From Sphingobacterium corticibacterium (GTDB lineage Bacteria > Bacteroidota > Bacteroidia > Sphingobacteriales > Sphingobacteriaceae), in the NCBI RefSeq assembly GCF_004208525.1, contig NZ_SGIT01000001.1, forward strand, positions 558,001 through 622,000: a DNA stretch of 64,000 nucleotides, read 5' to 3'. Positions 1-64,000 of the stretch are shown in pieces. Position numbers and translations under genes: made by a program. The notes beneath the pieces are model-generated. The model was given only the letters and a program-made list of their open reading frames with translations. It ran no database searches and was not told where the DNA came from. Numbering within the stretch: the stretch's first letter is position 1; every line of letters begins with the position of its first letter.

Positions 1-180
1 GATATGACCGACGAGGGGAGAGGATCATTGCGGGCGATTGGCTGGCAGGACGGCAATCTCTACGATTGGACAGATCAGGATTTTGAAGAAATTATGCAAT
101 CGGAGGGATTATTTGCGAGGAAGTTTAATAGTAACGACATGGAGGTAGTACATAAAATATTTAGAGAGATTTCGAAATAA
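1..180 (+). CDS. C-terminal end of a Core-2/I-branching (GT14-like) glycosyltransferase, partial
   Basis: The window opens inside a coding frame that runs in frame 1 to a TAA at 178-180, giving 59 residues. The tail contains W-x-D-x-D-F-E-E-I, then S-E-G-L-F-A-R-K-F and an acidic/hydrophobic end. The LFARKF signature followed by a short helix is how bacterial Core-2/I-branching beta-1,6-N-acetylglucosaminyltransferase-like proteins (GT14) usually finish. The catalytic part lies outside the window, so the family call rests on this short tail only. The next gene starts 4 bp downstream, which makes this an upstream member of the polysaccharide operon. Confidence 0.55.
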   Translation, partial: DMTDEGRGSLRAIGWQDGNLYDWTDQDFEEIMQSEGLFARKFNSNDMEVVHKIFREISK

Positions 181-184
181 GGCT

Positions 185-1246
185 ATGGAGGAGTTAGATA
201 AAAGGCAATCGGAGGTCATTGACACATTACGTTTTCCATTAATTATACTGGTTGTGTTTGGTCACATGCTTGGCTTTGAAAATAAGCCCGTCGCATTTGA
301 CTTATCAGTCGAAAATATTTATATCTTTTTTAGTGAACTGATCTCTCATGGATTGGCCAGGATAACAGTTCCGGCATTTTTCCTGTTTTCGGGATATTTT
401 TTCTTTCGAAAGATGAAGGAATGGACATTCTTGTTCTATTTTTCACAATTAAAGAGGAGAATATGGACATTATTAATTCCCTATCTTATTTGGAATTTTT
501 TAATGATAGCCGCTGTTTTACTGAAAAATTATGCTTTCGGTTTAGTGGGAGCAACACCAGACGAGTTCATGAGTAGCCTACAAGGAAACCATTGGTATTT
601 TCATTTTTGGGAATCACCTATCAACTTTCCACTTTGGTATCTGCGTGAATTGATATGTATGTCTTTAATCACGCCACTGTTTTACTTTCTATTTCGATAC
701 ATTAAAGTATATGGTCTGTTATTGATTTTATGCGTTTATGTTTTGGGATGGGAGGTACGATTAACTGGATTCAGCACCTGGGCACTATGGTTTTTTGGTG
801 CGGGTGCATATATAGGATTTAATAAACAGAATATCTTATATTATACTCGACCAATGAGAAACCTGATATATTGGATAGCTATTGCTTTACTCTTAAGTAT
901 AACATTCTCTGTCGATACCATATACCATGGCTATCTGAGCCGGATATTCCTAATTTTTGGAGTAATGGCCACGATTAACTTTATAGACGGGATGACACAA
1001 AAGAAAATAACAGATTTTTTTGTACGGATGTCAGGAACAGTATTTTTTGTCTATGCTATTCATGAAATCTACATTATTAACTGGTTGAAAGGAGCTTTAG
1101 AAAGATTGGCTGGAGGCAGTTGGGGAATAATGCTTGCCGGTTATTTCATCGTTCCTTTTATCTGTTTAGGAATATGTTTGGGATTGTATTACGTTTCTAA
1201 AAGGATTGCTCCGGGGTTGTTGGCTATTAGTGTGGGTGGGCGATGA
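185..1246 (+). CDS. Acyltransferase family 3 membrane protein
   Basis: A 353-residue polytopic membrane protein with about ten hydrophobic segments. Its N-terminus (R-x-x-x-I-D-x-L-R-F-P-L-I, then V-V-F-G-H-M-L in the first helix) matches the acyltransferase 3 family, in which the His after the first helix is needed for transfer. Such proteins O-acetylate or O-succinylate sugars on exopolysaccharide or O-antigen in the inner membrane. It starts 4 bp after the preceding gene, and its TGA overlaps the next ATG (ATGA), so it is translationally coupled in the operon. The acyl group and target sugar cannot be read from sequence. Confidence 0.85.
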   Translation: MEELDKRQSEVIDTLRFPLIILVVFGHMLGFENKPVAFDLSVENIYIFFSELISHGLARITVPAFFLFSGYFFFRKMKEWTFLFYFSQLKRRIWTLLIPYLIWNFLMIAAVLLKNYAFGLVGATPDEFMSSLQGNHWYFHFWESPINFPLWYLRELICMSLITPLFYFLFRYIKVYGLLLILCVYVLGWEVRLTGFSTWALWFFGAGAYIGFNKQNILYYTRPMRNLIYWIAIALLLSITFSVDTIYHGYLSRIFLIFGVMATINFIDGMTQKKITDFFVRMSGTVFFVYAIHEIYIINWLKGALERLAGGSWGIMLAGYFIVPFICLGICLGLYYVSKRIAPGLLAISVGGR

Positions 1247-2244
1247 ATACTTTACAACCCATAGTTTCGGTTATTATTCCGGTGTACAATGCGGAGGATA
1301 CACTGGATATGTGTTTGAATCTACTGCAGTCACAGACCTATAGCAATCTGGAATTGCTATTTATCAATGATTGTAGTACAGACAGTAGTCGGGAAAGTAT
1401 AGAGAATTGGGCGAGAAAATTGGAAGATAGGGAGTACGTAACAGTGAGAATAATAGACCATGAACGAAATATGGGCGTCGCTGCTGCTCGAAATACCGGA
1501 CTGGGTCATGCTACGGGGCGGTATGTCTATTATGTAGATGCCGATGACGCCATTGAACCGGATGCGATTGAGGTATTGGTAAATGCAGCCGTGGAACATG
1601 ACGCGGAGATTGTGGGGTGCAATTGGTTTTTGAGTTTCGAGAAAAATGAGCGCAAGATGAATCAACCAGCTTTCTCTACCGCTTATGAAGGGCTAATGGG
1701 GATATTAAATGGCACCATGCGGTGGAATCTTTGGCTGTTTTTGGTTGAACGATCTTTATACGAAAATAATAATATCCGTTTCACGCCCGGTTTGGATATG
1801 GGAGAGGATCTGATGGTGATGTGCAAGCTTTTTACATTCGCGAATCGGGTTACTTATGTCGATCGTACGCTGTATCATTACCGGCAGTCTAATACTGCTT
1901 CCCTCACGAAAGTTTATTCTGCTAAGCATATTAGGCAGGTAACCCAAAATGTACAGGAGATAGAACGTTTCTTGAAGGAGAGTAGTTTCGCGGATCGATT
2001 AACAAATCACATTGAATTTTTAAAATTGAACATCAAATTACCACTACTGATTTCTGATGACCAGGAACGTTATAAGCAATGGCTGGATTGGTTTCCCGAA
2101 GCAAATAATTATATCATGCAGAACAAAGCACAGCCATGGCGAACCAGAGTGTTGCAGTTATCGGCCTATAAAAAGCAGTTTTGGGCCGTACAGCTGTATT
2201 ATCGGATAATTAATCAAGTGGTATATGGTATTTTATATAAATAA
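1243..2244 (+). CDS. Family 2 glycosyltransferase (GT-A fold)
   Basis: A 333-residue cytoplasmic transferase. The N-terminal GT2 domain begins V-S-V-I-I-P-V-Y-N-A-E (residues about 8-18). It has N-D-C-S-T-D-S after the second strand, the G-V-A-A-A-R-N-T-G helix, and the metal-binding D-A-D-D (about residues 99-102). It should add one sugar to the lipid-linked repeat unit. The ATG overlaps the TGA of the acyltransferase gene. The C-terminal 100 residues are basic and amphipathic, as in many membrane-associated GT2 enzymes. Donor and linkage are unknown. Confidence 0.88.
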   Translation: MNTLQPIVSVIIPVYNAEDTLDMCLNLLQSQTYSNLELLFINDCSTDSSRESIENWARKLEDREYVTVRIIDHERNMGVAAARNTGLGHATGRYVYYVDADDAIEPDAIEVLVNAAVEHDAEIVGCNWFLSFEKNERKMNQPAFSTAYEGLMGILNGTMRWNLWLFLVERSLYENNNIRFTPGLDMGEDLMVMCKLFTFANRVTYVDRTLYHYRQSNTASLTKVYSAKHIRQVTQNVQEIERFLKESSFADRLTNHIEFLKLNIKLPLLISDDQERYKQWLDWFPEANNYIMQNKAQPWRTRVLQLSAYKKQFWAVQLYYRIINQVVYGILYK

Positions 2245-2249
2245 ATAAT

Positions 2250-3521
2250 ATGTTACGAGCATTAAGACAATTTGCAGTAGGTGCTGGGGTAAGTTTTTAT
2301 TTGTTTCCTTTTGGGCTGTTTTTCTTTCCGGCAAGCGTAAACATGAAAAACTTGATGGCGTTGTTGGGACTCTGTTTCGTCGTGTTTCATAGTATTCAAA
2401 ACAAGACCTTTCATATCTCTAGGAGTTTGTTTGGCGCGTATGCCATAGCACTTTTGTTTTCAGTGACTTGCCTGTTTGCGATTGACTATAATGGGACGAA
2501 TGATTTTAGCTATGTGACGTATATCACATCTTTTTTAATCTGGACCTGTGGTGGCTACGCCGTTTGCACCTTGATACGGTACGAACATGGAACGGTTAAT
2601 TTTAAATTGATAACGTTTTATCTGGCGGCTGTTTGTCTGGTACAATGTGTATTAGCCTTGATGATAGACCGGATACCTGCTTTTCAGTTGTTGGTCGACA
2701 CCTATATTTCGCAAGGACAGGATTTTTTACAAGATGTTAATCGGCTATACGGAATAGGTGCGTCTTTGGATCCGGCGGGAGTACGCTTCTCGGTCGTATT
2801 GATATTGATAGCGACCTTATTGGTAACACATCCTGAAGTAAAGTCCAATAAAAAACACCTGGCTTTACTGACGATTGCTTATCTCGTTATTGTTATGGCC
2901 GGCAATATGATTTCGCGGACGACCACGACCGGATTTGCGCTTTCCTTTTTTGTGTTGGTCTATTCAACCGGTATCTTTCAATTGGTTATCCGGAAAGAGT
3001 ACTTTAAATTCCATCTTATTTTCGGCAGTATTTTAATCATCACGGTGGCGGTGGCTACGTTCTTTTATCAGACCGATCCGGTTTTTCACAAGAATCTACG
3101 CTTTGGTTTTGAGGGTTTCTTTAATTGGGTGGAGACCGGGGTATGGCGTACCGGCTCGACGGATAAGCTGGATAATGAAATGTGGATATGGCCGACAGAT
3201 TTTAAATCCTGGATAATCGGTACCGGTTTATTTGGTGGTTATGTTTATGGGACGGATATCGGCTACTGCCGCTTTATCCTGTATTGTGGCGTAGTAGGAT
3301 TAGCGGTATTCTCATCCTTATTTGCCTATTGTACCTATATTTTTGCTGGGAAATACCCGCAGTATCGTTTGTTGTTTTTCCTGCTGTTGGTGTACACCTT
3401 TGTGGTGTGGATTAAAGTATCTACGGATATCTATTTTATCTATGCCATTTTTTTTGCCATGGAAAAAGAATTATTTACCTATAAATCCGTAAAGGGGGCG
3501 GAAGTAACCTTAGTTTATTAA
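2250..3521 (+). CDS. Wzy-like polysaccharide polymerase / O-antigen ligase-type membrane protein
   Basis: A 423-residue, very hydrophobic protein with roughly ten to twelve predicted membrane spans and one large hydrophilic loop around residues 270-320, the layout of Wzy polymerases and WaaL-type ligases. No short diagnostic motif is visible, so the call rests on topology, length and its place between glycosyltransferase genes in a cluster that also has Wza and Wzc. A flippase (Wzx) is not in the window and presumably lies upstream. The start is 5 bp after the GT2 stop. Confidence 0.7.
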   Translation: MLRALRQFAVGAGVSFYLFPFGLFFFPASVNMKNLMALLGLCFVVFHSIQNKTFHISRSLFGAYAIALLFSVTCLFAIDYNGTNDFSYVTYITSFLIWTCGGYAVCTLIRYEHGTVNFKLITFYLAAVCLVQCVLALMIDRIPAFQLLVDTYISQGQDFLQDVNRLYGIGASLDPAGVRFSVVLILIATLLVTHPEVKSNKKHLALLTIAYLVIVMAGNMISRTTTTGFALSFFVLVYSTGIFQLVIRKEYFKFHLIFGSILIITVAVATFFYQTDPVFHKNLRFGFEGFFNWVETGVWRTGSTDKLDNEMWIWPTDFKSWIIGTGLFGGYVYGTDIGYCRFILYCGVVGLAVFSSLFAYCTYIFAGKYPQYRLLFFLLLVYTFVVWIKVSTDIYFIYAIFFAMEKELFTYKSVKGAEVTLVY

Positions 3522-3540
3522 TCGGATGAGAGAGCAGCAG

Positions 3541-4683
3541 ATGAAAATTGTTTATTGTATCAATAATACCTGGTACGCAGGCGGCATGACAAGAGTCTTG
3601 GCAAACAAGGCGAACTACTTGGCTGCACAGGGGTATGAGGTGGTTGTGATAACTACAGACCAAGGCGGACATATTCCGCATTATCCGCTCTCCGAAAAAA
3701 TCCAGCAAATAGATTTGGGGATTAACTATCTGGGAGCAGATCGTAAAGGAACCGCCGCAAAGATTATTTATACCCTGTGTGGTCTGTGGCAGCATAAACA
3801 GAAACTTCGTAAACTGCTAAAGGAATTAAAAGCGGATACCGTGGTGTCCATGTTTACCCGGGAGATGTTCGTCTTGCCCGGAATACAAGATGGGAGCAAG
3901 AAAGTGCTGGAAATTCATACCTCACGGTATAACTGGCTGCGGTTACGGAAAAATAAAGGGATAATCGGCAAACTGCAGAACGTCCTGGATTTCTATACGG
4001 TCAAGCGCTTTGACCACTTTGTGGTGCTGACAGAGCAGGACGAAGTTTTTTGGAGAGGTATAAAGCATATTTCTGTTATACCCAACGCAAACTCGTTTGA
4101 GCCGAAAGAAAGTTCTGCTTTAGATCAGAAGACGGTACTCGCAGTAGGCAGATGTGATGAAGGAAAGAATTTTAAAGATATCATAGAAGCCTGGGCAATA
4201 ATACAACCTATACATCCGGATTGGCGGCTCAAAATTATAGGCGATGGCGAATTAAGAGGAAGCTTGAAGAAACAGACAGAGCGGCTACGATTAGATTCTT
4301 CCGTTATGCTTCAGCCATATACAAGGGATATCGTAAGTGAATATTTGAACAGTTCGGTGTTTGTTCTTTCATCTATATATGAAGGCCTGGGTATGGTCCT
4401 ATTGGAGGCACAATCCTGTGGGGTACCGTTAGTGGCCTATGATTGCCAATGTGGTCCCCGTGAAATTATTGTGGAAGGAGAAAATGGCTTTTTGGTGGAC
4501 GTTGGTGATGTGGATGCACTAGCTAATCGTATCATCCGGTTGATCGAAAATGAACCTTTGCGGGTAAAAATGGGGCAAGCAGCCAAAGAAAATTCCAAAC
4601 GGTTTTCGGAAAAGATCATTATGCAAAAATGGTTGGATTTATTCCATCAGTTGCAGAAAGGGAGGGATAACTGGTGGGGATAA
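3541..4683 (+). CDS. Family 4 glycosyltransferase, first of a tandem pair
   Basis: A GT-B-fold transferase of about 380 residues. The N-terminus M-K-I-V-Y-C-I-N-N-T plus a G-G-M acceptor-side loop, and the C-terminal E-x7-E block (Y-E-G-L-G-M-V-L-L-E), are typical of GT4 retaining enzymes. Starts are possible at 3526 and 3541. I chose 3541 because the product then aligns with the neighbouring paralogue, which begins M-G-I-K-I-V-F-C. It resembles the next gene along its whole length (ADTVVSMF vs [16 protein letters not shown] in both, G-E-N-G-F-L in both), so the pair arose by tandem duplication. Confidence 0.87.
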   Translation: MKIVYCINNTWYAGGMTRVLANKANYLAAQGYEVVVITTDQGGHIPHYPLSEKIQQIDLGINYLGADRKGTAAKIIYTLCGLWQHKQKLRKLLKELKADTVVSMFTREMFVLPGIQDGSKKVLEIHTSRYNWLRLRKNKGIIGKLQNVLDFYTVKRFDHFVVLTEQDEVFWRGIKHISVIPNANSFEPKESSALDQKTVLAVGRCDEGKNFKDIIEAWAIIQPIHPDWRLKIIGDGELRGSLKKQTERLRLDSSVMLQPYTRDIVSEYLNSSVFVLSSIYEGLGMVLLEAQSCGVPLVAYDCQCGPREIIVEGENGFLVDVGDVDALANRIIRLIENEPLRVKMGQAAKENSKRFSEKIIMQKWLDLFHQLQKGRDNWWG

Positions 4684-5810
4684 AGATTGTTTTTTGTATC
4701 GCGGGTACCTTCAATTCCGGAGGCATGGAGCGCGTCCTGGCCAATAAGGCAAATTACCTTGTGACAAAAGGATATGAGGTATGTATCGTGACCACAGACC
4801 AGAAAGCGCGCCTTCCGCATTTCGCTATGGACAGTCGGATTGTTCATTATGATTTGGATATCAATTATTTAGATCTTGTAGATAAGGGGCTTATTGGTAA
4901 GACTATCGGGTATTTTCGCAAGCAAAAAACACATTTTGACCGACTAAACACACTCTTATGTACTCTGAAAGCCGATATCGTAATCTCGATGTTTGACCAT
5001 GAGGCTAATCTGGTATGGAAAATAAAGGATGGCAGTAAGAAGATACTGGAAATTCATTTTTCGCGCTTTAAGAGACTGCAATATGGTCGGAAAGGACTTT
5101 GGAGGCTGGCCGATCGATGGCGCAATAGGCGGGATTTGCAAATCGCTAAACGATACGACCGCTTTGTGGTCTTGACGCAGGAAGACAAGGCGTACTGGGA
5201 GAATCTGTCGCACATACAGGTTATTCCAAATGCCAATAGCTTCCGCCCGGATGAAATATCTTCTGTGGGGGAAAAACGGGTAATTGCTGTGGGGCGCCTT
5301 TCGTATCAAAAAGGTTTTGATGATCTCTTGGATATCTGGGCTTCGGTATTGCCTTATTTTCCGGATTGGACGTTGGACATCTTTGGTGAGGGGGAGCTGA
5401 AAGAAATGTTGCAATCCCGGATTGACCGGCTCGGTATCGGAGAAAATACACATTTGTGTATGCCGGTGAGTCATATTCAAGAAGAATATGGAAGAAGTGC
5501 CATCTTAGTGATGACCTCTCGGTACGAGGGACTGCCTATGGCACTTTTGGAAGCACAGGCCTGTGGCTTGCCCTTGCTGGCGTATGCCTGTAAATGTGGA
5601 CCTCGGGATATCATTAACGATGGAGAAAATGGTTTTTTGATCGGTGAGGGAGATAAGACGGAGTTTGCCCGGAAAATAATGTTGCTGATGGGGGATATAA
5701 GCATGCGTCGGGCGATGGGGAAGCAGTCGCGATTACTTTCTCAAAATTTCTCGGAAGAGCGGATTATGTCCGAATGGGAGAATCTATTTAAGAACATAAT
5801 TAAAAGTTAA
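4674..5810 (+). CDS. Family 4 glycosyltransferase, second of a tandem pair
   Basis: A 378-residue GT4 enzyme paralogous to its upstream neighbour, with V-I-P-N-A-N-S-F at the interdomain hinge, [11 protein letters not shown] opening the nucleotide-sugar domain, and [10 protein letters not shown] as the E-x7-E motif. The start is a GTG that overlaps the previous gene by 10 bp. A clear Shine-Dalgarno (GGGAGGG, about 4660-4666) lies 7 nt before it, and the next in-frame ATG would remove the first strand of the fold. The overlap indicates coupled translation. Divergence after duplication probably altered acceptor or donor choice. Confidence 0.87.
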
Positions 5811-5821
5811 CAACACAATAT

Positions 5822-6913
5822 ATGCAAATGATGAAAAGAGTTGCACTAATAACGGGGATAACCGGACAGGATGGGTCCTATTTGGCGGAATTTTTATTAG
5901 AAAAGGGCTATATGGTGCATGGTATCAAACGGCGATCTTCTTCTTTTAATACGCAGCGTATAGATCATCTCTATATGGATCCGCATGAAAGACATGTGAA
6001 TTTTAGATTGCATTATGGTGATTTAACGGACTCTATGAATATCATCCGTATTATCCAGGAGGTACAGCCGGATGAGATCTACAACTTGGGGGCCATGTCT
6101 CATGTCAAAGTATCTTTTGATTCACCGGAATATGTCGCCAATGTAGATGCGATAGGTACGCTTCGGATTTTAGAAGCCGTACGTATTTTGGGATTGGAAA
6201 AGAAAACGAGAATTTACCAGGCGTCTACTTCTGAGCTGTATGGGGGGCTGGTTGAAAACAAGAACAAAGACGGTTTTTACGATGAAAGCTCTGCTTTCTA
6301 CCCGCGTTCACCATACGGGGTCGCTAAAATTTATGGTTTTTGGATCGTCAAGAATTATCGCGAAGCGTATCAGTTATATACTTGTAACGGTATTTTATTT
6401 AACCACGAGTCGCCCCGGCGCGGTGAAACGTTTGTAACGCGCAAGATTACGATGGCGGTAGCGGCTATCGCTATGGGGCAACAACATTGTCTGTATCTCG
6501 GCAATCTTGATGCATTAAGGGATTGGGGCCATGCCAAAGATTATGTCGAGGCGATGTGGCTGATTCTGCAACAACCGCAGCCGGATGATTATGTGATCGC
6601 GACCGGTAAAGCGACTTCGGTAAGGGATTTTGTAATCATGGCTTTCGCTGAGATCGGGGTGGAGCTCGAATTCGAAGGAAGTGGCGAGCACGAAATTGGA
6701 CGTGTTAAACGCGCTATAGATGGACGATACAAATTGAATATTGGTGATATCGTTGTGAAGGTGGATCCGGAATATTATAGGCCTACAGAAGTGGATTTGT
6801 TGATAGGCGATGCAACAAAATCGAAAACGGTATTAGGTTGGGTGCCAAAATATGATTTGCCGGCATTGGTAAAGGAAATGGTGGAATCGGATCTAACATT
6901 ATTAAATAAATAA
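5822..6913 (+). CDS. gmd: GDP-mannose 4,6-dehydratase
   Basis: Converts GDP-D-mannose to GDP-4-keto-6-deoxy-D-mannose, the precursor of GDP-fucose, GDP-rhamnose and related deoxy sugars. The extended short-chain dehydrogenase fold is clear: [12 protein letters not shown] near the N-terminus for [12 protein letters not shown], the S-T-S-E-L-Y-G active-site block, Y-x3-K (Y-G-V-A-K), and [10 protein letters not shown]. The 363-residue length is normal. ATGs at 5822, 5828 and 5831 are all in frame; the last gives the usual M-K-R-V-A-L-I-T-G start. No fucose synthase or reductase lies nearby in the window, so the final deoxy sugar is unknown. Confidence 0.96.
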
Positions 6914-6929
6914 GAGGTAGCATATTTCG

Positions 6930-8063
6930 ATGGATAATACAGCTTATATGTCAACAAAAATAATCGTCGTTTCGGCCGTTAATTTGAATGTCGGCGGAAC
7001 CTTGACCATCTTGAGAGATTGCCTTCGGTATTTATCGACGCTCGCTGCAAAAAATGAATATAGGGTTGTAGCTGTCGTCTATAAAAAAGAACTGGCATAT
7101 TATCCAAATATTGAATATATCGAGACGAAATGGCCCAAAAAACGTTGGTTAAACCGTTTGTGGTATGAGTACGTAAGTATGAAAAAGATATCGAAGGATA
7201 TCGGTGCAGTATATCTTTGGTTCTCCCTACATGATACAACGCCTAACGTTATTGCTGAACGACGGGCGGTTTATTGCCATAACCCGTTTCCCTTCTATAA
7301 ATGGAAATGGCGTGACGTATTGTTGGCACCGCAATTTGTACTGTTTGCGTTGTTTTCAAAGTTTTACTATCAAAAGAATATTCATCTGAACAATCAGGTG
7401 GTCATACAGCAACAATGGATGAAAGAGGCGTTCCACCGTTTATTCCACTTATCAAAAGATAAATTGATAGTGGCTTTGCCAGATCTACCTAAATGGGATG
7501 AGTTTGCAAATGAGGAGTCCATAGTGATAGATGGGGAATATCGGTTTGTATACGCCGCATCCCCCAATAGCCATAAAAATTTTGAATGCCTATGCCAAGC
7601 GGCTGCTTTGCTGGAGAAAGAGGGCGTGACAGGGTTTAAAGTTTTGATTACCGTAGCGGGAACGGAAAACAAATATGCGCGCTGGTTATATAAAAAATGG
7701 GGAAAATCGACATCATCAATACGATGGATAGGATTTCAATCTAGAGAAAGCTTATTTAGCTATTATACACAAAGCCATTGCTTAGTTTTTCCGTCGAAAG
7801 CGGAGACGTGGGGATTGCCTATTTCAGAGTTTTCGACATTGAAGAAGCCGATGTTATTGGCAGATATGCCCTATGCGCATGAGACGGCCGCAGGAAATGA
7901 GCAGGTGGCATTTTTTAAACCGGAGGATCCGACGGTATTAGCAGATCAAATGAGGAAGTTAATTCAGCGAGATCGCTCTTTTCTCCGTGCTATACCGGCA
8001 AAAGAATATGAAAATCCTGTAACACATTCTTGGGAAGATTTATTTTCGATTTTGACGCAATGA
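6930..8063 (+). CDS. Family 4 glycosyltransferase
   Basis: A 377-residue GT4-type transferase. The N-terminal half starts I-I-V-V-S-A-V-N-L-N-V-G-G-T-L-T. The C-terminal nucleotide-sugar domain has A-S-P-N-S-H-K-N-F-E and an E-x7-E-like segment (A-E-T-W-G-L-P-I-S-E) near residue 295. Two starts are possible, 6930 and 6948. A GAGGTAG about 9 nt before 6930 favours the longer form. The stop overlaps the ATG of the next glycosyltransferase (ATGA at 8060-8063), so the two are co-translated. The acceptor is unknown. Confidence 0.83.
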   Translation: MDNTAYMSTKIIVVSAVNLNVGGTLTILRDCLRYLSTLAAKNEYRVVAVVYKKELAYYPNIEYIETKWPKKRWLNRLWYEYVSMKKISKDIGAVYLWFSLHDTTPNVIAERRAVYCHNPFPFYKWKWRDVLLAPQFVLFALFSKFYYQKNIHLNNQVVIQQQWMKEAFHRLFHLSKDKLIVALPDLPKWDEFANEESIVIDGEYRFVYAASPNSHKNFECLCQAAALLEKEGVTGFKVLITVAGTENKYARWLYKKWGKSTSSIRWIGFQSRESLFSYYTQSHCLVFPSKAETWGLPISEFSTLKKPMLLADMPYAHETAAGNEQVAFFKPEDPTVLADQMRKLIQRDRSFLRAIPAKEYENPVTHSWEDLFSILTQ

Positions 8064-9172
8064 ACATACTACAGTTAGGGAAATTTTATCCCATTCGGGG
8101 TGGCGTAGAGAAGGTAATGTACGACCTGTCGCTTGGCTTGTCGGAACGGAAGGTACGTTGTGATATGCTTTGTGCGTCAACAGAAAACTATCCCGCCGGA
8201 ACGATAGAACTGAACGATTTTGGAAGTGTAATGGTGATGCCCACAAAATGGAAACTGGCAGCAACCATGTTAGCACCGGCTATGATTACAACACTTCGCC
8301 GGATTGCGAAGTATTACGATATTATTCATATTCATCACCCTGATCCGATGGTCTCTTTGGCATTACTTCTTTCGGGCTATAAGGGAAAGGTGGTGTTACA
8401 CTGGCATTCGGATATACTGAAACAAAAGACGCTGTTGAAGCTTTATGCGCCATTGCAAAACTGGCTCATTAGCAGAGCGGATGTCATTGTCGGAACAACG
8501 CCAGTATATGTGGCCGAATCGCCATCGCTCCAAAAGGCACAGCATAAAATCGATCATATTCCGATAGGGGTGTTGCCGATAACAGCCACGTCAGAAAAGG
8601 TTGTCACGATTAGAGAACGGTATAAAGGTAAGCACCTGATTTTTTCATTAGGACGTTTGGTGGATTATAAAGGTTATGAATATTTGATTCGAGCCGCTGG
8701 TTACCTAAACAATAACTTCCAGATTGTTATCGGTGGGAAAGGGCCTTTGCAAGAATCGTTAACCGTATTGATTCAGGAACTGGGAGTGGAGGATAGGGTA
8801 ACCTTGTTGGGCTATGTGTCGGATGAAGACGTGCCGGGCTACTATGCGGCGGCCGATATATTTTGCTTGAGTTCCATCTTGAAAACGGAAGCTTTCGCGA
8901 TTGTACAGATTGAGGCGATGTCCTGTGGGACACCGATCGTATCAACACATATCGCTGGTTCGGGCGTAAGCTGGGTTAACCAGGATGGCGTGTCTGGTTT
9001 GGTGGTAGAAAAGGAAAATCCGGAAGCATTGGCGAAGGCGTTTGAAAAAATAACAACCGACCCCGTGTTGAAAAGACGATTGTCGGAAGGAAGTAGAAAG
9101 CGGTATGAAACACATTTTACACGAGATAAGATGGTGGAGAAGAGTTTGGAACTGTATAACTTATGTTTATGA
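8060..9172 (+). CDS. Family 4 glycosyltransferase
   Basis: A GT4 enzyme of 370 residues. The N-terminus M-N-I-L-Q-L-G-K-F-Y-P-I-R-G-G-V-E opens the acceptor domain. H-I-H-H-P-D-P and H-W-H-S-D-I mark the substrate cleft, and S-L-G-R-L-V-D-Y-K-G-Y plus E-A-F-A-I-V-Q-I-E-A-M (E-x7-E) mark the nucleotide-sugar domain. The ATG at 8060 overlaps the preceding stop as ATGA. A longer frame from 8030 exists, but its extra ten residues overlap the upstream gene and precede the conserved start. Mannosyl or glucosyl transfer is typical of close relatives; the substrate here is not determinable. Confidence 0.87.
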   Translation: MNILQLGKFYPIRGGVEKVMYDLSLGLSERKVRCDMLCASTENYPAGTIELNDFGSVMVMPTKWKLAATMLAPAMITTLRRIAKYYDIIHIHHPDPMVSLALLLSGYKGKVVLHWHSDILKQKTLLKLYAPLQNWLISRADVIVGTTPVYVAESPSLQKAQHKIDHIPIGVLPITATSEKVVTIRERYKGKHLIFSLGRLVDYKGYEYLIRAAGYLNNNFQIVIGGKGPLQESLTVLIQELGVEDRVTLLGYVSDEDVPGYYAAADIFCLSSILKTEAFAIVQIEAMSCGTPIVSTHIAGSGVSWVNQDGVSGLVVEKENPEALAKAFEKITTDPVLKRRLSEGSRKRYETHFTRDKMVEKSLELYNLCL

Positions 9173-9239
9173 AAAAAGCCATACGATTTGCATTACGACC
9201 ATGGCGGAGGGTTTGGAACAAGATTTTAAAAATAATAAC

Positions 9240-9512
9240 ATGATGAGATTACGGTCAGATTTAATTCTTAGACGTTTAGGTCACGAATCTATAATCGTAG
9301 AACCCGGACAGGATATGGTGGACATGTCGAAGGTGTTTACGTTCAATGATACCGCTGTTTTTATATGGGAGCGTTTACAAGGCAGGGAATTTACCTTGGA
9401 AACGGTGGTTGAAATGCTATTGGAAAACTACGAGGTAGAAGAAGATATAGCCAGGCGGGACGCACTTGCGCTGCTACAGACTTTTAAAGAACATGGTTTA
9501 CTGATGGAATAG
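9240..9512 (+). CDS. PqqD-like peptide-recognition protein
   Basis: A 90-residue protein with a PqqD-like (RiPP recognition element) layout: a short N-terminal beta part, F-N-D-T-A-V-F-I-W-E-R-L, an acidic helix with V-V-E-M-L-L-E-N-Y-E-V-E-E-D, and a final helix ending L-K-E-H-G-L-L. The frame is open from 9105, but the first 45 codons overlap the previous gene and lack family features; ATGs at 9240 and 9243 give the normal size. In polysaccharide loci this family often sits with a nucleotidyltransferase-like gene and an HPr-kinase-like gene, as here; its role in that setting is not established. No precursor peptide gene was recognised nearby. Confidence 0.72.
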   Translation: MMRLRSDLILRRLGHESIIVEPGQDMVDMSKVFTFNDTAVFIWERLQGREFTLETVVEMLLENYEVEEDIARRDALALLQTFKEHGLLME

Positions 9513-9514
9513 CG

Positions 9515-10609
9515 ATGGTATTACAGGGTAGAGTGGGCAAAGCCTTTTTCAGTTTGTTGCGTGCCGGTCTATGGAAACAAGGGGTCGATATGCTGGGATG
9601 TTTTCCTTTATCGGAAGAGGAATGGCAGGCCTTGTACCGTATCGCACGTCAACAAACGGTAGAGGGTATCGTGTTTGACGGCATACAAAGCTTGGAACCG
9701 ACTCTTTTACCCCCAAGGAAATTATTGCTGCTATGGCTCGTAAGGGTTGAAAAGCTGGAACAAAGGAATCGTCGAATGAACACTGTATTGGCAGAACAGG
9801 CGTTGTTTTTTGACAGTTGTGGCATCAAACCCGTGCTGTTAAAAGGGCAGGGGATAGCAGCTGGATATGCGGAACCGTTGCGCCGGGTATGTGGAGACAT
9901 TGACTGGTATTTTTCGAACAAGGAAGACTACCATGAGGCCAACAGGCAGATCAGAGCAAAGGGAATAGAATGGAACAAAATGGCAGGAAATAGTATTTGG
10001 TATAGGTGGAGAAATGTAGAGATAGAACACCATCGGAACATTTTTGATATCTACAACCCATTCGTAAGAGGTTACCTGAAAGAATTTGAACAGGAGGAAC
10101 AGCCGCGACAGCTTGAACTGTTGGTACAGGAGCAATCGATTATATTGCCCTCGCCGACCGCACAGTTGCTACAGGTAAATGCACATATATTGAAACACCT
10201 TCTTTCATTCGGGATAGGCCTACGGCAACTCTGTGATGCAGCTCGTTTATACAGCGCTTACCATACACAGATTGATGCGGATCGACTGCTTGCAGTCTAT
10301 GCCAAAACAGGCATCTTGAAATGGATTTCCGTATTGCATAAGTTGCTGGTTGATTACCTAGGCATGCCGTCGGATAATCTCCCTCTCCGACGGGATACCG
10401 AACGGAATGCGGATTGGATGATGGAAGAGATATGGACAGCTGGTAATTTCGGATTCCATGATGGGCGGTATGTGGATATACAAAACGGCGGGAAGCGGGT
10501 TGATAAAAAGAAGAGGCTTTGGAATAACTTTTTAAGATATCTACCGTATGCGCCGATGGAGACGATCAGCTTTCCTTTTATACACTTATTTTCAAGAATA
10601 TCGGGATAG
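9515..10609 (+). CDS. Nucleotidyltransferase-like protein (NTP_transf_5 family)
   Basis: A 364-residue protein starting 2 bp after the PqqD-like gene. The central block K-P-V-L-L-K-G-Q-G-I-A-A-G-Y followed by R-V-C-G-D-I-D-W-Y-F (about residues 108-132) is the signature of the uncharacterised NTP_transf_5 nucleotidyltransferase-fold family, with the D-x-D pair that would bind metal. H-R-N-I-F-D-I-Y and a helical C-terminus follow. Family members occur in exopolysaccharide, exosortase and lasso-peptide loci next to PqqD-like and HPr-kinase-like genes. The substrate is unknown. Confidence 0.8.
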   Translation: MVLQGRVGKAFFSLLRAGLWKQGVDMLGCFPLSEEEWQALYRIARQQTVEGIVFDGIQSLEPTLLPPRKLLLLWLVRVEKLEQRNRRMNTVLAEQALFFDSCGIKPVLLKGQGIAAGYAEPLRRVCGDIDWYFSNKEDYHEANRQIRAKGIEWNKMAGNSIWYRWRNVEIEHHRNIFDIYNPFVRGYLKEFEQEEQPRQLELLVQEQSIILPSPTAQLLQVNAHILKHLLSFGIGLRQLCDAARLYSAYHTQIDADRLLAVYAKTGILKWISVLHKLLVDYLGMPSDNLPLRRDTERNADWMMEEIWTAGNFGFHDGRYVDIQNGGKRVDKKKRLWNNFLRYLPYAPMETISFPFIHLFSRISG

Positions 10610-10641
10610 ATGATTAATACGGGGTTGACATATCAATTAAA

Positions 10642-10980
10642 ATGTTGATGGTGACTTATGGACAAGCCGTACTATCTTTTAGTACGATTCTGCTACACGC
10701 TTCTGTGATAGAGCAGGACGGGCAGGGTTATGCTTTTTTGGGGAAGAGTGGCACAGGGAAGAGTACGCATAGTCGCTTATGGTTGCTCCATATTCCAAAC
10801 GCTGCGCTATTGAATGACGATAATCCCGCCATCCGTTGGAATCGGCAGCTGTATAATAGGATAGTCAATCACCTGGAAAAGGTTGTCGCAAACGTACGCA
10901 TAGGGCAGCTGACCTGTTTGCCGGATCGTACGGCAGCACAATTATGTTATCAGAAATTAACACATCATAAAAATAAATAG
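10642..10980 (+). pseudogene. Truncated, internally deleted HPr-kinase-like ATP-binding protein
   Basis: Only 112 codons remain of a family whose members are, from memory, about 300 residues. The surviving start (M-V-T-Y-G-Q-A-V-L-S) is normally in mid-protein. A Walker A motif G-K-S-G-T-G-K-S lies at residues 34-41, followed by L-L-N-D-D-N-P-A-I-R. At codon 65/66 (10836/10837) the frame jumps to W-N-R-Q-L-Y-N, which in relatives lies about 70-80 residues further on, past a G-x-P-W-S-G-K-T block that is absent here. The C-terminal L-P-D-R-x-A-A-x-L-C-Y is present. A stop at 10615 closes the frame upstream. It looks like a remnant with two deletions, both preserving the frame; a shortened but functional protein cannot be excluded. 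Confidence 0.6.
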
Positions 10981-10984
10981 AAAA

Positions 10985-11776
10985 ATGAACAAAGTTACTT
11001 TATTAACATGGCTATTAGGCTTAGTACTGTTAAATGGTTGTATCGTACCGAAAAAAGTGGTATATGTGAAAGATATGGTTCCGGATACGGTCTATCTTGC
11101 CATGGAGATGTTGCCATTACGCCTGCAAAAGAACGATCGTATCCAGATTGTAGTGAGTGCAAGTTCACCGGAGCTAGCTGCACCCTTTAACGGTGGCGTG
11201 GGCAGTTATAGAGTAGGCGATGATGGAACTGTATCAACGTCGGTAGACCGTTCCAGTTCGACGTCGAACTATGTAGTCGATTGGGATGGCACCATCGATT
11301 TTCCGGTTCTCGGAAAAATGCAGGTGGAAGGATTGACATTGGAGGAAGTGCGGGAAATGGTGCGTGGACTATTGATTTCTAAAGAATATATCAATAGTCC
11401 TGCGGTGAGAGTAGAACTGCTGAACTTAAAAGTCACCATGATGGGGGCTGTTGGAAATCAAGTGTTGCAAGTACCAGAGGGACGGATAACCTTGTTGGAA
11501 GCGATTACCCGATCAGGAGGGTTGCAGGTTAATGCCGACCCACAGGCCGTGTTCGTGATTCGCGAAGAAAACGGTGTGCGAAAGAAATATGTAAACGACG
11601 TCGAATCTAAAGCTGTTTTCGATTCGCCGACGTTTTACCTGCAGCAAAATGATATTGTATACGTAGAGCCTAAGACGGCTGTCATGACGCCGCGTGAACA
11701 ACAAACGAGGCAGTATATCGGTTTTGGTATGAGTATGTTAAGTATTGCGTTAACCCTGTTCGCCTTATTAAAATAA
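10985..11776 (+). CDS. wza: Outer-membrane polysaccharide export lipoprotein (Wza-like)
   Basis: A 263-residue lipoprotein that should form the outer-membrane exit channel for the polysaccharide. The signal peptide ends in a lipobox L-L-N-G-C with the lipidated Cys at residue 19. The polysaccharide export (PES) domain follows, with L-Q-K-N-D-R-I-Q-I and Y-x-V-D-W-D-G-T-I-D-F-P-V-L-G (about residues 90-110), then an SLBB-like domain with V-T-M-M-G-A-V-G and I-T-L-L-E-A-I-T-R-S-G-G. A hydrophobic C-terminal segment closes the protein. It lies 13 bp before the Wzc gene, its functional partner. Confidence 0.92.
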   Translation: MNKVTLLTWLLGLVLLNGCIVPKKVVYVKDMVPDTVYLAMEMLPLRLQKNDRIQIVVSASSPELAAPFNGGVGSYRVGDDGTVSTSVDRSSSTSNYVVDWDGTIDFPVLGKMQVEGLTLEEVREMVRGLLISKEYINSPAVRVELLNLKVTMMGAVGNQVLQVPEGRITLLEAITRSGGLQVNADPQAVFVIREENGVRKKYVNDVESKAVFDSPTFYLQQNDIVYVEPKTAVMTPREQQTRQYIGFGMSMLSIALTLFALLK

Positions 11777-11789
11777 TAACAAAAAAGAA

Positions 11790-14180
11790 ATGCACGTAAA
11801 TCAATATAGCGGCATAGGTGCCGACGGAAAAAAAGAACAATCGATCAACATAATCGATATTGTTAAATATTTATTGTTTCACTGGAAATGGTTTGTCTTG
11901 TCTGTCCTTGTATTTGGTGCGATTTACTATTACCAATATAATAAATCGCCCTTTATTTATCGTAGTACGGAGACGGTGATGATTAAGACACCGACCAACA
12001 CGCCGGTGACTGCGCGTCTTACACGGACAAACGCCACCAATTCGGTAAGTGTGAAAAGTGAAATATTGCAACTCCGCTCGAAAGAACTGATGGAAACAAC
12101 GGTACAGCGTATCGGAGCGGAAACGAATTACCTGGAACGTGTGGGGTTACGCGACAACGAATTGTATAGAACTAGTCCGGTGGAAGTCACGCTTGCGGGC
12201 AAATCGGAAGATATCGGATATGATATTCTGGTAACGCCGTTGGATGCGAATCAAGTAAGTGTAAGAAAAAGAAATGGACAGTCCCAAGATGAAGAGGTCA
12301 AAGTTCCCCTTCATAAAGAGACCAAGACACCCTTTGGTTTGCTCACGGTACGAGCTACTCCATTTTACAATGAAGCATCCTACGGCAGGCGCATCCGTGT
12401 GGTTAGGCAGCCGTTGGAAACGGTGGTAAGTTATTTCCTGTCTAGACTCAGCGTGCAGCAAATAGACGGTGATGCTGCTTTACTACAGGTAGCGGTAGAA
12501 GATACGAATCCGCATCGGGCAGCGGCGCTAATTACGGAGCTAATTGCGGTATACAATGAGGTCGCGCTGTCGGATAAAAATCAAGTGGCGGTCAATACGG
12601 AAGAGTTTATACGTGATCGGTTGGCGATTATCGAAAGTGAGTTGGGATCGGTGGAATCGAATATTGAACGTCTCCAAGCCGCCAATCAAGGCATGGACGC
12701 AAAGTCTGCCGGTCAAATGCATCTTGCGGATAGTCGCCAGTTCCAGTCTGAGCGAACCAAAATTGAAACGGATATCAACCTGGCGAATATGATGCGTGAA
12801 TACCTTACCGAGAAAGACGGGCAATATGAGCTGATGCCCAATAATACCGGACTGGTTGAAGCGAATGTGGAAAGTCAGATTAATGAATACAACACGATGT
12901 TGTTACGCCGAAATCGTTTGGTAGAAGGAAGTAGCACGGCAAATCCGGTGGTTGTAGATCTGGATAGAAATTTGGCGTCCATGCGGGATAATATTTATGA
13001 AGCGATGGATAATGCGATGCGGGGCTTGAACATCAAGCTGAACAATGTGATACGGGAGGAACAGGCGGCACGTGGAAAAGCGGTACAGGCACCTAGACAG
13101 CAACGGATGATGCTTTCAGTAGAGCGGCAGCAGAAAGTCAAGGAAGAATTGTACCTGTATTTGCTTAATAAAAGGGAAGAAAACGCCATCAATCGAGCCA
13201 TGACGGATGAAAGTATCCGGATTGTTGATTCCGCAACCCGGTCAGGCGCACCAATTTCCCCAAACAAAATGCGGAAATTGGCAATGGGTGTTGCTATAGG
13301 TTTAGTTCTTCCAGCAGCTATTTTACTGCTAGTGCTTATGGTGGATACCAAGGTACGTAATAGACAGGATCTGGAAGGGGTGTTGTCGGTGCCATTTTTG
13401 GGAGAAATACCGCTATCCAAGCGCAAAACGAAAGATAAATCACACATTTTAGTGAGGGAAACTGGACGGGATCCGCTGACGGAAGCTTTCCGGATTTTAC
13501 GTACGAATATTAGCTTCATGTCGCGAGATGGCAAAGAGGCGCAGGTAATCACATTGACCTCTTTCGGTATCGGTGTGGGGAAAACGTTCACTTCTTTGAA
13601 TCTTGCAACGACCTTGTCTTATCTGGGGAAAAAGGTTGCGGTAGTAGATTTGGACTTGCGCAAAGGATCATTGACAACTAGGGTAGGACTTGACGGTGCA
13701 AAGGGCGTCAGTCACTATTTGTCTAATCCCGCTATACCGATAGACGTCATACTGCACAGTAGTGAAGAGATTCCTAACCTGCACTTCTTCCCGATAGGCG
13801 CCATGGCACCTAATCCGGTAGAACTGTTATTGAGCAAGCGATTGGACGATATGATGCAGACATTGCGGAATCAATACGATTATATTATTGTCGATGGTGT
13901 GCCGATTGGCATCGTCGCTGATGCTGGTATCGTTGACCGTATTTCGGACCTGACGTTGTTTATTATACGATCAGGTAGAATGGATCGGCGTCAGTTACCG
14001 GATATCGAGCGGATATACAGGGAGAAAAAGATCAACAATTTGGCTGTGGTGTTGAATGGTTTGAAACTGGGCAGTGCTGGATATGGCTACGGCACATACG
14101 GCTATGGAGGGTATGGCTACGGTTATGGCTATGGATTGAAAGAGAAGAGAGGGTTCTCAAGGTTGTTTAAGAGATCGTAG
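11790..14180 (+). CDS. wzc: Wzc-like chain-length regulator and bacterial tyrosine kinase
   Basis: A 796-residue inner-membrane co-polymerase and BY-kinase. Order: a first membrane span at about residues 33-52, a periplasmic Wzz/GNVR coiled region, a second span near residues 503-521 (A-M-G-V-A-I-G-L-V-L-P-A), then a cytoplasmic CpsD-like kinase. Walker A lies near residues 590-600 and reads F-G-I-G-V-G-K-T instead of the usual P-G-E-G-K-S/T. Walker A' is V-V-D-L-D-L-R-K-G, and Walker B is Y-I-I-V-D-G-V-P-I-G near 697. The last 40 residues contain a Gly/Tyr tract with eight Tyr, the autophosphorylation cluster. It ends the polysaccharide operon and controls export with Wza. Confidence 0.94.
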   Translation: MHVNQYSGIGADGKKEQSINIIDIVKYLLFHWKWFVLSVLVFGAIYYYQYNKSPFIYRSTETVMIKTPTNTPVTARLTRTNATNSVSVKSEILQLRSKELMETTVQRIGAETNYLERVGLRDNELYRTSPVEVTLAGKSEDIGYDILVTPLDANQVSVRKRNGQSQDEEVKVPLHKETKTPFGLLTVRATPFYNEASYGRRIRVVRQPLETVVSYFLSRLSVQQIDGDAALLQVAVEDTNPHRAAALITELIAVYNEVALSDKNQVAVNTEEFIRDRLAIIESELGSVESNIERLQAANQGMDAKSAGQMHLADSRQFQSERTKIETDINLANMMREYLTEKDGQYELMPNNTGLVEANVESQINEYNTMLLRRNRLVEGSSTANPVVVDLDRNLASMRDNIYEAMDNAMRGLNIKLNNVIREEQAARGKAVQAPRQQRMMLSVERQQKVKEELYLYLLNKREENAINRAMTDESIRIVDSATRSGAPISPNKMRKLAMGVAIGLVLPAAILLLVLMVDTKVRNRQDLEGVLSVPFLGEIPLSKRKTKDKSHILVRETGRDPLTEAFRILRTNISFMSRDGKEAQVITLTSFGIGVGKTFTSLNLATTLSYLGKKVAVVDLDLRKGSLTTRVGLDGAKGVSHYLSNPAIPIDVILHSSEEIPNLHFFPIGAMAPNPVELLLSKRLDDMMQTLRNQYDYIIVDGVPIGIVADAGIVDRISDLTLFIIRSGRMDRRQLPDIERIYREKKINNLAVVLNGLKLGSAGYGYGTYGYGGYGYGYGYGLKEKRGFSRLFKRS

Positions 14181-14194
14181 AATGTCTTTTATTT

Positions 14195-14236
14195 AAAAAG
14201 AGTGGTCATTGAAGAGAAGAGCGACGACTCTTTTTT
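14195..14236 (+). terminator. Possible terminator after the polysaccharide operon
   Basis: A perfect 9-bp stem (AAAAAGAGT at 14195-14203 with ACTCTTTTT at 14227-14235) flanks a 23-nt loop and ends in a run of six T, starting 14 bp after the wzc stop. The stem is AT-rich and the loop long, so it is a weak call. Confidence 0.4.
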
Positions 14237-14284
14237 ACCAACAACCGAGAGCAAGTCTGTTACTATCATAAACAACGTATAGAT

Positions 14285-14312
14285 CGCGGTCGGTAAGCCG
14301 TCTACGACCGCG
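14285..14312. repeat. GC-rich hairpin, possible dispersed repeat copy
   Basis: A perfect 8-bp stem CGCGGTCG / CGACCGCG with a 12-nt loop. The left arm and loop (14285-14300) match 15 of 16 bases at 25828-25843, in another intergenic region, which suggests a dispersed extragenic repeat. Confidence 0.45.
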
Positions 14313-14773
14313 TCTAGCTCGTAAACGACCCTCTTTTTTCTAACATGCAGCGACATAGGGGTTGTGACGTAGGACAATGTTGCTTAATCGATCCCTTTTA
14401 TAGGGTGTCGATAGGAAATTAAAACGAACATGTCACAATATGTTTCGAAGAGAGATCTTTTTGTGTTAAACGCGTCTGTCAATGAGTGCATGCTACGTAA
14501 CATGCTTTTAACGAAATACGTATTTAATTTAAACTTTATGTTATTTGAGAAAAAGATAATCGTATTCCCTTTATTATTGCTAGAGTTTATTTTTGATTCG
14601 TCTCAATCTAGGGCTTCTTTGTTAGTGGCGGGAAATAAGTGGAATGACTTTGGATGTCTGTCGTCGCATTTTAAGCTTTCTGCGAACGGGTTGTCGTTAA
14701 AAACAAATGAGTTCGCTAAATATCGAAAGCGCATCGCTAATTTTCCGTATTCGGTTGGCAAAAATCCGCTCCG

Positions 14774-15037
14774 CTATAGAAAAAAGAGAGGTGAAAATAC
14801 GAAAATGTTCTCCGAATCTGTTGCTAACCCGTTTGACGTTACTGCTAGCTCGTTTGAATCTTCTATCAGCTCGTTTGAAGTTGCTGTTAACTCATCTGAA
14901 TCTATTGCTAACTCGTCCTTGTTTTTTGCTAATTCATAGAACTTTGTCATGAACTCGTATGGGTTTGCTTCCATGTTACGTAACATTAATTCACAATCAA
15001 TGAACTGACGCAATTCATTTAAATTGCGACAGTTCAT
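14774..15037 (-). CDS. Possible small heptad-repeat protein (doubtful)
   Basis: An 87-codon frame on the minus strand. After a start M-N-C-R-N-L-N-E-L-R-Q-F and M-L-R-N-M-E, it settles into seven-residue units of the form x-E-L-A-x-x-S (DELAIDS, DELTATS, NELIEDS, NELAVTS, NGLATDS), matching the 21-bp DNA period. Such regularity could be a short coiled coil, or merely translation of a non-coding repeat. No ribosome-binding site is obvious, and the start lies inside an inverted repeat. The opposite strand is also open over most of this stretch, so coding status is uncertain. Confidence 0.3.
   Translation of the reverse strand: MNCRNLNELRQFIDCELMLRNMEANPYEFMTKFYELAKNKDELAIDSDELTATSNELIEDSNELAVTSNGLATDSENIFVFSPLFFL
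14817..14963. repeat. Degenerate 21-bp tandem repeat, seven copies
   Basis: Seven consecutive 21-bp units at 14817, 14838, 14859, 14880, 14901, 14922 and 14943. They share a core like GCTA(A/G)CTCGTTTGAA with many substitutions. The period is a multiple of three, and both strands remain open through most units. Confidence 0.7.
15000..15037. repeat. Inverted repeat with 16-bp arms
   Basis: Arms 15000-15015 and 15022-15037 pair with one mismatch around a 6-nt loop. It lies 23 bp from the end of the ammonium transporter gene and has no T-run, so it is not an obvious terminator. Confidence 0.55.
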
Positions 15038-15059
15038 GAATGTTTTTTAGGTATATGTA

Positions 15060-16364
15060 TTAAAGTTCTTCGTCGTGTTGGCTGACATCCAATCCGACAA
15101 TTTCTGCTTCTTCACTAACACGTAATGATGCTAGGAGATCAGTTACTTTCAAGAGAAGTAAAGATCCGAAAAAAGCGAACGCCGAAGCACCGACAAGGGC
15201 AATCAAGTGGGCAACGAAAAGTCCGGTTTCACCGAAGAAAATCCCGTTGGTTTCCACAGCACTGTTGACGTTGCTATGTGCAAATACTGCGGTCAACAAC
15301 ATCCCGACCATACCACCAACACCGTGGCAAGGGAAGACGTCCAATGTGTCATCAATACCTTTTTTCGTTCTCCAGATAACCACTAAGTTACTAATAACAG
15401 CCGCTACAATACCGATAACCAATGAATGTGGGATCGTTACAAAACCAGCAGCTGGTGTGATAGCTACCAATCCAACAACCGCACCGATACAGGCCCCCAT
15501 TGCCGAAGGTTTTTTCCCTCGCAGGATGTCAAAGAAAATCCAAGCCATCGCCGCTGCAGCTGATGCAGTGGTTGTGGTTCCAAATGCAGAGGCAGCTAGT
15601 TCGTTGGCGCCTCCTGCCGAACCGGCATTGAACCCGAACCATCCAAACCATAGTAAACCCGTTCCTAAGATGACATAACTGATACGAGCAGGTGTATGTA
15701 CTTGTTCTTTACGTTTGCCTAAGTATAATGCGGAAGCTAATGCAGCCCAACCCGCCGACATATGTACAACAGTTCCACCTGCGAAATCGAGCACGCCCAT
15801 GTTGGCTAATAGGCCTTCAGGATGCCAGGTAGCATGTGCTAGCGGAACATAGATGAAGATAACAAATAAAGTAATGAAAATAAGATACGCATTAAATTTA
15901 ATACGTTCGGCAAAGGCTCCTGTAATGAGTGCTGGAGTTATTACGGCGAATTTTAATTGGAACATAGCAAACAATGCTATCGGAATGGTCGGTAATGCTG
16001 ACCATGCGTCATTGCCCAACATACCTTTCATCATATAGAAAGTGGAAGGATTGCCGATTATACCACCAATATCTTCGCCAAAGGCAAGGCTAAAGCCAAA
16101 TACAACCCAAATAATCGTGATAAGGCCCATACATACGAAACTTTGTAACATGGTAGATATCACATTTTTTTTGCGAACCATACCGCCGTAGAAAAATGCC
16201 AAACCCGGCGTCATTAACAATACCAGCGCTGCAGACATCAATAGCCAGGCTGTATCGCCTGTATCGATATTGCTTTCCGTGACGGTGGTAACCTCAGTTG
16301 ATGGGGCGAGCAATGCTAAGATTGCAGCTAGCGCGAGGAGTCCAAATGGGAGAATCTTTTTCAT
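15060..16364 (-). CDS. amt: Ammonium transporter (Amt)
   Basis: A 434-residue Amt/MEP/Rh channel that brings in ammonium across the inner membrane. About twelve hydrophobic spans are seen, including an N-terminal signal-like segment. Family blocks include L-L-M-T-P-G-L-A-F-F-Y-G-G-M-V, G-W-A-A-L-A-S-A-L-Y-L-G-K-R, G-W-F-G-F-N-A-G-S and C-H-G-V-G-G-M-V-G. A GlnK-type regulator gene, often adjacent to amt in other bacteria, is missing here. The gene follows a DUF6733-like barrel gene on the same strand after 130 bp, and an ACCTTAAGGT palindrome (16451-16460) lies in that gap. Confidence 0.95.
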   Translation of the reverse strand: MKKILPFGLLALAAILALLAPSTEVTTVTESNIDTGDTAWLLMSAALVLLMTPGLAFFYGGMVRKKNVISTMLQSFVCMGLITIIWVVFGFSLAFGEDIGGIIGNPSTFYMMKGMLGNDAWSALPTIPIALFAMFQLKFAVITPALITGAFAERIKFNAYLIFITLFVIFIYVPLAHATWHPEGLLANMGVLDFAGGTVVHMSAGWAALASALYLGKRKEQVHTPARISYVILGTGLLWFGWFGFNAGSAGGANELAASAFGTTTTASAAAAMAWIFFDILRGKKPSAMGACIGAVVGLVAITPAAGFVTIPHSLVIGIVAAVISNLVVIWRTKKGIDDTLDVFPCHGVGGMVGMLLTAVFAHSNVNSAVETNGIFFGETGLFVAHLIALVGASAFAFFGSLLLLKVTDLLASLRVSEEAEIVGLDVSQHDEEL

Positions 16365-16494
16365 TTTTGGTTTTTGATTAAGTAGTTTTTTGATTAGTCT
16401 CCATGATTACTGCTGTTTTAGGAGATAAAATAATCACCCCTCCAGACTTTGACCTTAAGGTACAAAGAGAAGAGATGATTATTCATTTCTTTAC

Positions 16495-17232
16495 CTAAAA
16501 CGAAAAACCGGTAGATAACTTATAGAAAGAATCCTTGGCTTGTAATCCGTTTTTAACTTCCGGTCCGGCAGATAAGCGAACAAAACTGCCAAACTTGCCT
16601 GCATTAAATTGTACGTACGGGCCTGCCCATTGGAAATAGTCCAATTTGCCGCCGATATCATCTTTTGTTCTTTTCAAATGTTCGAAATGTGCCCCAAACG
16701 AGAACGCATCACTTACTTTATAGCCCGCACTTGCCCAATAGTGCAAATATGCTAGGGTAGAACCGTCCTCAGGCGCTTTGTCTCGAAGAGGAGCATAATA
16801 GCCGGCGTATATTTCCCCTTCAAATTTGGGGATATCCACATTGAAAAAGAGGTTTGGCACGATTCCGTCTCCGGCAATTCCGCCCAGTTGGCCATCTGCT
16901 GCTCCCTTAGAAAGCAAGTTCCCAAATGTGAAGCCAAGATTCGGGTTCAAGGTGATACCCTCGGCTAAACGTAGATTAACACCTCCGCCGAATTCTGTCC
17001 AGTTACCCCATGCACCAGCGGTACCTGCTCCCCAGAAAATACCATAGACAGATGTACTGACTTTTTCTGAAAGCTTGTATTCCATGGCTACACTAGGTGC
17101 AACGCCGAAAAATTGATCAGAAGTAACCCCAAAAGAGAATGTTGTCTCGCTTTCTTGTGCATTTGTGATAAATACAGTGCTTGTTAGGGTTAAGATTGTT
17201 GTTAGTTTGATGATTTGTTTAATTTTTTTCAT
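16495..17232 (-). CDS. Predicted outer-membrane beta-barrel protein, DUF6733-like
   Basis: A 245-residue protein with a Sec signal peptide ending near A-Q-E (about residue 26). A barrel-like alternation of aromatic and small residues follows, with a terminal F-S-F typical of barrel C-termini. The opening T-T-F-S-F-G-V-T-S-D-Q-F-F-G and the repeated G-x-G-V-N-L-R-L strands recall the Bacteroidota DUF6733 family; this is from memory and not searched. It lies directly upstream of amt on the same strand, so a role in nitrogen-compound uptake across the outer membrane is plausible but unproven. Confidence 0.65.
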   Translation of the reverse strand: MKKIKQIIKLTTILTLTSTVFITNAQESETTFSFGVTSDQFFGVAPSVAMEYKLSEKVSTSVYGIFWGAGTAGAWGNWTEFGGGVNLRLAEGITLNPNLGFTFGNLLSKGAADGQLGGIAGDGIVPNLFFNVDIPKFEGEIYAGYYAPLRDKAPEDGSTLAYLHYWASAGYKVSDAFSFGAHFEHLKRTKDDIGGKLDYFQWAGPYVQFNAGKFGSFVRLSAGPEVKNGLQAKDSFYKLSTGFSF

Positions 17233-17354
17233 AAAAAATGGGTTGTTTTGTTTTAATAAATGTAATTATATCCACAAAACTATGTAATTATTTTAATTAA
17301 ACAACTTTTTTTTGATAAAAAACAAAAATAAATATTGTTTTTTTTTAAAAATCA

Positions 17355-17834
17355 TCATTTATTTCTTAGTTTTTCTGATATTATTTCGTTTTCGAACCCT
17401 TTTGACAGGAGGTGTGTGTGTATTTTTGATTTTTCTGTAAACGAAATGGCTTTTTTTGTTTCTTTTATCTTTTTATTTATGGTTTCTTCTATTTTTTTGT
17501 GGTATTCGTCCATGTCTATGGTTTTTAATGCAAGTCGAATTAGCGGCTCAGATACCTTTTTTAACTTCAAGTGTTGTTTTATTTTAATTTTTCCCCAGCC
17601 TTTCATACGGAATCTACCCAAAGTGTATGCTTTTGCAAATCTTTCTTCGTTGAGAAAATTTTCTTCGATAAGCTGGGCGATAATATTTTCTAAGGTTTCT
17701 TGATCAAGTCCCCATTCATATAATTTGTTTCGTACTTCTTGCTGGGCTCGTTCTTGATAAGCACAGTAGCTTTCCGCTTTTCTTTTTGCTTCCAGAGGAG
17801 TTAATAACTTTCGTGGTTTCTTAGATTCTTCCAT
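17355..17834 (-). CDS. recX: Regulatory protein RecX
   Basis: A 159-residue helical, charged protein that in known systems binds RecA filaments and limits their activity. Features are L-T-P-L-E-A-K-R-K-A-E-S-Y-C-A-Y-Q-E-R-A near the N-terminus, L-I-E-E-N-F-L-N-E-E-R-F-A-K-A-Y (about residues 53-68) and G-R-F-R-M-K-G-W-G-K-I-K-I, the classic RecX signature. The length is normal. recA is not adjacent. It is divergent from the murF-alr gene, with 117 bp between the two starts. Confidence 0.9.
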   Translation of the reverse strand: MEESKKPRKLLTPLEAKRKAESYCAYQERAQQEVRNKLYEWGLDQETLENIIAQLIEENFLNEERFAKAYTLGRFRMKGWGKIKIKQHLKLKKVSEPLIRLALKTIDMDEYHKKIEETINKKIKETKKAISFTEKSKIHTHLLSKGFENEIISEKLRNK

Positions 17835-17951
17835 AACACAAACTTAAATAAAAGGCCTATTATTCATGAATACCTCGTAAAACAAAATACGATACGTAAT
17901 TCATTTTTAGTTGTTGAAAATATTGATGAAATTTGTTCTTTGCGATTTATC

Positions 17952-20381
17952 ATGTACACACTTGCATCCATTCTTATCCCTATTCATAGTAAACAGCACC
18001 TGATTCGTGATACGGAACTGCCAATCTATGATTTGGCCTACGACAGCCGTAAAATAAGAAATGCCGAACATAGTCTTTTTTTCGCTTTGATGAATGTTCG
18101 TGACGGACATACTTTTATTCCGGATGCTTATCAGAAAGGAGTCCGTGCTTTTGTGGTGTCGCGTGAAGATATTGATGTTGTGTCGTATCCTGAAGCTAGC
18201 TTTTTCTGGGTAGATGATGTTTTGGTTGCTTTACAAGAATTAGCACGTTATCATCGCGAGAAATTTAATAAGCCGGTTATCGGGATTACAGGCAGTAATG
18301 GCAAAACGATTGTAAAAGAATGGCTCACACAGCTATTACAAGAAGACAAGAAAGTTTATCAAAGCCCCAAAAGTTATAATTCGCAATTGGGCGTAGCCTT
18401 ATCGTTATGGGATCTTTCGGATGACTATGATTGTGCCATTATTGAAGCGGGCATTAGCTTGCCGGATGAAATGGACCAGCTGGAAGCGATGATACGTCCG
18501 GATATCGGTATTATGACCAATATTGGGGTCGCGCATGCGGATGGTTTCACTAGCAAAGCGTTGAAAATAACGGAGAAGATAAAGCTTTTTAAGCATGCCA
18601 AAGACGTTATTTTCCCTTCACGCTACGGATTTGAGGTATACCTACCTGCGGGAAGCCGCACGTTTATGTTTGGAGAGTCTGATCGGGATGATGTAAAAAT
18701 AGTACGCATAGAAGAAAGACGGGATGGTAGCTCGTCTATACAGGTAAACTATAGGCAGGAGATGGCAACTTTTACAGTACCTTTTGTAGATAAGGCTTCC
18801 ATCGAAAATGTGCTAATTTGCTTAACCACGCTGTTGTTTTTAGGTTATTCTTTAGATGCGATTGTGCATAAGCTAGGCAGACTACGTCCGTTGGAGATGC
18901 GCTTGCAACTAAAAACGGGACGAAATAATTGCTCCATTATCGACGATACGTATTCAAATGATTTGGCGTCTTTACAAATCGCTTTAGATTTTTTGCACCA
19001 GCAGCAGCAACATAAGAAGAAGACACTTATTCTGTCTGATATGGAAGGGCTGAATGAAAAGCTACAAATGAAGCTTCTTTCTATCTTGCGGCAGCAAAAT
19101 CTTACCCGAATAATTGTAGTGGGCAAAACCTTGAAATATTTACAAGATAAATTGCAGATACCACTTTTATTTTTTGCTTCCACGGAGGAGTTGGTTCGGA
19201 ATCTGCATGAGATCTCGTTAGAGAATGAATCTATTCTCATTAAAGGAAGCAGACGGTATCATTTGGAGGACGTCAGCAAGCTGTTGGTTGCTAAATCGCA
19301 TGAAACAGTCTTGGAGATCAATCTTAGCGCGTTGGAACACAATCTAAAGGTTTATCGGTCGATATTGCCATCGAATGTCAAGCTGATGGTTATGGTCAAG
19401 GCTTTTTCGTATGGGAGCGGAAGTTATGAGGTGGCAAACCTCTTACAATTCAATAAAGTAGATTACTTGACCGTTGCATTTGCAGATGAAGGCGTTGAAC
19501 TACGACAACATGGCATAGACTTACCAATTATGGTATTGAGTCCGGATGAGCAAGTGTTTGAAAGTCTGCTAACTTCTAACCTAGAACCGGAGATATACAG
19601 CTTTCGGATTTTAAAAGCTTTAATCACATTTCTACGTATGCGCAAGAAGAAAGCTCTTCCTATCCATATCAAAATTGATACGGGCATGCATCGTTTGGGC
19701 TTTTTGCCTGATGAAATGGAAGAGTTGGTAACGTTGTTGGCTGCTGCGCCGGAAGTAAAAGTGAAAACCATATTTTCACATTTGGTCGCAGCGGGTAATG
19801 AACAACACGCTGATTTTACCAAACAGCAGATTGCTTTATTTTCAGCAAGTGTGGATAGATTGGAAGCGAGGTTGGGATATAAAGTCGTCCGCCATATTGC
19901 AAATACCGCTGGTATTGTTAATTGGCCTTCTGCTTATATGGACATGGTGCGTTTGGGAATAGGGCTCTACGGGGTCGATATGGATGAAAAAATGGTATTG
20001 GAAAAAGTCAGTGAATTGAAAACCACCATCACGCAAATTAAAGAATTGCCGGCGGGAGAGACCGTTGGATATGATAGAAAGGGAGTGCTGCACAAACCCA
20101 GCCGTATTGCCACAGTAAAAATAGGGTACGCCGATGGCTACAGTAGACGCTTCGGTGGCGGTGTGGGCGAGATGTCTATTAACGGACAAAAGGTACGGAC
20201 AGTGGGTTCGATTTGTATGGATATGTGTATGCTTGATGTTACGGATATTGTGGCACATGAATTGGATGAAGTGGTTGTGTTTCCCGACTTGATGGAGGCG
20301 GCCAGACGTATTGATACGATACCTTATGAGTTGTTGGTAAATATTTCAGCTAGGGTAAAAAGGGTGTATTTTTACGGCTGA
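17952..20381 (+). CDS. murF-alr: Bifunctional MurF ligase / alanine racemase
   Basis: A fusion of about 809 residues common in Bacteroidota. The N-terminal half is MurF, which adds D-Ala-D-Ala to the UDP-MurNAc-tripeptide. Its ATP loop G-I-T-G-S-N-G-K-T is near residue 111, and N-I-G-V-A-H-A-D-G and D-D-T-Y-S-N-D follow. The C-terminal half is a PLP-dependent alanine racemase, with the Schiff-base Lys in V-M-V-K-A-F-S-Y-G-S-G near residue 480 and the second-base Tyr region G-Y-A-D-G-Y-S-R. The fusion couples D-Ala supply to its use. A TTG at 17940 is an alternative start; ATG 17952 is preferred. Confidence 0.95.
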   Translation: MYTLASILIPIHSKQHLIRDTELPIYDLAYDSRKIRNAEHSLFFALMNVRDGHTFIPDAYQKGVRAFVVSREDIDVVSYPEASFFWVDDVLVALQELARYHREKFNKPVIGITGSNGKTIVKEWLTQLLQEDKKVYQSPKSYNSQLGVALSLWDLSDDYDCAIIEAGISLPDEMDQLEAMIRPDIGIMTNIGVAHADGFTSKALKITEKIKLFKHAKDVIFPSRYGFEVYLPAGSRTFMFGESDRDDVKIVRIEERRDGSSSIQVNYRQEMATFTVPFVDKASIENVLICLTTLLFLGYSLDAIVHKLGRLRPLEMRLQLKTGRNNCSIIDDTYSNDLASLQIALDFLHQQQQHKKKTLILSDMEGLNEKLQMKLLSILRQQNLTRIIVVGKTLKYLQDKLQIPLLFFASTEELVRNLHEISLENESILIKGSRRYHLEDVSKLLVAKSHETVLEINLSALEHNLKVYRSILPSNVKLMVMVKAFSYGSGSYEVANLLQFNKVDYLTVAFADEGVELRQHGIDLPIMVLSPDEQVFESLLTSNLEPEIYSFRILKALITFLRMRKKKALPIHIKIDTGMHRLGFLPDEMEELVTLLAAAPEVKVKTIFSHLVAAGNEQHADFTKQQIALFSASVDRLEARLGYKVVRHIANTAGIVNWPSAYMDMVRLGIGLYGVDMDEKMVLEKVSELKTTITQIKELPAGETVGYDRKGVLHKPSRIATVKIGYADGYSRRFGGGVGEMSINGQKVRTVGSICMDMCMLDVTDIVAHELDEVVVFPDLMEAARRIDTIPYELLVNISARVKRVYFYG

Positions 20382-20402
20382 TTAGGATTAATAAACAAAA
20401 TA

Positions 20403-20996
20403 ATGAAGAAAGTTTCTCAAAAAATATTATACTATTTAATCAAAGGCACATTGGTGGTTCTACCTGTTGCAGGCGCGATCTTTTTGATTGTGTGGGTGGT
20501 TGCATCGTTAGATAATGCTTTAAATCTGACAACTCATTTTTTGGAGGATGAGCAAGGATATCCGCTCTATATTCCCGGTATAGGAATTCTGACAGTGCTT
20601 ATTATTCTTATCCTGGTGGGCGTGATCTTTACCACCTTTGTTACGGAACCAATACGTGCTTGGCTGAAACGTACTATCGATAAAATCCCGTTGTTTAATA
20701 CACTTTATTCTTCTATAAAAGACTTTACGGAAGCTTTTGTAGGAGATGCCAAGAAGTTTAATGAGCCGGTATTGGTATTGGTCAACGAAACGGGACTGAA
20801 AAAAATCGGTTTTCTAACACAGCGTGATCTACAGAAAATTGGGCTACCCGATGAAGTAATCGTCTATTTTCCATATTCCTATTCGGTTGCTGGACAAGTT
20901 GTTTTTGTAAAAGCATCAAATGTACAGCGTTTAGAAATGAGTGCCACCGATGCCATGAAATTAGTAGTTTCTGGGGGTGTAAGTGGAATCGATTAG
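20403..20996 (+). CDS. DUF502 family membrane protein
   Basis: A 197-residue protein with two transmembrane helices (about residues 13-33 and 57-79). A conserved segment I-P-L-F-N-T-L-Y-S-S-I-K-D-F-T-E-A-F follows, then a soluble domain with P-V-L-V-L-V and G-F-L-T; this is the DUF502 pattern. The function is unknown in bacteria; plant homologues are membrane-associated. It starts 21 bp after murF-alr and probably shares its transcript. Its stop lies 3 bp from the convergent ppk1 stop. Confidence 0.85.
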   Translation: MKKVSQKILYYLIKGTLVVLPVAGAIFLIVWVVASLDNALNLTTHFLEDEQGYPLYIPGIGILTVLIILILVGVIFTTFVTEPIRAWLKRTIDKIPLFNTLYSSIKDFTEAFVGDAKKFNEPVLVLVNETGLKKIGFLTQRDLQKIGLPDEVIVYFPYSYSVAGQVVFVKASNVQRLEMSATDAMKLVVSGGVSGID

Positions 20997-20999
20997 CAA

Positions 21000-23081
21000 T
21001 TATTTTGTTTTTTTTCGTAAATACTTATAAAGTTCCACTTGCGAACGGTGCGGCGGTTTGTTATTCTGTACGTAGGTATTATCGAGTTTATTATTTAAGA
21101 CCCGAGCCTTTACATTATCTTTTAACTGTATCTCCAGCATCTCTATAAGTTCCTGTTTAATTTTCTTATTGGTGATTTGTACTGCAGCTTCTACACGAAA
21201 GTCTAAGTTCCTTGGCATCCAGTCGGCAGAAGAAATATACACCTGTTCTTTGCCCGCTGCATAAAAATATATTACGCGGGCATGTTCCAGATATTCATCG
21301 ACAATACTGATGGCATGGATGGGTGTCGTAAATTTCTTTTGATTAACGGCGCAATAAATCCCACGGACAATCATTTCAATTTTAACGCCTTCCGCAGCAG
21401 CCTCATATATTTTTTTAATAAGCTGCTTATCGCTTAAAGAATTTATTTTGATGATAATGCGGCTTTTATTTCCGGCACGGGCCTCTGCGATCTCTTTGTC
21501 GATAAGTGCAAGAAATGTGCTTCGCATATTAGTAGGACATACAAGTAGATTCTTACAAGATTTGAAACTTTGCGATAAATCTCCCTTATATTTCTTTAGT
21601 CCGGTAAAAACTCGGTTTATATCTGCCATGACTGTTCTATTGCTGGTCATCAAGCAGTAATCGCCATAGATCTTCGCTGTTTTTTCATTGAAATTCCCGG
21701 TACTTACAAAGCCATATTGGACAGTTTTGGTGTTTAGTCTTTTTTTGATAATACAAAGTTTAGCATGAACTTTTTTATCTGGAATTCCCAATAGTACTTT
21801 TATGCCTTCCATTTCAAATCGTTCTTTCCAAATAATATTGTGTTCCTCATCGAAACGTGCACGAAGCTCTAGCATTACGGTTACGTCCTTGCCATTTCTC
21901 GCTGCGTTGATAAGTGCATTGGCTACTTTGGAGTTTTCTGCCATACGATAGATAGTAATGTGTATAGAACGTACATCGGGATCCATAGCTGCTTCGCGTA
22001 GCAGATCAATGATGGGGTGAAAAGTGTGATAAGGAAAAGAGAGCAGCACATCCTTTTTGACAACGACATCACTGATGCGCTGCCTTCCGGCGAAGTCAGG
22101 ATGGATGAACGAACTACGCTCTTTTGTAGGTTTTTCCGATTTAAAAATCTTCGGAAAATCCATGAAATGTTTGAAATTATGGATTTTCTGTCCGGGAATA
22201 ATACTATCTTTTTTAGATAGATTCAGCTTTTTGATTAGAAAGGCTACAAGCGAAGAATCCATATCCTTGTCAAAGATAAAGCGGGTCGGTTTTCCTTTTC
22301 GACGGTTTTTAATACCCTTTTCAATTTTTTCTACCAGTGTCGTATTGATGTCGTTATCGAGATCAAATTCTGCATCTCTGGTAATTTTGAAAGCATGTGC
22401 CTTAAAGGAATCAAATCCGAAATAGGAAAAAATATAAGGTATATTATATTTGATGACATCTTCTAACAATATGACATGTTTCTCTCCTTTCGGTGAGGGC
22501 AATAGCAAGAAACGACCATTGCGCCGTGTTGGGTTTTCAATAATGGCATAACGCGTTTCATATTCCCAATCTTTTTTACACATGGCGATGCCCAAGTACA
22601 AGCTTTTGTCCCGTAAATAGGGCATAGCACGTGCCTCATCCAGCATCAAAGGAATAACGTTTGATTCTACTTCTTCTTCATAGTAAAACTTCACAAATTC
22701 TTGTTGTTCCTCGTTCAGCTCTTCGTTGGTTTTTATAAAAATTTTTTCCTTCGCCATTTCAGCTTGTACTTTAAGCCAAATGCGATCGAACTGCTGTTGC
22801 TGTTGGATGACGAGTTCATTTAATTGGTCTAAGATGATTTGCGGTTTTTCAAAGAAAATTTCTTTTGCGTCTTTCTCATTAAATGCCAACGCCCTTTTTA
22901 ATCCCGCGACTCTTACTCTAAAAAACTCATCCAAATTGTTGGAGAAAATACCCAAAAACTTAATACGTTCGGAAAGACGTACGCTTTCATCAGCAGCTTC
23001 CTGCAATACCCGATCATTAAAACTCAACCAACTGATATCGCGGGGAATAAACCTATTTATCATTTTCTTTTTCTTAGCCAC
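21000..23081 (-). CDS. ppk1: Polyphosphate kinase 1
   Basis: A 693-residue enzyme that polymerises the ATP gamma-phosphate into inorganic polyphosphate. The N-terminal domain begins F-I-P-R-D-I-S-W-L-S-F-N-D-R-V-L-Q-E-A-A. The phosphorylated His block is K-V-H-A-K-L-C-I-I-K, followed by G-F-V-S-T-G-N-F-N-E-K-T-A. The C-terminal catalytic part has S-S-A-D-W-M-P-R-N-L-D-F-R. The start is a GTG at 23081; an in-frame ATG at 23063 (M-I-N-R-F) would also give a complete domain. It is divergent from the FBPase gene. Confidence 0.95.
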   Translation of the reverse strand: MAKKKKMINRFIPRDISWLSFNDRVLQEAADESVRLSERIKFLGIFSNNLDEFFRVRVAGLKRALAFNEKDAKEIFFEKPQIILDQLNELVIQQQQQFDRIWLKVQAEMAKEKIFIKTNEELNEEQQEFVKFYYEEEVESNVIPLMLDEARAMPYLRDKSLYLGIAMCKKDWEYETRYAIIENPTRRNGRFLLLPSPKGEKHVILLEDVIKYNIPYIFSYFGFDSFKAHAFKITRDAEFDLDNDINTTLVEKIEKGIKNRRKGKPTRFIFDKDMDSSLVAFLIKKLNLSKKDSIIPGQKIHNFKHFMDFPKIFKSEKPTKERSSFIHPDFAGRQRISDVVVKKDVLLSFPYHTFHPIIDLLREAAMDPDVRSIHITIYRMAENSKVANALINAARNGKDVTVMLELRARFDEEHNIIWKERFEMEGIKVLLGIPDKKVHAKLCIIKKRLNTKTVQYGFVSTGNFNEKTAKIYGDYCLMTSNRTVMADINRVFTGLKKYKGDLSQSFKSCKNLLVCPTNMRSTFLALIDKEIAEARAGNKSRIIIKINSLSDKQLIKKIYEAAAEGVKIEMIVRGIYCAVNQKKFTTPIHAISIVDEYLEHARVIYFYAAGKEQVYISSADWMPRNLDFRVEAAVQITNKKIKQELIEMLEIQLKDNVKARVLNNKLDNTYVQNNKPPHRSQVELYKYLRKKTK

Positions 23082-23288
23082 TATTTGAATGCTTTAAATA
23101 TACCTCCCTAATGTGTCTTAAATATAACGAAAATATGAAGAAGATGTTAGCTGAAGATGTCGTCTAAACAGATCACGAAAGAAAAATACAAATTTTTATT
23201 AAAAATAAGCATTTGAATATCAGTCTGATAAATATGTGTATATAATACAATAAGCTGAAAATCAGTTTTTTAATTTGTTTTGCTTGCG

Positions 23289-23296
23289 TAGCTTTG
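23289..23296 (+). promoter_or_regulatory. Candidate -7 box for the FBPase gene
   Basis: TAGCTTTG matches the Bacteroidota TAnnTTTG element, 39 bp before the chosen ATG. No well-spaced TTTG partner was found, so confidence is modest. Confidence 0.35.
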
Positions 23297-23335
23297 CACC
23301 GTGAAATTTGTTACCAAACTGAACAACTACATACT

Positions 23336-24355
23336 ATGGCATTTAAAACATTAGGTCAATTTATTATTGAAAAGCAAGCTGATTTTCCTTATGCAAAAGG
23401 TGAACTTTCCCGATTGTTGCGAGACATCGGTATCGCAGCGAAGATTATTAATAGGGAGGTTAACAAAGCTGGGCTAGTGGATATTTTAGGCGAAAATGGT
23501 CATCACAATGTGCAGGGCGAAGCACAGAAAAAATTGGATGTATATGCCGATGAACAGTTTATTGAGGCATTGACTCGCGGTGGAGAATGCTGTTATATCG
23601 CTTCCGAAGAACATGAAGAATGTATCGAGGTATCGTTAAAAAACTTGACAAATAAAGGTAAGTACATGGTGTGTATGGATCCATTAGATGGATCTGCAAA
23701 CATTGATTTGAATGTCTCTGTTGGATCTATCTTTTCCATTTATCGAAGAAAGGTACTTGATGCACCGGTGTCTGAAGAGGAAATACTGCAATATGGTTAT
23801 GATCAAGTTGCTGCGGGGTATGTGATTTACGGTTCTTCTACGATGTTGGTTTATACAACAGGAAAAGGGGTAAATGGCTTTACATTGGATCCATCTATTG
23901 GAGAGTTCTGTTTATCGCACCCGGACATGCAAGTTCCTGTAGATGGAAATTCTTATTCGGTGAATGAAGGGAATTACTTGAAATTTCCGCAATACATCAA
24001 AGATTATATCAAATATTGTCAGGCAGAGGATAGCGCAACTTCAAGACCTTACACTTCCCGTTATATAGGATCGATGGTCGCTGATATTCACCGTACGCTG
24101 ATTATGGGAGGGGTGTTTTTATATCCCGAGACTTCCAGTTACCCCCATGGTAAATTACGGCTGCTTTACGAATGTAACCCCATGGCTTTTATTATAGAGC
24201 AAGCGGGAGGAAAAGCTGTCTCCGGTAAAGAAAGAGTTTTGGGTATTAAACCAACGCATTTGCATCAACGGACCCCGATTGTTATCGGAAGTAAAAATAT
24301 GGTAGATAAGGTGCTCAGTTTTGTGGAGAAAACTCAGGATAGTGCGGAGGCCTGA
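23336..24355 (+). CDS. fbp: Fructose-1,6-bisphosphatase class I
   Basis: A 339-residue enzyme hydrolysing fructose-1,6-bisphosphate to fructose-6-phosphate in gluconeogenesis. The metal- and phosphate-binding block [11 protein letters not shown] is at about residues 113-123, A-S-E-E-H-E-E precedes it, and the C-terminal substrate loop has [13 protein letters not shown]. The frame is open from 23294, but ATG 23336 gives the usual [10 protein letters not shown] start. The 3' end overlaps the convergent exonuclease gene by 22 bp. Confidence 0.96.
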
Positions 24356-25722
24356 GGCAAGGTAGTTACTTTTTGCGGATGACGATCTGCATATTGCAAG
24401 ACAATATGTTGCATATAAAAATTGCTGACGCATTTGTCGGTGTAAGAAACGACGTCTTCCACTTGGGACCATTGTTGGATAAACTCTATAAATCCGAAAG
24501 CGTAGAGTTTATCCTCTTTAAAATAAACATAGCTGTTTTCCGTTTCGTTCCGCCCTTGATCGATAAGAAGAAAGGAACGTTTTCGGTTGTCCAGTTGTTG
24601 AAATACGCCAGCGATCGTTTGATTGTGCTCCTCTCGAGAAGGGAGTACCCCTGCTGGTATTTTTCGATCCTCGCGTGTCTCCGTAGAAGGAGAGTAAAAT
24701 GTGCACAGTGTAGGGGCTAAGTTAAATTCTTCCAATAGATTGGCGAGAAACAAATTTGCTTCTTGTGCTGTTTCAAAATAACGGATACTGTTTGTATGGG
24801 TAGTTGCTTTGCTTACCGCTAGTCTGACGTAGCCTCTTATATCTTCATAATGGATAAGTGCAAATTTTGGTTCGTAGCGTTTCAATGCCTGGTTATGAAT
24901 AGGCCAATGCTTTTTAATCAGTTGACATTCCATAAGCAGGGCCATTAGTTCGGTACCCGACTCTTCAAAATCTATCGTCGCAATATCGTTTATAAATTGC
25001 TGTCTTCGTAGACTCGTATTAACACCTCCGAAGTGGCTTAGCACACGTTTTCGTATGTTGATAGCTTTTCCTACATAAATGATCTTTCCTTTTTTATTCC
25101 GGAAAATATATATCCCCGTGGTTTCCGGTAATCTCTGGAATTGTGCGAAGGAAAGATGGGTTGGTAAGCGATGTTCGATGTTCTTTTGCAAGCTCTCCTG
25201 CAAATATTGATTTTCATCGTGTGCAAGTAATTGGGAAAAGAGCTCGACAGTAGCTTCAGCATCGCCCATGGCCCGATGTCGTGCAGCAATATGGATGCCG
25301 CGCACTTTGCAGATATCTCCTAAGCTGTAGGAACGGTGGCCAGGAAATATCTTTCTGGAAAGCCGTACGGTACAGAGTTTTGATGCTTGCCACTCATAGC
25401 CTGCTTGCCGCAATTCTTTCACAAGAAATGAGTAGTCGAAATTTACATTATGAGCAACAAAAACTTTACCTTGTAAAAGATGATATATATCTTCTGCAAT
25501 TTCGTCGAAAATAGGTGCTTCTTCCACCATATCGGGTGTGATACCTGTCAGGGTCTGGATCGCAAACGGAATCGGAGATTGCGGATTTACAAGGCTTTGA
25601 TACCGTTCGATAACTTTCTTCCCGTTGTGTATCAAAATGGCCACTTCCGTAATACGACTCCCTCCAGCGTGACTCCCCGTGGTTTCAATATCGACTATAG
25701 CAAAGTGTTTTTGTTTATTCAC
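24334..25722 (-). CDS. DEDDh exonuclease fused to a GIY-YIG nuclease domain
   Basis: A 462-residue two-nuclease fusion. The N-terminal DnaQ-like 3'-5' exonuclease has [10 protein letters not shown] (D and E), H-N-V-N-F-D and H-R-A-M-G-D-A, completing D-E-D-D-h. A UvrC/Cho-like GIY-YIG domain begins near residue 202, with T-T-G-I-Y-I-F-R-N and [12 protein letters not shown]. The rest is an unassigned C-terminal region. Exonuclease-Cho-type fusions act in repair, cutting near lesions. The start is a GTG at 25722. An 11-bp-armed palindrome lies 5 bp upstream, like that at the XRE-S24 repressor promoter, suggesting damage-inducible control. Confidence 0.88.
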
Positions 25723-25727
25723 GTTGC

Positions 25728-25754
25728 AATATTACTAATTTAGTTAGTAATATT
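25728..25754. promoter_or_regulatory. Palindromic operator upstream of the exonuclease/GIY-YIG gene
   Basis: A perfect 27-bp inverted repeat: AATATTACTAA, 5-nt spacer, TTAGTAATATT. The left arm recurs identically at 55568-55578 with the TTACTAA-N5-TTAGTAA core, in the promoter of the LexA-like gene. It lies directly before the GTG start, where bound repressor would block expression. Confidence 0.7.
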
Positions 25755-25789
25755 AAAGGCTTTGTTTATAGTTTTTAGATCGTTGCATC

Positions 25790-25860
25790 AGCCCCGCAGT
25801 TCCGTCCTCCTCCCTGGATGCCTGCTTCGCGGTCGGCAAGCCGCAGGATGACAGAAAGAG
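25790..25860. repeat. GC-rich extragenic element
   Basis: A GC-rich block in an otherwise AT-rich intergenic region. It contains CGCGGTCGGCAAGCCG (25828-25843), near-identical to 14285-14300, and CCTGC / GCAGG arms around it. It resembles dispersed extragenic palindromes, but only two partial copies are visible in the window. Confidence 0.4.
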
Positions 25861-25874
25861 CGACATCAAGACTT

Positions 25875-26600
25875 TTAGATGCTTGCCATCAAATCACGAA
25901 TAGCGACAGAAGCAATGGCACCTCCAAATGCAGCCGGTAAATAGGACATGGTTCCATAAGCGGATTTCTTGAAATTACTACCATCCGTATACAATAAGGA
26001 TTTCTTATCGGGAAGCTCCGTAGAAAAGGCTACCTTAACACCATCACGAATACCATGTTTACGAAGTTTCTTTCGGATGTGTTGGGCAAGTTTACAGTTG
26101 TATGATTTGCTAATATCGGCGATACGGATTTTCGTAGGATCGACTTTTCCACCTGCACCCATCGAACTAACAAAAGGAATTTTTGCTTCCAACGCCTGTC
26201 TGATGAAAAAGAGTTTTGGCGTAATGCTATCAATTGCCTCCACGCAATAATCGGGATTCGATGCTAAAAGGGCAGGGATTTTTTCGGGTATGATAAAATC
26301 TTGAATAACGTGAAGATCCAACTCGGGATTAATAGCTAATAAACGATCTTTCATGATTTGTGCTTTGGCTTCGCCGTGATTGGTAGCAAGCGCTGGCAAT
26401 TGTCTATTTCGGTTAGATGGATCTACGGTATCACCATCGATGATAGTCATTTTACCTACACCTGCGCGGCATATGAATTCCGCAGCAAACGAACCCACAC
26501 CCCCTAAACCAAGAACCATTACATGTGAACTTGCTAGTTTTTCTAATGCCTCACGGCCTGTTAATGCTTCTGTTCTTGATAACCAAGATAAATCTTTCAT
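25875..26600 (-). CDS. tcdA: tRNA threonylcarbamoyladenosine dehydratase
   Basis: A 241-residue E1-like enzyme that cyclises t6A37 of ANN-decoding tRNAs to ct6A. The N-terminal dinucleotide fold V-M-V-L-G-L-G-G-V-G-S-F-A-A-E-F binds ATP. D-G-D-T-V-D-P-S-N-R-N-R-Q and the following catalytic region (C-V-E-A-I-D-S-I-T-P-K) are as in CsdL/TcdA. S-M-G-A-G-G-K-V-D-P-T-K is a further family block. The last gene of the minus-strand run, 21 bp after tatD, so probably co-transcribed. Confidence 0.92.
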   Translation of the reverse strand: MKDLSWLSRTEALTGREALEKLASSHVMVLGLGGVGSFAAEFICRAGVGKMTIIDGDTVDPSNRNRQLPALATNHGEAKAQIMKDRLLAINPELDLHVIQDFIIPEKIPALLASNPDYCVEAIDSITPKLFFIRQALEAKIPFVSSMGAGGKVDPTKIRIADISKSYNCKLAQHIRKKLRKHGIRDGVKVAFSTELPDKKSLLYTDGSNFKKSAYGTMSYLPAAFGGAIASVAIRDLMASI

Positions 26601-26621
26601 TTAAATAAATTGTTTCCCTCA

Positions 26622-27281
26622 CTACCTTATCGGATAGTTGAATATATGCGTAAAGTTTTGATACAGCTGTTCTTTCAAGACTTGCATCTCTATTTTTCGA
26701 ACGCGGCAAAAATAAGCATAAATATCAATGATATTAACAGATTTATCATCCGTTTCCAATAAAATTTTGTCTAGTGGTACTTCTTGAATGAGGTTATCCT
26801 TGTTACCGGAGAGGAGGGCGGCTCCCAAGCTAAGGAAATAGCCGGAATGTAGAATTTGGGTAGCCAATTCCATTTTTTTTTCGAATCCGTGAAAGATAAC
26901 CGGAACCTGTACATTTTCTTCTTGTAATATACGCAGACATTCCTGATATGCCCGAACACAGTGGATAATCAGGGGCTTTCGAATGCTATTGGCATAGCCG
27001 ATTTGTTTTCGAAAAGTCACTTCTTGCAAAGCCCAGTCTGTATCGCAAAGTTTATCAAGTCCACACTCGCCTATGGCTAAAACTTGTTTCTTTTTTCCAT
27101 ATTGATGAAGCGCATCCAGTTGTGCTGTGATATTTTGTTCGATGTACCAAGGATGTATACCAAGCGAGCAGGGATGTGGAAAGAGGTAATTCTTGGATAT
27201 GATGACGTTAGGAATAGGGAATATCTGTGCAGTGGGCGCAAGTGTACAGTGGGTATGTATGTTGATGTAAGGCGAAGACAT
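26622..27281 (-). CDS. TatD family metal-dependent hydrolase
   Basis: A 219-residue TIM-barrel hydrolase on the short side for TatD proteins (usually about 250-260). N-I-H-T-H at the start gives the first metal ligands, S-L-G-I-H-P-W-Y and A-I-G-E-C-G-L-D the next, with I-I-H-C-V-R, V-I-F-H-G-F and L-L-E-T-D-D. Family members act as DNases or in quality control; the exact role is uncertain. It lies between pabB (17 bp) and tcdA (21 bp). Confidence 0.88.
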   Translation of the reverse strand: MSSPYINIHTHCTLAPTAQIFPIPNVIISKNYLFPHPCSLGIHPWYIEQNITAQLDALHQYGKKKQVLAIGECGLDKLCDTDWALQEVTFRKQIGYANSIRKPLIIHCVRAYQECLRILQEENVQVPVIFHGFEKKMELATQILHSGYFLSLGAALLSGNKDNLIQEVPLDKILLETDDKSVNIIDIYAYFCRVRKIEMQVLKEQLYQNFTHIFNYPIR

Positions 27282-27298
27282 GCCTAAAGATACAAATT

Positions 27299-28591
27299 TT
27301 ACTCTACCAAATTCGCGTTCAAGGTTTTAAGAATAGCAGAAGCTTTCAAGAGGCATTCTTGGTATTCCTTTTCCGGATCCGCATCGATGGTTATCGCACC
27401 ACCCGTGTGGAAAGATAGGTATTCCTTTGTACTATTGTAAAGCAAAGAACGTATCACGACGTTAAAATCAAAATTGCCCGCAGGGTCAAAATAACCTACC
27501 GAACCGGCATATATACCCCGTTTGCTGTTTTCGTAGCGATCGCATAATTTCATGGCGCTGATTTTTGGTGCACCGGTCATCGAACCAGCAGGGAAAGTGT
27601 TGCGGATAACTTCTATATCTGATATGTCAGTTCTCTTCTGACAAGTGATGGTGGAGACTAGCTGATGCACTTGTTTAAACGTTTGGACTTCCAGTTGTCT
27701 TTCTGCTTTTACCGTTCCTTCTTGTGCGCTACGTGTTAGATCGTTGCGAACCAAATCCACGATCATCACATTTTCCGCGATTTCCTTCGGACTATTTTTC
27801 AACGTGGCGATGATCTCGCGGTCGTCTTCTGTCGATTTTCCGCGTGGTGCAGTGCCTTTAATCGGTTGAGAAATCAAGGTATTTCCGCGTTTTGCCAAGA
27901 AACGTTCCGGTGATGCGGATAAGATATACTTATCCTTGATTTTGAAAAAACAAGAAAAGGGAGTAGGCGAAATTTGATTTAATTTTTGATATACCGTTAA
28001 CGGAGACAACGTAACATGCGTTGTATAAAATTCCTGACAAAGGTTGACCTCATAAATATCCCCCTGACGGATATGTTTCAGCAACTGCCGGAATACCTCT
28101 AGGTAAGCTTTTTTCGACATCCGCTTTTGAAACTGGATAGGTTCAGTTTCGATTCTTTCTTCGTTAGCGATGTAATCGTAAGCTAAGATATCACGATATA
28201 CTTTTTCCGGATAAAGAGCTTCAATTTTTACCTGCTTGTATTTAAAGTCTAAAATAATGCTCGGAATAAAAAAATAAGCTTCTGGAAATGCTAATTGGTT
28301 GGGAAAAGAGGTAGTTAAATCCTCAATTTCATTTTTAAGGTCGTAACTAAAAAAGCCAGGCATCCACGTATCGGAATGCTTGGCTCTAAATTTTTCCAAC
28401 GTATGGAATATATCTGTTTGCGTGCTAACAAAACTGTCTACGGCTTTTACGGCAAGTAAATTGCCGATTTGCGCATATTCATCACTATAGCCATTGGATT
28501 GGAAGAAACAAACCTCATCAAATTGTTGCGCCCATTGAAGCGCCTTTCTTTCGAATTGCTGCGTGTCAACCTGAAATACGGCTGTAGCCAT
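27299..28591 (-). CDS. pabB: Aminodeoxychorismate synthase component I
   Basis: A 430-residue chorismate-binding enzyme that makes 4-amino-4-deoxychorismate for folate. The conserved chorismate/Mg regions appear as R-Q-G-D-I-Y-E-V-N-L-C-Q, P-I-K-G-T-A-P-R-G, N-V-M-I-V-D-L-V-R-N-D-L, F-P-A-G-S-M-T-G-A-P-K and R-G-I-Y-A-G-S-V-G-Y. P-I-K-G-T (rather than P-I-A-G-T) favours aminodeoxychorismate over anthranilate synthase. No amidotransferase (pabA) or lyase is adjacent. It starts 12 bp after purA. Confidence 0.92.
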   Translation of the reverse strand: MATAVFQVDTQQFERKALQWAQQFDEVCFFQSNGYSDEYAQIGNLLAVKAVDSFVSTQTDIFHTLEKFRAKHSDTWMPGFFSYDLKNEIEDLTTSFPNQLAFPEAYFFIPSIILDFKYKQVKIEALYPEKVYRDILAYDYIANEERIETEPIQFQKRMSKKAYLEVFRQLLKHIRQGDIYEVNLCQEFYTTHVTLSPLTVYQKLNQISPTPFSCFFKIKDKYILSASPERFLAKRGNTLISQPIKGTAPRGKSTEDDREIIATLKNSPKEIAENVMIVDLVRNDLTRSAQEGTVKAERQLEVQTFKQVHQLVSTITCQKRTDISDIEVIRNTFPAGSMTGAPKISAMKLCDRYENSKRGIYAGSVGYFDPAGNFDFNVVIRSLLYNSTKEYLSFHTGGAITIDADPEKEYQECLLKASAILKTLNANLVE

Positions 28592-28603
28592 TGTATATTT
28601 ATA

Positions 28604-29875
28604 TTACAGTTCGATTGTCTGAACACGATCGGGGCCTACAGATAAATATTTAATAGGCACTTCCAATGCTTTTTCCAGATAAGCGATGTAATTTTTTAAC
28701 GCCGTGGGAATTTCGTCTTTTGAACGAATACCCGTAATATCTTGATTCCAGCCTGCTATTTCTTCCAAGACGGGTTCTGCTTGGTTGGTGATAATTTCAT
28801 AAGGCATGTAATCGATGGTTTCGCCGTTGTGTTTGTAATGTGTACAAACATTGATTTTTTCAAATGTGTCCAACACATCCGCTTTCATCATGATTAATTC
28901 GGTTACGCCATTTAACATAATGGCATATTTCAAGGCTGGAATATCAATCCAACCTGTCCGACGAGAGCGTCCGGTGGTCGCTCCAAATTCATGACCTATC
29001 TGGCGTAGTTTTTCTCCCGTTTCATCATCCAACTCCGTTGGAAATGGTCCGCCCCCCACACGAGTAGCATATGCTTTGAAGATACCATATACAGCGCCAA
29101 TCTTATTTGGGGCAATACCGAGGCCAGTGCAAGCGCCAGCGGTGGTGGTATTGGATGACGTAACAAAAGGATAAGAACCAAAATCTACATCCAATAGTGT
29201 ACCTTGCGCACCCTCTGCTAGTACTGTTTTTCCTTCTTTCAGGTAGTTATTGACTAGGTGTTCAGCATCGACATGTGGAATCGTTTTGATAAAATCAATG
29301 GCGCTCATAAAAGCCGCTTCTTTTTCAGAGAAATCAGGGATCTCTCCGTAGTGGGAAAGGATCTCCAAATGTTTTGCTTTTAATTTTTCATAACGCTCTT
29401 GAAAATCAGGAAGTGTGGTATCACCCACGCGCAAACCGTTTCTTCCGGTTTTGTCCATATACGTTGGACCAATTCCTTTAAGGGTAGAGCCAATTTTACC
29501 AGCACCCATTTTTGATTCAGAGGCGGCGTCCAGCAATTGGTGAGTAGGTAGAATTAAATGTGCTTTACGCGCTAGAACCAATGTGCCTTTACCCACAGGA
29601 TCAAATCCCGAGGTGCGCAGATTGTCTAACTCGCGTTTTAAGATAATAGGGTCGATAACGACGCCACCACCAATAAGGTTGAGTGTACCTTCATTAAAAA
29701 TACCAGATGGTATGGTATTCAAGACAAATTTCTTGTTATCAAACTCTAATGTATGTCCAGCATTAGGGCCACCTTGAAAGCGGGCGATTAAATCATATTT
29801 CGGACAGAATACGTCCACGATTTTTCCTTTTCCTTCATCGCCCCATTGTAGGCCCAAAAGCACATCAACTTGCAT
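28604..29875 (-). CDS. purA: Adenylosuccinate synthetase
   Basis: A 423-residue enzyme converting IMP, aspartate and GTP to adenylosuccinate in AMP synthesis. The N-terminal G-L-Q-W-G-D-E-G-K-G-K-I-V-D is diagnostic, with G-G-P-N-A-G-H-T, the active-site segment G-K-I-G-S-T-L-K-G-I-G-P-T-Y, and T-T-G-R-S-R-R-T-G-W-I-D near the C-terminal third. Length is normal. It lies 104 bp downstream of fur and leads the pabB-tatD-tcdA run. Confidence 0.97.
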   Translation of the reverse strand: MQVDVLLGLQWGDEGKGKIVDVFCPKYDLIARFQGGPNAGHTLEFDNKKFVLNTIPSGIFNEGTLNLIGGGVVIDPIILKRELDNLRTSGFDPVGKGTLVLARKAHLILPTHQLLDAASESKMGAGKIGSTLKGIGPTYMDKTGRNGLRVGDTTLPDFQERYEKLKAKHLEILSHYGEIPDFSEKEAAFMSAIDFIKTIPHVDAEHLVNNYLKEGKTVLAEGAQGTLLDVDFGSYPFVTSSNTTTAGACTGLGIAPNKIGAVYGIFKAYATRVGGGPFPTELDDETGEKLRQIGHEFGATTGRSRRTGWIDIPALKYAIMLNGVTELIMMKADVLDTFEKINVCTHYKHNGETIDYMPYEIITNQAEPVLEEIAGWNQDITGIRSKDEIPTALKNYIAYLEKALEVPIKYLSVGPDRVQTIEL

Positions 29876-29916
29876 AATATTGAAATATGGATATTAAAAT
29901 TTAAATGATACGTTTA

Positions 29917-29937
29917 GAAAAAACAGGACACACCTGT
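29917..29937 (-). terminator. Possible terminator or attenuator between fur and purA
   Basis: Read on the minus strand, ACAGG / CCTGT form a short stem (29923-29927 and 29933-29937) followed by six to seven T. The stem is only 5-6 bp, so it is weak. Confidence 0.35.
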
Positions 29938-29979
29938 CTTTTCTGAACAAAGGTAATACAATAATTGGCGATTACCACA

Positions 29980-30486
29980 TTAATTTGAAATTACCGGGCT
30001 TCTTCCTTTTTTCGGTGTAGTTTCGGCGTTTTCTGTATCTTTTTTCTGGCAGTCTTCACAAACGCCATATAGGTTAAGAGAGTGGTGCTTGATGTCAAAC
30101 TTCAACAGATCGCCCATTAAACTTTGGATTTGATTAATACGGGGATCACAAAACTCTACCACTTTATTACATTCGATGCAGATAACATGATCGTGTTGTT
30201 TAAAACCGTAGGATTTTTCAAATTGAGCCATGTTGCGGCCAAACTGATGTTTGGTTACCAGATCACAGGATACTAACAGTTCTAATGTATTATATACAGT
30301 AGCACGGCTTACCCGGTATTTTTTGTTCTTCATGTGGATATAAAGTGATTCCACATCAAAATGGTCGTCACGCGAGTAAATCTCTTCCAAAATAGCATAG
30401 CGCTCAGGCGTTTTTCTCAGATTCTTATTTTCTAAGTAAGCTTCGAAGATTTTTTTTACCGTTTGATAGTTTTCGCCTTTATTCAT
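29980..30486 (-). CDS. fur: Fur family transcriptional regulator
   Basis: A 168-residue metal-responsive repressor. A winged-helix N-terminus contains [10 protein letters not shown] and [14 protein letters not shown] (recognition helix). The dimerisation domain has [10 protein letters not shown], with the first structural Zn pair C-x2-C, and C-E-D-C as the second pair. A polar tail of about 20 residues follows. Whether it senses iron, zinc or peroxide cannot be told from these motifs. It lies 81 bp after the spoT-like gene. Confidence 0.92.
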
Positions 30487-30567
30487 GTTAAATAGTTATT
30501 TCTCCTGCAAATTTACCAATTTCATTTTTAAAAAACGATGGTTTAATGGGGAAGTGTACGCTTTGGA

Positions 30568-32775
30568 TTAATTATCTGCTTCATAGCGTGTTATACCCGT
30601 TATCCCGCTGATTTGCTTCAGGGTTTTCATGAGGTCTTCCAATTGTTCAATATGATTTACAAATACCATAATGTTTCCCTCGAAAATTCCTTCGTTACTG
30701 GTAATGGACAGTGAACGTATGTTGACGTTATATTCCCGCGAGATTACATTGGTGATCTTGTTAATAAGCCCAACGTCATCAATCCCTACAATACGCAGCC
30801 CGGTAAGAAAAGCTACATTTGGTTGAGAAGAAGCCCACTTTGCTTTCAATATTCGATAGCCATAACTCGCCATCAGCTTGGAGGCATTGGGACAGCTGGT
30901 GCGGTGTATTTTTATACCGTCATTCACCGTTAAAAAACCGAATATATCATCACCTGGAATGGGATTGCAACATGGTGCTAACGTATAATCAACCTGCTGG
31001 TAATCGTCACCAATAAGAATGGTGTCAACCTCTTTTTTATTGATTTTCTCAACTAAGCCAGAAACATGTGAACTAAAATGGCTTTGACCGGGTGTATTTG
31101 TTTTCTCACTGTCTGCATAGTCACGTAGATTTTTTATATCAATAACACCTTTAGCGACGTTGTAAAAAAGCTCTTGGGAGCTGGGGTATTTAAAATAGTT
31201 GGCTATTTTATTAATATTGTCTGTATTGTACGTGATTTTTAGTGATTTCAACTTACGTTCTAAAATCTCCTTGCCATCTTCTGCTACACGTCTTTTTTCT
31301 TCTTTTAACGAAGAACGTATTTTTGATTTTGCTTTCGCTGTAACAACAAAATTAAGCCAATCCTCTTTCGGAGTTTGCTTACTGGAGGTAATAATTTCGA
31401 CTTGATCGCCGTTCTGCAGTGGATGACTAAGCGGAACCAACTTGTGGTTGACCTTAGCGCCTATACAGGTTGCGCCAATATCTGAATGGATTTCAAATGC
31501 GAAATCTAATGCTGTGGCGCCATTAGGTAATTGGACTAATGTGCCTTTGGGCGTGAAAATGAATATCTCGTCTGAGAACAGATTCATTTTGAAGTCGTCC
31601 ACGAAATCCATTGCATTTTGCTCTGGGCTGCTTAATAGGTTTCGAACCTTTTGTATCCACTGGTCTAATCCGCTGTCCGAGTTCGATTCCTTGTATTTCC
31701 AATGGGCGGCAAAACCTTTCTCGGCAATTTCGTTCATACGCTTTGTACGGATCTGTACTTCTACCCATTGACCCCGAGGCCCCATCACGGTAGTGTGTAG
31801 GGATTCATAACCATTTCCTTTGGGCGAAGAAACCCAATCCCGTAAGCGGTCGGGGTTAGGACGATATAAATCCGTGACGATAGAATATACTTTCCAACAC
31901 TCTGTTTTTTCTCGTTCTGTAGGGGTGTCAATGATAATCCGGATGGCAAATAAATCATACACCTCTTCAAACGGAATAGATTTTTTACGCATCTTATTCC
32001 AAATGGAATAAATGGATTTCGGACGCCCGAATACTTGTGCCTTGATGCCCTGCTCTTCGAGTATTGTCTTCACCGGTTCAATAAAATCGGCAACAAACTT
32101 TTCACGTTCTGCTTTTTTCTCGTTCAGTTTTCGTGCGATGAATTTGTAAGTATCAGGGTCGGTATACTTCATGGAAAGGTCTTCCAGTTCTGATTTTATA
32201 GCATAGAGACCTAAACGGTGTGCCAAGGGCGCGTATAGATAACTCGTTTCAGAAGCAATTTTCAATTGCTTATGTCGCGCCATAAATTCCATCGTGCGCA
32301 TATTGTGTAGACGATCCGCAAGTTTGATCAGGATAACACGCACATCATCAGCTAGGGTGAGCAACATTTTGCGGAAGTTTTCCGCTTGCATGGAACTGTT
32401 CGGATCGAAAATACCCGATATTTTAGTAAGCCCGTCGATAATGCGGGCTACCTTTTTGCCGAATTGTGCCTCGATCTCCTGTAAGGTGATAGCGGTATCT
32501 TCCACGACGTCGTGCAACAATGCACATACGATAGAAGTCGTTCCTAAACCAATTTCTTCTGCGGCTATCTGTGCAACCGCTATCGGGTGGTATATGTACG
32601 GCTCGCCTGATTTACGGCGCATATCTTTATGGCTTTCTAACGCAAGGTCAAATGCTCTTCGGATTTCTTGTTTATCCCCTCGTTGCAAAGTAGGTTTGCA
32701 GGCTCTAAGTAATGCGCGGTACCTTTTCCTAATCTCCTTGTTTTCTGCCTCTATATCAATCTCGAATTCTTCCAT
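30568..32775 (-). CDS. spoT: Bifunctional (p)ppGpp synthetase/hydrolase (RelA/SpoT family)
   Basis: A 735-residue long-form RSH protein controlling the stringent response. The HD hydrolase domain is intact, with Y-I-Y-H-P-I-A-V-A, L-L-H-D-V-V-E-D and D-R-L-H-N-M-R-T. The synthetase region has F-G-R-P-K-S-I-Y-S-I and P-K-G-N-G-Y-E-S-L-H-T. A TGS domain (L-P-N-G-A-T-A-L-D-F-A-F), a Cys-bearing zinc-finger/helical segment (A-P-C-C-N-P-I-P-G-D) and a C-terminal ACT domain follow. The intact HD motif indicates both making and breaking (p)ppGpp. Confidence 0.95.
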   Translation of the reverse strand: MEEFEIDIEAENKEIRKRYRALLRACKPTLQRGDKQEIRRAFDLALESHKDMRRKSGEPYIYHPIAVAQIAAEEIGLGTTSIVCALLHDVVEDTAITLQEIEAQFGKKVARIIDGLTKISGIFDPNSSMQAENFRKMLLTLADDVRVILIKLADRLHNMRTMEFMARHKQLKIASETSYLYAPLAHRLGLYAIKSELEDLSMKYTDPDTYKFIARKLNEKKAEREKFVADFIEPVKTILEEQGIKAQVFGRPKSIYSIWNKMRKKSIPFEEVYDLFAIRIIIDTPTEREKTECWKVYSIVTDLYRPNPDRLRDWVSSPKGNGYESLHTTVMGPRGQWVEVQIRTKRMNEIAEKGFAAHWKYKESNSDSGLDQWIQKVRNLLSSPEQNAMDFVDDFKMNLFSDEIFIFTPKGTLVQLPNGATALDFAFEIHSDIGATCIGAKVNHKLVPLSHPLQNGDQVEIITSSKQTPKEDWLNFVVTAKAKSKIRSSLKEEKRRVAEDGKEILERKLKSLKITYNTDNINKIANYFKYPSSQELFYNVAKGVIDIKNLRDYADSEKTNTPGQSHFSSHVSGLVEKINKKEVDTILIGDDYQQVDYTLAPCCNPIPGDDIFGFLTVNDGIKIHRTSCPNASKLMASYGYRILKAKWASSQPNVAFLTGLRIVGIDDVGLINKITNVISREYNVNIRSLSITSNEGIFEGNIMVFVNHIEQLEDLMKTLKQISGITGITRYEADN

Positions 32776-32925
32776 ATATACTCACCGAAAAAAGTTGCTT
32801 TTATATTTTTTTGTTCGTAATTTTATTATGGTTTTTCCACTTGTGTGGAAACAGGGGAAAAACAATATATAAATATAGCAAATTTTTTACATAGTTGGAA
32901 ATACATTAACATTTTTTAGGAGGTG

Positions 32926-33567
32926 ATGAAGCGATCTTTTGTATGGGGTTTATTTTTGGTTTTCCTGATGCCATTTGGGGGCAAAGGGCAAGCTTTACAA
33001 GTCCCCCATTACGGAGAAGGAGAAGGGGAAATGTTGGAGCATTATACGACTACGCGTTTGGAAACAGGGGAGGTTGTGCCTTGGTTTCCGATTAAAGATG
33101 TTATCATTACGGCAAGGCGTACATTTAAGACTGAAGAAGATCGGTTGAACTACCTTCGTTTGGAACGCAATGTGTTGCGGGTATTGCCTTACGCAATTTA
33201 TGCACAGAAGCGCTATGAGCAACTAGACCGTGATATTGCACTTGCATCTTCCAAGCGAGAAGAAAAGCGTTTGATAAAGGCCTGTGAAGATGAAATCAAA
33301 GAGAAATTCAGAACGGAAATAAAGAATCTAAGCATTTCGCAGGGGGCGATATTAATCAAATTAGTACAACGCCAAACCGGAAACAGTAGTTATGAACTTG
33401 TGCGAGAGATGAAAGGAGGGCTTTCCGCTTTCTTCTATCAATCGGTAGCCAAAGTATTCGGTCATAACCTCAAATCGGTGTATGATCCGGAAGAAGACTA
33501 TGAAATAGAAAATATTATCCGAGGGTATGAGCGTGTGCGCCCGATAAAGAATTTGTATAATTACTAA
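32926..33567 (+). CDS. DUF4294 domain-containing exported protein
   Basis: A 213-residue protein with a Sec signal peptide (M-K-R-S-F-V-W-G-L-F-L-V-F) cleaved near G-K-G-Q-A. A Bacteroidota-specific charged domain follows, with R-L-E-R-N-V-L-R-V-L-P-Y-A, S-Q-G-A-I-L-I-K-L-V-Q-R-Q-T-G-N-S-S-Y and R-x-x-x-G-G-L-S-A-F-F-Y-Q. The function is unknown. ATG 32926 follows a GTG at 32923. A strong AGGAGGTGAT (32918-32927) overlaps the start codons, leaving only 2 nt between AGGAGG and the ATG, an unusual spacing. Confidence 0.82.
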   Translation: MKRSFVWGLFLVFLMPFGGKGQALQVPHYGEGEGEMLEHYTTTRLETGEVVPWFPIKDVIITARRTFKTEEDRLNYLRLERNVLRVLPYAIYAQKRYEQLDRDIALASSKREEKRLIKACEDEIKEKFRTEIKNLSISQGAILIKLVQRQTGNSSYELVREMKGGLSAFFYQSVAKVFGHNLKSVYDPEEDYEIENIIRGYERVRPIKNLYNY

Positions 33568-33587
33568 ACGTAAAGGAAAGGAGAGTG

Positions 33588-34079
33588 ATGCAAACGGTTT
33601 ATGATTTTCACGGTTTACAGTTTAACGGAGAAAAAAAATCGTTGCAAGATTATTCCGGCAAAGTGCTGTTGATTGTAAATACAGCTAGCAAGTGCTTCTT
33701 TACCAAACAATTTAAGTCGCTTGAAAAACTATATCAGCAATACAAAGACCGTGGTTTTGAAATTTTGGCTTTTCCATCCAATGATTTTCGTGGACAGGAG
33801 CCGATGACAGGTTTACAGCTGGAAACATTTTGTCGCATACAGCAACAGGTTACTTTTCCTGTGTTTAAACGTATACATGTGATTGGTGAATATTGTGATC
33901 CGTTATTTAAGTTTTTGTCTGACAAAAATCTAAATGGACGCATAAACGTGAAGCCTGTGTGGAATTTTCACAAATATCTGATCAACAAGGAAGGAGAAGT
34001 GGTAGACTACTTCTATAGTTTGACAAGCCCTCAGGCAAAGAGATTGGTCACGAAAATTGAAAAATTGATAACGGCATAA
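33588..34079 (+). CDS. Glutathione-peroxidase-like thiol peroxidase
   Basis: A 163-residue thioredoxin-fold peroxidase. The peroxidatic Cys sits in V-N-T-A-S-K-C near residue 37, F-C-R-I-Q supplies the probable resolving Cys, and W-N-F-H-K-Y gives the Trp and Asn of the active-site tetrad. The usual Gln motif F-P-C-N-Q-F reads F-P-S-N-D-F, placing Asp where Gln is typical. Such enzymes normally use thioredoxin rather than glutathione, which fits an organism with a bacillithiol gene next door. ATG 33588 follows an AAGGAAAGGAGAG ribosome site. Confidence 0.87.
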   Translation: MQTVYDFHGLQFNGEKKSLQDYSGKVLLIVNTASKCFFTKQFKSLEKLYQQYKDRGFEILAFPSNDFRGQEPMTGLQLETFCRIQQQVTFPVFKRIHVIGEYCDPLFKFLSDKNLNGRINVKPVWNFHKYLINKEGEVVDYFYSLTSPQAKRLVTKIEKLITA

Positions 34080-34103
34080 AGCTTTTTTGATCTCTACTGC
34101 TCA

Positions 34104-34135
34104 TTTGCCAAATTTTCGTGAAATGCCTACTTTTG
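34104..34135 (+). promoter_or_regulatory. Promoter for bshB1
   Basis: TTTG at 34104-34107, a 20-nt spacer, and TACTTTTG at 34128-34135 match the Bacteroidota primary-sigma consensus. The ATG lies 19 bp past the -7 box. Confidence 0.65.
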
Positions 34136-34154
34136 GAGCAAACAGAAACATACT

Positions 34155-34874
34155 ATGAAGTTGGATTTAATGGTAATGACCGTTCATCCCGATGACGCTG
34201 AATTAGGTGCGGGCGGAACGATTGCAAAATACGTTGCTGCAGGTAAAAAAGTGGGTATTATAGATTTGACACAAGGCGAATTGGGAACGCGCGGTACCGC
34301 GGAAACCCGACAACAGGAAGCAACGAGAGCTGCGGATATTCTGGGCGTACAAGTTCGTGAAAACCTCGGCCTGCGTGATGGCTTCTTCACCAATGATGAA
34401 GAAAGTCAACTTGTTATTATCCGTGCAATCCGTAAATATCAACCCGAAATTGTCATAACAAATGCATTAGATGACCGTCATCCCGATCATGGAAGGGCAA
34501 GCAAACTGGTGAATGACGCACTTTTTTTAAGTGGACTCCGCCGAATCGAAACTGTTGATGAGGGGCAGATACAAGAGGCTTTTCGTCCACGACTTCAGTT
34601 GCAAGTGATTCAAGATAAATATATCCAACCCGATATTATACTAGATATTACAGACTTTTGGGAAAAGAAAGAGCAGTCTGTTTTAGCTTATGCCACACAA
34701 TTTAATGTGTCGTCGGATGACGATGAACCAAAGACGTATATTTCGAATCCGGCTTTTATGGAGTCTACCCGCGGTAGAGCCGCAGAATTGGGACGGAACA
34801 TTCAGGTTAAATATGCGGAAGGATTCACTGCTCGCAAACTCTTGGGCGTGCAGGATATCTTTCAACTTTTATAG
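34155..34874 (+). CDS. bshB1: Bacillithiol biosynthesis deacetylase BshB1
   Basis: A 239-residue PIG-L/LmbE-type zinc deacetylase that removes acetate from GlcNAc-malate to give GlcN-malate, the second step of bacillithiol synthesis. The zinc motif V-H-P-D-D-A-E-L-G is at residues 10-18, followed by G-A-G-G-T-I-A-K, the BshB1-like D-L-T-Q-G-E-L-G-T-R-G-T, and D-D-R-H-P-D-H-G-R-A. bshA and bshC are not in the window. The VOC gene follows after 3 bp, and a peroxidase gene lies upstream, giving a thiol-redox neighbourhood. Confidence 0.93.
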   Translation: MKLDLMVMTVHPDDAELGAGGTIAKYVAAGKKVGIIDLTQGELGTRGTAETRQQEATRAADILGVQVRENLGLRDGFFTNDEESQLVIIRAIRKYQPEIVITNALDDRHPDHGRASKLVNDALFLSGLRRIETVDEGQIQEAFRPRLQLQVIQDKYIQPDIILDITDFWEKKEQSVLAYATQFNVSSDDDEPKTYISNPAFMESTRGRAAELGRNIQVKYAEGFTARKLLGVQDIFQLL

Positions 34875-34877
34875 GGC

Positions 34878-35270
34878 ATGGCGGTTAAGTTAAATAAGGT
34901 ACATCATATTGCCATTATCTGTAGCGATTATGCGCGTAGTCTGTCTTTTTATCGTGATATTTTAGGCTTGGAATTGCAACGAGAGATCTATCGTGCCGAA
35001 CGTAATTCCTATAAAGCAGATTTAGCACTAAACAACCAGTATATCGTCGAACTATTTTCATTCTCCTCACCACCCGAACGCCCGTCGTATCCGGAAGCAG
35101 CCGGACTACGACATTTGGCCTTTGAAGTATTGGATATGGATGGAACTATTCGTGCGTTGGAGGAACACGAAATAGCGTATGAACCTATCCGCATAGATGA
35201 AACTACTGAAAAGAAATTTATTTTCATTGCCGATCCAGATGGATTACCGATTGAGTTCTACGAGAAGTAG
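34878..35270 (+). CDS. VOC family (glyoxalase/bleomycin resistance-like) protein
   Basis: A 130-residue protein with two beta-alpha-beta-beta-beta units. V-H-H-I-A-I-I-C-S-D and V-E-L-F-S-F supply ligands in the first unit; L-R-H-L-A-F-E-V and P-I-E-F-Y-E-K in the second, giving an H-E-H-E-type metal site as in YaeR/SMU1112c-like members. It starts 3 bp after bshB1, so a link to thiol-dependent electrophile handling (such as methylglyoxal-adduct breakdown) is plausible, although the substrate is unknown. Confidence 0.88.
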   Translation: MAVKLNKVHHIAIICSDYARSLSFYRDILGLELQREIYRAERNSYKADLALNNQYIVELFSFSSPPERPSYPEAAGLRHLAFEVLDMDGTIRALEEHEIAYEPIRIDETTEKKFIFIADPDGLPIEFYEK

Positions 35271-35289
35271 AGGGTACACATAAAAAATG

Positions 35290-35297
35290 TACCTTTG
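35290..35297 (+). promoter_or_regulatory. Candidate -7 box at the mnmE start
   Basis: TACCTTTG ends 4 bp before the preferred mnmE ATG at 35302. Transcription starting 5-7 bp after this box would give an mRNA with almost no leader. No TTTG partner was found at the usual distance. Confidence 0.4.
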
Positions 35298-35301
35298 CAG
35301 T

Positions 35302-36711
35302 ATGTCAACAGGATTAGTTTCGCAAGATACGATTGTGGCTCTAGCGACTTCGCCGGGAGTAAATGGAGCTATTGCGGTTATTCGTTTGTCTGGTTCACAA
35401 GCGATCACGATTACCAACGCGGTGTTCAAAGGAAAAGATCTACTAAATCAACACACGCATACGATTCATTTCGGTACCATACGAGATGGGGAAGAGATAA
35501 TTGATGAGGTATTGATCTCCCTTTTTAAAGGGCCGCATTCCTATACGAAAGAAGATGTCGTCGAAATTTCTACCCATAATTCAAAATATATTATTGAGCG
35601 ACTAATTGCGCTGCTGATAAAAAAGGGCGCAAGGGCCGCACAAGCGGGAGAGTTTACACTGCGCGCATTTTTAAATGGTGGTATGGATCTCTCACAGGCA
35701 GAGGCCGTAGCAGACTTGATCGCTTCGGAAAATAAAGCCTCTCATGAAATCGCCATGAACCAAATGCGAGGCGGAATCAGTAATAAGCTGCAGGAAATGC
35801 GTGAGCAGTTAATTAATTTTACGGCACTCTTAGAGCTCGAACTGGATTTTGGCGAAGAGGATGTAGAATTTGCAGATCGGGCGCAATTTGAGGCACTGGT
35901 ACAGGAGCTAAAGGTGCATATCGCAAAGCTTATTCAATCGTTTGCCTACGGAAATGCCATAAAACATGGTGTTCCCGTTGCTATCATCGGAAAACCCAAC
36001 GCGGGGAAATCAACATTACTCAATACATTACTTGACGAGGAACGTGCTATTGTTAGCGATATAGCCGGGACTACCCGAGATACTATAGAAGAGTCTATTA
36101 ACCTAGATGGGATTACTTTTCGTTTTATTGACACGGCAGGATTGCGGGAAACTACGGATACCATTGAGGCTATCGGCATAACGAAAGCGAAAGAAAAGGT
36201 TCGGCAGGCAAAGGTGTTATTGTATTTATATGATGATAAAGATAGCACGGCGGATGAGGTCATTGCACAGGTGAAGGAACTTTATTATGACGGTCTTATT
36301 GTGATTTTAGTTCGGAATAAAATTGATCTGCAAGGAGGGTATCATTCGAACGAAATGGATACAGCTATTACAGATGTGTTATTTACTAATTATAGCGATT
36401 CACTTGTAGCTATATCTGCTAAGGATAGCGAAAGTGTGGAAAGATTGAAAGAAGTGCTGTTGGACAAAATTAGGGGAATGGCAGTAGAAGACCAACAAAT
36501 TATCACCAACACCCGCCATGTGGAAGCTTTAAAGCAGGCGTTGGAGGCACTTGGACAGGTGGAAGAGGGCTTAGGTATCTTGCTCCCGGGTGATTTGCTT
36601 GCCCACCACGTACGGACTGCCTTACGTCATATCTCCAGTATCACGGGAGATATTGATGTCGACCGTGATATTTTGGGGACAATTTTCGGGAAGTTCTGTA
36701 TTGGGAAGTAG
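35302..36711 (+). CDS. mnmE: tRNA uridine-5-carboxymethylaminomethyl modification GTPase MnmE
   Basis: A 469-residue GTPase that with MnmG modifies U34 of several tRNAs. The N-terminal tetrahydrofolate-binding domain has D-T-I-V-A-L-A-T-S-P-G-V-N-G-A-I-A-V-I-R-L-S-G. The G domain, inserted in a helical domain, has G-K-P-N-A-G-K-S-T-L (G1), D-I-A-G-T-T-R-D (G2), D-T-A-G-L-R (G3) and N-K-I-D (G4). The C-terminal C-I-G-K motif is intact. A start at 35287 is possible, but ATG 35302 gives the usual N-terminus. Confidence 0.96.
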   Translation: MSTGLVSQDTIVALATSPGVNGAIAVIRLSGSQAITITNAVFKGKDLLNQHTHTIHFGTIRDGEEIIDEVLISLFKGPHSYTKEDVVEISTHNSKYIIERLIALLIKKGARAAQAGEFTLRAFLNGGMDLSQAEAVADLIASENKASHEIAMNQMRGGISNKLQEMREQLINFTALLELELDFGEEDVEFADRAQFEALVQELKVHIAKLIQSFAYGNAIKHGVPVAIIGKPNAGKSTLLNTLLDEERAIVSDIAGTTRDTIEESINLDGITFRFIDTAGLRETTDTIEAIGITKAKEKVRQAKVLLYLYDDKDSTADEVIAQVKELYYDGLIVILVRNKIDLQGGYHSNEMDTAITDVLFTNYSDSLVAISAKDSESVERLKEVLLDKIRGMAVEDQQIITNTRHVEALKQALEALGQVEEGLGILLPGDLLAHHVRTALRHISSITGDIDVDRDILGTIFGKFCIGK

Positions 36712-36739
36712 TTGCGTTTGTGTTGCTGCAGAATAACAA

Positions 36740-36801
36740 AAAATCCTGAAGCGGGGAGCTCCAGGATTTTAAACTAACCAATTATTAACCTAAATTATGA
36801 A
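36740..36801 (+). other. Hairpin plus conserved tail element, copy 1
   Basis: A 9-bp stem (AAAATCCTG 36740-36748 with CAGGATTTT 36762-36770) encloses AGCGGGGAGC. A tail reading AACTAACCAATTAT, then TAACCTAAATTATGAA, runs to 36801. It lies between the mnmE stop and the convergent baeRF stop and can end transcription from either side. Copy 2 at 38094-38162 shares the loop and tail but has a different, still perfectly paired stem. Confidence 0.7.
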
Positions 36802-36860
36802 TACAGCATAATACACAATGTTTGTGCCAAAATTGATGGTATTATATGTTTTTTATATCG

Positions 36861-37982
36861 TTAATAACGATTAATTGTGAAAACACCTGTTTCTGATGGC
36901 ATTTCCTCTTCGTCAAGGACGATCACACTACCTCCGTAGCTGAATACCATGCGCACCAATTCATTAATGACGTCTGTCTGTTGTCCATCTTTTTGTACGA
37001 TTATACGTTCATCTACATCAATATGACCCTCGATGGATTTACCATTCTCGATGCAAAGTACCTCTACTTTGCCATCAATTACATCTCTGGTCACATCACC
37101 TATATCCAAACTACTTAAGTTTTCGGGTATAGCAAGTTGGTAACGCTCGAGAAGTTCTTTTTTTCGTTTTTCGAGTATTTTATTGAATACATCCTGTATT
37201 TTTTCTAAAAGAGCTGTTTTGCTTAAAGATTGCGGGTTAATTTGCAGGTGAATAGGCGAGAAATTATGGTGTTTACTGATCCGCATAAAATGGCTATGGT
37301 GCTCCGGCAAAGCAGCCAACACTAATGGTACATCTTGAGGGATAGGGTAATGTTCTAGAATAGCTTGATCAATTTTTCTGAAAAATCGATCCATATCGAT
37401 ATCTTCCTCCTGGCTTTTCTCCATATATCCATGTAATCCGGCTCCTTGTACAACAGATGCATGTAAATGATTATCCGTAAGTTCCTCACCCAGTGCCTCC
37501 TTCATGGTCGTAGGTACGTTATCTTCTATATCCAACTTTTGAAGTTGGTATTTGTCACCTCGATAAAGTTGTACATCATCCAAAGCTAATGCAAGGAGAT
37601 AATAAGATTGGTTTTCATGATACAGCTTAAACAAAGGTTTTACACAAAATGAATCAGCCACACAGGTTATCTCCTGCACTTTTTCGGGTAAACGTAATAT
37701 CTGTGTGTCTTCCAAAGATACAAAGATCGCAAGACCCTCATCATTGTGATCCCAAAACGTTTTATCGTTGATAAGCTTTTCTAACGGCTGAATAAGTTTT
37801 TCATGCTCGTGGAGACCATTGTTCTGGATATACTGTAAAGTCTTTTTATAAAGATTCTTAAAAGTTATAGGATCCGTCGCATTTGCGGGATGTACCCGGT
37901 GGGTGGGCATGTAAATGGAGATACAGGGTGTATCCTGGATCGCCGTCAACTCTTTCAGTAATTTCAAATCGATTGTCTGCAT
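36861..37982 (-). CDS. baeRF-type release-factor-like protein
   Basis: A 373-residue protein of the bacterial archaeo-eukaryotic release factor (baeRF) group. The N-terminal part has T-P-C-I-S-I-Y-M-P-T-H-R. The middle has L-A-L-D-D-V-Q-L-Y-R-G and P-L-V-L-A-A-L-P-E-H-H-S-H-F. The C-terminal eRF1-domain-3-like part ends G-G-S-V-I-V-L-D-E-E-E-M-P-S-E-T-G. No G-G-Q motif of true eRF1 is present. A role in ribosome rescue or stalling is inferred from fold only. ATG 37982 is preferred over 38006. It is flanked by the two hairpin-tail elements. Confidence 0.72.
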   Translation of the reverse strand: MQTIDLKLLKELTAIQDTPCISIYMPTHRVHPANATDPITFKNLYKKTLQYIQNNGLHEHEKLIQPLEKLINDKTFWDHNDEGLAIFVSLEDTQILRLPEKVQEITCVADSFCVKPLFKLYHENQSYYLLALALDDVQLYRGDKYQLQKLDIEDNVPTTMKEALGEELTDNHLHASVVQGAGLHGYMEKSQEEDIDMDRFFRKIDQAILEHYPIPQDVPLVLAALPEHHSHFMRISKHHNFSPIHLQINPQSLSKTALLEKIQDVFNKILEKRKKELLERYQLAIPENLSSLDIGDVTRDVIDGKVEVLCIENGKSIEGHIDVDERIIVQKDGQQTDVINELVRMVFSYGGSVIVLDEEEMPSETGVFTINRY

Positions 37983-38093
37983 AATAGATGTTTTTAATGA
38001 ATGCATTGATACTCGTTTTTATATTCGCATAGCCTATATATAGAACAGTCTAAGTAAAGAGATGTTTAGAAAAGTTTAGGATAAGCACAAAAC

Positions 38094-38162
38094 AAAAGAT
38101 ACTGGAGCGGAGAGCCCCAGTATCTTTTAACTAACTAACCAATTATAAACCTAAATTATGAA
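38094..38162 (+). other. Hairpin plus conserved tail element, copy 2
   Basis: A 12-bp perfect stem (AAAAGATACTGG 38094-38105 with CCAGTATCTTTT 38117-38128) encloses AGCGGAGAGCC. A tail with ACTAACCAATTATAAACC and TAAATTATGAA follows to 38162. Stem bases differ from copy 1 yet keep pairing, while loop and tail are nearly identical. On the minus strand it lies downstream of the DinB-like gene and could be its terminator; on the plus strand the ATGAA at its end is not followed by a convincing gene. Confidence 0.7.
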
Positions 38163-38244
38163 GTACTTGTATAACGGTTTATTTTGTACATTATTATGTC
38201 ATTGGTATAATTTTAACCAATTAATCATAGATAATCTGTTTGTA

Positions 38245-38943
38245 TTATTTAAGTTTGCCTTTAGGAAAATTAGGATGTGCTTTAATTTCCTCTATTTGTA
38301 AAATATGTCTATCAGAATGTGTGGTGATAAACAGCAAATTTTGATATCCGTCCACCGGACCAGCCGGTCCTTGGCTGATATGATTGCGTAATGCATTAAT
38401 ATCTGCATTTTTGATATAATTGATAATCTCTTTTCTCCCATTTTCGAAGGCAACCAAAGCTTCGCTCATATTTTTGTATTTCCCGGTAGGTTTGAGTATT
38501 TCAGGAGCTTGATATTTTTCACTTCTGTTGGTGATACTGTTTACAATTTCTTCATCGGTATAGCTTGGTTTTTGTGATGTTTTGGACGAATCAGATTTTG
38601 AAGTTTCTTGTTTGAACATGCCAAAAATCATCGGTTCCGATAAAACGATATGTTCCACACATTGGTTAATGGACCATTGATCTTCTGTCGGGCTAAAATT
38701 TAGTTGTTCATCTGTAAGACCGGCTACGCTTTTTTTTAAATGAGCGGCTGTTTGTTCGTAATGTGCCAGCAGTTTTTGAATATTACCACTACTATCTTGT
38801 TCAGTGATGTGCTTAACAACAGGGATACGTTGTGTGGATATAACATTTAACTGTTTATCATGTGCGATTACTGTTGAACTTTCTATACATAGGGCTGTTA
38901 AAAGTGGAACCGCCCAAACAAAATGTATTATGTGTTTTTTCAT
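38245..38943 (-). CDS. Exported DinB-like metal-binding protein
   Basis: A 232-residue protein with a Sec signal peptide (about residues 1-27) followed by a DinB/YfiT four-helix bundle. A-G-L-T-D-E-Q-L-N-F-S-P and W-S-I-N-Q-C-V-E-H-I give the first His; T-H-S-D-R-H-I-L-Q-I gives the other two, so the metal triad is complete. Most family members are cytoplasmic; export is notable. The superfamily includes thiol-dependent transferases, which could relate to the bacillithiol gene nearby, but no activity is proven. Confidence 0.82.
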   Translation of the reverse strand: MKKHIIHFVWAVPLLTALCIESSTVIAHDKQLNVISTQRIPVVKHITEQDSSGNIQKLLAHYEQTAAHLKKSVAGLTDEQLNFSPTEDQWSINQCVEHIVLSEPMIFGMFKQETSKSDSSKTSQKPSYTDEEIVNSITNRSEKYQAPEILKPTGKYKNMSEALVAFENGRKEIINYIKNADINALRNHISQGPAGPVDGYQNLLFITTHSDRHILQIEEIKAHPNFPKGKLK

Positions 38944-39196
38944 ACGAGATACCTTTTATGTTAACATTATTTTTTTGATGCTTCAGCTGTTTTTTGTTAT
39001 GCAATATGATGACTTTTTCGACCAGGACACTTGACATAGGGCAAGATTTTTGGAAAAAGCGTAAAATACGTGTATTTAAGCTATCGGAAGTGTATAAATA
39101 CCTAAATTAACATTAAAGGCAACTATCAGAGAATATATATTGTTCAACAAGTGGTTTAAAAGTATAATACCAGGTTTATAATTAAATTATACAGCT

Positions 39197-39403
39197 ATGA
39201 AAAGAATCATTTTTTTTACATTTATGGTTGGATTGCTAGGCACGGGATGTGGTGGCAATCGAAATGAAAACACCGACTCGATGGACGATAGAGGCACTAT
39301 GGAAGAACCAGGATATAGAGACGGAACATTACCTCGAGATACAACACTCAGAGATACTACGGATTCCGTATTGCATCCTACGCCTCCTCCGGTTACACCT
39401 TAA
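39197..39403 (+). CDS. Small predicted lipoprotein
   Basis: A 68-residue protein with a signal peptide ending in a lipobox L-G-T-G-C (Cys at residue 19). A hydrophilic tail rich in Asp, Thr, Arg and Pro follows, with repeated R-D-T-T-L-R-D-T-T and a final P-T-P-P-P-V-T-P. It has no recognised domain and is probably lipid-anchored and exposed in the periplasm. It stands alone, 132 bp before ligD. Confidence 0.6.
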   Translation: MKRIIFFTFMVGLLGTGCGGNRNENTDSMDDRGTMEEPGYRDGTLPRDTTLRDTTDSVLHPTPPPVTP

Positions 39404-39535
39404 TTTTGTGGTTAAGACAATATAGAAACTTAATTTATCGGGCCAGCTGCATTACTTCCATCCTCACATATCCAGGAAGTTTATAGGCCTCAAACTTTAT
39501 GATGACGCTTATGTTGATTTAATAAAGGGATAGAT

Positions 39536-42013
39536 ATGGTAAAGCTGGAAGACTATAAAAAGAAAAGGAATTTTAGGCAAACACAGGAACCAAAAGGTAG
39601 TAATAAGCGAAATAGTGATCGTACAAGAAAGTTGCGGTTTGTCGTACAACGACATCACGCTTCTCGTTTACATTATGATTTTCGGTTGGAACTGGATGGT
39701 GTTTTGAAAAGTTGGGCGGTTCCTAAAGGACCTTCATTGTATCCTAAAGATAAGCGGTTAGCTATGCAAGTCGAAGATCATCCCATAGATTACGCCTCTT
39801 TCGAGGGTATTATTCCAAAAGGTAATTATGGCGCAGGCGTGGTCACTATTTTTGACTCAGGATACTATGAATTTACGGAAGCAAAGAATACAAAAGAGTT
39901 TTTGCAGGACTTGGAGAAAGGTTCTCTCAAATTTAAATTACATGGTCATATTCTCCGTGGTGAATTTGCGTTAGTGCGGATCAAAGGGCAGGAGGATAAT
40001 GCTTGGCTGCTTATAAAACATAAAGATCGATATGCATGGGAAGAACCCTACAATAGCGAGGATAATGTGCAACAAGAGATTAAGCAAGCTGGTGTAGACT
40101 TTAAAAAGGATAAGAAGGGGCGTGCTCCAAAAAAGCTTCCCAAAGCTAGCCAAAAAGAAGAAACGGAAGAATTACCGAAACCGATGCTGGCAAAATTGAC
40201 GGAACATCTCCCGGAAGGAGCGGAATGGAGGTACGAAAAAAAATATGATGGGTTTCGTATTTTGGCTATACGTGACAAAGAAGGCGTCCAACTTTATTCC
40301 CGTAACGGGAAAGATATGAATGCTTTGTTTCCTTCCTTGGTAGAGGAATTATCGTCTGTAGACAAATATGTTTGGCTCGACGGGGAGCTTGTCATCGAGG
40401 ATAAACGAGGGAAAACACATTTCCAATTGATAGCTAGTGGCGAACCCATTCCGAGCAACCTTACATTACGTTATTATGTTTTTGATATACTTCGTTTAGA
40501 AAACGAGTATGTTACAGATTATGCGCTTAAAGAACGGGAAGAATTATTGGCTTTGTTGTTCCGTCGGATAAAGAAATCTAAAATTGTTCAGTTAACGCAG
40601 ATTCTGCCAGGCACAGCTCAGCAAGTTAAAGTAAAAGCCGAAGAGCAACAATGGGAAGGAATTATTGCAAAAGATGTAAATAGCACCTACTTGCAAGGTA
40701 AACGAAGTGGTTTCTGGACAAAATTTAAGTTACGAAATACCCAGGAAGCCATTATATGCGGTTATACCTCTCCCCAAGGAAGCCGTTCATTTTTTGGAGC
40801 TTTGGTGTTAGGCTATTATCGGGATGGAGAGCTTGTATATATAGGTAACTGTGGTACGGGATTCAATACAAAGAGCCTGAAAGATATATATACTACTATG
40901 CATAAGCATGAGAACGGGTATAAACCTTTTAAGGAGGAAGTTACTATCGCGAAAGAGAAAGAAGTTACTTGGTTGCGGCCGCTGATGGTATGCGAGGTAT
41001 ACTATAGCGAGTGGACAACAGATGGTCGTTTGCGCCATCCCGTATTCAAAGGGTTGCGACAAGATAAAGATGCGGAAGAAATTGAAAAGGAGAGTCCTAT
41101 GAAAAATGAAAAGAATGAAGATTTGATAACGATTGGTCGTAAAAAGGTTCAATTGACCAATTTAAACAAAGTGTATTGGCCAAAAGAGCGTTATATAAAA
41201 GGGCAGATGATAGCTTACTATGAACAAATGTCCGATTATATACTTCCGTTTATCAAGAATAAACCGATTTCTATGCACCGCTTTCCAAATGGGATCGCTG
41301 CGGAAGGTTTTTTTCAAAAAGATGTGGATACGGACAATATTCCTAGTTGGATAAAAACCGTTCCGATTCATTCAGAAAGCACGGGAAAAGAAACAGACTA
41401 TATCGTCTGTAACGATAAAGCCACCCTTCTTTATATCGCAAATTTAGGTTCTATTGAGGTTAACCCTTGGCTCTCTACCTATCAAAAGCCGGAGTACCCA
41501 GACTTTGCTGTGCTGGATTTAGATCCCAACGGAGCCGATTTTCAAGAGCTTATACGGGTGGCGACGACGGCTTACGAAACTTTTGAGGAACTGAAAGTTC
41601 CGGCTTTTTTGAAAACTTCTGGAGCTACGGGATTCCATATTTACGTCTATTTAAAAAAGAAATACACGTACGACGTTGCGAGGGATTTTATTGAGTTAAT
41701 AGCTCAAATGGTTCAAGAAAGACATCCTGATACGACAAGCCTAGTGCGAGATCCAAAAAAAAGAAAGGGGATGATTTATTTAGATTTTTTGCAGAACAGG
41801 CGCGGGCAGACCATTGCAGCACCTTATTCTTTACGTCCCAAAGAAGGAGCGACCGTCAGTGCACCTTTGCGATGGGACGAACTAACGCCTAAACTGCGTA
41901 TTGCCGATTACAATATCAAGACGATGTTAAAACGAGTAAATGAGGTAGACGATCCTTGGGTATCTTTGTGGGATCGTGCGGTGAATATAAAACAGGTGCT
42001 CGCTAAACTTTAG
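39536..42013 (+). CDS. ligD: Multifunctional DNA ligase D (LigD)
   Basis: An 825-residue NHEJ enzyme. Domain order is phosphoesterase (R-F-V-V-Q-R-H-H-A-S-R-L-H-Y-D-F-R-L, about residues 31-180), ATP-dependent ligase (nucleotidyl Lys in Y-E-K-K-Y-D-G-F-R near 235, W-L-D-G-E-L-V, then an OB fold to about 525), and primase-type polymerase (from K-V-Y-W-P-K, with D-L-D-P-N-G and L-V-R-D-P-K). All three modules appear intact. It repairs double-strand breaks together with Ku, whose gene converges and overlaps by 4 bp. Confidence 0.95.
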   Translation: MVKLEDYKKKRNFRQTQEPKGSNKRNSDRTRKLRFVVQRHHASRLHYDFRLELDGVLKSWAVPKGPSLYPKDKRLAMQVEDHPIDYASFEGIIPKGNYGAGVVTIFDSGYYEFTEAKNTKEFLQDLEKGSLKFKLHGHILRGEFALVRIKGQEDNAWLLIKHKDRYAWEEPYNSEDNVQQEIKQAGVDFKKDKKGRAPKKLPKASQKEETEELPKPMLAKLTEHLPEGAEWRYEKKYDGFRILAIRDKEGVQLYSRNGKDMNALFPSLVEELSSVDKYVWLDGELVIEDKRGKTHFQLIASGEPIPSNLTLRYYVFDILRLENEYVTDYALKEREELLALLFRRIKKSKIVQLTQILPGTAQQVKVKAEEQQWEGIIAKDVNSTYLQGKRSGFWTKFKLRNTQEAIICGYTSPQGSRSFFGALVLGYYRDGELVYIGNCGTGFNTKSLKDIYTTMHKHENGYKPFKEEVTIAKEKEVTWLRPLMVCEVYYSEWTTDGRLRHPVFKGLRQDKDAEEIEKESPMKNEKNEDLITIGRKKVQLTNLNKVYWPKERYIKGQMIAYYEQMSDYILPFIKNKPISMHRFPNGIAAEGFFQKDVDTDNIPSWIKTVPIHSESTGKETDYIVCNDKATLLYIANLGSIEVNPWLSTYQKPEYPDFAVLDLDPNGADFQELIRVATTAYETFEELKVPAFLKTSGATGFHIYVYLKKKYTYDVARDFIELIAQMVQERHPDTTSLVRDPKKRKGMIYLDFLQNRRGQTIAAPYSLRPKEGATVSAPLRWDELTPKLRIADYNIKTMLKRVNEVDDPWVSLWDRAVNIKQVLAKL

Positions 42014-42765
42014 GCTAAACTTGCCTTTAATTTATTCAATAAATCAGTTGATTTCGTATTCTCCACTTTCATCTTACGAATAGAAGTATGTTTCCCTTTA
42101 GCTTTTTGTTTGATAATTTTTAGCAATTCGCTTGTATACTGATTTTTATATTTTGATATATCAAAAGATTGGCTATGCTGTTTGATCAATTGAAGAGCCA
42201 TATCCATTTCTTCTTTTTTTAATCGGGTATTCCCTGGCAAGCTTAATTCATCCGTCGATCGGATTTCTTCCTCAAACCTAATTTTATTAAGTAATAACAT
42301 ATTCTCATATGGTTTCACGATGGCAAGATGTTCTACATTGCGCATGACGAAAGAGCCTAATCCCGCTGTCTTACTTTTTTCAAGAGCTTTAAGGAGAAGC
42401 TGATAGGCTTTCGTTCCTCCTTTTTGAGGTTCTAGATAATAGGGTGTATCAAAATAAATACTATCTATTTCATCCATCTTGACAAAAGAATGCAGGTTGA
42501 TCATTTTGTTCTTCTCAGGGCTGGCTTCTTCGAAGTCTGAATCTTCGAGAATAACGTATTTATCTTTGAGCAGATAGCCTTTAACGATATTATCCCACTT
42601 CACTTCTTTGCCGGTGCTCTCGTTGACGCGTTTGTATTTGATGTTTGATTTATCTTTTCTATCTAACATATCTAAATCTAACGAGCTGCTCTGCACAGCA
42701 CTATATATTTTAACGGGGATATTAACCAACCCGAATCCTATTGCTCCAGTCCAAATAGCTCTCAT
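42010..42765 (-). CDS. ku: DNA end-binding protein Ku
   Basis: A 251-residue bacterial Ku homodimer subunit that encircles DNA ends and recruits LigD. M-R-A-I-W-T-G-A-I-G-F-G-L-V-N-I-P-V-K is the diagnostic N-terminus; G-K-E-V-K-W-D-N-I-V-K-G-Y and Y-F-D-T-P-Y-Y-L-E-P are further core blocks, and the tail is lysine-rich. It overlaps the ligD stop by 4 bp in convergent orientation, so the two partner genes use separate promoters. Confidence 0.96.
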   Translation of the reverse strand: MRAIWTGAIGFGLVNIPVKIYSAVQSSSLDLDMLDRKDKSNIKYKRVNESTGKEVKWDNIVKGYLLKDKYVILEDSDFEEASPEKNKMINLHSFVKMDEIDSIYFDTPYYLEPQKGGTKAYQLLLKALEKSKTAGLGSFVMRNVEHLAIVKPYENMLLLNKIRFEEEIRSTDELSLPGNTRLKKEEMDMALQLIKQHSQSFDISKYKNQYTSELLKIIKQKAKGKHTSIRKMKVENTKSTDLLNKLKASLA

Positions 42766-43004
42766 AATATTTCGTTTTTATTTCTATTAGTAAGAACAAT
42801 GCTTTATTAAAAAGGTTCGCTTTTAAGTTTGCACGCTTTTCTGTCGGTGGTAGGTAGCAGATTTGTCTTCGGTTACGTCCCGATGATATAACAAAGTTAA
42901 GTCGAGTCCATTGATAAAACAACGAATTTTGAAGAACAGGTCGGAGACAATAATAAAACTTGAAATTGAAATTTGTATTTTAGATGAATATAAATAACAG
43001 TGCC

Positions 43005-44126
43005 ATGAAAATTTTTATACATCTCAAGATATTTACCGTGGTTTTCTTGACAATGATTTCGAACTATTCGATATATGGGCAAACAAACGATACCTGGACG
43101 GTTTTTTATAATCAAGATTCCACCTTAGTAGGTTACAAAGATAAATCTGGTGTCGTTAAGATAGAACCAAAATTTGCCGGTTTTGTCACAGCTATCAAAT
43201 TTTGCGATATAATAGCTGGTTCAGAACGCGACAAAGAAAAATGGACAAGCTATTATTTAAATAAAAAAGGTGGAGAATTCGGTAGGGATAGTATTTACAT
43301 TTTTGATAATGTAGCAGATTGTGAAAATGAAGGGTTTATACGGTTTAGGGATAGAAAATCGGATAAAGTGGGATTGTTTGATAAAAATGGAGAAATCGTG
43401 GTACCTGCTATATACAATGACTTAACAAAAGTTAGGAATGGAATGCTGGTCGGATTGAAAGGAGCGAAAAAGAAATATGTTCGTGAGAACGAGCCGCCAG
43501 CAGATAATTATTATACTTGGGTCGGAGGGGTAGAAGTGTTACTCGATACCTTAAATAAAGTATTAGCAGAAAATTTTCCGAACGACAATAAACTTGATTT
43601 TTATTCTGTTGAAAGGACATCAACACCATCGGAAGATAAATCGAAAAAGAGCTTTCCAGCCAGCGACGGGAAATATGTAACCTTTATTGATTTTAAGAAA
43701 GAGTTTAAAACATGGTTGATCGATGACTTGCTGTCCGACTTTACGAGAGGGCAGTTGTTACATGTCGTACACGATACAATCGTATGGGAGTCCAAAGAAG
43801 GATGGGCAAGAAGTGAAAAACAGGAATTTGTAGACAACAATTTCCAATTATTAAAACAGATACTTTCGGAAATTAACGAATCCAGTACCAACTATTCCAT
43901 TTTCTTGAATGGGTTGAACCCATTTATATATGAAGGGGCAGAATTTGATAAATATTTCAACAATTGCCGTGAGGCAAAAGAATGGCAATATCCGGTATTG
44001 AGCGTGGTTATTTCATACGATTATGGAACGGCAGATATATCGCAAAACCATTTTGATTTTTTACGTACGGAGAATGGATATAAATTAATTTCCGTTACGA
44101 TTAGAAATGCAGAAATCAAGGAATAA
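43005..44126 (+). CDS. Exported WG-repeat-like protein
   Basis: A 373-residue protein with a Sec signal peptide ending near I-Y-G-Q. Degenerate WG-type repeats follow: V-G-Y-K-D-K-S-G-V-V-K-I-E-P-K-F, then V-G-L-F-D-K-N-G-E-I-V-V-P-A-I-Y. The C-terminal 200 residues show no recognised domain. An ATG at 42984 would add seven polar residues before the signal peptide. The function is unknown; WG repeats are thought to form beta-rich binding surfaces. Confidence 0.65.
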   Translation: MKIFIHLKIFTVVFLTMISNYSIYGQTNDTWTVFYNQDSTLVGYKDKSGVVKIEPKFAGFVTAIKFCDIIAGSERDKEKWTSYYLNKKGGEFGRDSIYIFDNVADCENEGFIRFRDRKSDKVGLFDKNGEIVVPAIYNDLTKVRNGMLVGLKGAKKKYVRENEPPADNYYTWVGGVEVLLDTLNKVLAENFPNDNKLDFYSVERTSTPSEDKSKKSFPASDGKYVTFIDFKKEFKTWLIDDLLSDFTRGQLLHVVHDTIVWESKEGWARSEKQEFVDNNFQLLKQILSEINESSTNYSIFLNGLNPFIYEGAEFDKYFNNCREAKEWQYPVLSVVISYDYGTADISQNHFDFLRTENGYKLISVTIRNAEIKE

Positions 44127-44129
44127 TAA

Positions 44130-45317
44130 TTATGTTTTAGGTGTTCGCAATGACCAGAACAAGCCCCAGATAAAAGCGCCTAAGCCGACCGCGAAACTTT
44201 GTAGTAAAGTGCCTCCATGTTCGATCCATAGCTTGGCGAGCCAAGGACCAATAAGTTGCGAACCGGCATAGATAGCAATTAGCGCCGCAGACAGTCTCGG
44301 GCCTTGATGCGGTTGGAAATATCTTGCCAGACGCTGTGTACACATTACAGATCCCAAAAATCCACTGCCTACTAAAATTGCACATGCTATGATACCTACA
44401 CCTGATGGGGTTAACAATACCATAGCTACACCTAATGCTTGGAGGATGTACGTGTAGATAAGGCTGAGTCGATCTCCATATCGATGCCCCATCCAATTCC
44501 ATATCGGGATAAATACCAGACACGATGTGGAGGTGATGATCCAAACATTTCTTATCCATATACTATCCGTGGGCATGGTGTCATGAGCCAAGGTTGGTAA
44601 AAAAGTCATGGGTAGGATATAACCCAAACCTGCACCGATATAAGAAAGAAACAGTGGGGTACTACGTCGATCGAAAAGTCTGTTGCTATAGGGTGTTTTA
44701 CTATTTGTACTCCCGTATTCGGGGCGTTGTACGCTAATTTTTACAAACTGTATCGTACTGTAAAGAGCTAATATCACAGAGACCACAGCAACAGGAATCC
44801 AACGTTGAGCTGATTGTAAAAAAGAAGCGGTGGAATCTACCAGCAGTCCTCCAGCTAATAATCCGCCTGCTACACCAAAATATACTAAGCCGCTTAGTTG
44901 CGGTTTATTATTCATGATGAACCACTCTAATAGCAATGCGGGTGCTAAAACGAATGTAATTCCATTTGTTACGCCGTTTAAAAGTCGCCATAACAATAGT
45001 AGATCAAATTGTGGGGTAAAGCATTGTGCTATGGTAATAAGGACATTTCCAACAAGGCCAATGAGCAGATATCTCTTGATAAACTTGAGGCCAGAGTAGC
45101 GAACAGCTAATAAGGCTCCTATTAGATATCCCAAATAGTTGATTGTTGCCAAATCTGCACCTTGTGTGATCGTCAACATATTGTCGCTGATAAAATATGG
45201 CAATAAGGGGGTGAAAGAAAATCTACCCAATGCATGGACTACGGTAAGGGTCGCAATGCCTGCCAGCAAATAACGGAGAGCCTCCTTTTTAACTGAATTT
45301 TCTGTTGTAGAAACCAC
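44130..45317 (-). CDS. YbfB/YjiJ family MFS transporter
   Basis: A 395-residue membrane protein with about twelve spans. L-G-R-F-S-F-T-P-L-L-P-Y in the first helix and A-T-I-N-Y-L-G-Y-L-I-G-A-L in the second fit the YbfB/YjiJ branch of the major facilitator superfamily. G-H-R-Y-G-D-R-L is a loop motif between the domains. The substrate is unknown. Its stop is 3 bp from the convergent WG-repeat gene. Confidence 0.85.
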   Translation of the reverse strand: MVSTTENSVKKEALRYLLAGIATLTVVHALGRFSFTPLLPYFISDNMLTITQGADLATINYLGYLIGALLAVRYSGLKFIKRYLLIGLVGNVLITIAQCFTPQFDLLLLWRLLNGVTNGITFVLAPALLLEWFIMNNKPQLSGLVYFGVAGGLLAGGLLVDSTASFLQSAQRWIPVAVVSVILALYSTIQFVKISVQRPEYGSTNSKTPYSNRLFDRRSTPLFLSYIGAGLGYILPMTFLPTLAHDTMPTDSIWIRNVWIITSTSCLVFIPIWNWMGHRYGDRLSLIYTYILQALGVAMVLLTPSGVGIIACAILVGSGFLGSVMCTQRLARYFQPHQGPRLSAALIAIYAGSQLIGPWLAKLWIEHGGTLLQSFAVGLGAFIWGLFWSLRTPKT

Positions 45318-45490
45318 TGATGTATACTAATTAACGACATTTTTATTTTGCCGCCGCAAGATAATAAATAGATTGAAAAGCATATTACACAAAAATGTTT
45401 CCTATGTCGTGGAGGTGGATTTTCTTTGATTTGAAAAACAATTTTCGTAGAGATTTATTCTTTTATTATACAAAGAAGAGTAGATATATT

Positions 45491-47011
45491 ATGGCGATCA
45501 TCGGAGAAATTATCAAGCGCGTAATTGACGTGAATGGATTGATTAATAAGGATTCGACACCTTGGGAAGCCCAGAAGCAAGTTCTATTGGATTTGCTGGA
45601 TGTCGCGAAAAATACAGCTTTTGGAAGAAATTATAATTTTAGCGAGATACTTGCCGATCCAGATGTCGTTAAACAATTCCAACGCACAGTTCCAATATTC
45701 GACTATGACAAGCTACAGGCGGCGTGGTGGCATTATCTACATGAAGGGCATCAGAATGTGACATGGCCGGGAGGACAACGCTATTTTGCCATGAGCAGTG
45801 GGACTACCAGCAATAGTAAGGCTATTCCCGTGACAGATGACATGTTGAATTCCATCAAAAAGGCAGGAATACAACAGATATTAAGCTTGAAGAATTTTGA
45901 TCTTCCAAGCGATTTTTTTGAAAAAGATATCATGATGTTAGGCAGTAGCACGAAGCTTGTGGAGCACAATGGGTTTTTGGAAGGCGAAATCAGCGGTATA
46001 TCGGCTGCTAATCTGCCTGTATGGTTTCGGAGATTCTACAAGCCTGGTAAAAAAATAGCGGATAGCAAAGATTGGGACGAGCGTCTGCATAAGATAGTGC
46101 GCGCGGCAAAGAAATGGGATATCGGAAGCATGACTGGTATCCCCTCGTGGTCGGAAATTTTGATTAAAGAAATCATCCATCAGAATAAGGCGGATACGAT
46201 ACATGACATTTGGCCTAACCTACAAGTATACAGCACCGGCGGGGTGGCTTTCGGTCCTTACCGTAAGAGCTTTGAAAAGCTATTTGCAAAGCCCATGATT
46301 TATATAGACACCTATTTGGCGTCAGAAGGTTATTTGGCAACCCAGAAGCGACCAGACACCGACTCCATGGCACTCATTACCAACAATGGTATTTTCTTTG
46401 AGTTTGTTCCTTTCACGTCTGATAATATGGATGAGGAAGGATGTGTAAAACAACATGCGCCCACGTTAACGATTCAAGACGTGGAAGAGGATGTCGAATA
46501 TGTATTATTAATTTCTACTGTAGCAGGTGCTTGGCGTTATATGATAGGAGACACGGTTGTTGTCACAGATAAAGAGCGTGCAGAAATTATTATCAGCGGA
46601 CGTACAAAACATTTTCTCAATGTGGTTGGTGAACAGCTGTCCGTGCATCAAATGAACCAGGCAATTCAAAAATTGCAAAAGCAGTTTGGCTTAGAAATCC
46701 GAGAGTTTACCGTTGCCTCTATTCGCAGGAGTGAACACTATATCAATAAATGGTATCTTGGAGCAGATCAAGCATATCCGGTCTCTATGGAAATTACGGA
46801 GGCATTCGATGCGGCATTGCAAGAAAACAATAAAAATTATACCGTCGCGAGGCGCCAGACACTAGACGGCATAGAAGTGGAAATTATACCAATAACGCAC
46901 TTTCATCAGTGGAGTGAACGTTATAAAAAGTTAGGTGGGCAGACCAAAATACCACGTGTTATGAATGCGGAAGATTTTAAAGCATTCGAGGCTTTCATAA
47001 GGGAATTGTGA
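45491..47011 (+). CDS. GH3 family acyl-adenylate/amide synthetase-like protein
   Basis: A 506-residue protein of the GH3 (auxin-responsive promoter) family, members of the adenylate-forming superfamily. Y-F-A-M-S-S-G-T-T-S-N-S-K-A-I-P-V is the ATP/AMP-binding loop near residue 95. Y-S-T-G-G-V-A-F-G-P-Y and Y-M-I-G-D-T-V-V are later motifs. Plant GH3 enzymes conjugate amino acids to hormones; the role of the Bacteroidota members is not known. The frame is open from 45395, but ATG 45491 (M-A-I-I-G-E-I-I-K-R) is the usual start. Confidence 0.88.
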   Translation: MAIIGEIIKRVIDVNGLINKDSTPWEAQKQVLLDLLDVAKNTAFGRNYNFSEILADPDVVKQFQRTVPIFDYDKLQAAWWHYLHEGHQNVTWPGGQRYFAMSSGTTSNSKAIPVTDDMLNSIKKAGIQQILSLKNFDLPSDFFEKDIMMLGSSTKLVEHNGFLEGEISGISAANLPVWFRRFYKPGKKIADSKDWDERLHKIVRAAKKWDIGSMTGIPSWSEILIKEIIHQNKADTIHDIWPNLQVYSTGGVAFGPYRKSFEKLFAKPMIYIDTYLASEGYLATQKRPDTDSMALITNNGIFFEFVPFTSDNMDEEGCVKQHAPTLTIQDVEEDVEYVLLISTVAGAWRYMIGDTVVVTDKERAEIIISGRTKHFLNVVGEQLSVHQMNQAIQKLQKQFGLEIREFTVASIRRSEHYINKWYLGADQAYPVSMEITEAFDAALQENNKNYTVARRQTLDGIEVEIIPITHFHQWSERYKKLGGQTKIPRVMNAEDFKAFEAFIREL

Positions 47012-47025
47012 TAATCTATAATCAG

Positions 47026-47700
47026 TTAATTATCTTTTCCTTGTGTGCTTTGAGCTAATGCAGTTTCATCGGCTAAAAGTTCCTCTTTTTCCGGTTGCGT
47101 TTTCTTTTCCATTTCGGATACCAATTCTACTATATCATCTGGCGAAAGATAGAGACGGGCAATCTTTTCTTTATAACGGGAGGATAATTCACTGTGACCA
47201 AGGATAAATTTCTTGGTAGACAAAATATAGGAAGCCATGCCCCGGTTGACGGCAAACGTATCTGCTACGCGTTCAGCTTTGCGTATATACCGTTTGGATA
47301 ACCAATACAACAGCCCAAATCTCGCTACCCCCCACATTGTTCGCTGTTCGTAGTCCATGATATGACCTAGTTCATGTCCCAGCCATCCAATCAGTACGTC
47401 TTCCGGTAAATGGTGAATGGGCTCGATACTATGTGTAAGTTTAAATACAGGGTTAATTAAAATAGCATACGTACGTTTATTGCGGGATTGGAGTAATGTA
47501 CCTACTACGGGGCGTGCCGCCATCACCGATTTTTTAAGTTTTTGGCTAAATATAAACCGGATGTGTGTATGCGCTAATTCTGGATAGTGTGATAGCGCCG
47601 CGAGCACCAATTGCTCAATAACTTTGGGGATTTCCTTGTTTTTAGAAAATGCCCGTAACTGTCCATTTATCTTTGTTTCGGTATCGGTATAAATGCCCAT
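47026..47700 (-). CDS. Putative zinc metallopeptidase (HExxH)
   Basis: A 224-residue protein with W-L-G-H-E-L-G-H-I-M-D-Y-E, a zinc-binding H-E-x-x-H near residue 107, and a downstream E-R-V-A-D that could give the third ligand, as in M48-like gluzincins. A hydrophobic stretch (G-L-L-Y-W-L) lies between. No signal peptide is seen, and the C-terminus is acidic. A function in protein turnover is inferred; the target is unknown. Confidence 0.72.
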   Translation of the reverse strand: MGIYTDTETKINGQLRAFSKNKEIPKVIEQLVLAALSHYPELAHTHIRFIFSQKLKKSVMAARPVVGTLLQSRNKRTYAILINPVFKLTHSIEPIHHLPEDVLIGWLGHELGHIMDYEQRTMWGVARFGLLYWLSKRYIRKAERVADTFAVNRGMASYILSTKKFILGHSELSSRYKEKIARLYLSPDDIVELVSEMEKKTQPEKEELLADETALAQSTQGKDN

Positions 47701-47756
47701 AAGCTTTTTATCATAGTAACAAAGAGCGGCCGAAATTGTTGTCGATAAAATGATGG

Positions 47757-47784
47757 TATAAAAAAAGGAGCTTAAAGCTCCTTT
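47757..47784 (-). terminator. rpoN terminator, stop codon in the loop
   Basis: A perfect hairpin of 10-bp arms (47764-47773 and 47775-47784) ending in a T-run on the minus strand. The rpoN TAA lies at its apex, so the terminator overlaps the last codons. Confidence 0.75.
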
Positions 47785-49235
47785 CTTAGTCTTGCCACCG
47801 GAATATTCATCGCTTCCCGGTATTTAGCCACGGTGCGTCTGGCAATTGTATACCCTTTTTCTTTTAAGATTTCTGTTAATTTTTCATCTGCCAATGGTTT
47901 GCGCTTATCCTCGTTGGCAATGCATTCCTCTAATATTTTCTTTACTTCTTTATTGGAAACCTCCTCGCCCGAATCGGTTTGGATCGCTTCCGAAAAGAAA
48001 GATTTCAGCAGAAAAGTGCCAAATTCAGTCTGTACATATTTGGAATTGGCAACCCGTGATACAGTTGAAATATCCATTTCAATCTTGTCTGCTATATCTT
48101 TTAATATCATAGGTTTAAGTAGTCGCTCGTCGCCTGTTAGAAAATAATCGTATTGATATTCCATAATAGCATTCATGGTCTTCAATAACGTCTGTTGTCG
48201 CTGCTTAATAGCGTCTATAAACCATTTGGCAGAATCCAGTTTTTGTTTGACAAATTGTACGGCCTCTTTCATTTTTTTATCCGTCTTTTCTGCTTTTTCA
48301 TAGTGCTCAAACATCTCTTGGTAAGAACGGGATACACGTAACTCTGGGGCATTTCTTCCATTGAGTGTCAGATGGAGTATACCGTCGTTGTTCGTGATAT
48401 GGAAATCCGGAATGATATGGAGTTGTTTACCTGCTGAAGCACCGGAATCTCCAGGTTTTGGGTTTAATTTGAGAATCTCGTTGATGATATCCTTAAGTTC
48501 TTCTGAATTTACCCCCAATTGCTTTTCTATCTTGTCGTAATGTTTTTTGGTGAATTCATCAAGATAATTTTCAACAACTTTAATGGCTTGATTAATAATC
48601 GGATTATTTTGATCTTTCTTACGTAATTGTATAAGTAAACATTCCTGTAAATCACGTGCTCCGATACCAGCCGGTTCAAAATCTTGAATCACTTTTAATA
48701 TAGATTCTACTTCGGTTTCTTCGGCTATCACATTTTGCGAAAAAGCAAGATCATCAATCAGCGAAAGGATGGGGCGTCTTAAATAGCCATCATCGTCCAG
48801 ACTACCAATAATTTGTTGTCCAACAAGATAATCTTTATCTGATAAAGCAAGTAGATCCAATTGGTTTTGTAATGATTCGAAAAACGAATCTTGGACAGCT
48901 ATCGGAATCTCTTTTCTGTCTTCATCATCGTCACTTCCATAATTGGTCGAATAATCGTTGTAATCATCTTCTTGGATATATTCATCTACACTAAATTCTT
49001 CATCGAAATCGCTTTCTTTGTTTTCGAAATTCTCGTCCGGATCATGATCTGGGTATTCCTCAACGGGATCATTCATATTCGTTAAGCTTCCATCCTCCAA
49101 CGCAGGGTTTTCCTCTAATTCCTCTTTGATACGAGCATCCAGAGAAACTGTGGGCACCTGTAGCAGTTTGATAAACTGAATTTGTTGCGGAGAGAGTTTC
49201 TGTAATAATTTTTGCTGTAATGTCTGTTTTAACAT
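47772..49235 (-). CDS. rpoN: RNA polymerase sigma-54 factor
   Basis: A 487-residue sigma-54. Region I at the N-terminus is Gln/Leu-rich (L-K-Q-T-L-Q-Q-K-L-L-Q-K-L-S-P-Q-Q). Region II is acidic (about residues 55-110). The core-binding and HTH parts follow, and the C-terminal RpoN box A-R-R-T-V-A-K-Y-R-E is present, which recognises the -24 element. No enhancer-binding activator is encoded in the window, and I did not find a convincing -24/-12 site in front of the nearby amt gene. Confidence 0.96.
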   Translation of the reverse strand: MLKQTLQQKLLQKLSPQQIQFIKLLQVPTVSLDARIKEELEENPALEDGSLTNMNDPVEEYPDHDPDENFENKESDFDEEFSVDEYIQEDDYNDYSTNYGSDDDEDRKEIPIAVQDSFFESLQNQLDLLALSDKDYLVGQQIIGSLDDDGYLRRPILSLIDDLAFSQNVIAEETEVESILKVIQDFEPAGIGARDLQECLLIQLRKKDQNNPIINQAIKVVENYLDEFTKKHYDKIEKQLGVNSEELKDIINEILKLNPKPGDSGASAGKQLHIIPDFHITNNDGILHLTLNGRNAPELRVSRSYQEMFEHYEKAEKTDKKMKEAVQFVKQKLDSAKWFIDAIKQRQQTLLKTMNAIMEYQYDYFLTGDERLLKPMILKDIADKIEMDISTVSRVANSKYVQTEFGTFLLKSFFSEAIQTDSGEEVSNKEVKKILEECIANEDKRKPLADEKLTEILKEKGYTIARRTVAKYREAMNIPVARLRKEL

Positions 49236-49460
49236 GCTCTATGCTTCTTTGCATGGTAAAAATACTTAAATAAATCAGAAAACTAAAGTATACAATAACG
49301 GGTTGATCTAAAATAGGTATAATTATTGATAGCGCGTTTGGTATCGATATGGGATTTACGTCTATACTTTAAATGTTAAAATACGTTAATTTCAAAAGCG
49401 AGAATCTGTTTTTTTATCTTGTGTAGCTGTTTTTAGAAAAACAATTTCCATATTTACCGT

Positions 49461-51791
49461 ATGTTTAAAAGGGTTAAAAGCAAAGTCGTCCGCTATTTTT
49501 TGATAGTGGTTTATAGCCTTATTCTAGTGGTATGTGCTGTGCAGTTAAACTTCTTATGGCTGTTTGGGTATTCGCCAACCAAAAAAGACATTGTTCTGCC
49601 TACGCTCCATATTTCGTCAGAACTATACACCGCGGATTCCGTATTGATAGGACGGTATTTTGAGGAGGATAGAGATCCTGTGGACTATGATAGCATTTCA
49701 GAAAACATATTAAACGCTCTTGTTGCTACGGAAGACGTTCGTTTTTATAAGCATAATGGAGTAGATTTTATTGGTTTGTTTTCCAGTGCTGTATCCACCT
49801 TAAGAGGCGATAAGCGAGGTGGAAGTACCATTACACAACAGCTTGCCAAGAACCTATACCGAACACGATATAATCAATCTCAGGGTTTACTCGGCCACAT
49901 TCCAGGCTTGCGTATGGGCGTGACGAAATTTAAAGAATGGATGACCGCTTATAAACTGGAAAGCAAATACGAAAAAAACGAGATTATTACCATGTATCTA
50001 AATACCGTATCGTTTAGTAATAATGCTTATGGTATTAAATCTGCTTCATTACGCTATTTCAATAAGCAGCCTAATGCACTATCTGCTGCCGAATCGGCTG
50101 TGTTGATCGGAATGTTAAAGGGAACAACACTCTATAACCCGATCCGTAATCCGGATAAATCAATAGAACGCAGAAATATTGTATTGAGACAGATGCAGAA
50201 AGAGGGGTATATCAGCAAAGAGCAATATCAATCATTTTCCAAAGAACCATTAGATCTGAACGTCAATAATCCTGAACGAGGAGGTACGAATGATTCTTAT
50301 CTGCGGACAGCTGTCGAAAAATGGCTTGAAAAGTGGAGTGAGGAAAAGGGGATTGATATTTATACAGCTGGTTTAAAAATTTATACAACCATCGATTCTC
50401 GTATGCAGCAATTGGCCGAGGAAACAATCGTTAAGCAAATGAAGGGGTTGCAAGAGCGATTAGATAATACTTGGCGAAATGAGGAACCGTGGCGAGATAA
50501 GAGCGGGGCAATAATTCCTGGTTTTTTAGAAGACAAAGCGCGAAAGTTACCGATCTTTGCCGCATTGATGGAGCAACATAAGGGAGACGAAGAAAAGGTA
50601 TTTCAACTTTTGCAAGAACCCAAAAAAATGAAAATTTTTACTTGGGAAGGAGATGAGGAAGTCGAAATGTCGACGATGGACTCTTTGAAACATTACGTGA
50701 GTATGTTGAATACCGGGATGATGGCCATGGATCCTTACAACGGCAAGATTAAGGTATGGATAGGGGGAATCAACCATCGTTATTATAAATTCGATCACGT
50801 AAATCAGGCAAAGCGACAAGCGGGATCTACTTTTAAGCCTTTTGTTTACTTAACAGCGTTGGAAAATGGTATGGAGCCGTGTGATAAATATGAAGATAAG
50901 CCTGTGCGATTAGATTTTGTAAATAAACAGGGTGAAAAAGAGGTTTGGGAACCTAAAAATGCGGATTGGAGTTTTTCTTATCGTAACATGTCGCTTCGTT
51001 GGGCAATGGCTCGTTCTTTAAATACGATAACGGCGCAGATAACACGGGATGTGGGCTGGGATAAAATTGTGGAAACCGCGCATCGCTGTGGAATTGAGAG
51101 CCATTTGGAATCCGTGCCTTCTGTAGGGTTAGGCTCGAACGATGTATCTGTGTTTGAAATGGTAAATGCTTATGCGACGTTTATGAATGAGGGTAAGCGG
51201 ATAGAGCCCGTCTTGGTGTCTGAAATTTATGATAATAGCGGAAAGCAGATTGCATCTTTCCAAACAACGGAAAAGCAAGTTGTGGATCCAGAAAATGCTT
51301 GGTTAATGACGTATATGTTGCGGGGTACGATCGAAGAACCGGAAGGAACCTCGCAAGCATTATGGGAATGGGATCTATTTGGTCATGAGAATCAAATCGG
51401 AGGGAAAACAGGTACTTCATCTGATTACGTGGACGGATGGTATATGGGGGTTACAAAAGATTTAGTTGCAGGTGTTTGGGTGGGGTGTGATGAACAAAGT
51501 ATTCGTTTTAAAAGTTCGCAGACAGGAGAGGGATCTAAAACGGCTTTGCCGATTTACGCTACTTTTATGGAAGAACTCTATAGACAACCGGAACTAGGAG
51601 TGACCAAAGGAAAATTTCCAGACCCGAAAGTGGAGATTAATAAAAAATATAATTGTCCTAGTCCACGGATTCGGATAGAGGTGCCAAGTGATAGTACAGC
51701 AGTAGAATTGGATATCGAAGATAATGGAACGGAAATCTCGTTAACATTGCCAGAAGTAGAGGATACGGAAAGAAAAGAAATAGAAAGATAA
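49461..51791 (+). CDS. Class A penicillin-binding protein 1A
   Basis: A 776-residue bifunctional peptidoglycan synthase. One N-terminal membrane anchor (about residues 10-32) is followed by a GT51 transglycosylase domain with A-T-E-D-V-R-F-Y-K-H-N-G-V-D and R-G-G-S-T-I-T-Q-Q-L-A-K-N-L. The transpeptidase domain has the S-x-x-K (A-G-S-T-F-K-P-F), S-x-N (R-S-L-N-T) and K-T-G-T motifs. It lies upstream of the peptidase/propeller/barrel gene, with a 22-codon frame between them. Confidence 0.95.
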   Translation: MFKRVKSKVVRYFLIVVYSLILVVCAVQLNFLWLFGYSPTKKDIVLPTLHISSELYTADSVLIGRYFEEDRDPVDYDSISENILNALVATEDVRFYKHNGVDFIGLFSSAVSTLRGDKRGGSTITQQLAKNLYRTRYNQSQGLLGHIPGLRMGVTKFKEWMTAYKLESKYEKNEIITMYLNTVSFSNNAYGIKSASLRYFNKQPNALSAAESAVLIGMLKGTTLYNPIRNPDKSIERRNIVLRQMQKEGYISKEQYQSFSKEPLDLNVNNPERGGTNDSYLRTAVEKWLEKWSEEKGIDIYTAGLKIYTTIDSRMQQLAEETIVKQMKGLQERLDNTWRNEEPWRDKSGAIIPGFLEDKARKLPIFAALMEQHKGDEEKVFQLLQEPKKMKIFTWEGDEEVEMSTMDSLKHYVSMLNTGMMAMDPYNGKIKVWIGGINHRYYKFDHVNQAKRQAGSTFKPFVYLTALENGMEPCDKYEDKPVRLDFVNKQGEKEVWEPKNADWSFSYRNMSLRWAMARSLNTITAQITRDVGWDKIVETAHRCGIESHLESVPSVGLGSNDVSVFEMVNAYATFMNEGKRIEPVLVSEIYDNSGKQIASFQTTEKQVVDPENAWLMTYMLRGTIEEPEGTSQALWEWDLFGHENQIGGKTGTSSDYVDGWYMGVTKDLVAGVWVGCDEQSIRFKSSQTGEGSKTALPIYATFMEELYRQPELGVTKGKFPDPKVEINKKYNCPSPRIRIEVPSDSTAVELDIEDNGTEISLTLPEVEDTERKEIER

Positions 51792-51795
51792 TTTG

Positions 51796-51803
51796 TATTT
51801 TTG
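51796..51803 (+). promoter_or_regulatory. Candidate -7 box after PBP1A
   Basis: TATTTTTG fits TAnnTTTG, starting 5 bp past the PBP1A stop. No clear -33 partner. It would place a 22-codon frame at the 5' end of the next transcript. Confidence 0.35.
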
Positions 51804-51824
51804 AGAAAAGACTAATCTTTAATT

Positions 51825-51893
51825 ATGAAATACCCACGTTTAGAAAACACCAACGCCGATGAAAATAATCTGGGTATTCCATATGGCCATTGA
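51825..51893 (+). CDS. Possible 22-residue leader-type small ORF
   Basis: ATG 51825 opens a 22-codon frame (M-K-Y-P-R-L-E-N-T-N, then an acidic middle and I-P-Y-G-H) ending at TGA 51893. It lies 21 bp past a -7 box and 72 bp before the long gene's preferred start. It shares only ATGAAATA with the alternative start at 51912. No homologue is recognised; it may be chance. Confidence 0.2.
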   Translation: MKYPRLENTNADENNLGIPYGH

Positions 51894-51965
51894 AAGAAAA
51901 ATTATTTACATATGAAATATTCATCTCCACATCGGACGATTAAAAAGCAGATTCAAAGTGAGGAT

Positions 51966-54900
51966 ATGTGTGTTAAGAAGTGTTTGACAAGAATTAAGCA
52001 GGCGATCGCAGTGATGGTGCTATTATTGCTGATGCCCCATATTGCTTCGGCGCAATATTTTGGCCAGAATAAAATGCGTTATAAAAAGCTGGATTTTAAT
52101 GTGAAGGAAACACCGCATTTTGAAATGTATAGTTATCTTAAAAACGATAGCATGATGACGTGGTTGGCGAAAGAATCAGAAGTGTGGTACAATATGCATC
52201 AGCAAGTCTTTCAAGATACTTTTTTGCGTAAAAACCCGCTTATTATTTATAACAATCATCCGGAGTTCCAACAAACTACCGCCATATCGGGTGAAATATC
52301 TGTTGGTACAGGAGGTGTGACGGAAGCGTTTAAACAGCGCGTGGTGATGCCAATCATGCAGATTAATCACCAAACAAGACACGTATTGGGACACGAAATG
52401 GTGCACGCTTTCCAGTTCCGTATGTTGATGGAGGGAAGAGATACCACACGTTTGGAAAATGTTGGAAATATCCCGTTGTGGATGGTGGAGGGAATGGCGG
52501 AGTACCTGTCTATCGGGAAAAAAGACGCCTTTACAGCGATGTGGATGCGGGATGCGTATGCCCGCAATGATATTCCATCGTTAAGGCAGTTGACAGAACA
52601 GTCATATAATTATTTCCCTTACCGTTATGGTCAGGCTTTTTTAGCATACATTGGTGCTACGTATGGCGATACGGTCATTATGCCGATGTTTATGGAGACG
52701 GCGAAATATGGCTATGAGATGGGAATACGTCGTGTTTTTGGTTATGATGCGCAAACCATGTCGACCTTATGGCGAAACTCGATGGAATCTACTTTTAAAG
52801 CGTTAAATAAAGATACGACTTCGCGACCTATCGGGCAGGCCTTAATTACGCCGAAGAATGCAGGTCGTATGAACGTGGCGCCGGCAATTTCTCCGGATGG
52901 ACGTTTAGTGGCGTTTATGTCGGAAAAGGATCTTTTCGGTATCGATCTGTTTTTGGCAGATGCACAAACAGGTAAGATATTGCGGAAGTTGGGAAGTCGA
53001 ACAACGAATCAAGATATCGATGAGTTTAGCTATCTGGAATCTGCAGGAGATTTTTCAGCCGATAGCCGATATTTTGCTTTCAGTGTATTTAGTGAAGGGA
53101 AAAATAAATTGATGATCATCGATGTGCAGACGGGGAAAACCGTTGCGCTCGAATCTATGGGCGATATTGTGGAATTTACAAATATCAATTTTGCTCCTGA
53201 CGGCGACCACGTAGCATTTTCGGGATTAAAAGAAGGACAAAGTGATATTTATAGCTATAACTTCAAGACAAAGGAATTGGAGCAATTGACGAATGATAAA
53301 TATTCTGATTTCCAACCTAGTTTTTCGCCTGATGGAAAAACGATTGTTTTCAGTACAGATAGAATGTCATTGGAAAGTGCTTCGCGTTCTGTCGATATTC
53401 CGATGGGGATGGCAATGATTGATGTGGCTACAAAGAAAGTAACAGCTATCGATATTTTTCCGGGGGCAAACAATCTAAATCCACATTTTTCAGGGGATGG
53501 AAGGCACATTTATTTCTTATCCAATGGAGATGGTTACCGCAATATGTTCCGCTATTCGCGGGAAGAAGGAGTAGTGGAGCGGCTTACCGATTACTTTACG
53601 GGTATTAGTGGCATTACAGAATATTCACCCGCGATGAGTATATCGCGCAATGATGATATTGTGTACTCTTATTTTAAAGGTAATCAATACAGTATTTATA
53701 AAGCAAATGCGTCAGATTTTGAGCCTGAAGTGGTAGACGCCGGCGCTTCTGACTTTACGGCGGCAATGTTACCGCCAAATGTAGATCGTGGTGTCAATGT
53801 GGTCAATACAAATTTGCAAAACTTTAATGCCTATCGACGTATTAATGAATCCATGATACGACCGGTGCCTTATCGTTCGAAATTTAAACTTGACTATTTA
53901 GCGAATTCGGGTGTAGGAATGACTGTTGGCACGCGCTATGGAGCCGGAATGGCAGGTGGTATTTTTGGTATTTTCTCCGATATTCTCGGTTACAACCAGA
54001 TTTACTCTACTTTGAATATCAACGGAGAGGTACAGGATTTCGGTGGACAAGTGGCCTATGTAAACCAACGAAGCCGCTGGAATTGGGGTGGGTCGTTTTC
54101 ACATATTCCTTATCGTAGTGGGTTTCGGATGTATGAAATGGATGATTTAGGTAGGGGACCTGAACTGGTACTTAGTGACTACATCATCCGCCAATTTGAG
54201 ACGCAATTCGATGCCTTCGTAGCTTATCCATTTAATAGGCATCATCGGTTCGAAATCGGCGGAGCGTTGGCTCGTTATGGCTATAGTGTGGAAAAATGGC
54301 AACAGAGTTACTTCAGTTTTGGTTTCGTAGATCGTAAACGATTGTCTAATGAGGAGGCAATGGATTTACTTGGGTTTAGCTTGGATCCCCTCGTTATGCA
54401 ACAAATTAGTACGGCTTTTGTGGGCGATAATTCGATATTTGGTTTGACCGCTCCGTTGCAAGGGTTTCGCTACCGTTTGTCTGCTGGACAATATTTTGGT
54501 GATATTAACATGCGGGCTTATAATGTCGATTTACGACGTTATCTACGCTTTAAACCGGTGACAATAGCTGCACGGACTTACGCTTATATCCGTTCGGGAG
54601 ACGATGAAAATCGCTTACGGGGTAATTATATAGGTTATCCTTTTTTCGTTCGAGGTTACGACAATCTAAGCCGCGACCGCGTTGGGAATATTTCCTTTGA
54701 TGATTTAATGGGATCTCGCGTATTGGTGGGTAACTTTGAGGTTCGTTTACCGTTTACAGGACCGGAAAAACTTGCTGCCATAAAATCGGGTTTGTTGTTC
54801 TCTGACCTTAATCTCTTCTTTGATGCCGGATTGGCGTGGAATAATGGAAATAAAATTGTGAGCAATCTGGATAAAAAACCACGAGTTCAACAGCTTAATC

Positions 54901-55106
54901 CAGATGGGTCGCCAATGCTTGATCAAAATGGAATGCCTGTTTACGGCTATGATAGAAATTACCGTGTGCCGGTGTTTAGTGCAGGTATATCCATGCGGGT
55001 CAATTTATTTGGAGCTATGATTCTCGAACCCTATTATGCCATACCGTTCGTGTCGTCGAGAACGAAATTTGGTACATTTGGATTAAACTTCATGCCGGGC
55101 TGGTAG
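51966..55106 (+). CDS. Peptidase-like / TolB-propeller / Omp85-type outer-membrane protein
   Basis: A 1046-residue fusion. A Sec signal peptide ends at A-S-A-Q. A gluzincin-like domain has V-L-G-H-E-M-V-H-A-F near residue 143 and M-V-E-G-M-A-E-Y for the third ligand. A beta-propeller of TolB/PD40 repeats (I-S-P-D-G-R-L-V-A-F, F-S-A-D-S-R-Y-F-A-F, F-S-P-D-G-K-T-I-V-F) covers roughly residues 290-600. The C-terminal 400 residues look like a surface-antigen (Omp85/BamA-type) barrel ending in G-W. The substrate is unknown. ATG 51966 follows a GTGAGG; ATG 51912 is an alternative. Confidence 0.82.
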   Translation: MCVKKCLTRIKQAIAVMVLLLLMPHIASAQYFGQNKMRYKKLDFNVKETPHFEMYSYLKNDSMMTWLAKESEVWYNMHQQVFQDTFLRKNPLIIYNNHPEFQQTTAISGEISVGTGGVTEAFKQRVVMPIMQINHQTRHVLGHEMVHAFQFRMLMEGRDTTRLENVGNIPLWMVEGMAEYLSIGKKDAFTAMWMRDAYARNDIPSLRQLTEQSYNYFPYRYGQAFLAYIGATYGDTVIMPMFMETAKYGYEMGIRRVFGYDAQTMSTLWRNSMESTFKALNKDTTSRPIGQALITPKNAGRMNVAPAISPDGRLVAFMSEKDLFGIDLFLADAQTGKILRKLGSRTTNQDIDEFSYLESAGDFSADSRYFAFSVFSEGKNKLMIIDVQTGKTVALESMGDIVEFTNINFAPDGDHVAFSGLKEGQSDIYSYNFKTKELEQLTNDKYSDFQPSFSPDGKTIVFSTDRMSLESASRSVDIPMGMAMIDVATKKVTAIDIFPGANNLNPHFSGDGRHIYFLSNGDGYRNMFRYSREEGVVERLTDYFTGISGITEYSPAMSISRNDDIVYSYFKGNQYSIYKANASDFEPEVVDAGASDFTAAMLPPNVDRGVNVVNTNLQNFNAYRRINESMIRPVPYRSKFKLDYLANSGVGMTVGTRYGAGMAGGIFGIFSDILGYNQIYSTLNINGEVQDFGGQVAYVNQRSRWNWGGSFSHIPYRSGFRMYEMDDLGRGPELVLSDYIIRQFETQFDAFVAYPFNRHHRFEIGGALARYGYSVEKWQQSYFSFGFVDRKRLSNEEAMDLLGFSLDPLVMQQISTAFVGDNSIFGLTAPLQGFRYRLSAGQYFGDINMRAYNVDLRRYLRFKPVTIAARTYAYIRSGDDENRLRGNYIGYPFFVRGYDNLSRDRVGNISFDDLMGSRVLVGNFEVRLPFTGPEKLAAIKSGLLFSDLNLFFDAGLAWNNGNKIVSNLDKKPRVQQLNPDGSPMLDQNGMPVYGYDRNYRVPVFSAGISMRVNLFGAMILEPYYAIPFVSSRTKFGTFGLNFMPGW

Positions 55107-55153
55107 TCCAACAAGAAGATGTGCGGATAGATTAGTGTTTAAGAAAGGTTGTT

Positions 55154-55194
55154 AAAGGTCGTTGTTTATGATTTAAGCATAAACAACGACTTTT
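55154..55194. terminator. Bidirectional terminator
   Basis: A 13-bp stem (55158-55170 with 55178-55190), extended by AAA/TTT on both sides, serves both converging genes. The stop codon of the GIY-YIG gene is in the loop. Confidence 0.8.
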
Positions 55195-55502
55195 TTATGC
55201 TCTATTTTATCTCGATAAGCTGGAGAGATGTTAAGATTGAGCCAATTTGGGTTTTTTAGACGAATAAGTTTTTCCCGTTGCATCCGGGTAAAGTGGCGTA
55301 ATGTGTTGTGATACGAAAGTGCCATTTCTCTGCTTTCGAATAATTCCATATAAACTACATTACTTAGTTTCGGTGAACTGCCAAATAAAACGGAAGATGT
55401 GTGATGTATCTCCTGTAAGCGAGTAGGCATATCGGTGCAGTATCCAACTTCGAGATATGCGCGGTTGCTATTCGTGATAATATATACGATATGTGTTTCC
55501 AT
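55173..55502 (-). CDS. Degenerate GIY-YIG superfamily protein
   Basis: A 109-residue single-domain protein. T-H-I-V-Y-I-I-T-N-S-N at the start and Y-L-E-V-G-Y-C replace the usual Y-V-Y-I-L and Y-I-G-x-T. M-P-T-R-L-Q-E-I-H-H supplies the catalytic-type Arg, and L-F-E-S-R-E-M-A-L the Glu. The G-I-Y and Y-I-G triplets themselves are not intact, so nuclease activity is uncertain. It is divergent from the XRE-S24 repressor across 110 bp that contain a palindromic operator, which suggests regulation by that repressor. Confidence 0.75.
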   Translation of the reverse strand: METHIVYIITNSNRAYLEVGYCTDMPTRLQEIHHTSSVLFGSSPKLSNVVYMELFESREMALSYHNTLRHFTRMQREKLIRLKNPNWLNLNISPAYRDKIEHKKVVVYA

Positions 55503-55567
55503 GTTAATTAATCTTATGTACTAATAAATTTGGTTGTGTAAATATTAATTGCTAATTTTATTGGCAC

Positions 55568-55593
55568 AATATTACTAATTATTTTAGTAAATT
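55568..55593. promoter_or_regulatory. Palindromic operator at the XRE-S24 / GIY-YIG divergent promoter
   Basis: AATATTACTAA, a 5-nt spacer (TTATT), then TTAGTAAATT. The TTACTAA-N5-TTAGTAA core and the entire left arm match the site at 25728-25754. It lies 20 bp before the XRE-S24 ATG. A weaker TACTAAT half-site lies near 55519-55525, closer to the GIY-YIG start. Confidence 0.7.
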
Positions 55594-55612
55594 AAAATTT
55601 TTTAAGAAAAAT

Positions 55613-56386
55613 ATGTCAAATATCGCATCGAATCTTAAGTTTCTGAGAAAGAAAAAAGGCTTAACGCAACAGCAATTTGCTGATGCACTAGAAATAAAAA
55701 GGGCGTCTGTGGGCGCCTATGAAGAGGATCGGGCTGAACCGAAGTATGAGTTGCTAAGAAAAATAGCGCAGTTTTACGATCTTACGATGGACGAACTGGC
55801 GAATGACGTTATCGACGAAAAATGGCGACCTCAACCTAAAAGTAATGCCTCGAATTTGAGGGTGCTGAGTGTAACCGTAGACGGAAATGAGCGAGAGAAT
55901 ATTGAGTTGGTACCTGTTAAAGCCAGCGCAGGCTACCTAAATGGGTATGGAGATCCGGAATATGTAGCAGAGCTTCCTAAATTTTCACTGCCTATGTTCA
56001 ATCAAGGAACATACCGCGCATTCGAAATCAAAGGTGATTCCATGTTGCCACTGCCATCGGGAAGTATCATTATCGGAGAGTATATCGAAAACTGGCACGA
56101 TATCAAACCTAGCCAAACTTATGTGGTGGTTTCCAGAGAAGATGGCGTAGTATATAAGCGTGTAGCTTACAAATTTAAGGAAGATAAAGGTTTGAAACTT
56201 GTCTCAGATAATAAAACATATGAGCCCTATTGGGTAAGTACGGAAGATATTATAGAGGTCTGGAAAGCGAAAGCGTTTATTAGTACTGAGCTTCCAGAGC
56301 CAAGTCCGGAACCTACGATGGAAACATTGACGTCGATGATGGCACAAATGCAAAAAACGATTAAATCGGTAGTCAATAACAAATAA
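55613..56386 (+). CDS. LexA-like repressor (XRE HTH plus S24 self-cleaving peptidase)
   Basis: A 257-residue regulator. The XRE helix-turn-helix spans residues 5-60 (L-K-F-L-R-K-K-K-G-L-T-Q-Q-Q-F-A). The S24 domain has an Ala106-Gly107 bond (K-A-S-A-G-Y) in the position of the LexA cleavage site, nucleophile Ser143 in K-G-D-S-M-L-P, and Lys182 in V-V-Y-K-R-V, giving a 39-residue Ser-Lys spacing. RecA-stimulated autocleavage is therefore likely. A palindrome in its own promoter and before the exonuclease/GIY-YIG gene suggests an SOS-type role. It differs from classical LexA in its XRE N-terminus. Confidence 0.86.
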   Translation: MSNIASNLKFLRKKKGLTQQQFADALEIKRASVGAYEEDRAEPKYELLRKIAQFYDLTMDELANDVIDEKWRPQPKSNASNLRVLSVTVDGNERENIELVPVKASAGYLNGYGDPEYVAELPKFSLPMFNQGTYRAFEIKGDSMLPLPSGSIIIGEYIENWHDIKPSQTYVVVSREDGVVYKRVAYKFKEDKGLKLVSDNKTYEPYWVSTEDIIEVWKAKAFISTELPEPSPEPTMETLTSMMAQMQKTIKSVVNNK

Positions 56387-56392
56387 ATTTCA

Positions 56393-56424
56393 TTTGTCTA
56401 TTTAAAATAATATATATACCTTTG
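56393..56424 (+). promoter_or_regulatory. Promoter of the rimP-nusA-infB operon
   Basis: TTTG at 56393-56396, a 20-nt spacer, and TACCTTTG at 56417-56424. The predicted start site is about 56430, 83 nt before the rimP ATG. Confidence 0.65.
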
Positions 56425-56439
56425 TATAATCTGAATAAG

Positions 56440-56466
56440 AGGGGGCATGGTATGCCCCCTTTTTTA
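56440..56466 (+). terminator. Strong intrinsic terminator in the rimP leader
   Basis: AGGGGGCAT (56440-56448) pairs with ATGCCCCCT (56452-56460) around a 3-nt loop, followed by a T-run to about 56465. It could end the XRE-S24 transcript. However, it also lies downstream of the predicted rimP promoter, making it a possible attenuator. Confidence 0.85.
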
Positions 56467-56512
56467 ATTCATTTAATGAAAAGTTTTAATTCACGTATCG
56501 AAATAGTAGGGT

Positions 56513-56977
56513 ATGCAAATAGAGGAAAGAGTACAGGAGCTGGTTGAAGAAAAGATAGCTGATCGGGCGGATTTGTTTATTGTGCGGATTAAAATGCATA
56601 ATAATGGTCTTTTGGAGATATTGGTGGATGGCGACAATGGTATATCGATTGAGGATTGTGTCCAAATTAGCCGCCATGTAGGATTTCATTTGGAAGAAGA
56701 GGACGCGATAGACCGCGCCTACCGCTTGGAAGTCTCGTCTCCGGGTATTGATAGCCCTCTGTTATTGCTTCGGCAATATCAAAAAAATATCGGAAGAAAT
56801 GTTCGGATAAAAAGCTTGGAAGGAGAGAAAAGGGAAGGGAAACTAATCGCAGTGAACGATAAAAATATCTTCATAGAAGAAACAAAAAAAGAAAAAGGGA
56901 AGAAAGCGACCATAGAGGAGGCTGAAATTCCATTAGATAATATAACAGAAACAAAGGTGTTAATTTCATTTAAATAA
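56513..56977 (+). CDS. rimP: Ribosome maturation factor RimP
   Basis: A 154-residue 30S assembly factor. The N-terminal domain has L-L-E-I-L-V-D-G-D-N-G-I-S-I-E-D-C and Y-R-L-E-V-S-S-P-G-I-D-S-P-L, the RimP signature. The C-terminal SH3-like domain starts G-R-N-V-R-I-K. It heads the conserved rimP-nusA-infB operon; nusA begins 2 bp after its stop. Confidence 0.93.
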   Translation: MQIEERVQELVEEKIADRADLFIVRIKMHNNGLLEILVDGDNGISIEDCVQISRHVGFHLEEEDAIDRAYRLEVSSPGIDSPLLLLRQYQKNIGRNVRIKSLEGEKREGKLIAVNDKNIFIEETKKEKGKKATIEEAEIPLDNITETKVLISFK

Positions 56978-56979
56978 AA

Positions 56980-58218
56980 ATGAGCAGCAATATCAATTTG
57001 ATCGACTCTTTCCAAGAGTTTAAAGAATTTAAAAATATCGATCGTCCGACCGTTATCACCGTATTGGAGGAGGTGTTCCGCAGCATGATACGCAAGCGTT
57101 TTGGAACGGATGAGAACGTGGATGTGATCGTAAACCCAGATAATGGAGATTTGGAGATTTGGAGGACACGAGTGGTGATGGAAAATGGATTTTCCGAAGA
57201 TGATGATTTAGAAATCGAATTGTCCGATGTACACCAATATGATCCAGATTTAGAAGTTGGCGACGAATATATTGAACAAATCACGTTGGAAAGCTTTGGT
57301 AGGAGAGCTATCTTGGCTGCGCGTCAAACCTTGGTTTCGAAAATATTGGAATTGGAAAAAGATGAGGTCTTCAAGAAATATAAAGACCGCGAAGGTGAAT
57401 TGGTGATAGGCGAGGTTTATCAGATATGGAAGAAAGAAATCTTGGTATTGGACGAAGATGGAAACGAATTGATCCTTCCAAAAACCGAGCAGATTCCGGC
57501 AGATTATTTCAAAAAAGGAGATAGTATTCGTGCGGTGGTGTTCAAAGTGGATATGATGAATAGTAATCCCAAAATTATCATTTCGCGTACTGCTCCGGAA
57601 TTTTTGCAACGTTTGTTTGAATTGGAAGTTCCTGAAATTTTTGATGGACTTATTACCATCAAGAAGATTGTTCGTGAACCGGGTGAAAGAGCAAAAGTTG
57701 CTGTAGAATCTTATGACGACCGTATAGATCCGGTAGGGGCCTGTGTGGGTATGAAGGGGTCACGTATACATGGTATCGTACGCGAATTACGCAATGAAAA
57801 TATTGATGTTATCAACTACACATCAAATAATATTTTATATATCACACGTGCGTTAAGCCCTGCACGTATCTCTTCGATTAAAATTGATGATGAGAACAAG
57901 ACGGCGGCTGTTTACTTGAAACCAGATCAAGTATCTTTGGCCATCGGTAGAGGCGGACATAATATCAAACTTGCTGGTAAATTAACCGGTTATGAAATTG
58001 ATGTGTACAGAGAAAATGATGAAGTGGAGGAGGATGTGGACATCGAAGAATTTGCAGATGAAATCGATAGCTGGATTATCGATGAGTTGAAACGTGTTGG
58101 CTTGGATACTGCAAAATCGGTTTTATCATTGACAGAAGCAGAACTGGTGAGACGCACCGACTTAGAGGAGGATACTATACAAGAGATTCTTCGTATCCTC
58201 GAAGCTGAGTTCGAATAA
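56980..58218 (+). CDS. nusA: Transcription termination/antitermination factor NusA
   Basis: A 412-residue RNA polymerase-associated factor. The N-terminal domain binds the polymerase (residues 1-130). An S1 domain (G-E-V-Y-Q-I-W-K-K-E-I-L-V) and two KH domains (D-P-V-G-A-C-V-G-M-K-G-S-R, L-A-I-G-R-G-G-H-N-I-K-L-A) follow, with a C-terminal acidic helix-hairpin-helix part. Length is normal for Bacteroidota. In E. coli NusA autoregulates this operon by leader termination; a terminator is present in this leader. Confidence 0.95.
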   Translation: MSSNINLIDSFQEFKEFKNIDRPTVITVLEEVFRSMIRKRFGTDENVDVIVNPDNGDLEIWRTRVVMENGFSEDDDLEIELSDVHQYDPDLEVGDEYIEQITLESFGRRAILAARQTLVSKILELEKDEVFKKYKDREGELVIGEVYQIWKKEILVLDEDGNELILPKTEQIPADYFKKGDSIRAVVFKVDMMNSNPKIIISRTAPEFLQRLFELEVPEIFDGLITIKKIVREPGERAKVAVESYDDRIDPVGACVGMKGSRIHGIVRELRNENIDVINYTSNNILYITRALSPARISSIKIDDENKTAAVYLKPDQVSLAIGRGGHNIKLAGKLTGYEIDVYRENDEVEEDVDIEEFADEIDSWIIDELKRVGLDTAKSVLSLTEAELVRRTDLEEDTIQEILRILEAEFE

Positions 58219-58239
58219 GGGTTTCGCCGTATCTGTATG

Positions 58240-58274
58240 CTGAAAAAACAATTGAGCTGAAATTGTTTTTTCAG
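58240..58274 (+). terminator. Hairpin between nusA and infB
   Basis: A perfect 14-bp stem (58240-58253 with 58261-58274) and a 7-nt loop. The T-run lies inside the 3' arm instead of after it, so it is a weak terminator or a processing/pausing hairpin. The -33 TTG of the infB promoter overlaps it. Confidence 0.5.
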
Positions 58275-58294
58275 TGTAAAAAAACATATTTTTG
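58263..58294 (+). promoter_or_regulatory. Candidate internal promoter for infB
   Basis: TTG at 58263-58265, a 21-nt spacer and TATTTTTG at 58287-58294 fit the Bacteroidota consensus, 31 bp before the infB ATG. It may let IF2 be made independently of NusA. Confidence 0.5.
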
Positions 58295-58325
58295 TAGTAT
58301 TAAAATTATAGAAGGTAAATAATAG

Positions 58326-61300
58326 ATGACAGAAGGAAAAAGCGTAAACTTGCTAAAGGCAGCAAAAGAACTTAATATTGGGATAGGTACGGCTGTTGAC
58401 TTCTTGGTAAAAAAAGGTTTTGATGTAGAATCAAAGCCTAGTACTAAGTTGTCGCCAGACATGTATACTGTCCTTCTAAAAGAATTTCAAGGAGACAAAA
58501 TCGTAAAAGATGAAGCCAAACAAATTGTTATCGGTAAAATTCGTCGTGACGAGTCTGCTGCTGGACTAAGTGGAGCGAATCCTACGGAATCTAGAGATGA
58601 TATTCAAGAAGAAAATAATACGACCTCTCCAGAAGTTCTGATTAAGGATACGGGCTCGAGTCCGGCATTGGAACCCACAAATGAACCCGTAAAGGAGGAA
58701 CCTATCACAAAAGAAAAAGAAGAGAGTTCCAGTCCATTAAAAGTGGTTGGAAAAATTGATCTAGATAGCCTTAAACGCGGCAAACCTAAGAAAGAGTCCG
58801 AGAAAGAGGAAGTAGTACAAGAAACATCGCCTAAGACAGCGGAGCCAGAAACTGAACCTATTGAACAGGAGACGAAGAAAGAGGAGGTTAAGCCTGTAGT
58901 GGAGCAGCCGAAAGCTGAAATTCCTCAGCAGGAAGTGAAACCTAAAAAGGAGGATAAAGAGGATCTGCAGCCGAAGGAAGAGCAAAAACAAGAAATAAAA
59001 GCAGAGCCTGCGGCTGACATGAATAAACAAACTGAAGAAATTAAACCTCCGGTAAAAGAAGAACAGAAACCTGCCGTAGCCGAACAACCTCACCAAGGTG
59101 TGATACGTGCGCGTTCTGAAACATTAAGCGGACCTAAAGTTGTTGGTAAAATTCAACTTCCTGTGGAGCGTAAACCCGTAGCTTCATCGTCGGGACCTTC
59201 ACATAGCAATGACAATAAACGCAAACGCAAACGTTCGAATAAAAACGCACCTGTTAATCCAAATGCGGTAACGGGTCAAAAGGGAACGAATGAAGGTAAC
59301 GCGAATCGCGGTGGTGGCGGCGGCTTCAATAAAGCAGGCGGACAGCAAACGGGTGGTTATAAGCAAGGGCAAGGAAACCAGCAGCAACATGCCCATGGAA
59401 AAGGGCGCCATGATCATCGCGGAAAAGGACGTCATCAGGAGACACCGAAAGAGGAGCCATCCGAAAAAGAAATTCAAGACCAAATTAAGGCTACGCTGGC
59501 TCGTCTGAGCGGGGCTGGTAAATCCGGCAAATTTGCACAACGTGCTAAATTACGTAGACAGAAGCGTGATGATATAGCGCTTTCTGCAGAAGAAGCGGCA
59601 ATGGAGGAAGCTGCACAATCCAAAATCTTACGCGTTACGGAGTTTGTGACCGCGAACGAGTTAGCAAATTTGATGGATGTGCAAGTAACACAAGTCATTT
59701 CGACTTGTATGAGTTTGGGGATGTTTGTATCCATCAACCAGCGTTTGGATGCAGAAACTTTGACAATTGTGGCGGAAGAGTTTGGTTACCAAGTGGAGTT
59801 TATTAAGCCAGAGGATGAGGAAGTTACGGAACTGGAAGAACCAGATGATGAAGCGAGCTTAATTCCTAGGGCACCTATTGTTACCGTCATGGGACATGTT
59901 GACCACGGTAAAACATCTCTATTAGATTATATCCGTAAGGCCAATGTAACAAAAGGCGAGGCCGGGGGGATTACGCAACATATCGGGGCCTATGCGGTGA
60001 AATTAGAAGATGATCGTAAAATTACGTTTTTGGATACACCAGGACACGAGGCTTTTACTGCGATGCGTGCACGGGGAGCAAAAGTTACCGATATTGTTAT
60101 CATCGTCATTGCGGCGGATGACGCGGTCATGCCACAAACGAAAGAAGCTATTAATCATGCACAAGCAGCAGGAGTTCCTATCGTTTTTGCCTTCACTAAA
60201 GTAGATAAGCCAGGTGCTAATGCAGATCGGATACGGGAACAACTTTCGGGTATGAATATTCTGGTGGAAGATTGGGGTGGAAAATATCAAGCACAGGAAA
60301 TCTCAGCAAAAACTGGAGAGAACGTCGACTTATTATTAGAGAAGGTCGTTTTGGAAGCAGAATTGTTGGAATTAACTGCGGATCCAAAAAAACGTGCTGT
60401 TGGTTCTGTGATTGAATCTGCGTTGGATAAAGGCCGGGGTATCGTTACAACAGTATTGATACAAGCTGGTACATTACGTGTTGGAGACCCTATTCTTGCG
60501 GGTTCGCACTCGGGTAAAGTAAAAGCCCTGACGAATGAACGTGGTGAACGTGTGAAAGAAGCAGGGCCATCTGTACCGGTGCAGATCTTAGGTATGTCTG
60601 GTGCGCCTACAGCAGGAGATAAGCTATATGTAATGGAAAGTGAATCAGAAGCGCGTCAAGTGGCAAATAAGCGCCTGCAATTGCAACGCGAGCAAGGTAT
60701 GCGTGCCACGAAACACATTACATTGGATGAGATCGGCCGTCGTCTAGCTATCGGTAACTTTAAGGAACTGAATGTTATCGTTAAGGGTGATGTGGACGGC
60801 TCGATTGAGGCATTATCTGACTCTTTATTGAAATTGTCTACTGATGAAATTCAAGTCAATATAATTCACAAATCAGTGGGGGCAATTTCGGAGTCTGATG
60901 TACTATTAGCATCTGCTTCAGACGCCATTATCATTGGTTTCCAAGTACGTCCAACACAAGGAGCTAAGAAAATAGCGGAAAATGAGCAAATTGATATCCG
61001 TTTGTATTCTATTATCTATGATGCTATCGACGAATTGAAATCTGCGATGGAAGGTATGTTGGCACCGAAATTCGAAGAGAAAATTGTGGCAGAGGTTGAA
61101 ATTCGTGAGACATTTAAAATATCTAAAGTGGGTACTATCGCCGGATGTATGGTGCGCGAAGGTAAAATCAACCGTAACAATGATATCCGCGTTATCCGTG
61201 ATGGTGTTGTCATCCACACTGGTAAATTAGCTTCATTGAAACGCTTTAAGGACGATGTCAAGGAAGTAGCACAAGGTTATGAATGTGGATTGAATATCGA

Positions 61301-61373
61301 CCGTTTCAATGATATACAGGTTGGTGATATTGTAGAGGCTTACGAGCAAGTAGAAGTTAAACGTAAGCTATAA
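58326..61373 (+). CDS. infB: Translation initiation factor IF-2
   Basis: A 1015-residue GTPase that places initiator tRNA on the ribosome. An N-terminal IF2_N-like motif ([12 protein letters not shown]) is followed by a long low-complexity linker rich in Glu, Lys, Pro and Gln (about residues 85-385). The G domain has [20 protein letters not shown] and T-K-V-D-K-P, then domains II-IV with Y-E-C-G-L-N-I near the end. The long acidic/basic linker is usual in Bacteroidota. Confidence 0.96.
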
Positions 61374-61395
61374 AAGATTTACGTATTGATCATAT

Positions 61396-61427
61396 AATCC
61401 CGGCAATTTTTTTGTCGGGATTTTTTT
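61396..61427 (+). terminator. infB terminator
   Basis: An 11-bp stem with one G-T pair (61396-61406 with 61412-61422) is followed by a seven-base T-run, 23 bp after the infB stop. Confidence 0.85.
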
Positions 61428-61484
61428 ATATCTCATAGAAGCTATCTATTTGCCTAATTTCAAGAATTAGGCTACTTTTATGAC

Positions 61485-62528
61485 ATGTATAAATTTGAGA
61501 TTTCGAACATTATATATCAACCCAACGATACGGTTACGCTAGTATTTAAAGACTTATCAGGAAACTATCCAAAACCCAAAGCAGGACAATTTTTGACAGT
61601 CTCTTTCATTTTTGGAGAAAGAGAGGTGAGGAGGTCCTATTCTTTCAGTAGTTCACCCGATGTGGAGGAGCCGCTTACCATCACGGTAAAAAGAGTAGAT
61701 AATGGAGAGATTTCCCGCTTGTTACATCATCAAACTCGGGTAGGTGATATTATTGATGTATTAGAACCGCAGGGGTTGTTCTATTATGAACCCAAAAGAG
61801 ATCGCGAACGTACATTGTTTCTTTTTGGTGCTGGCGTTGGCGTTACACCACTTTATTCTATTTTGAAAACAGCATTGGTTGCAGAAGATAAAACCAAAGT
61901 TGTCTTGGTATATAGCAATAAATCAATAGCAAGTACGGTATTTTATGAGGAACTACTGGAGTGGCAAAAGCAATATCCTGACCGATTGAAAATTGAATGG
62001 ATATTCTCCAGTTCAAAGAATCTTTTGCATGCGCGACTAAATCGAGAATATCTTATCCATATCGTAAAGGGACAAATGCCCGCAAACGGCGATGTATTGT
62101 TCTTTACTTGTGGCCCTGTTTTCTATATGGATTTAGTACGGTTTACCTTGTTAGGCATGGGATTTCCTGACAATAGTATAAAAAAGGAAACATTCCATTT
62201 TCCCGAAGAAGAGGAAGATGATGATGAGAAGGAGGAGGAACCTGTGGATATGACTTCCTATGGTATCAAACTTCGTTTCCAAGGCACGGAATATAATTTA
62301 ACGATTCCCTATAACAAGACAGTATTAGAAGTAGGGCTGGAGCACAAAATCAAGTTGCCTTACTCCTGCAAATCCGGGATGTGCAGCACGTGCATATCAC
62401 AGTGTACAGCCGGTAGTGTGCGAATGGATTACAATGAAGTGTTAACAAATAGAGAAGTGGAAAATGGCCGTTGTCTGATTTGTGTATCGCATCCATTGGA
62501 AGAAGGGACAGTGATAACGGTCATGTGA
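61485..62528 (+). CDS. Ferredoxin-type flavoprotein reductase (PaaE-like)
   Basis: A 347-residue electron-transfer protein. The N-terminal FAD domain has R-R-S-Y-S-F-S-S; the NAD(P) domain has L-F-G-A-G-V-G-V-T-P-L-Y-S and F-T-C-G-P-V-F-Y-M. The C-terminal plant-type [2Fe-2S] domain carries Cys295, Cys300, Cys303 and Cys333 (C-x4-C-x2-C-x29-C). The linker before it (about residues 243-257) is unusually acidic, with about a dozen Asp/Glu. It transfers electrons from NAD(P)H to an oxygenase or similar partner, but none is encoded nearby. Confidence 0.88.
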   Translation: MYKFEISNIIYQPNDTVTLVFKDLSGNYPKPKAGQFLTVSFIFGEREVRRSYSFSSSPDVEEPLTITVKRVDNGEISRLLHHQTRVGDIIDVLEPQGLFYYEPKRDRERTLFLFGAGVGVTPLYSILKTALVAEDKTKVVLVYSNKSIASTVFYEELLEWQKQYPDRLKIEWIFSSSKNLLHARLNREYLIHIVKGQMPANGDVLFFTCGPVFYMDLVRFTLLGMGFPDNSIKKETFHFPEEEEDDDEKEEEPVDMTSYGIKLRFQGTEYNLTIPYNKTVLEVGLEHKIKLPYSCKSGMCSTCISQCTAGSVRMDYNEVLTNREVENGRCLICVSHPLEEGTVITVM

Positions 62529-62555
62529 TATCTCAATAAAAGTAAACATAATAGA

Positions 62556-62579
62556 AAAAGGCGTCTTACGACACCTTTT
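62556..62579 (+). terminator. Probable terminator before the tRNA-Arg gene
   Basis: AAAAGGCGTC pairs with GACACCTTTT with one mismatch around TTAC. It can serve either strand: the reductase transcript or tRNA-Arg. Confidence 0.6.
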
Positions 62580-62580
62580 G

Positions 62581-62654
62581 TACGCCAAACAGGATTCGAA
62601 CCTGTGACCGACGGTTTAGAAAACCGTTGCTCTATCCAGCTGAGCTATTGGCGC
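62581..62654 (-). tRNA. tRNA-Arg (anticodon TCT)
   Basis: A complete cloverleaf on the minus strand. The acceptor GCGCCAA pairs with TTGGCGT. The D-loop AGCTCAGCTGGATAGAGC, T-arm GGTTCGAATCC and anticodon TCT (complement AGA at 62618-62620) are all present. CCA is not encoded. Confidence 0.95.
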
Positions 62655-62827
62655 CTCCTTTTGGAGTAGCAAAAGTAGGCAATTGCGGTTATTTTGCAAA
62701 ATAAAATGACTATTTTTTGTTAAGGCTAGACTAACTTATTGCATGCCAAAGGTATATTTTCGTTTCAAGGGTGCTATAGGCTATTTAAAAGAGCATCTGC
62801 AGGTGTATTGGAAATTTGAAATAAAGT

Positions 62828-62857
62828 TTTGCATAAAAGAGAAAATTTGTACTTTTG
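62828..62857 (+). promoter_or_regulatory. Promoter of tRNA-Ser
   Basis: TTTG at 62828-62831, an 18-nt spacer and TACTTTTG at 62850-62857, ending 4 bp before the mature tRNA. Confidence 0.7.
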
Positions 62858-62861
62858 TCGC

Positions 62862-62946
62862 GGAGAGTTGGCAGAGTGGTCGAATGCGGCGGTCTTGAAA
62901 ACCGTTAACTGTTACAGGTTCGGGGGTTCGAATCCCTCACTCTCCG
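62862..62946 (+). tRNA. tRNA-Ser (anticodon TGA)
   Basis: A class II tRNA with GGAGAGT / ACTCTCC acceptor, anticodon TGA at 62896-62898, a long variable arm, and GGTTCGAATCC-like T-arm. CCA is not encoded. Its 3' end borders the integrase-bearing element and is a plausible attachment site. Confidence 0.94.
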
Positions 62947-62970
62947 CATCCTAACAAGGAAAAAATATCA

Positions 62971-63004
62971 AAACCCTATAAATAGCAGTATTTATAGGGT
63001 TTTT
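62971..63004 (+). terminator. tRNA-Ser terminator
   Basis: A 14-bp stem (62971-62984 with 62989-63002), 4-nt loop, and a T-run at the 3' side. Confidence 0.85.
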
Positions 63005-63047
63005 GCTTTTATAAGCCTTCCTAAATATTTCAGATTTCCTATTTCGT

Positions 63048-63094
63048 GCGAGACCCAAGCGAGACCCTAAAAATTGGTCTTCTAGGGTCTCGCT
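63048..63094. repeat. GCGAGACCC repeat array upstream of the integrase
   Basis: GCGAGACCC occurs directly at 63048-63056 and 63059-63067 and inverted at 63085-63093. The second and third copies form a perfect 12-bp inverted repeat (63058-63069 with 63083-63094) around 13 nt. This layout suits arm-type recombinase or excisionase sites, or a regulatory hairpin. Confidence 0.6.
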
Positions 63095-63198
63095 AAAATG
63101 TACAGGTTTGCACCTATACACACCTTGCTATCAGATGAACATCTTGACAGCAAACCAAGTAAGAAATAAATTGAATAATGAAATAAAGCACCACCACC

Positions 63199-64000
63199 AT
63201 GAAAGCAAATCTCACACTCCACATCTATGCTCGAGCAGCAAAAGCCAATGCTGCAGGCCTACACCCCTTGTATGTCCGGATAACAATCGATGGCAAGAGA
63301 ACAGAATTCTCCAGCAAAAAGTTTATCAATCCTAAGCAATGGGACCCAAAAATGATGAAAATGAAAGGCAGCAGCGAAGAAGCCCGTACAATAAACAGCT
63401 ACCTTGAAACCATAAAAAGCAAAGTCAACCAAACCCAGATTATACTCGAGTATCAGGAAGAACCAATCACACTAGAAAAATTCAAGAGTGCCTACCTCGG
63501 AAAGAAGTCAGAAAAAGAAAGAACATTGATTCCCATATTCCAAGACCACAACAAAAGAGTAAGATCCCTTATTGGTGTAGAGTATTCTGCAGGCACACAC
63601 GAACGCTATGAAGTATCACTCAAGCATACCCAAGACTTTATACAGCACCAATATAGAGTCCAAGATATCGCACTCCATAAAATCAATCACACCTTTATTG
63701 CCGATTATGATTTCTATTTGCGTACCGAAAGAAATTGCAGCAACAATACCACCGTCAAGTACATCAAAAACTTCAAGAAAATAATCCGCATCTGTATTGC
63801 CAATGGCTGGATAGGCCAAGACCCATTTCTTCACTACAAAACCAAGTTGCAGGAAGTCGAACGCGAAGTGCTCACACAGGATGAATTACAAAAACTGATG
63901 GACAAAACATTTAGCATTGAACGATTAGAACTCGTCAGAGATATTTTCCTCTTCTCCTGTTATACCGGCCTAGCCTATATTGACGTCAAGCAATTGACAG
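63199..64000 (+). CDS. Tyrosine site-specific recombinase/integrase, truncated by the window end
   Basis: 267 codons are visible, running off the end. The start M-K-A-N-L-T-L-H-I-Y-A-R is the Bacteroidota arm-binding domain, with P-L-Y-V-R-I-T-I-D-G-K-R-T-E-F and P-K-Q-W-D as its typical end. A SAM-like core-binding domain follows (about residues 115-215), and the catalytic domain begins L-T-Q-D-E-L-Q-K-L, reaching S-C-Y-T-G-L-A-Y-I-D. In the family the first catalytic Arg follows C-F-T-G-L-R-x-x-D; here the visible triplet is Y-T-G-L-A-Y-I-D, as in many Bacteroidota phage/ICE integrases. The rest of the catalytic residues lie outside. Confidence 0.92.
   Translation, partial: MKANLTLHIYARAAKANAAGLHPLYVRITIDGKRTEFSSKKFINPKQWDPKMMKMKGSSEEARTINSYLETIKSKVNQTQIILEYQEEPITLEKFKSAYLGKKSEKERTLIPIFQDHNKRVRSLIGVEYSAGTHERYEVSLKHTQDFIQHQYRVQDIALHKINHTFIADYDFYLRTERNCSNNTTVKYIKNFKKIIRICIANGWIGQDPFLHYKTKLQEVEREVLTQDELQKLMDKTFSIERLELVRDIFLFSCYTGLAYIDVKQLT

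Follow-up and report, generated by a model that had tools for sequence, protein, structure and literature searches.

For the XRE-S24 repressor encoded in a stretch of 64,000 nucleotides from Sphingobacterium corticibacterium (contig NZ_SGIT01000001.1, positions 558,001 to 622,000; in the following called the window), we are highly confident in this reading: it corresponds to the non-canonical LexA proteins of Bacteroidetes; the box CTAA-N5-TTAG precedes its own gene, recA, an exonuclease/GIY-YIG gene and a probable imuA-imuB operon, all of which it likely represses; and self-cleavage at Ala106-Gly107 is predicted to set in once DNA damage has led to RecA filaments. In this repressor, Sphingobacterium likely has its SOS master switch, and a map of conserved box positions comes with it. 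A preliminary description of this DNA had proposed an autoregulated, damage-responsive S24 repressor that has a further operator at a nuclease gene far away, and this is still the best reading of the sequences, whereas a regulon limited to GIY-YIG genes and the view of the neighboring gene as a second nuclease had to be given up. The features concerned are as follows:

55613..56386, forward strand: gene of the XRE-S24 repressor, 257 aa; HTH at residues 8-62, scissile bond predicted at Ala106-Gly107, catalytic dyad Ser143/Lys182, modeled C-terminal helix at 236-255
55572..55590, no strand: predicted operator 1, TTACTAATTATTTTAGTAA, with core CTAA-N5-TTAG at 55575-55587, between the repressor gene and the divergent gene
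25728..25754, no strand: predicted operator 2, perfect palindrome AATATTACTAA-N5-TTAGTAATATT, with core at 25735-25747
24334..25722, reverse strand: gene of the exonuclease, 462 aa; fusion protein with an RNase_T/DnaQ-like domain at residues 9-162 and a GIY-YIG domain at 203-272
55173..55502, reverse strand: gene of the divergent protein with a GIY-YIG fold, 109 aa; second Tyr replaced by Glu18, His by Ile32, catalytic Glu by His65, Arg28 kept

The repressor matched the Pfam models HTH_3 (PF01381, a CI-type HTH; 4.1e-14) and Peptidase_S24 (3e-6). Ala106-Gly107, Ser143, and Lys182 were found exactly at the positions given for them in the preliminary description and are all invariant in an alignment of 38 repressor sequences. 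In the structure model, which is of moderate quality (mean pLDDT 69.5, pTM 0.43; cleavage region below 50), residues 4-64 are helical without strand, and the extra C-terminal helix has a local pLDDT of about 61-73. Homologues were detected in all 36 genomes of the same genus, that of S. corticibacterium included, two of them being only 61% and 45% identical; the named relatives are from Sphingobacterium, with identities up to 99%. A search of the S. corticibacterium genome for further repressor matches at E ≤ 0.001 found no second one. The profile of canonical LexA (TIGR00498) also gave no match in this genome and none above cut-off in the 36 same-genus genomes, six of which showed matches below cut-off (best 1.9e-17). 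In the control genomes it matched in 9/14 and was above cut-off in 6/14. The repressor shares with canonical LexA the S24 self-cleavage residues and presumably the SOS role, but its HTH is XRE/CI-like, while that of canonical LexA is a winged HTH.

Scanning of the window located TTACTAA-N5-TTAGTAA with zero mismatches at 55572-55590 and 25732-25750. The motif in the repressor promoter and its left arm AATATTACTAA, which it had been said to share with the second site, were thereby verified; this left arm is all that 55568-55594 has in common with operator 2. Between the 19-bp core palindrome of operator 1 and the repressor ATG lie 22 bp. Operator 2, about 30 kb from the repressor locus, is the claimed perfect palindrome with 11-bp arms (27 bases) and ends 5 bp upstream of the GTG start of the exonuclease gene. 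The encoded protein has the DnaQ/GIY-YIG architecture of the COG0847 type (RNase_T 6.7e-34, GIY-YIG 5.3e-10).

The S. corticibacterium genome (5,119,506 bases in 11 contigs, 99.87% complete) was scanned for the exact motif TTACTAA-N5-TTAGTAA, as had been proposed, and contained exactly two copies, one before the repressor gene and one before the exonuclease/GIY-YIG gene. On the question whether the motif occurs at chance frequency, the exact form and the looser forms differed. The exact form was found in none of 100 dinucleotide shuffles of the window. With up to two mismatches, 46 sites in the genome stood against 70 for the reversed pattern, and TNCTAA-N5-TTAGNA gave 6 sites against 14 for its control, so that neither was enriched by count; within the window, up to three mismatches gave 8 sites compared to a shuffle mean of 6.3. 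Therefore, the motif carries information only where it stands at a conserved promoter position. Gene neighborhoods were inspected for ten of the 46 sites with up to two mismatches (two in the window, the recA start and seven others), and of the six TNCTAA-N5-TTAGNA sites, the three outside contig 4 were resolved. The one-mismatch sites C1:1454559 and C8:57307 were discarded as boxes, since their CTAA/TTAG core is broken and they overlap reading frames. Across 40 same-genus genomes, the 12-base form TACTAA-N5-TTAGTA reached a total of 194 compared to 78 for the reversed control. Control patterns with N4 or N6 spacing, reversed or everted, were absent from the promoter sets of repressor, exonuclease, recA, and dinB, the four sets for which they were run, and only 11 CTAA-N5-TTAG cores lay in the remaining 647,421 bp of the named loci. 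Chance palindromes as the source of the boxes were rejected because of the empty shuffles and the lack of control-pattern matches.

At conserved promoters, the box was found before the repressor gene in all 79 parsed named loci (80 fetched; L274 was not parsed) and in all 28 parsed loci of the same genus (30 fetched; L025 and L039 were missed by the start pattern). Before the exonuclease gene it was present in 25 of 30 loci, that of S. corticibacterium included, and absent in five; these 30 loci come from 46 matches and are all of the same genus. All 22 same-genus genomes, again with S. corticibacterium among them, carry the box 58-60 bp upstream of the recA ATG (14 genomes of other families were left out of this count). 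A near-box CTAA-N5-TGAG over the recA start codon was seen in 18/22 of these genomes, including S. corticibacterium (L290); it was set aside, since the intact box sits further upstream. Operons resembling imuAB showed the box in 16 of 21 cases, including that of S. corticibacterium, the set consisting of 21 weak IMS matches among 24 same-genus genomes. Their naming is based on the weak IMS match and the gene order, and the 245-aa 'imuA' has no Pfam match. Only 7 of 22 dinB-like genes had the box (distances counted from the IMS domain; a shift of about 47 bases applies to L144). There were only two Y-family (IMS) matches in S. corticibacterium, one in an imuB-like gene and one in a dinB-like gene, the latter without box. 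Species recur in several of these sets and are not independent of each other. From the sequences, the predicted regulon of S. corticibacterium comprises at least the repressor, the exonuclease, recA, and the imuAB-like operon. Because the box also precedes recA and the imuAB-like operon, an SOS regulon with recA is predicted instead of a two-gene GIY-YIG circuit. The small damage regulon proposed earlier, in which both targets carry a GIY-YIG fold, was accordingly rejected; moreover, the second GIY-YIG protein is very probably no nuclease (see below).

A non-canonical LexA of Bacteroidetes with the box CTAA-N5-TTAG was described by Sanchez-Osuna et al., NAR 2021 (PMC8565304). There, Sphingobacteriaceae are named as carriers of large regulons, and the predicted targets include a GIY-YIG exonuclease (COG0847), recA, and imuA-imuB-dnaE2. 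For the same motif in other species, binding by gel shift, dependence on the core by mutagenesis, and induction by mitomycin C are reported. The published family and the repressor have in common a CI-like HTH joined to S24, the Ala-Gly and Ser-Lys residues, the C-terminal helix, and CTAA-N5-TTAG in the own promoter, and the two regulons share a Sphingobacteriaceae host and boxes at recA, imuAB, and the GIY-YIG exonuclease. As S. corticibacterium thus combines the CI-type HTH, the S24 residues, the C-terminal helix, the own box, and boxes at SOS genes in a Bacteroidetes host without canonical LexA, membership of the repressor in the non-canonical LexA CTAA-N5-TTAG group is supported by comparison of published features. 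HdiR and UmuDAb, as described in PMC8565304, are likewise non-LexA S24 repressors of damage genes, but they have a minimal regulon and belong to other families.

A CI-like repressor left over from a decayed prophage would act on local genes only, and the second palindrome would be a coincidence. Such an origin would fit the lambda repressor (3bdn) as top Foldseek match of the model and the phage origin that is assumed for the published family in PMC8565304. It is nevertheless very improbable, given a homologue in every one of the 36 same-genus genomes and box positions conserved at unlinked repair genes with no control matches in the four promoter sets. We consider it similarly improbable that the boxes are mainly bound by another XRE protein, for example by the HTH-only proteins that have this box in common with it beside Y-family polymerase genes in relatives. 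Two such frames of 71-80 aa (L328:1175-1417 and L192:9515-9730) resemble the repressor HTH and lie opposite polymerase genes, with TACTAATATTTTTAGTA in between, in G031 and G013; lacking a peptidase domain, they would be unable to cleave themselves. These HTH-only proteins of relatives were matched by the same search at E ≤ 0.001 that left the repressor as the single match in S. corticibacterium, which argues against another XRE protein as the main ligand of the boxes.

The second GIY-YIG-type gene that was said to share operator 1 is indeed divergent from the repressor gene, and the operator lies between the two. By itself, the window copy had no significant Pfam or NCBIfam match. PF01541 was found at E ≤ 10 in 31 of 70 members of the divergent-protein family, with a best value of 3.4e-5 and only 0.1 for the window copy, and Foldseek with the structure model returned 1zg2 (1.2e-4) and Slx1 (from 0.021). 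Judged by its relatives and the model, the protein has a GIY-YIG fold. A relative lies beside the repressor gene on the opposite strand in 80/80 named loci, and when 81 genomes of the order, all from the same bacterial family, were sampled, 80 contained a member of the protein family, presence and not adjacency being counted. In 20 repressor neighborhoods at class level, the family profile had no match. Among 15 further loci, it matched one protein beside the 61%-identical orthologue in G001; a second match, in G009, lay at a distance of about 4 kb from a paralogue.

That this protein is still an active nuclease, and thereby a second SOS repair effector, would agree with its modeled fold, its relatives, and Arg28 of the window copy. 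However, the second Tyr, His, and catalytic Glu are each missing in all 81 divergent proteins and Arg is kept in only 10 of them, whereas all four residues are kept in 10/10 small GIY-YIG proteins of the same bacterial family (all comparison proteins used, with no motif filter on the frames). Nuclease activity is accordingly unlikely, and the candidate was rejected: by its sequence, the divergent protein is very probably not a nuclease, and the best reading is a partner that binds DNA or protein and does not cut. Asn13, Arg14, Arg81, Asn84, and Trp87 are invariant in the 70-sequence alignment. With UPF0213/small GIY-YIG proteins (1zg2), the protein shares the fold and the conserved Asn84 and Trp87; unlike them, it lacks the YIG Tyr, His, and catalytic Glu, and mostly also Arg.

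The mechanism of the repressor is of an already known kind, and its phylum-level version is in print (PMC8565304). The dead divergent partner is the element for which the literature searched, with most subscription journals outside its scope, provided no paper, and the consulted parts of PMC8565304 hold no mention of it. Tentatively, and with considerable doubt on our side, the LexA substitute of Sphingobacteriaceae could have a dedicated partner, a catalytically dead GIY-YIG domain encoded back to back with it at one operator and serving as non-cutting DNA-structure sensor or co-repressor that times the SOS switch. The conserved dead neighbor is the part worth following, as it bears on how a phage-like repressor runs the SOS response.

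Two putative -7 elements, the consensus of which we take to be TAnnTTTG, overlap with the operators:

55567..55574, reverse strand: divergent gene, TAATATTG as putative -7 element, with a TA that doubles as outer TA of the operator 1 arm
25727..25734, reverse strand: exonuclease gene, TAATATTG as putative -7 element; overlaps operator 2 and ends 4 nt before the GTG

On the side of the divergent gene, a sequence with one mismatch to TAnnTTTG occurs at the same position in 79/79 loci, with none perfect (counted without control). In 20 of the 25 boxed exonuclease promoters, a TAnnTTTG-like element has its TA in common with the outer end of the box (11 elements perfect, 9 with one mismatch; also without control). 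In several relatives, the gap between this element and the exonuclease start is 3-6 nt, similar to the 4 nt within 25720-25734 of the window, which suggests that the exonuclease mRNA may be leaderless. In the proposed mechanism, a repressor dimer on the box would block RNA polymerase. At the exonuclease gene and the divergent gene it would do so directly, because the box shares its outer TA with the -7-like element; the recA box sits further upstream than at these two genes. After DNA damage, RecA filaments on single-stranded DNA would trigger self-cleavage at Ala106-Gly107 by Ser143/Lys182, which we infer from the residues and the family. Cleavage would then release the regulon, and by means of the box at its own gene the repressor would reset itself. 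The catalytically dead GIY-YIG protein encoded next to it would likely be induced with the regulon; branched or damaged DNA may be its ligand, or it may act on the repressor as a modulator, in either case without cutting.

The five imuAB-like operons without box (G003, G009, G018, G023, and the contig-7 copy of G020) all have a second repressor homologue, divergent and about 0.9 kb from the imuB domain match, while a search at E ≤ 0.001 found no repressor match within 5 kb of the other 16. The exonuclease gene of G010, also box-free, faces a paralogous repressor as well. Another palindrome lies between the genes at G010 (TTGTTTC-N5-GAAACAA) and in four of the five box-free imuAB cases, where the arms are 8-9 bp long; G018 has only 7-bp arms. 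As the species are not independent, the coincidence of paralogue and lost box is given without a probability. Diverged palindromes of paralogues are described for Weeksellaceae in the consulted parts of PMC8565304; imuAB operons of Sphingobacterium that have lost the box and face a paralogous repressor are not mentioned in these parts. An imuAB operon that faces a paralogous repressor and has lost the standard box represents a natural experiment.

Further sites with an intact core were observed in S. corticibacterium. One (L159, 2086-2104; G000:C1:1271085) lies between frames of 236 aa and 113 aa, close to a Vsr mismatch endonuclease gene. At another (L160, 1917-1935; G000:C8:12916), an uncertain 236-aa frame follows 195 bp downstream, which has no Pfam match and whose sequence is reminiscent of the end of an HTH protein. 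A third (L005, 1501-1519; G000:C1:53205) is followed after 24 bp by a frame of 492 aa that opens with a signal-peptide-like stretch and is a possible further target of the regulon. In G016 and G021, long box-type palindromes (L329:1771, L330:1585, L331:4605) stand 10 bp before repeated 155-aa frames.
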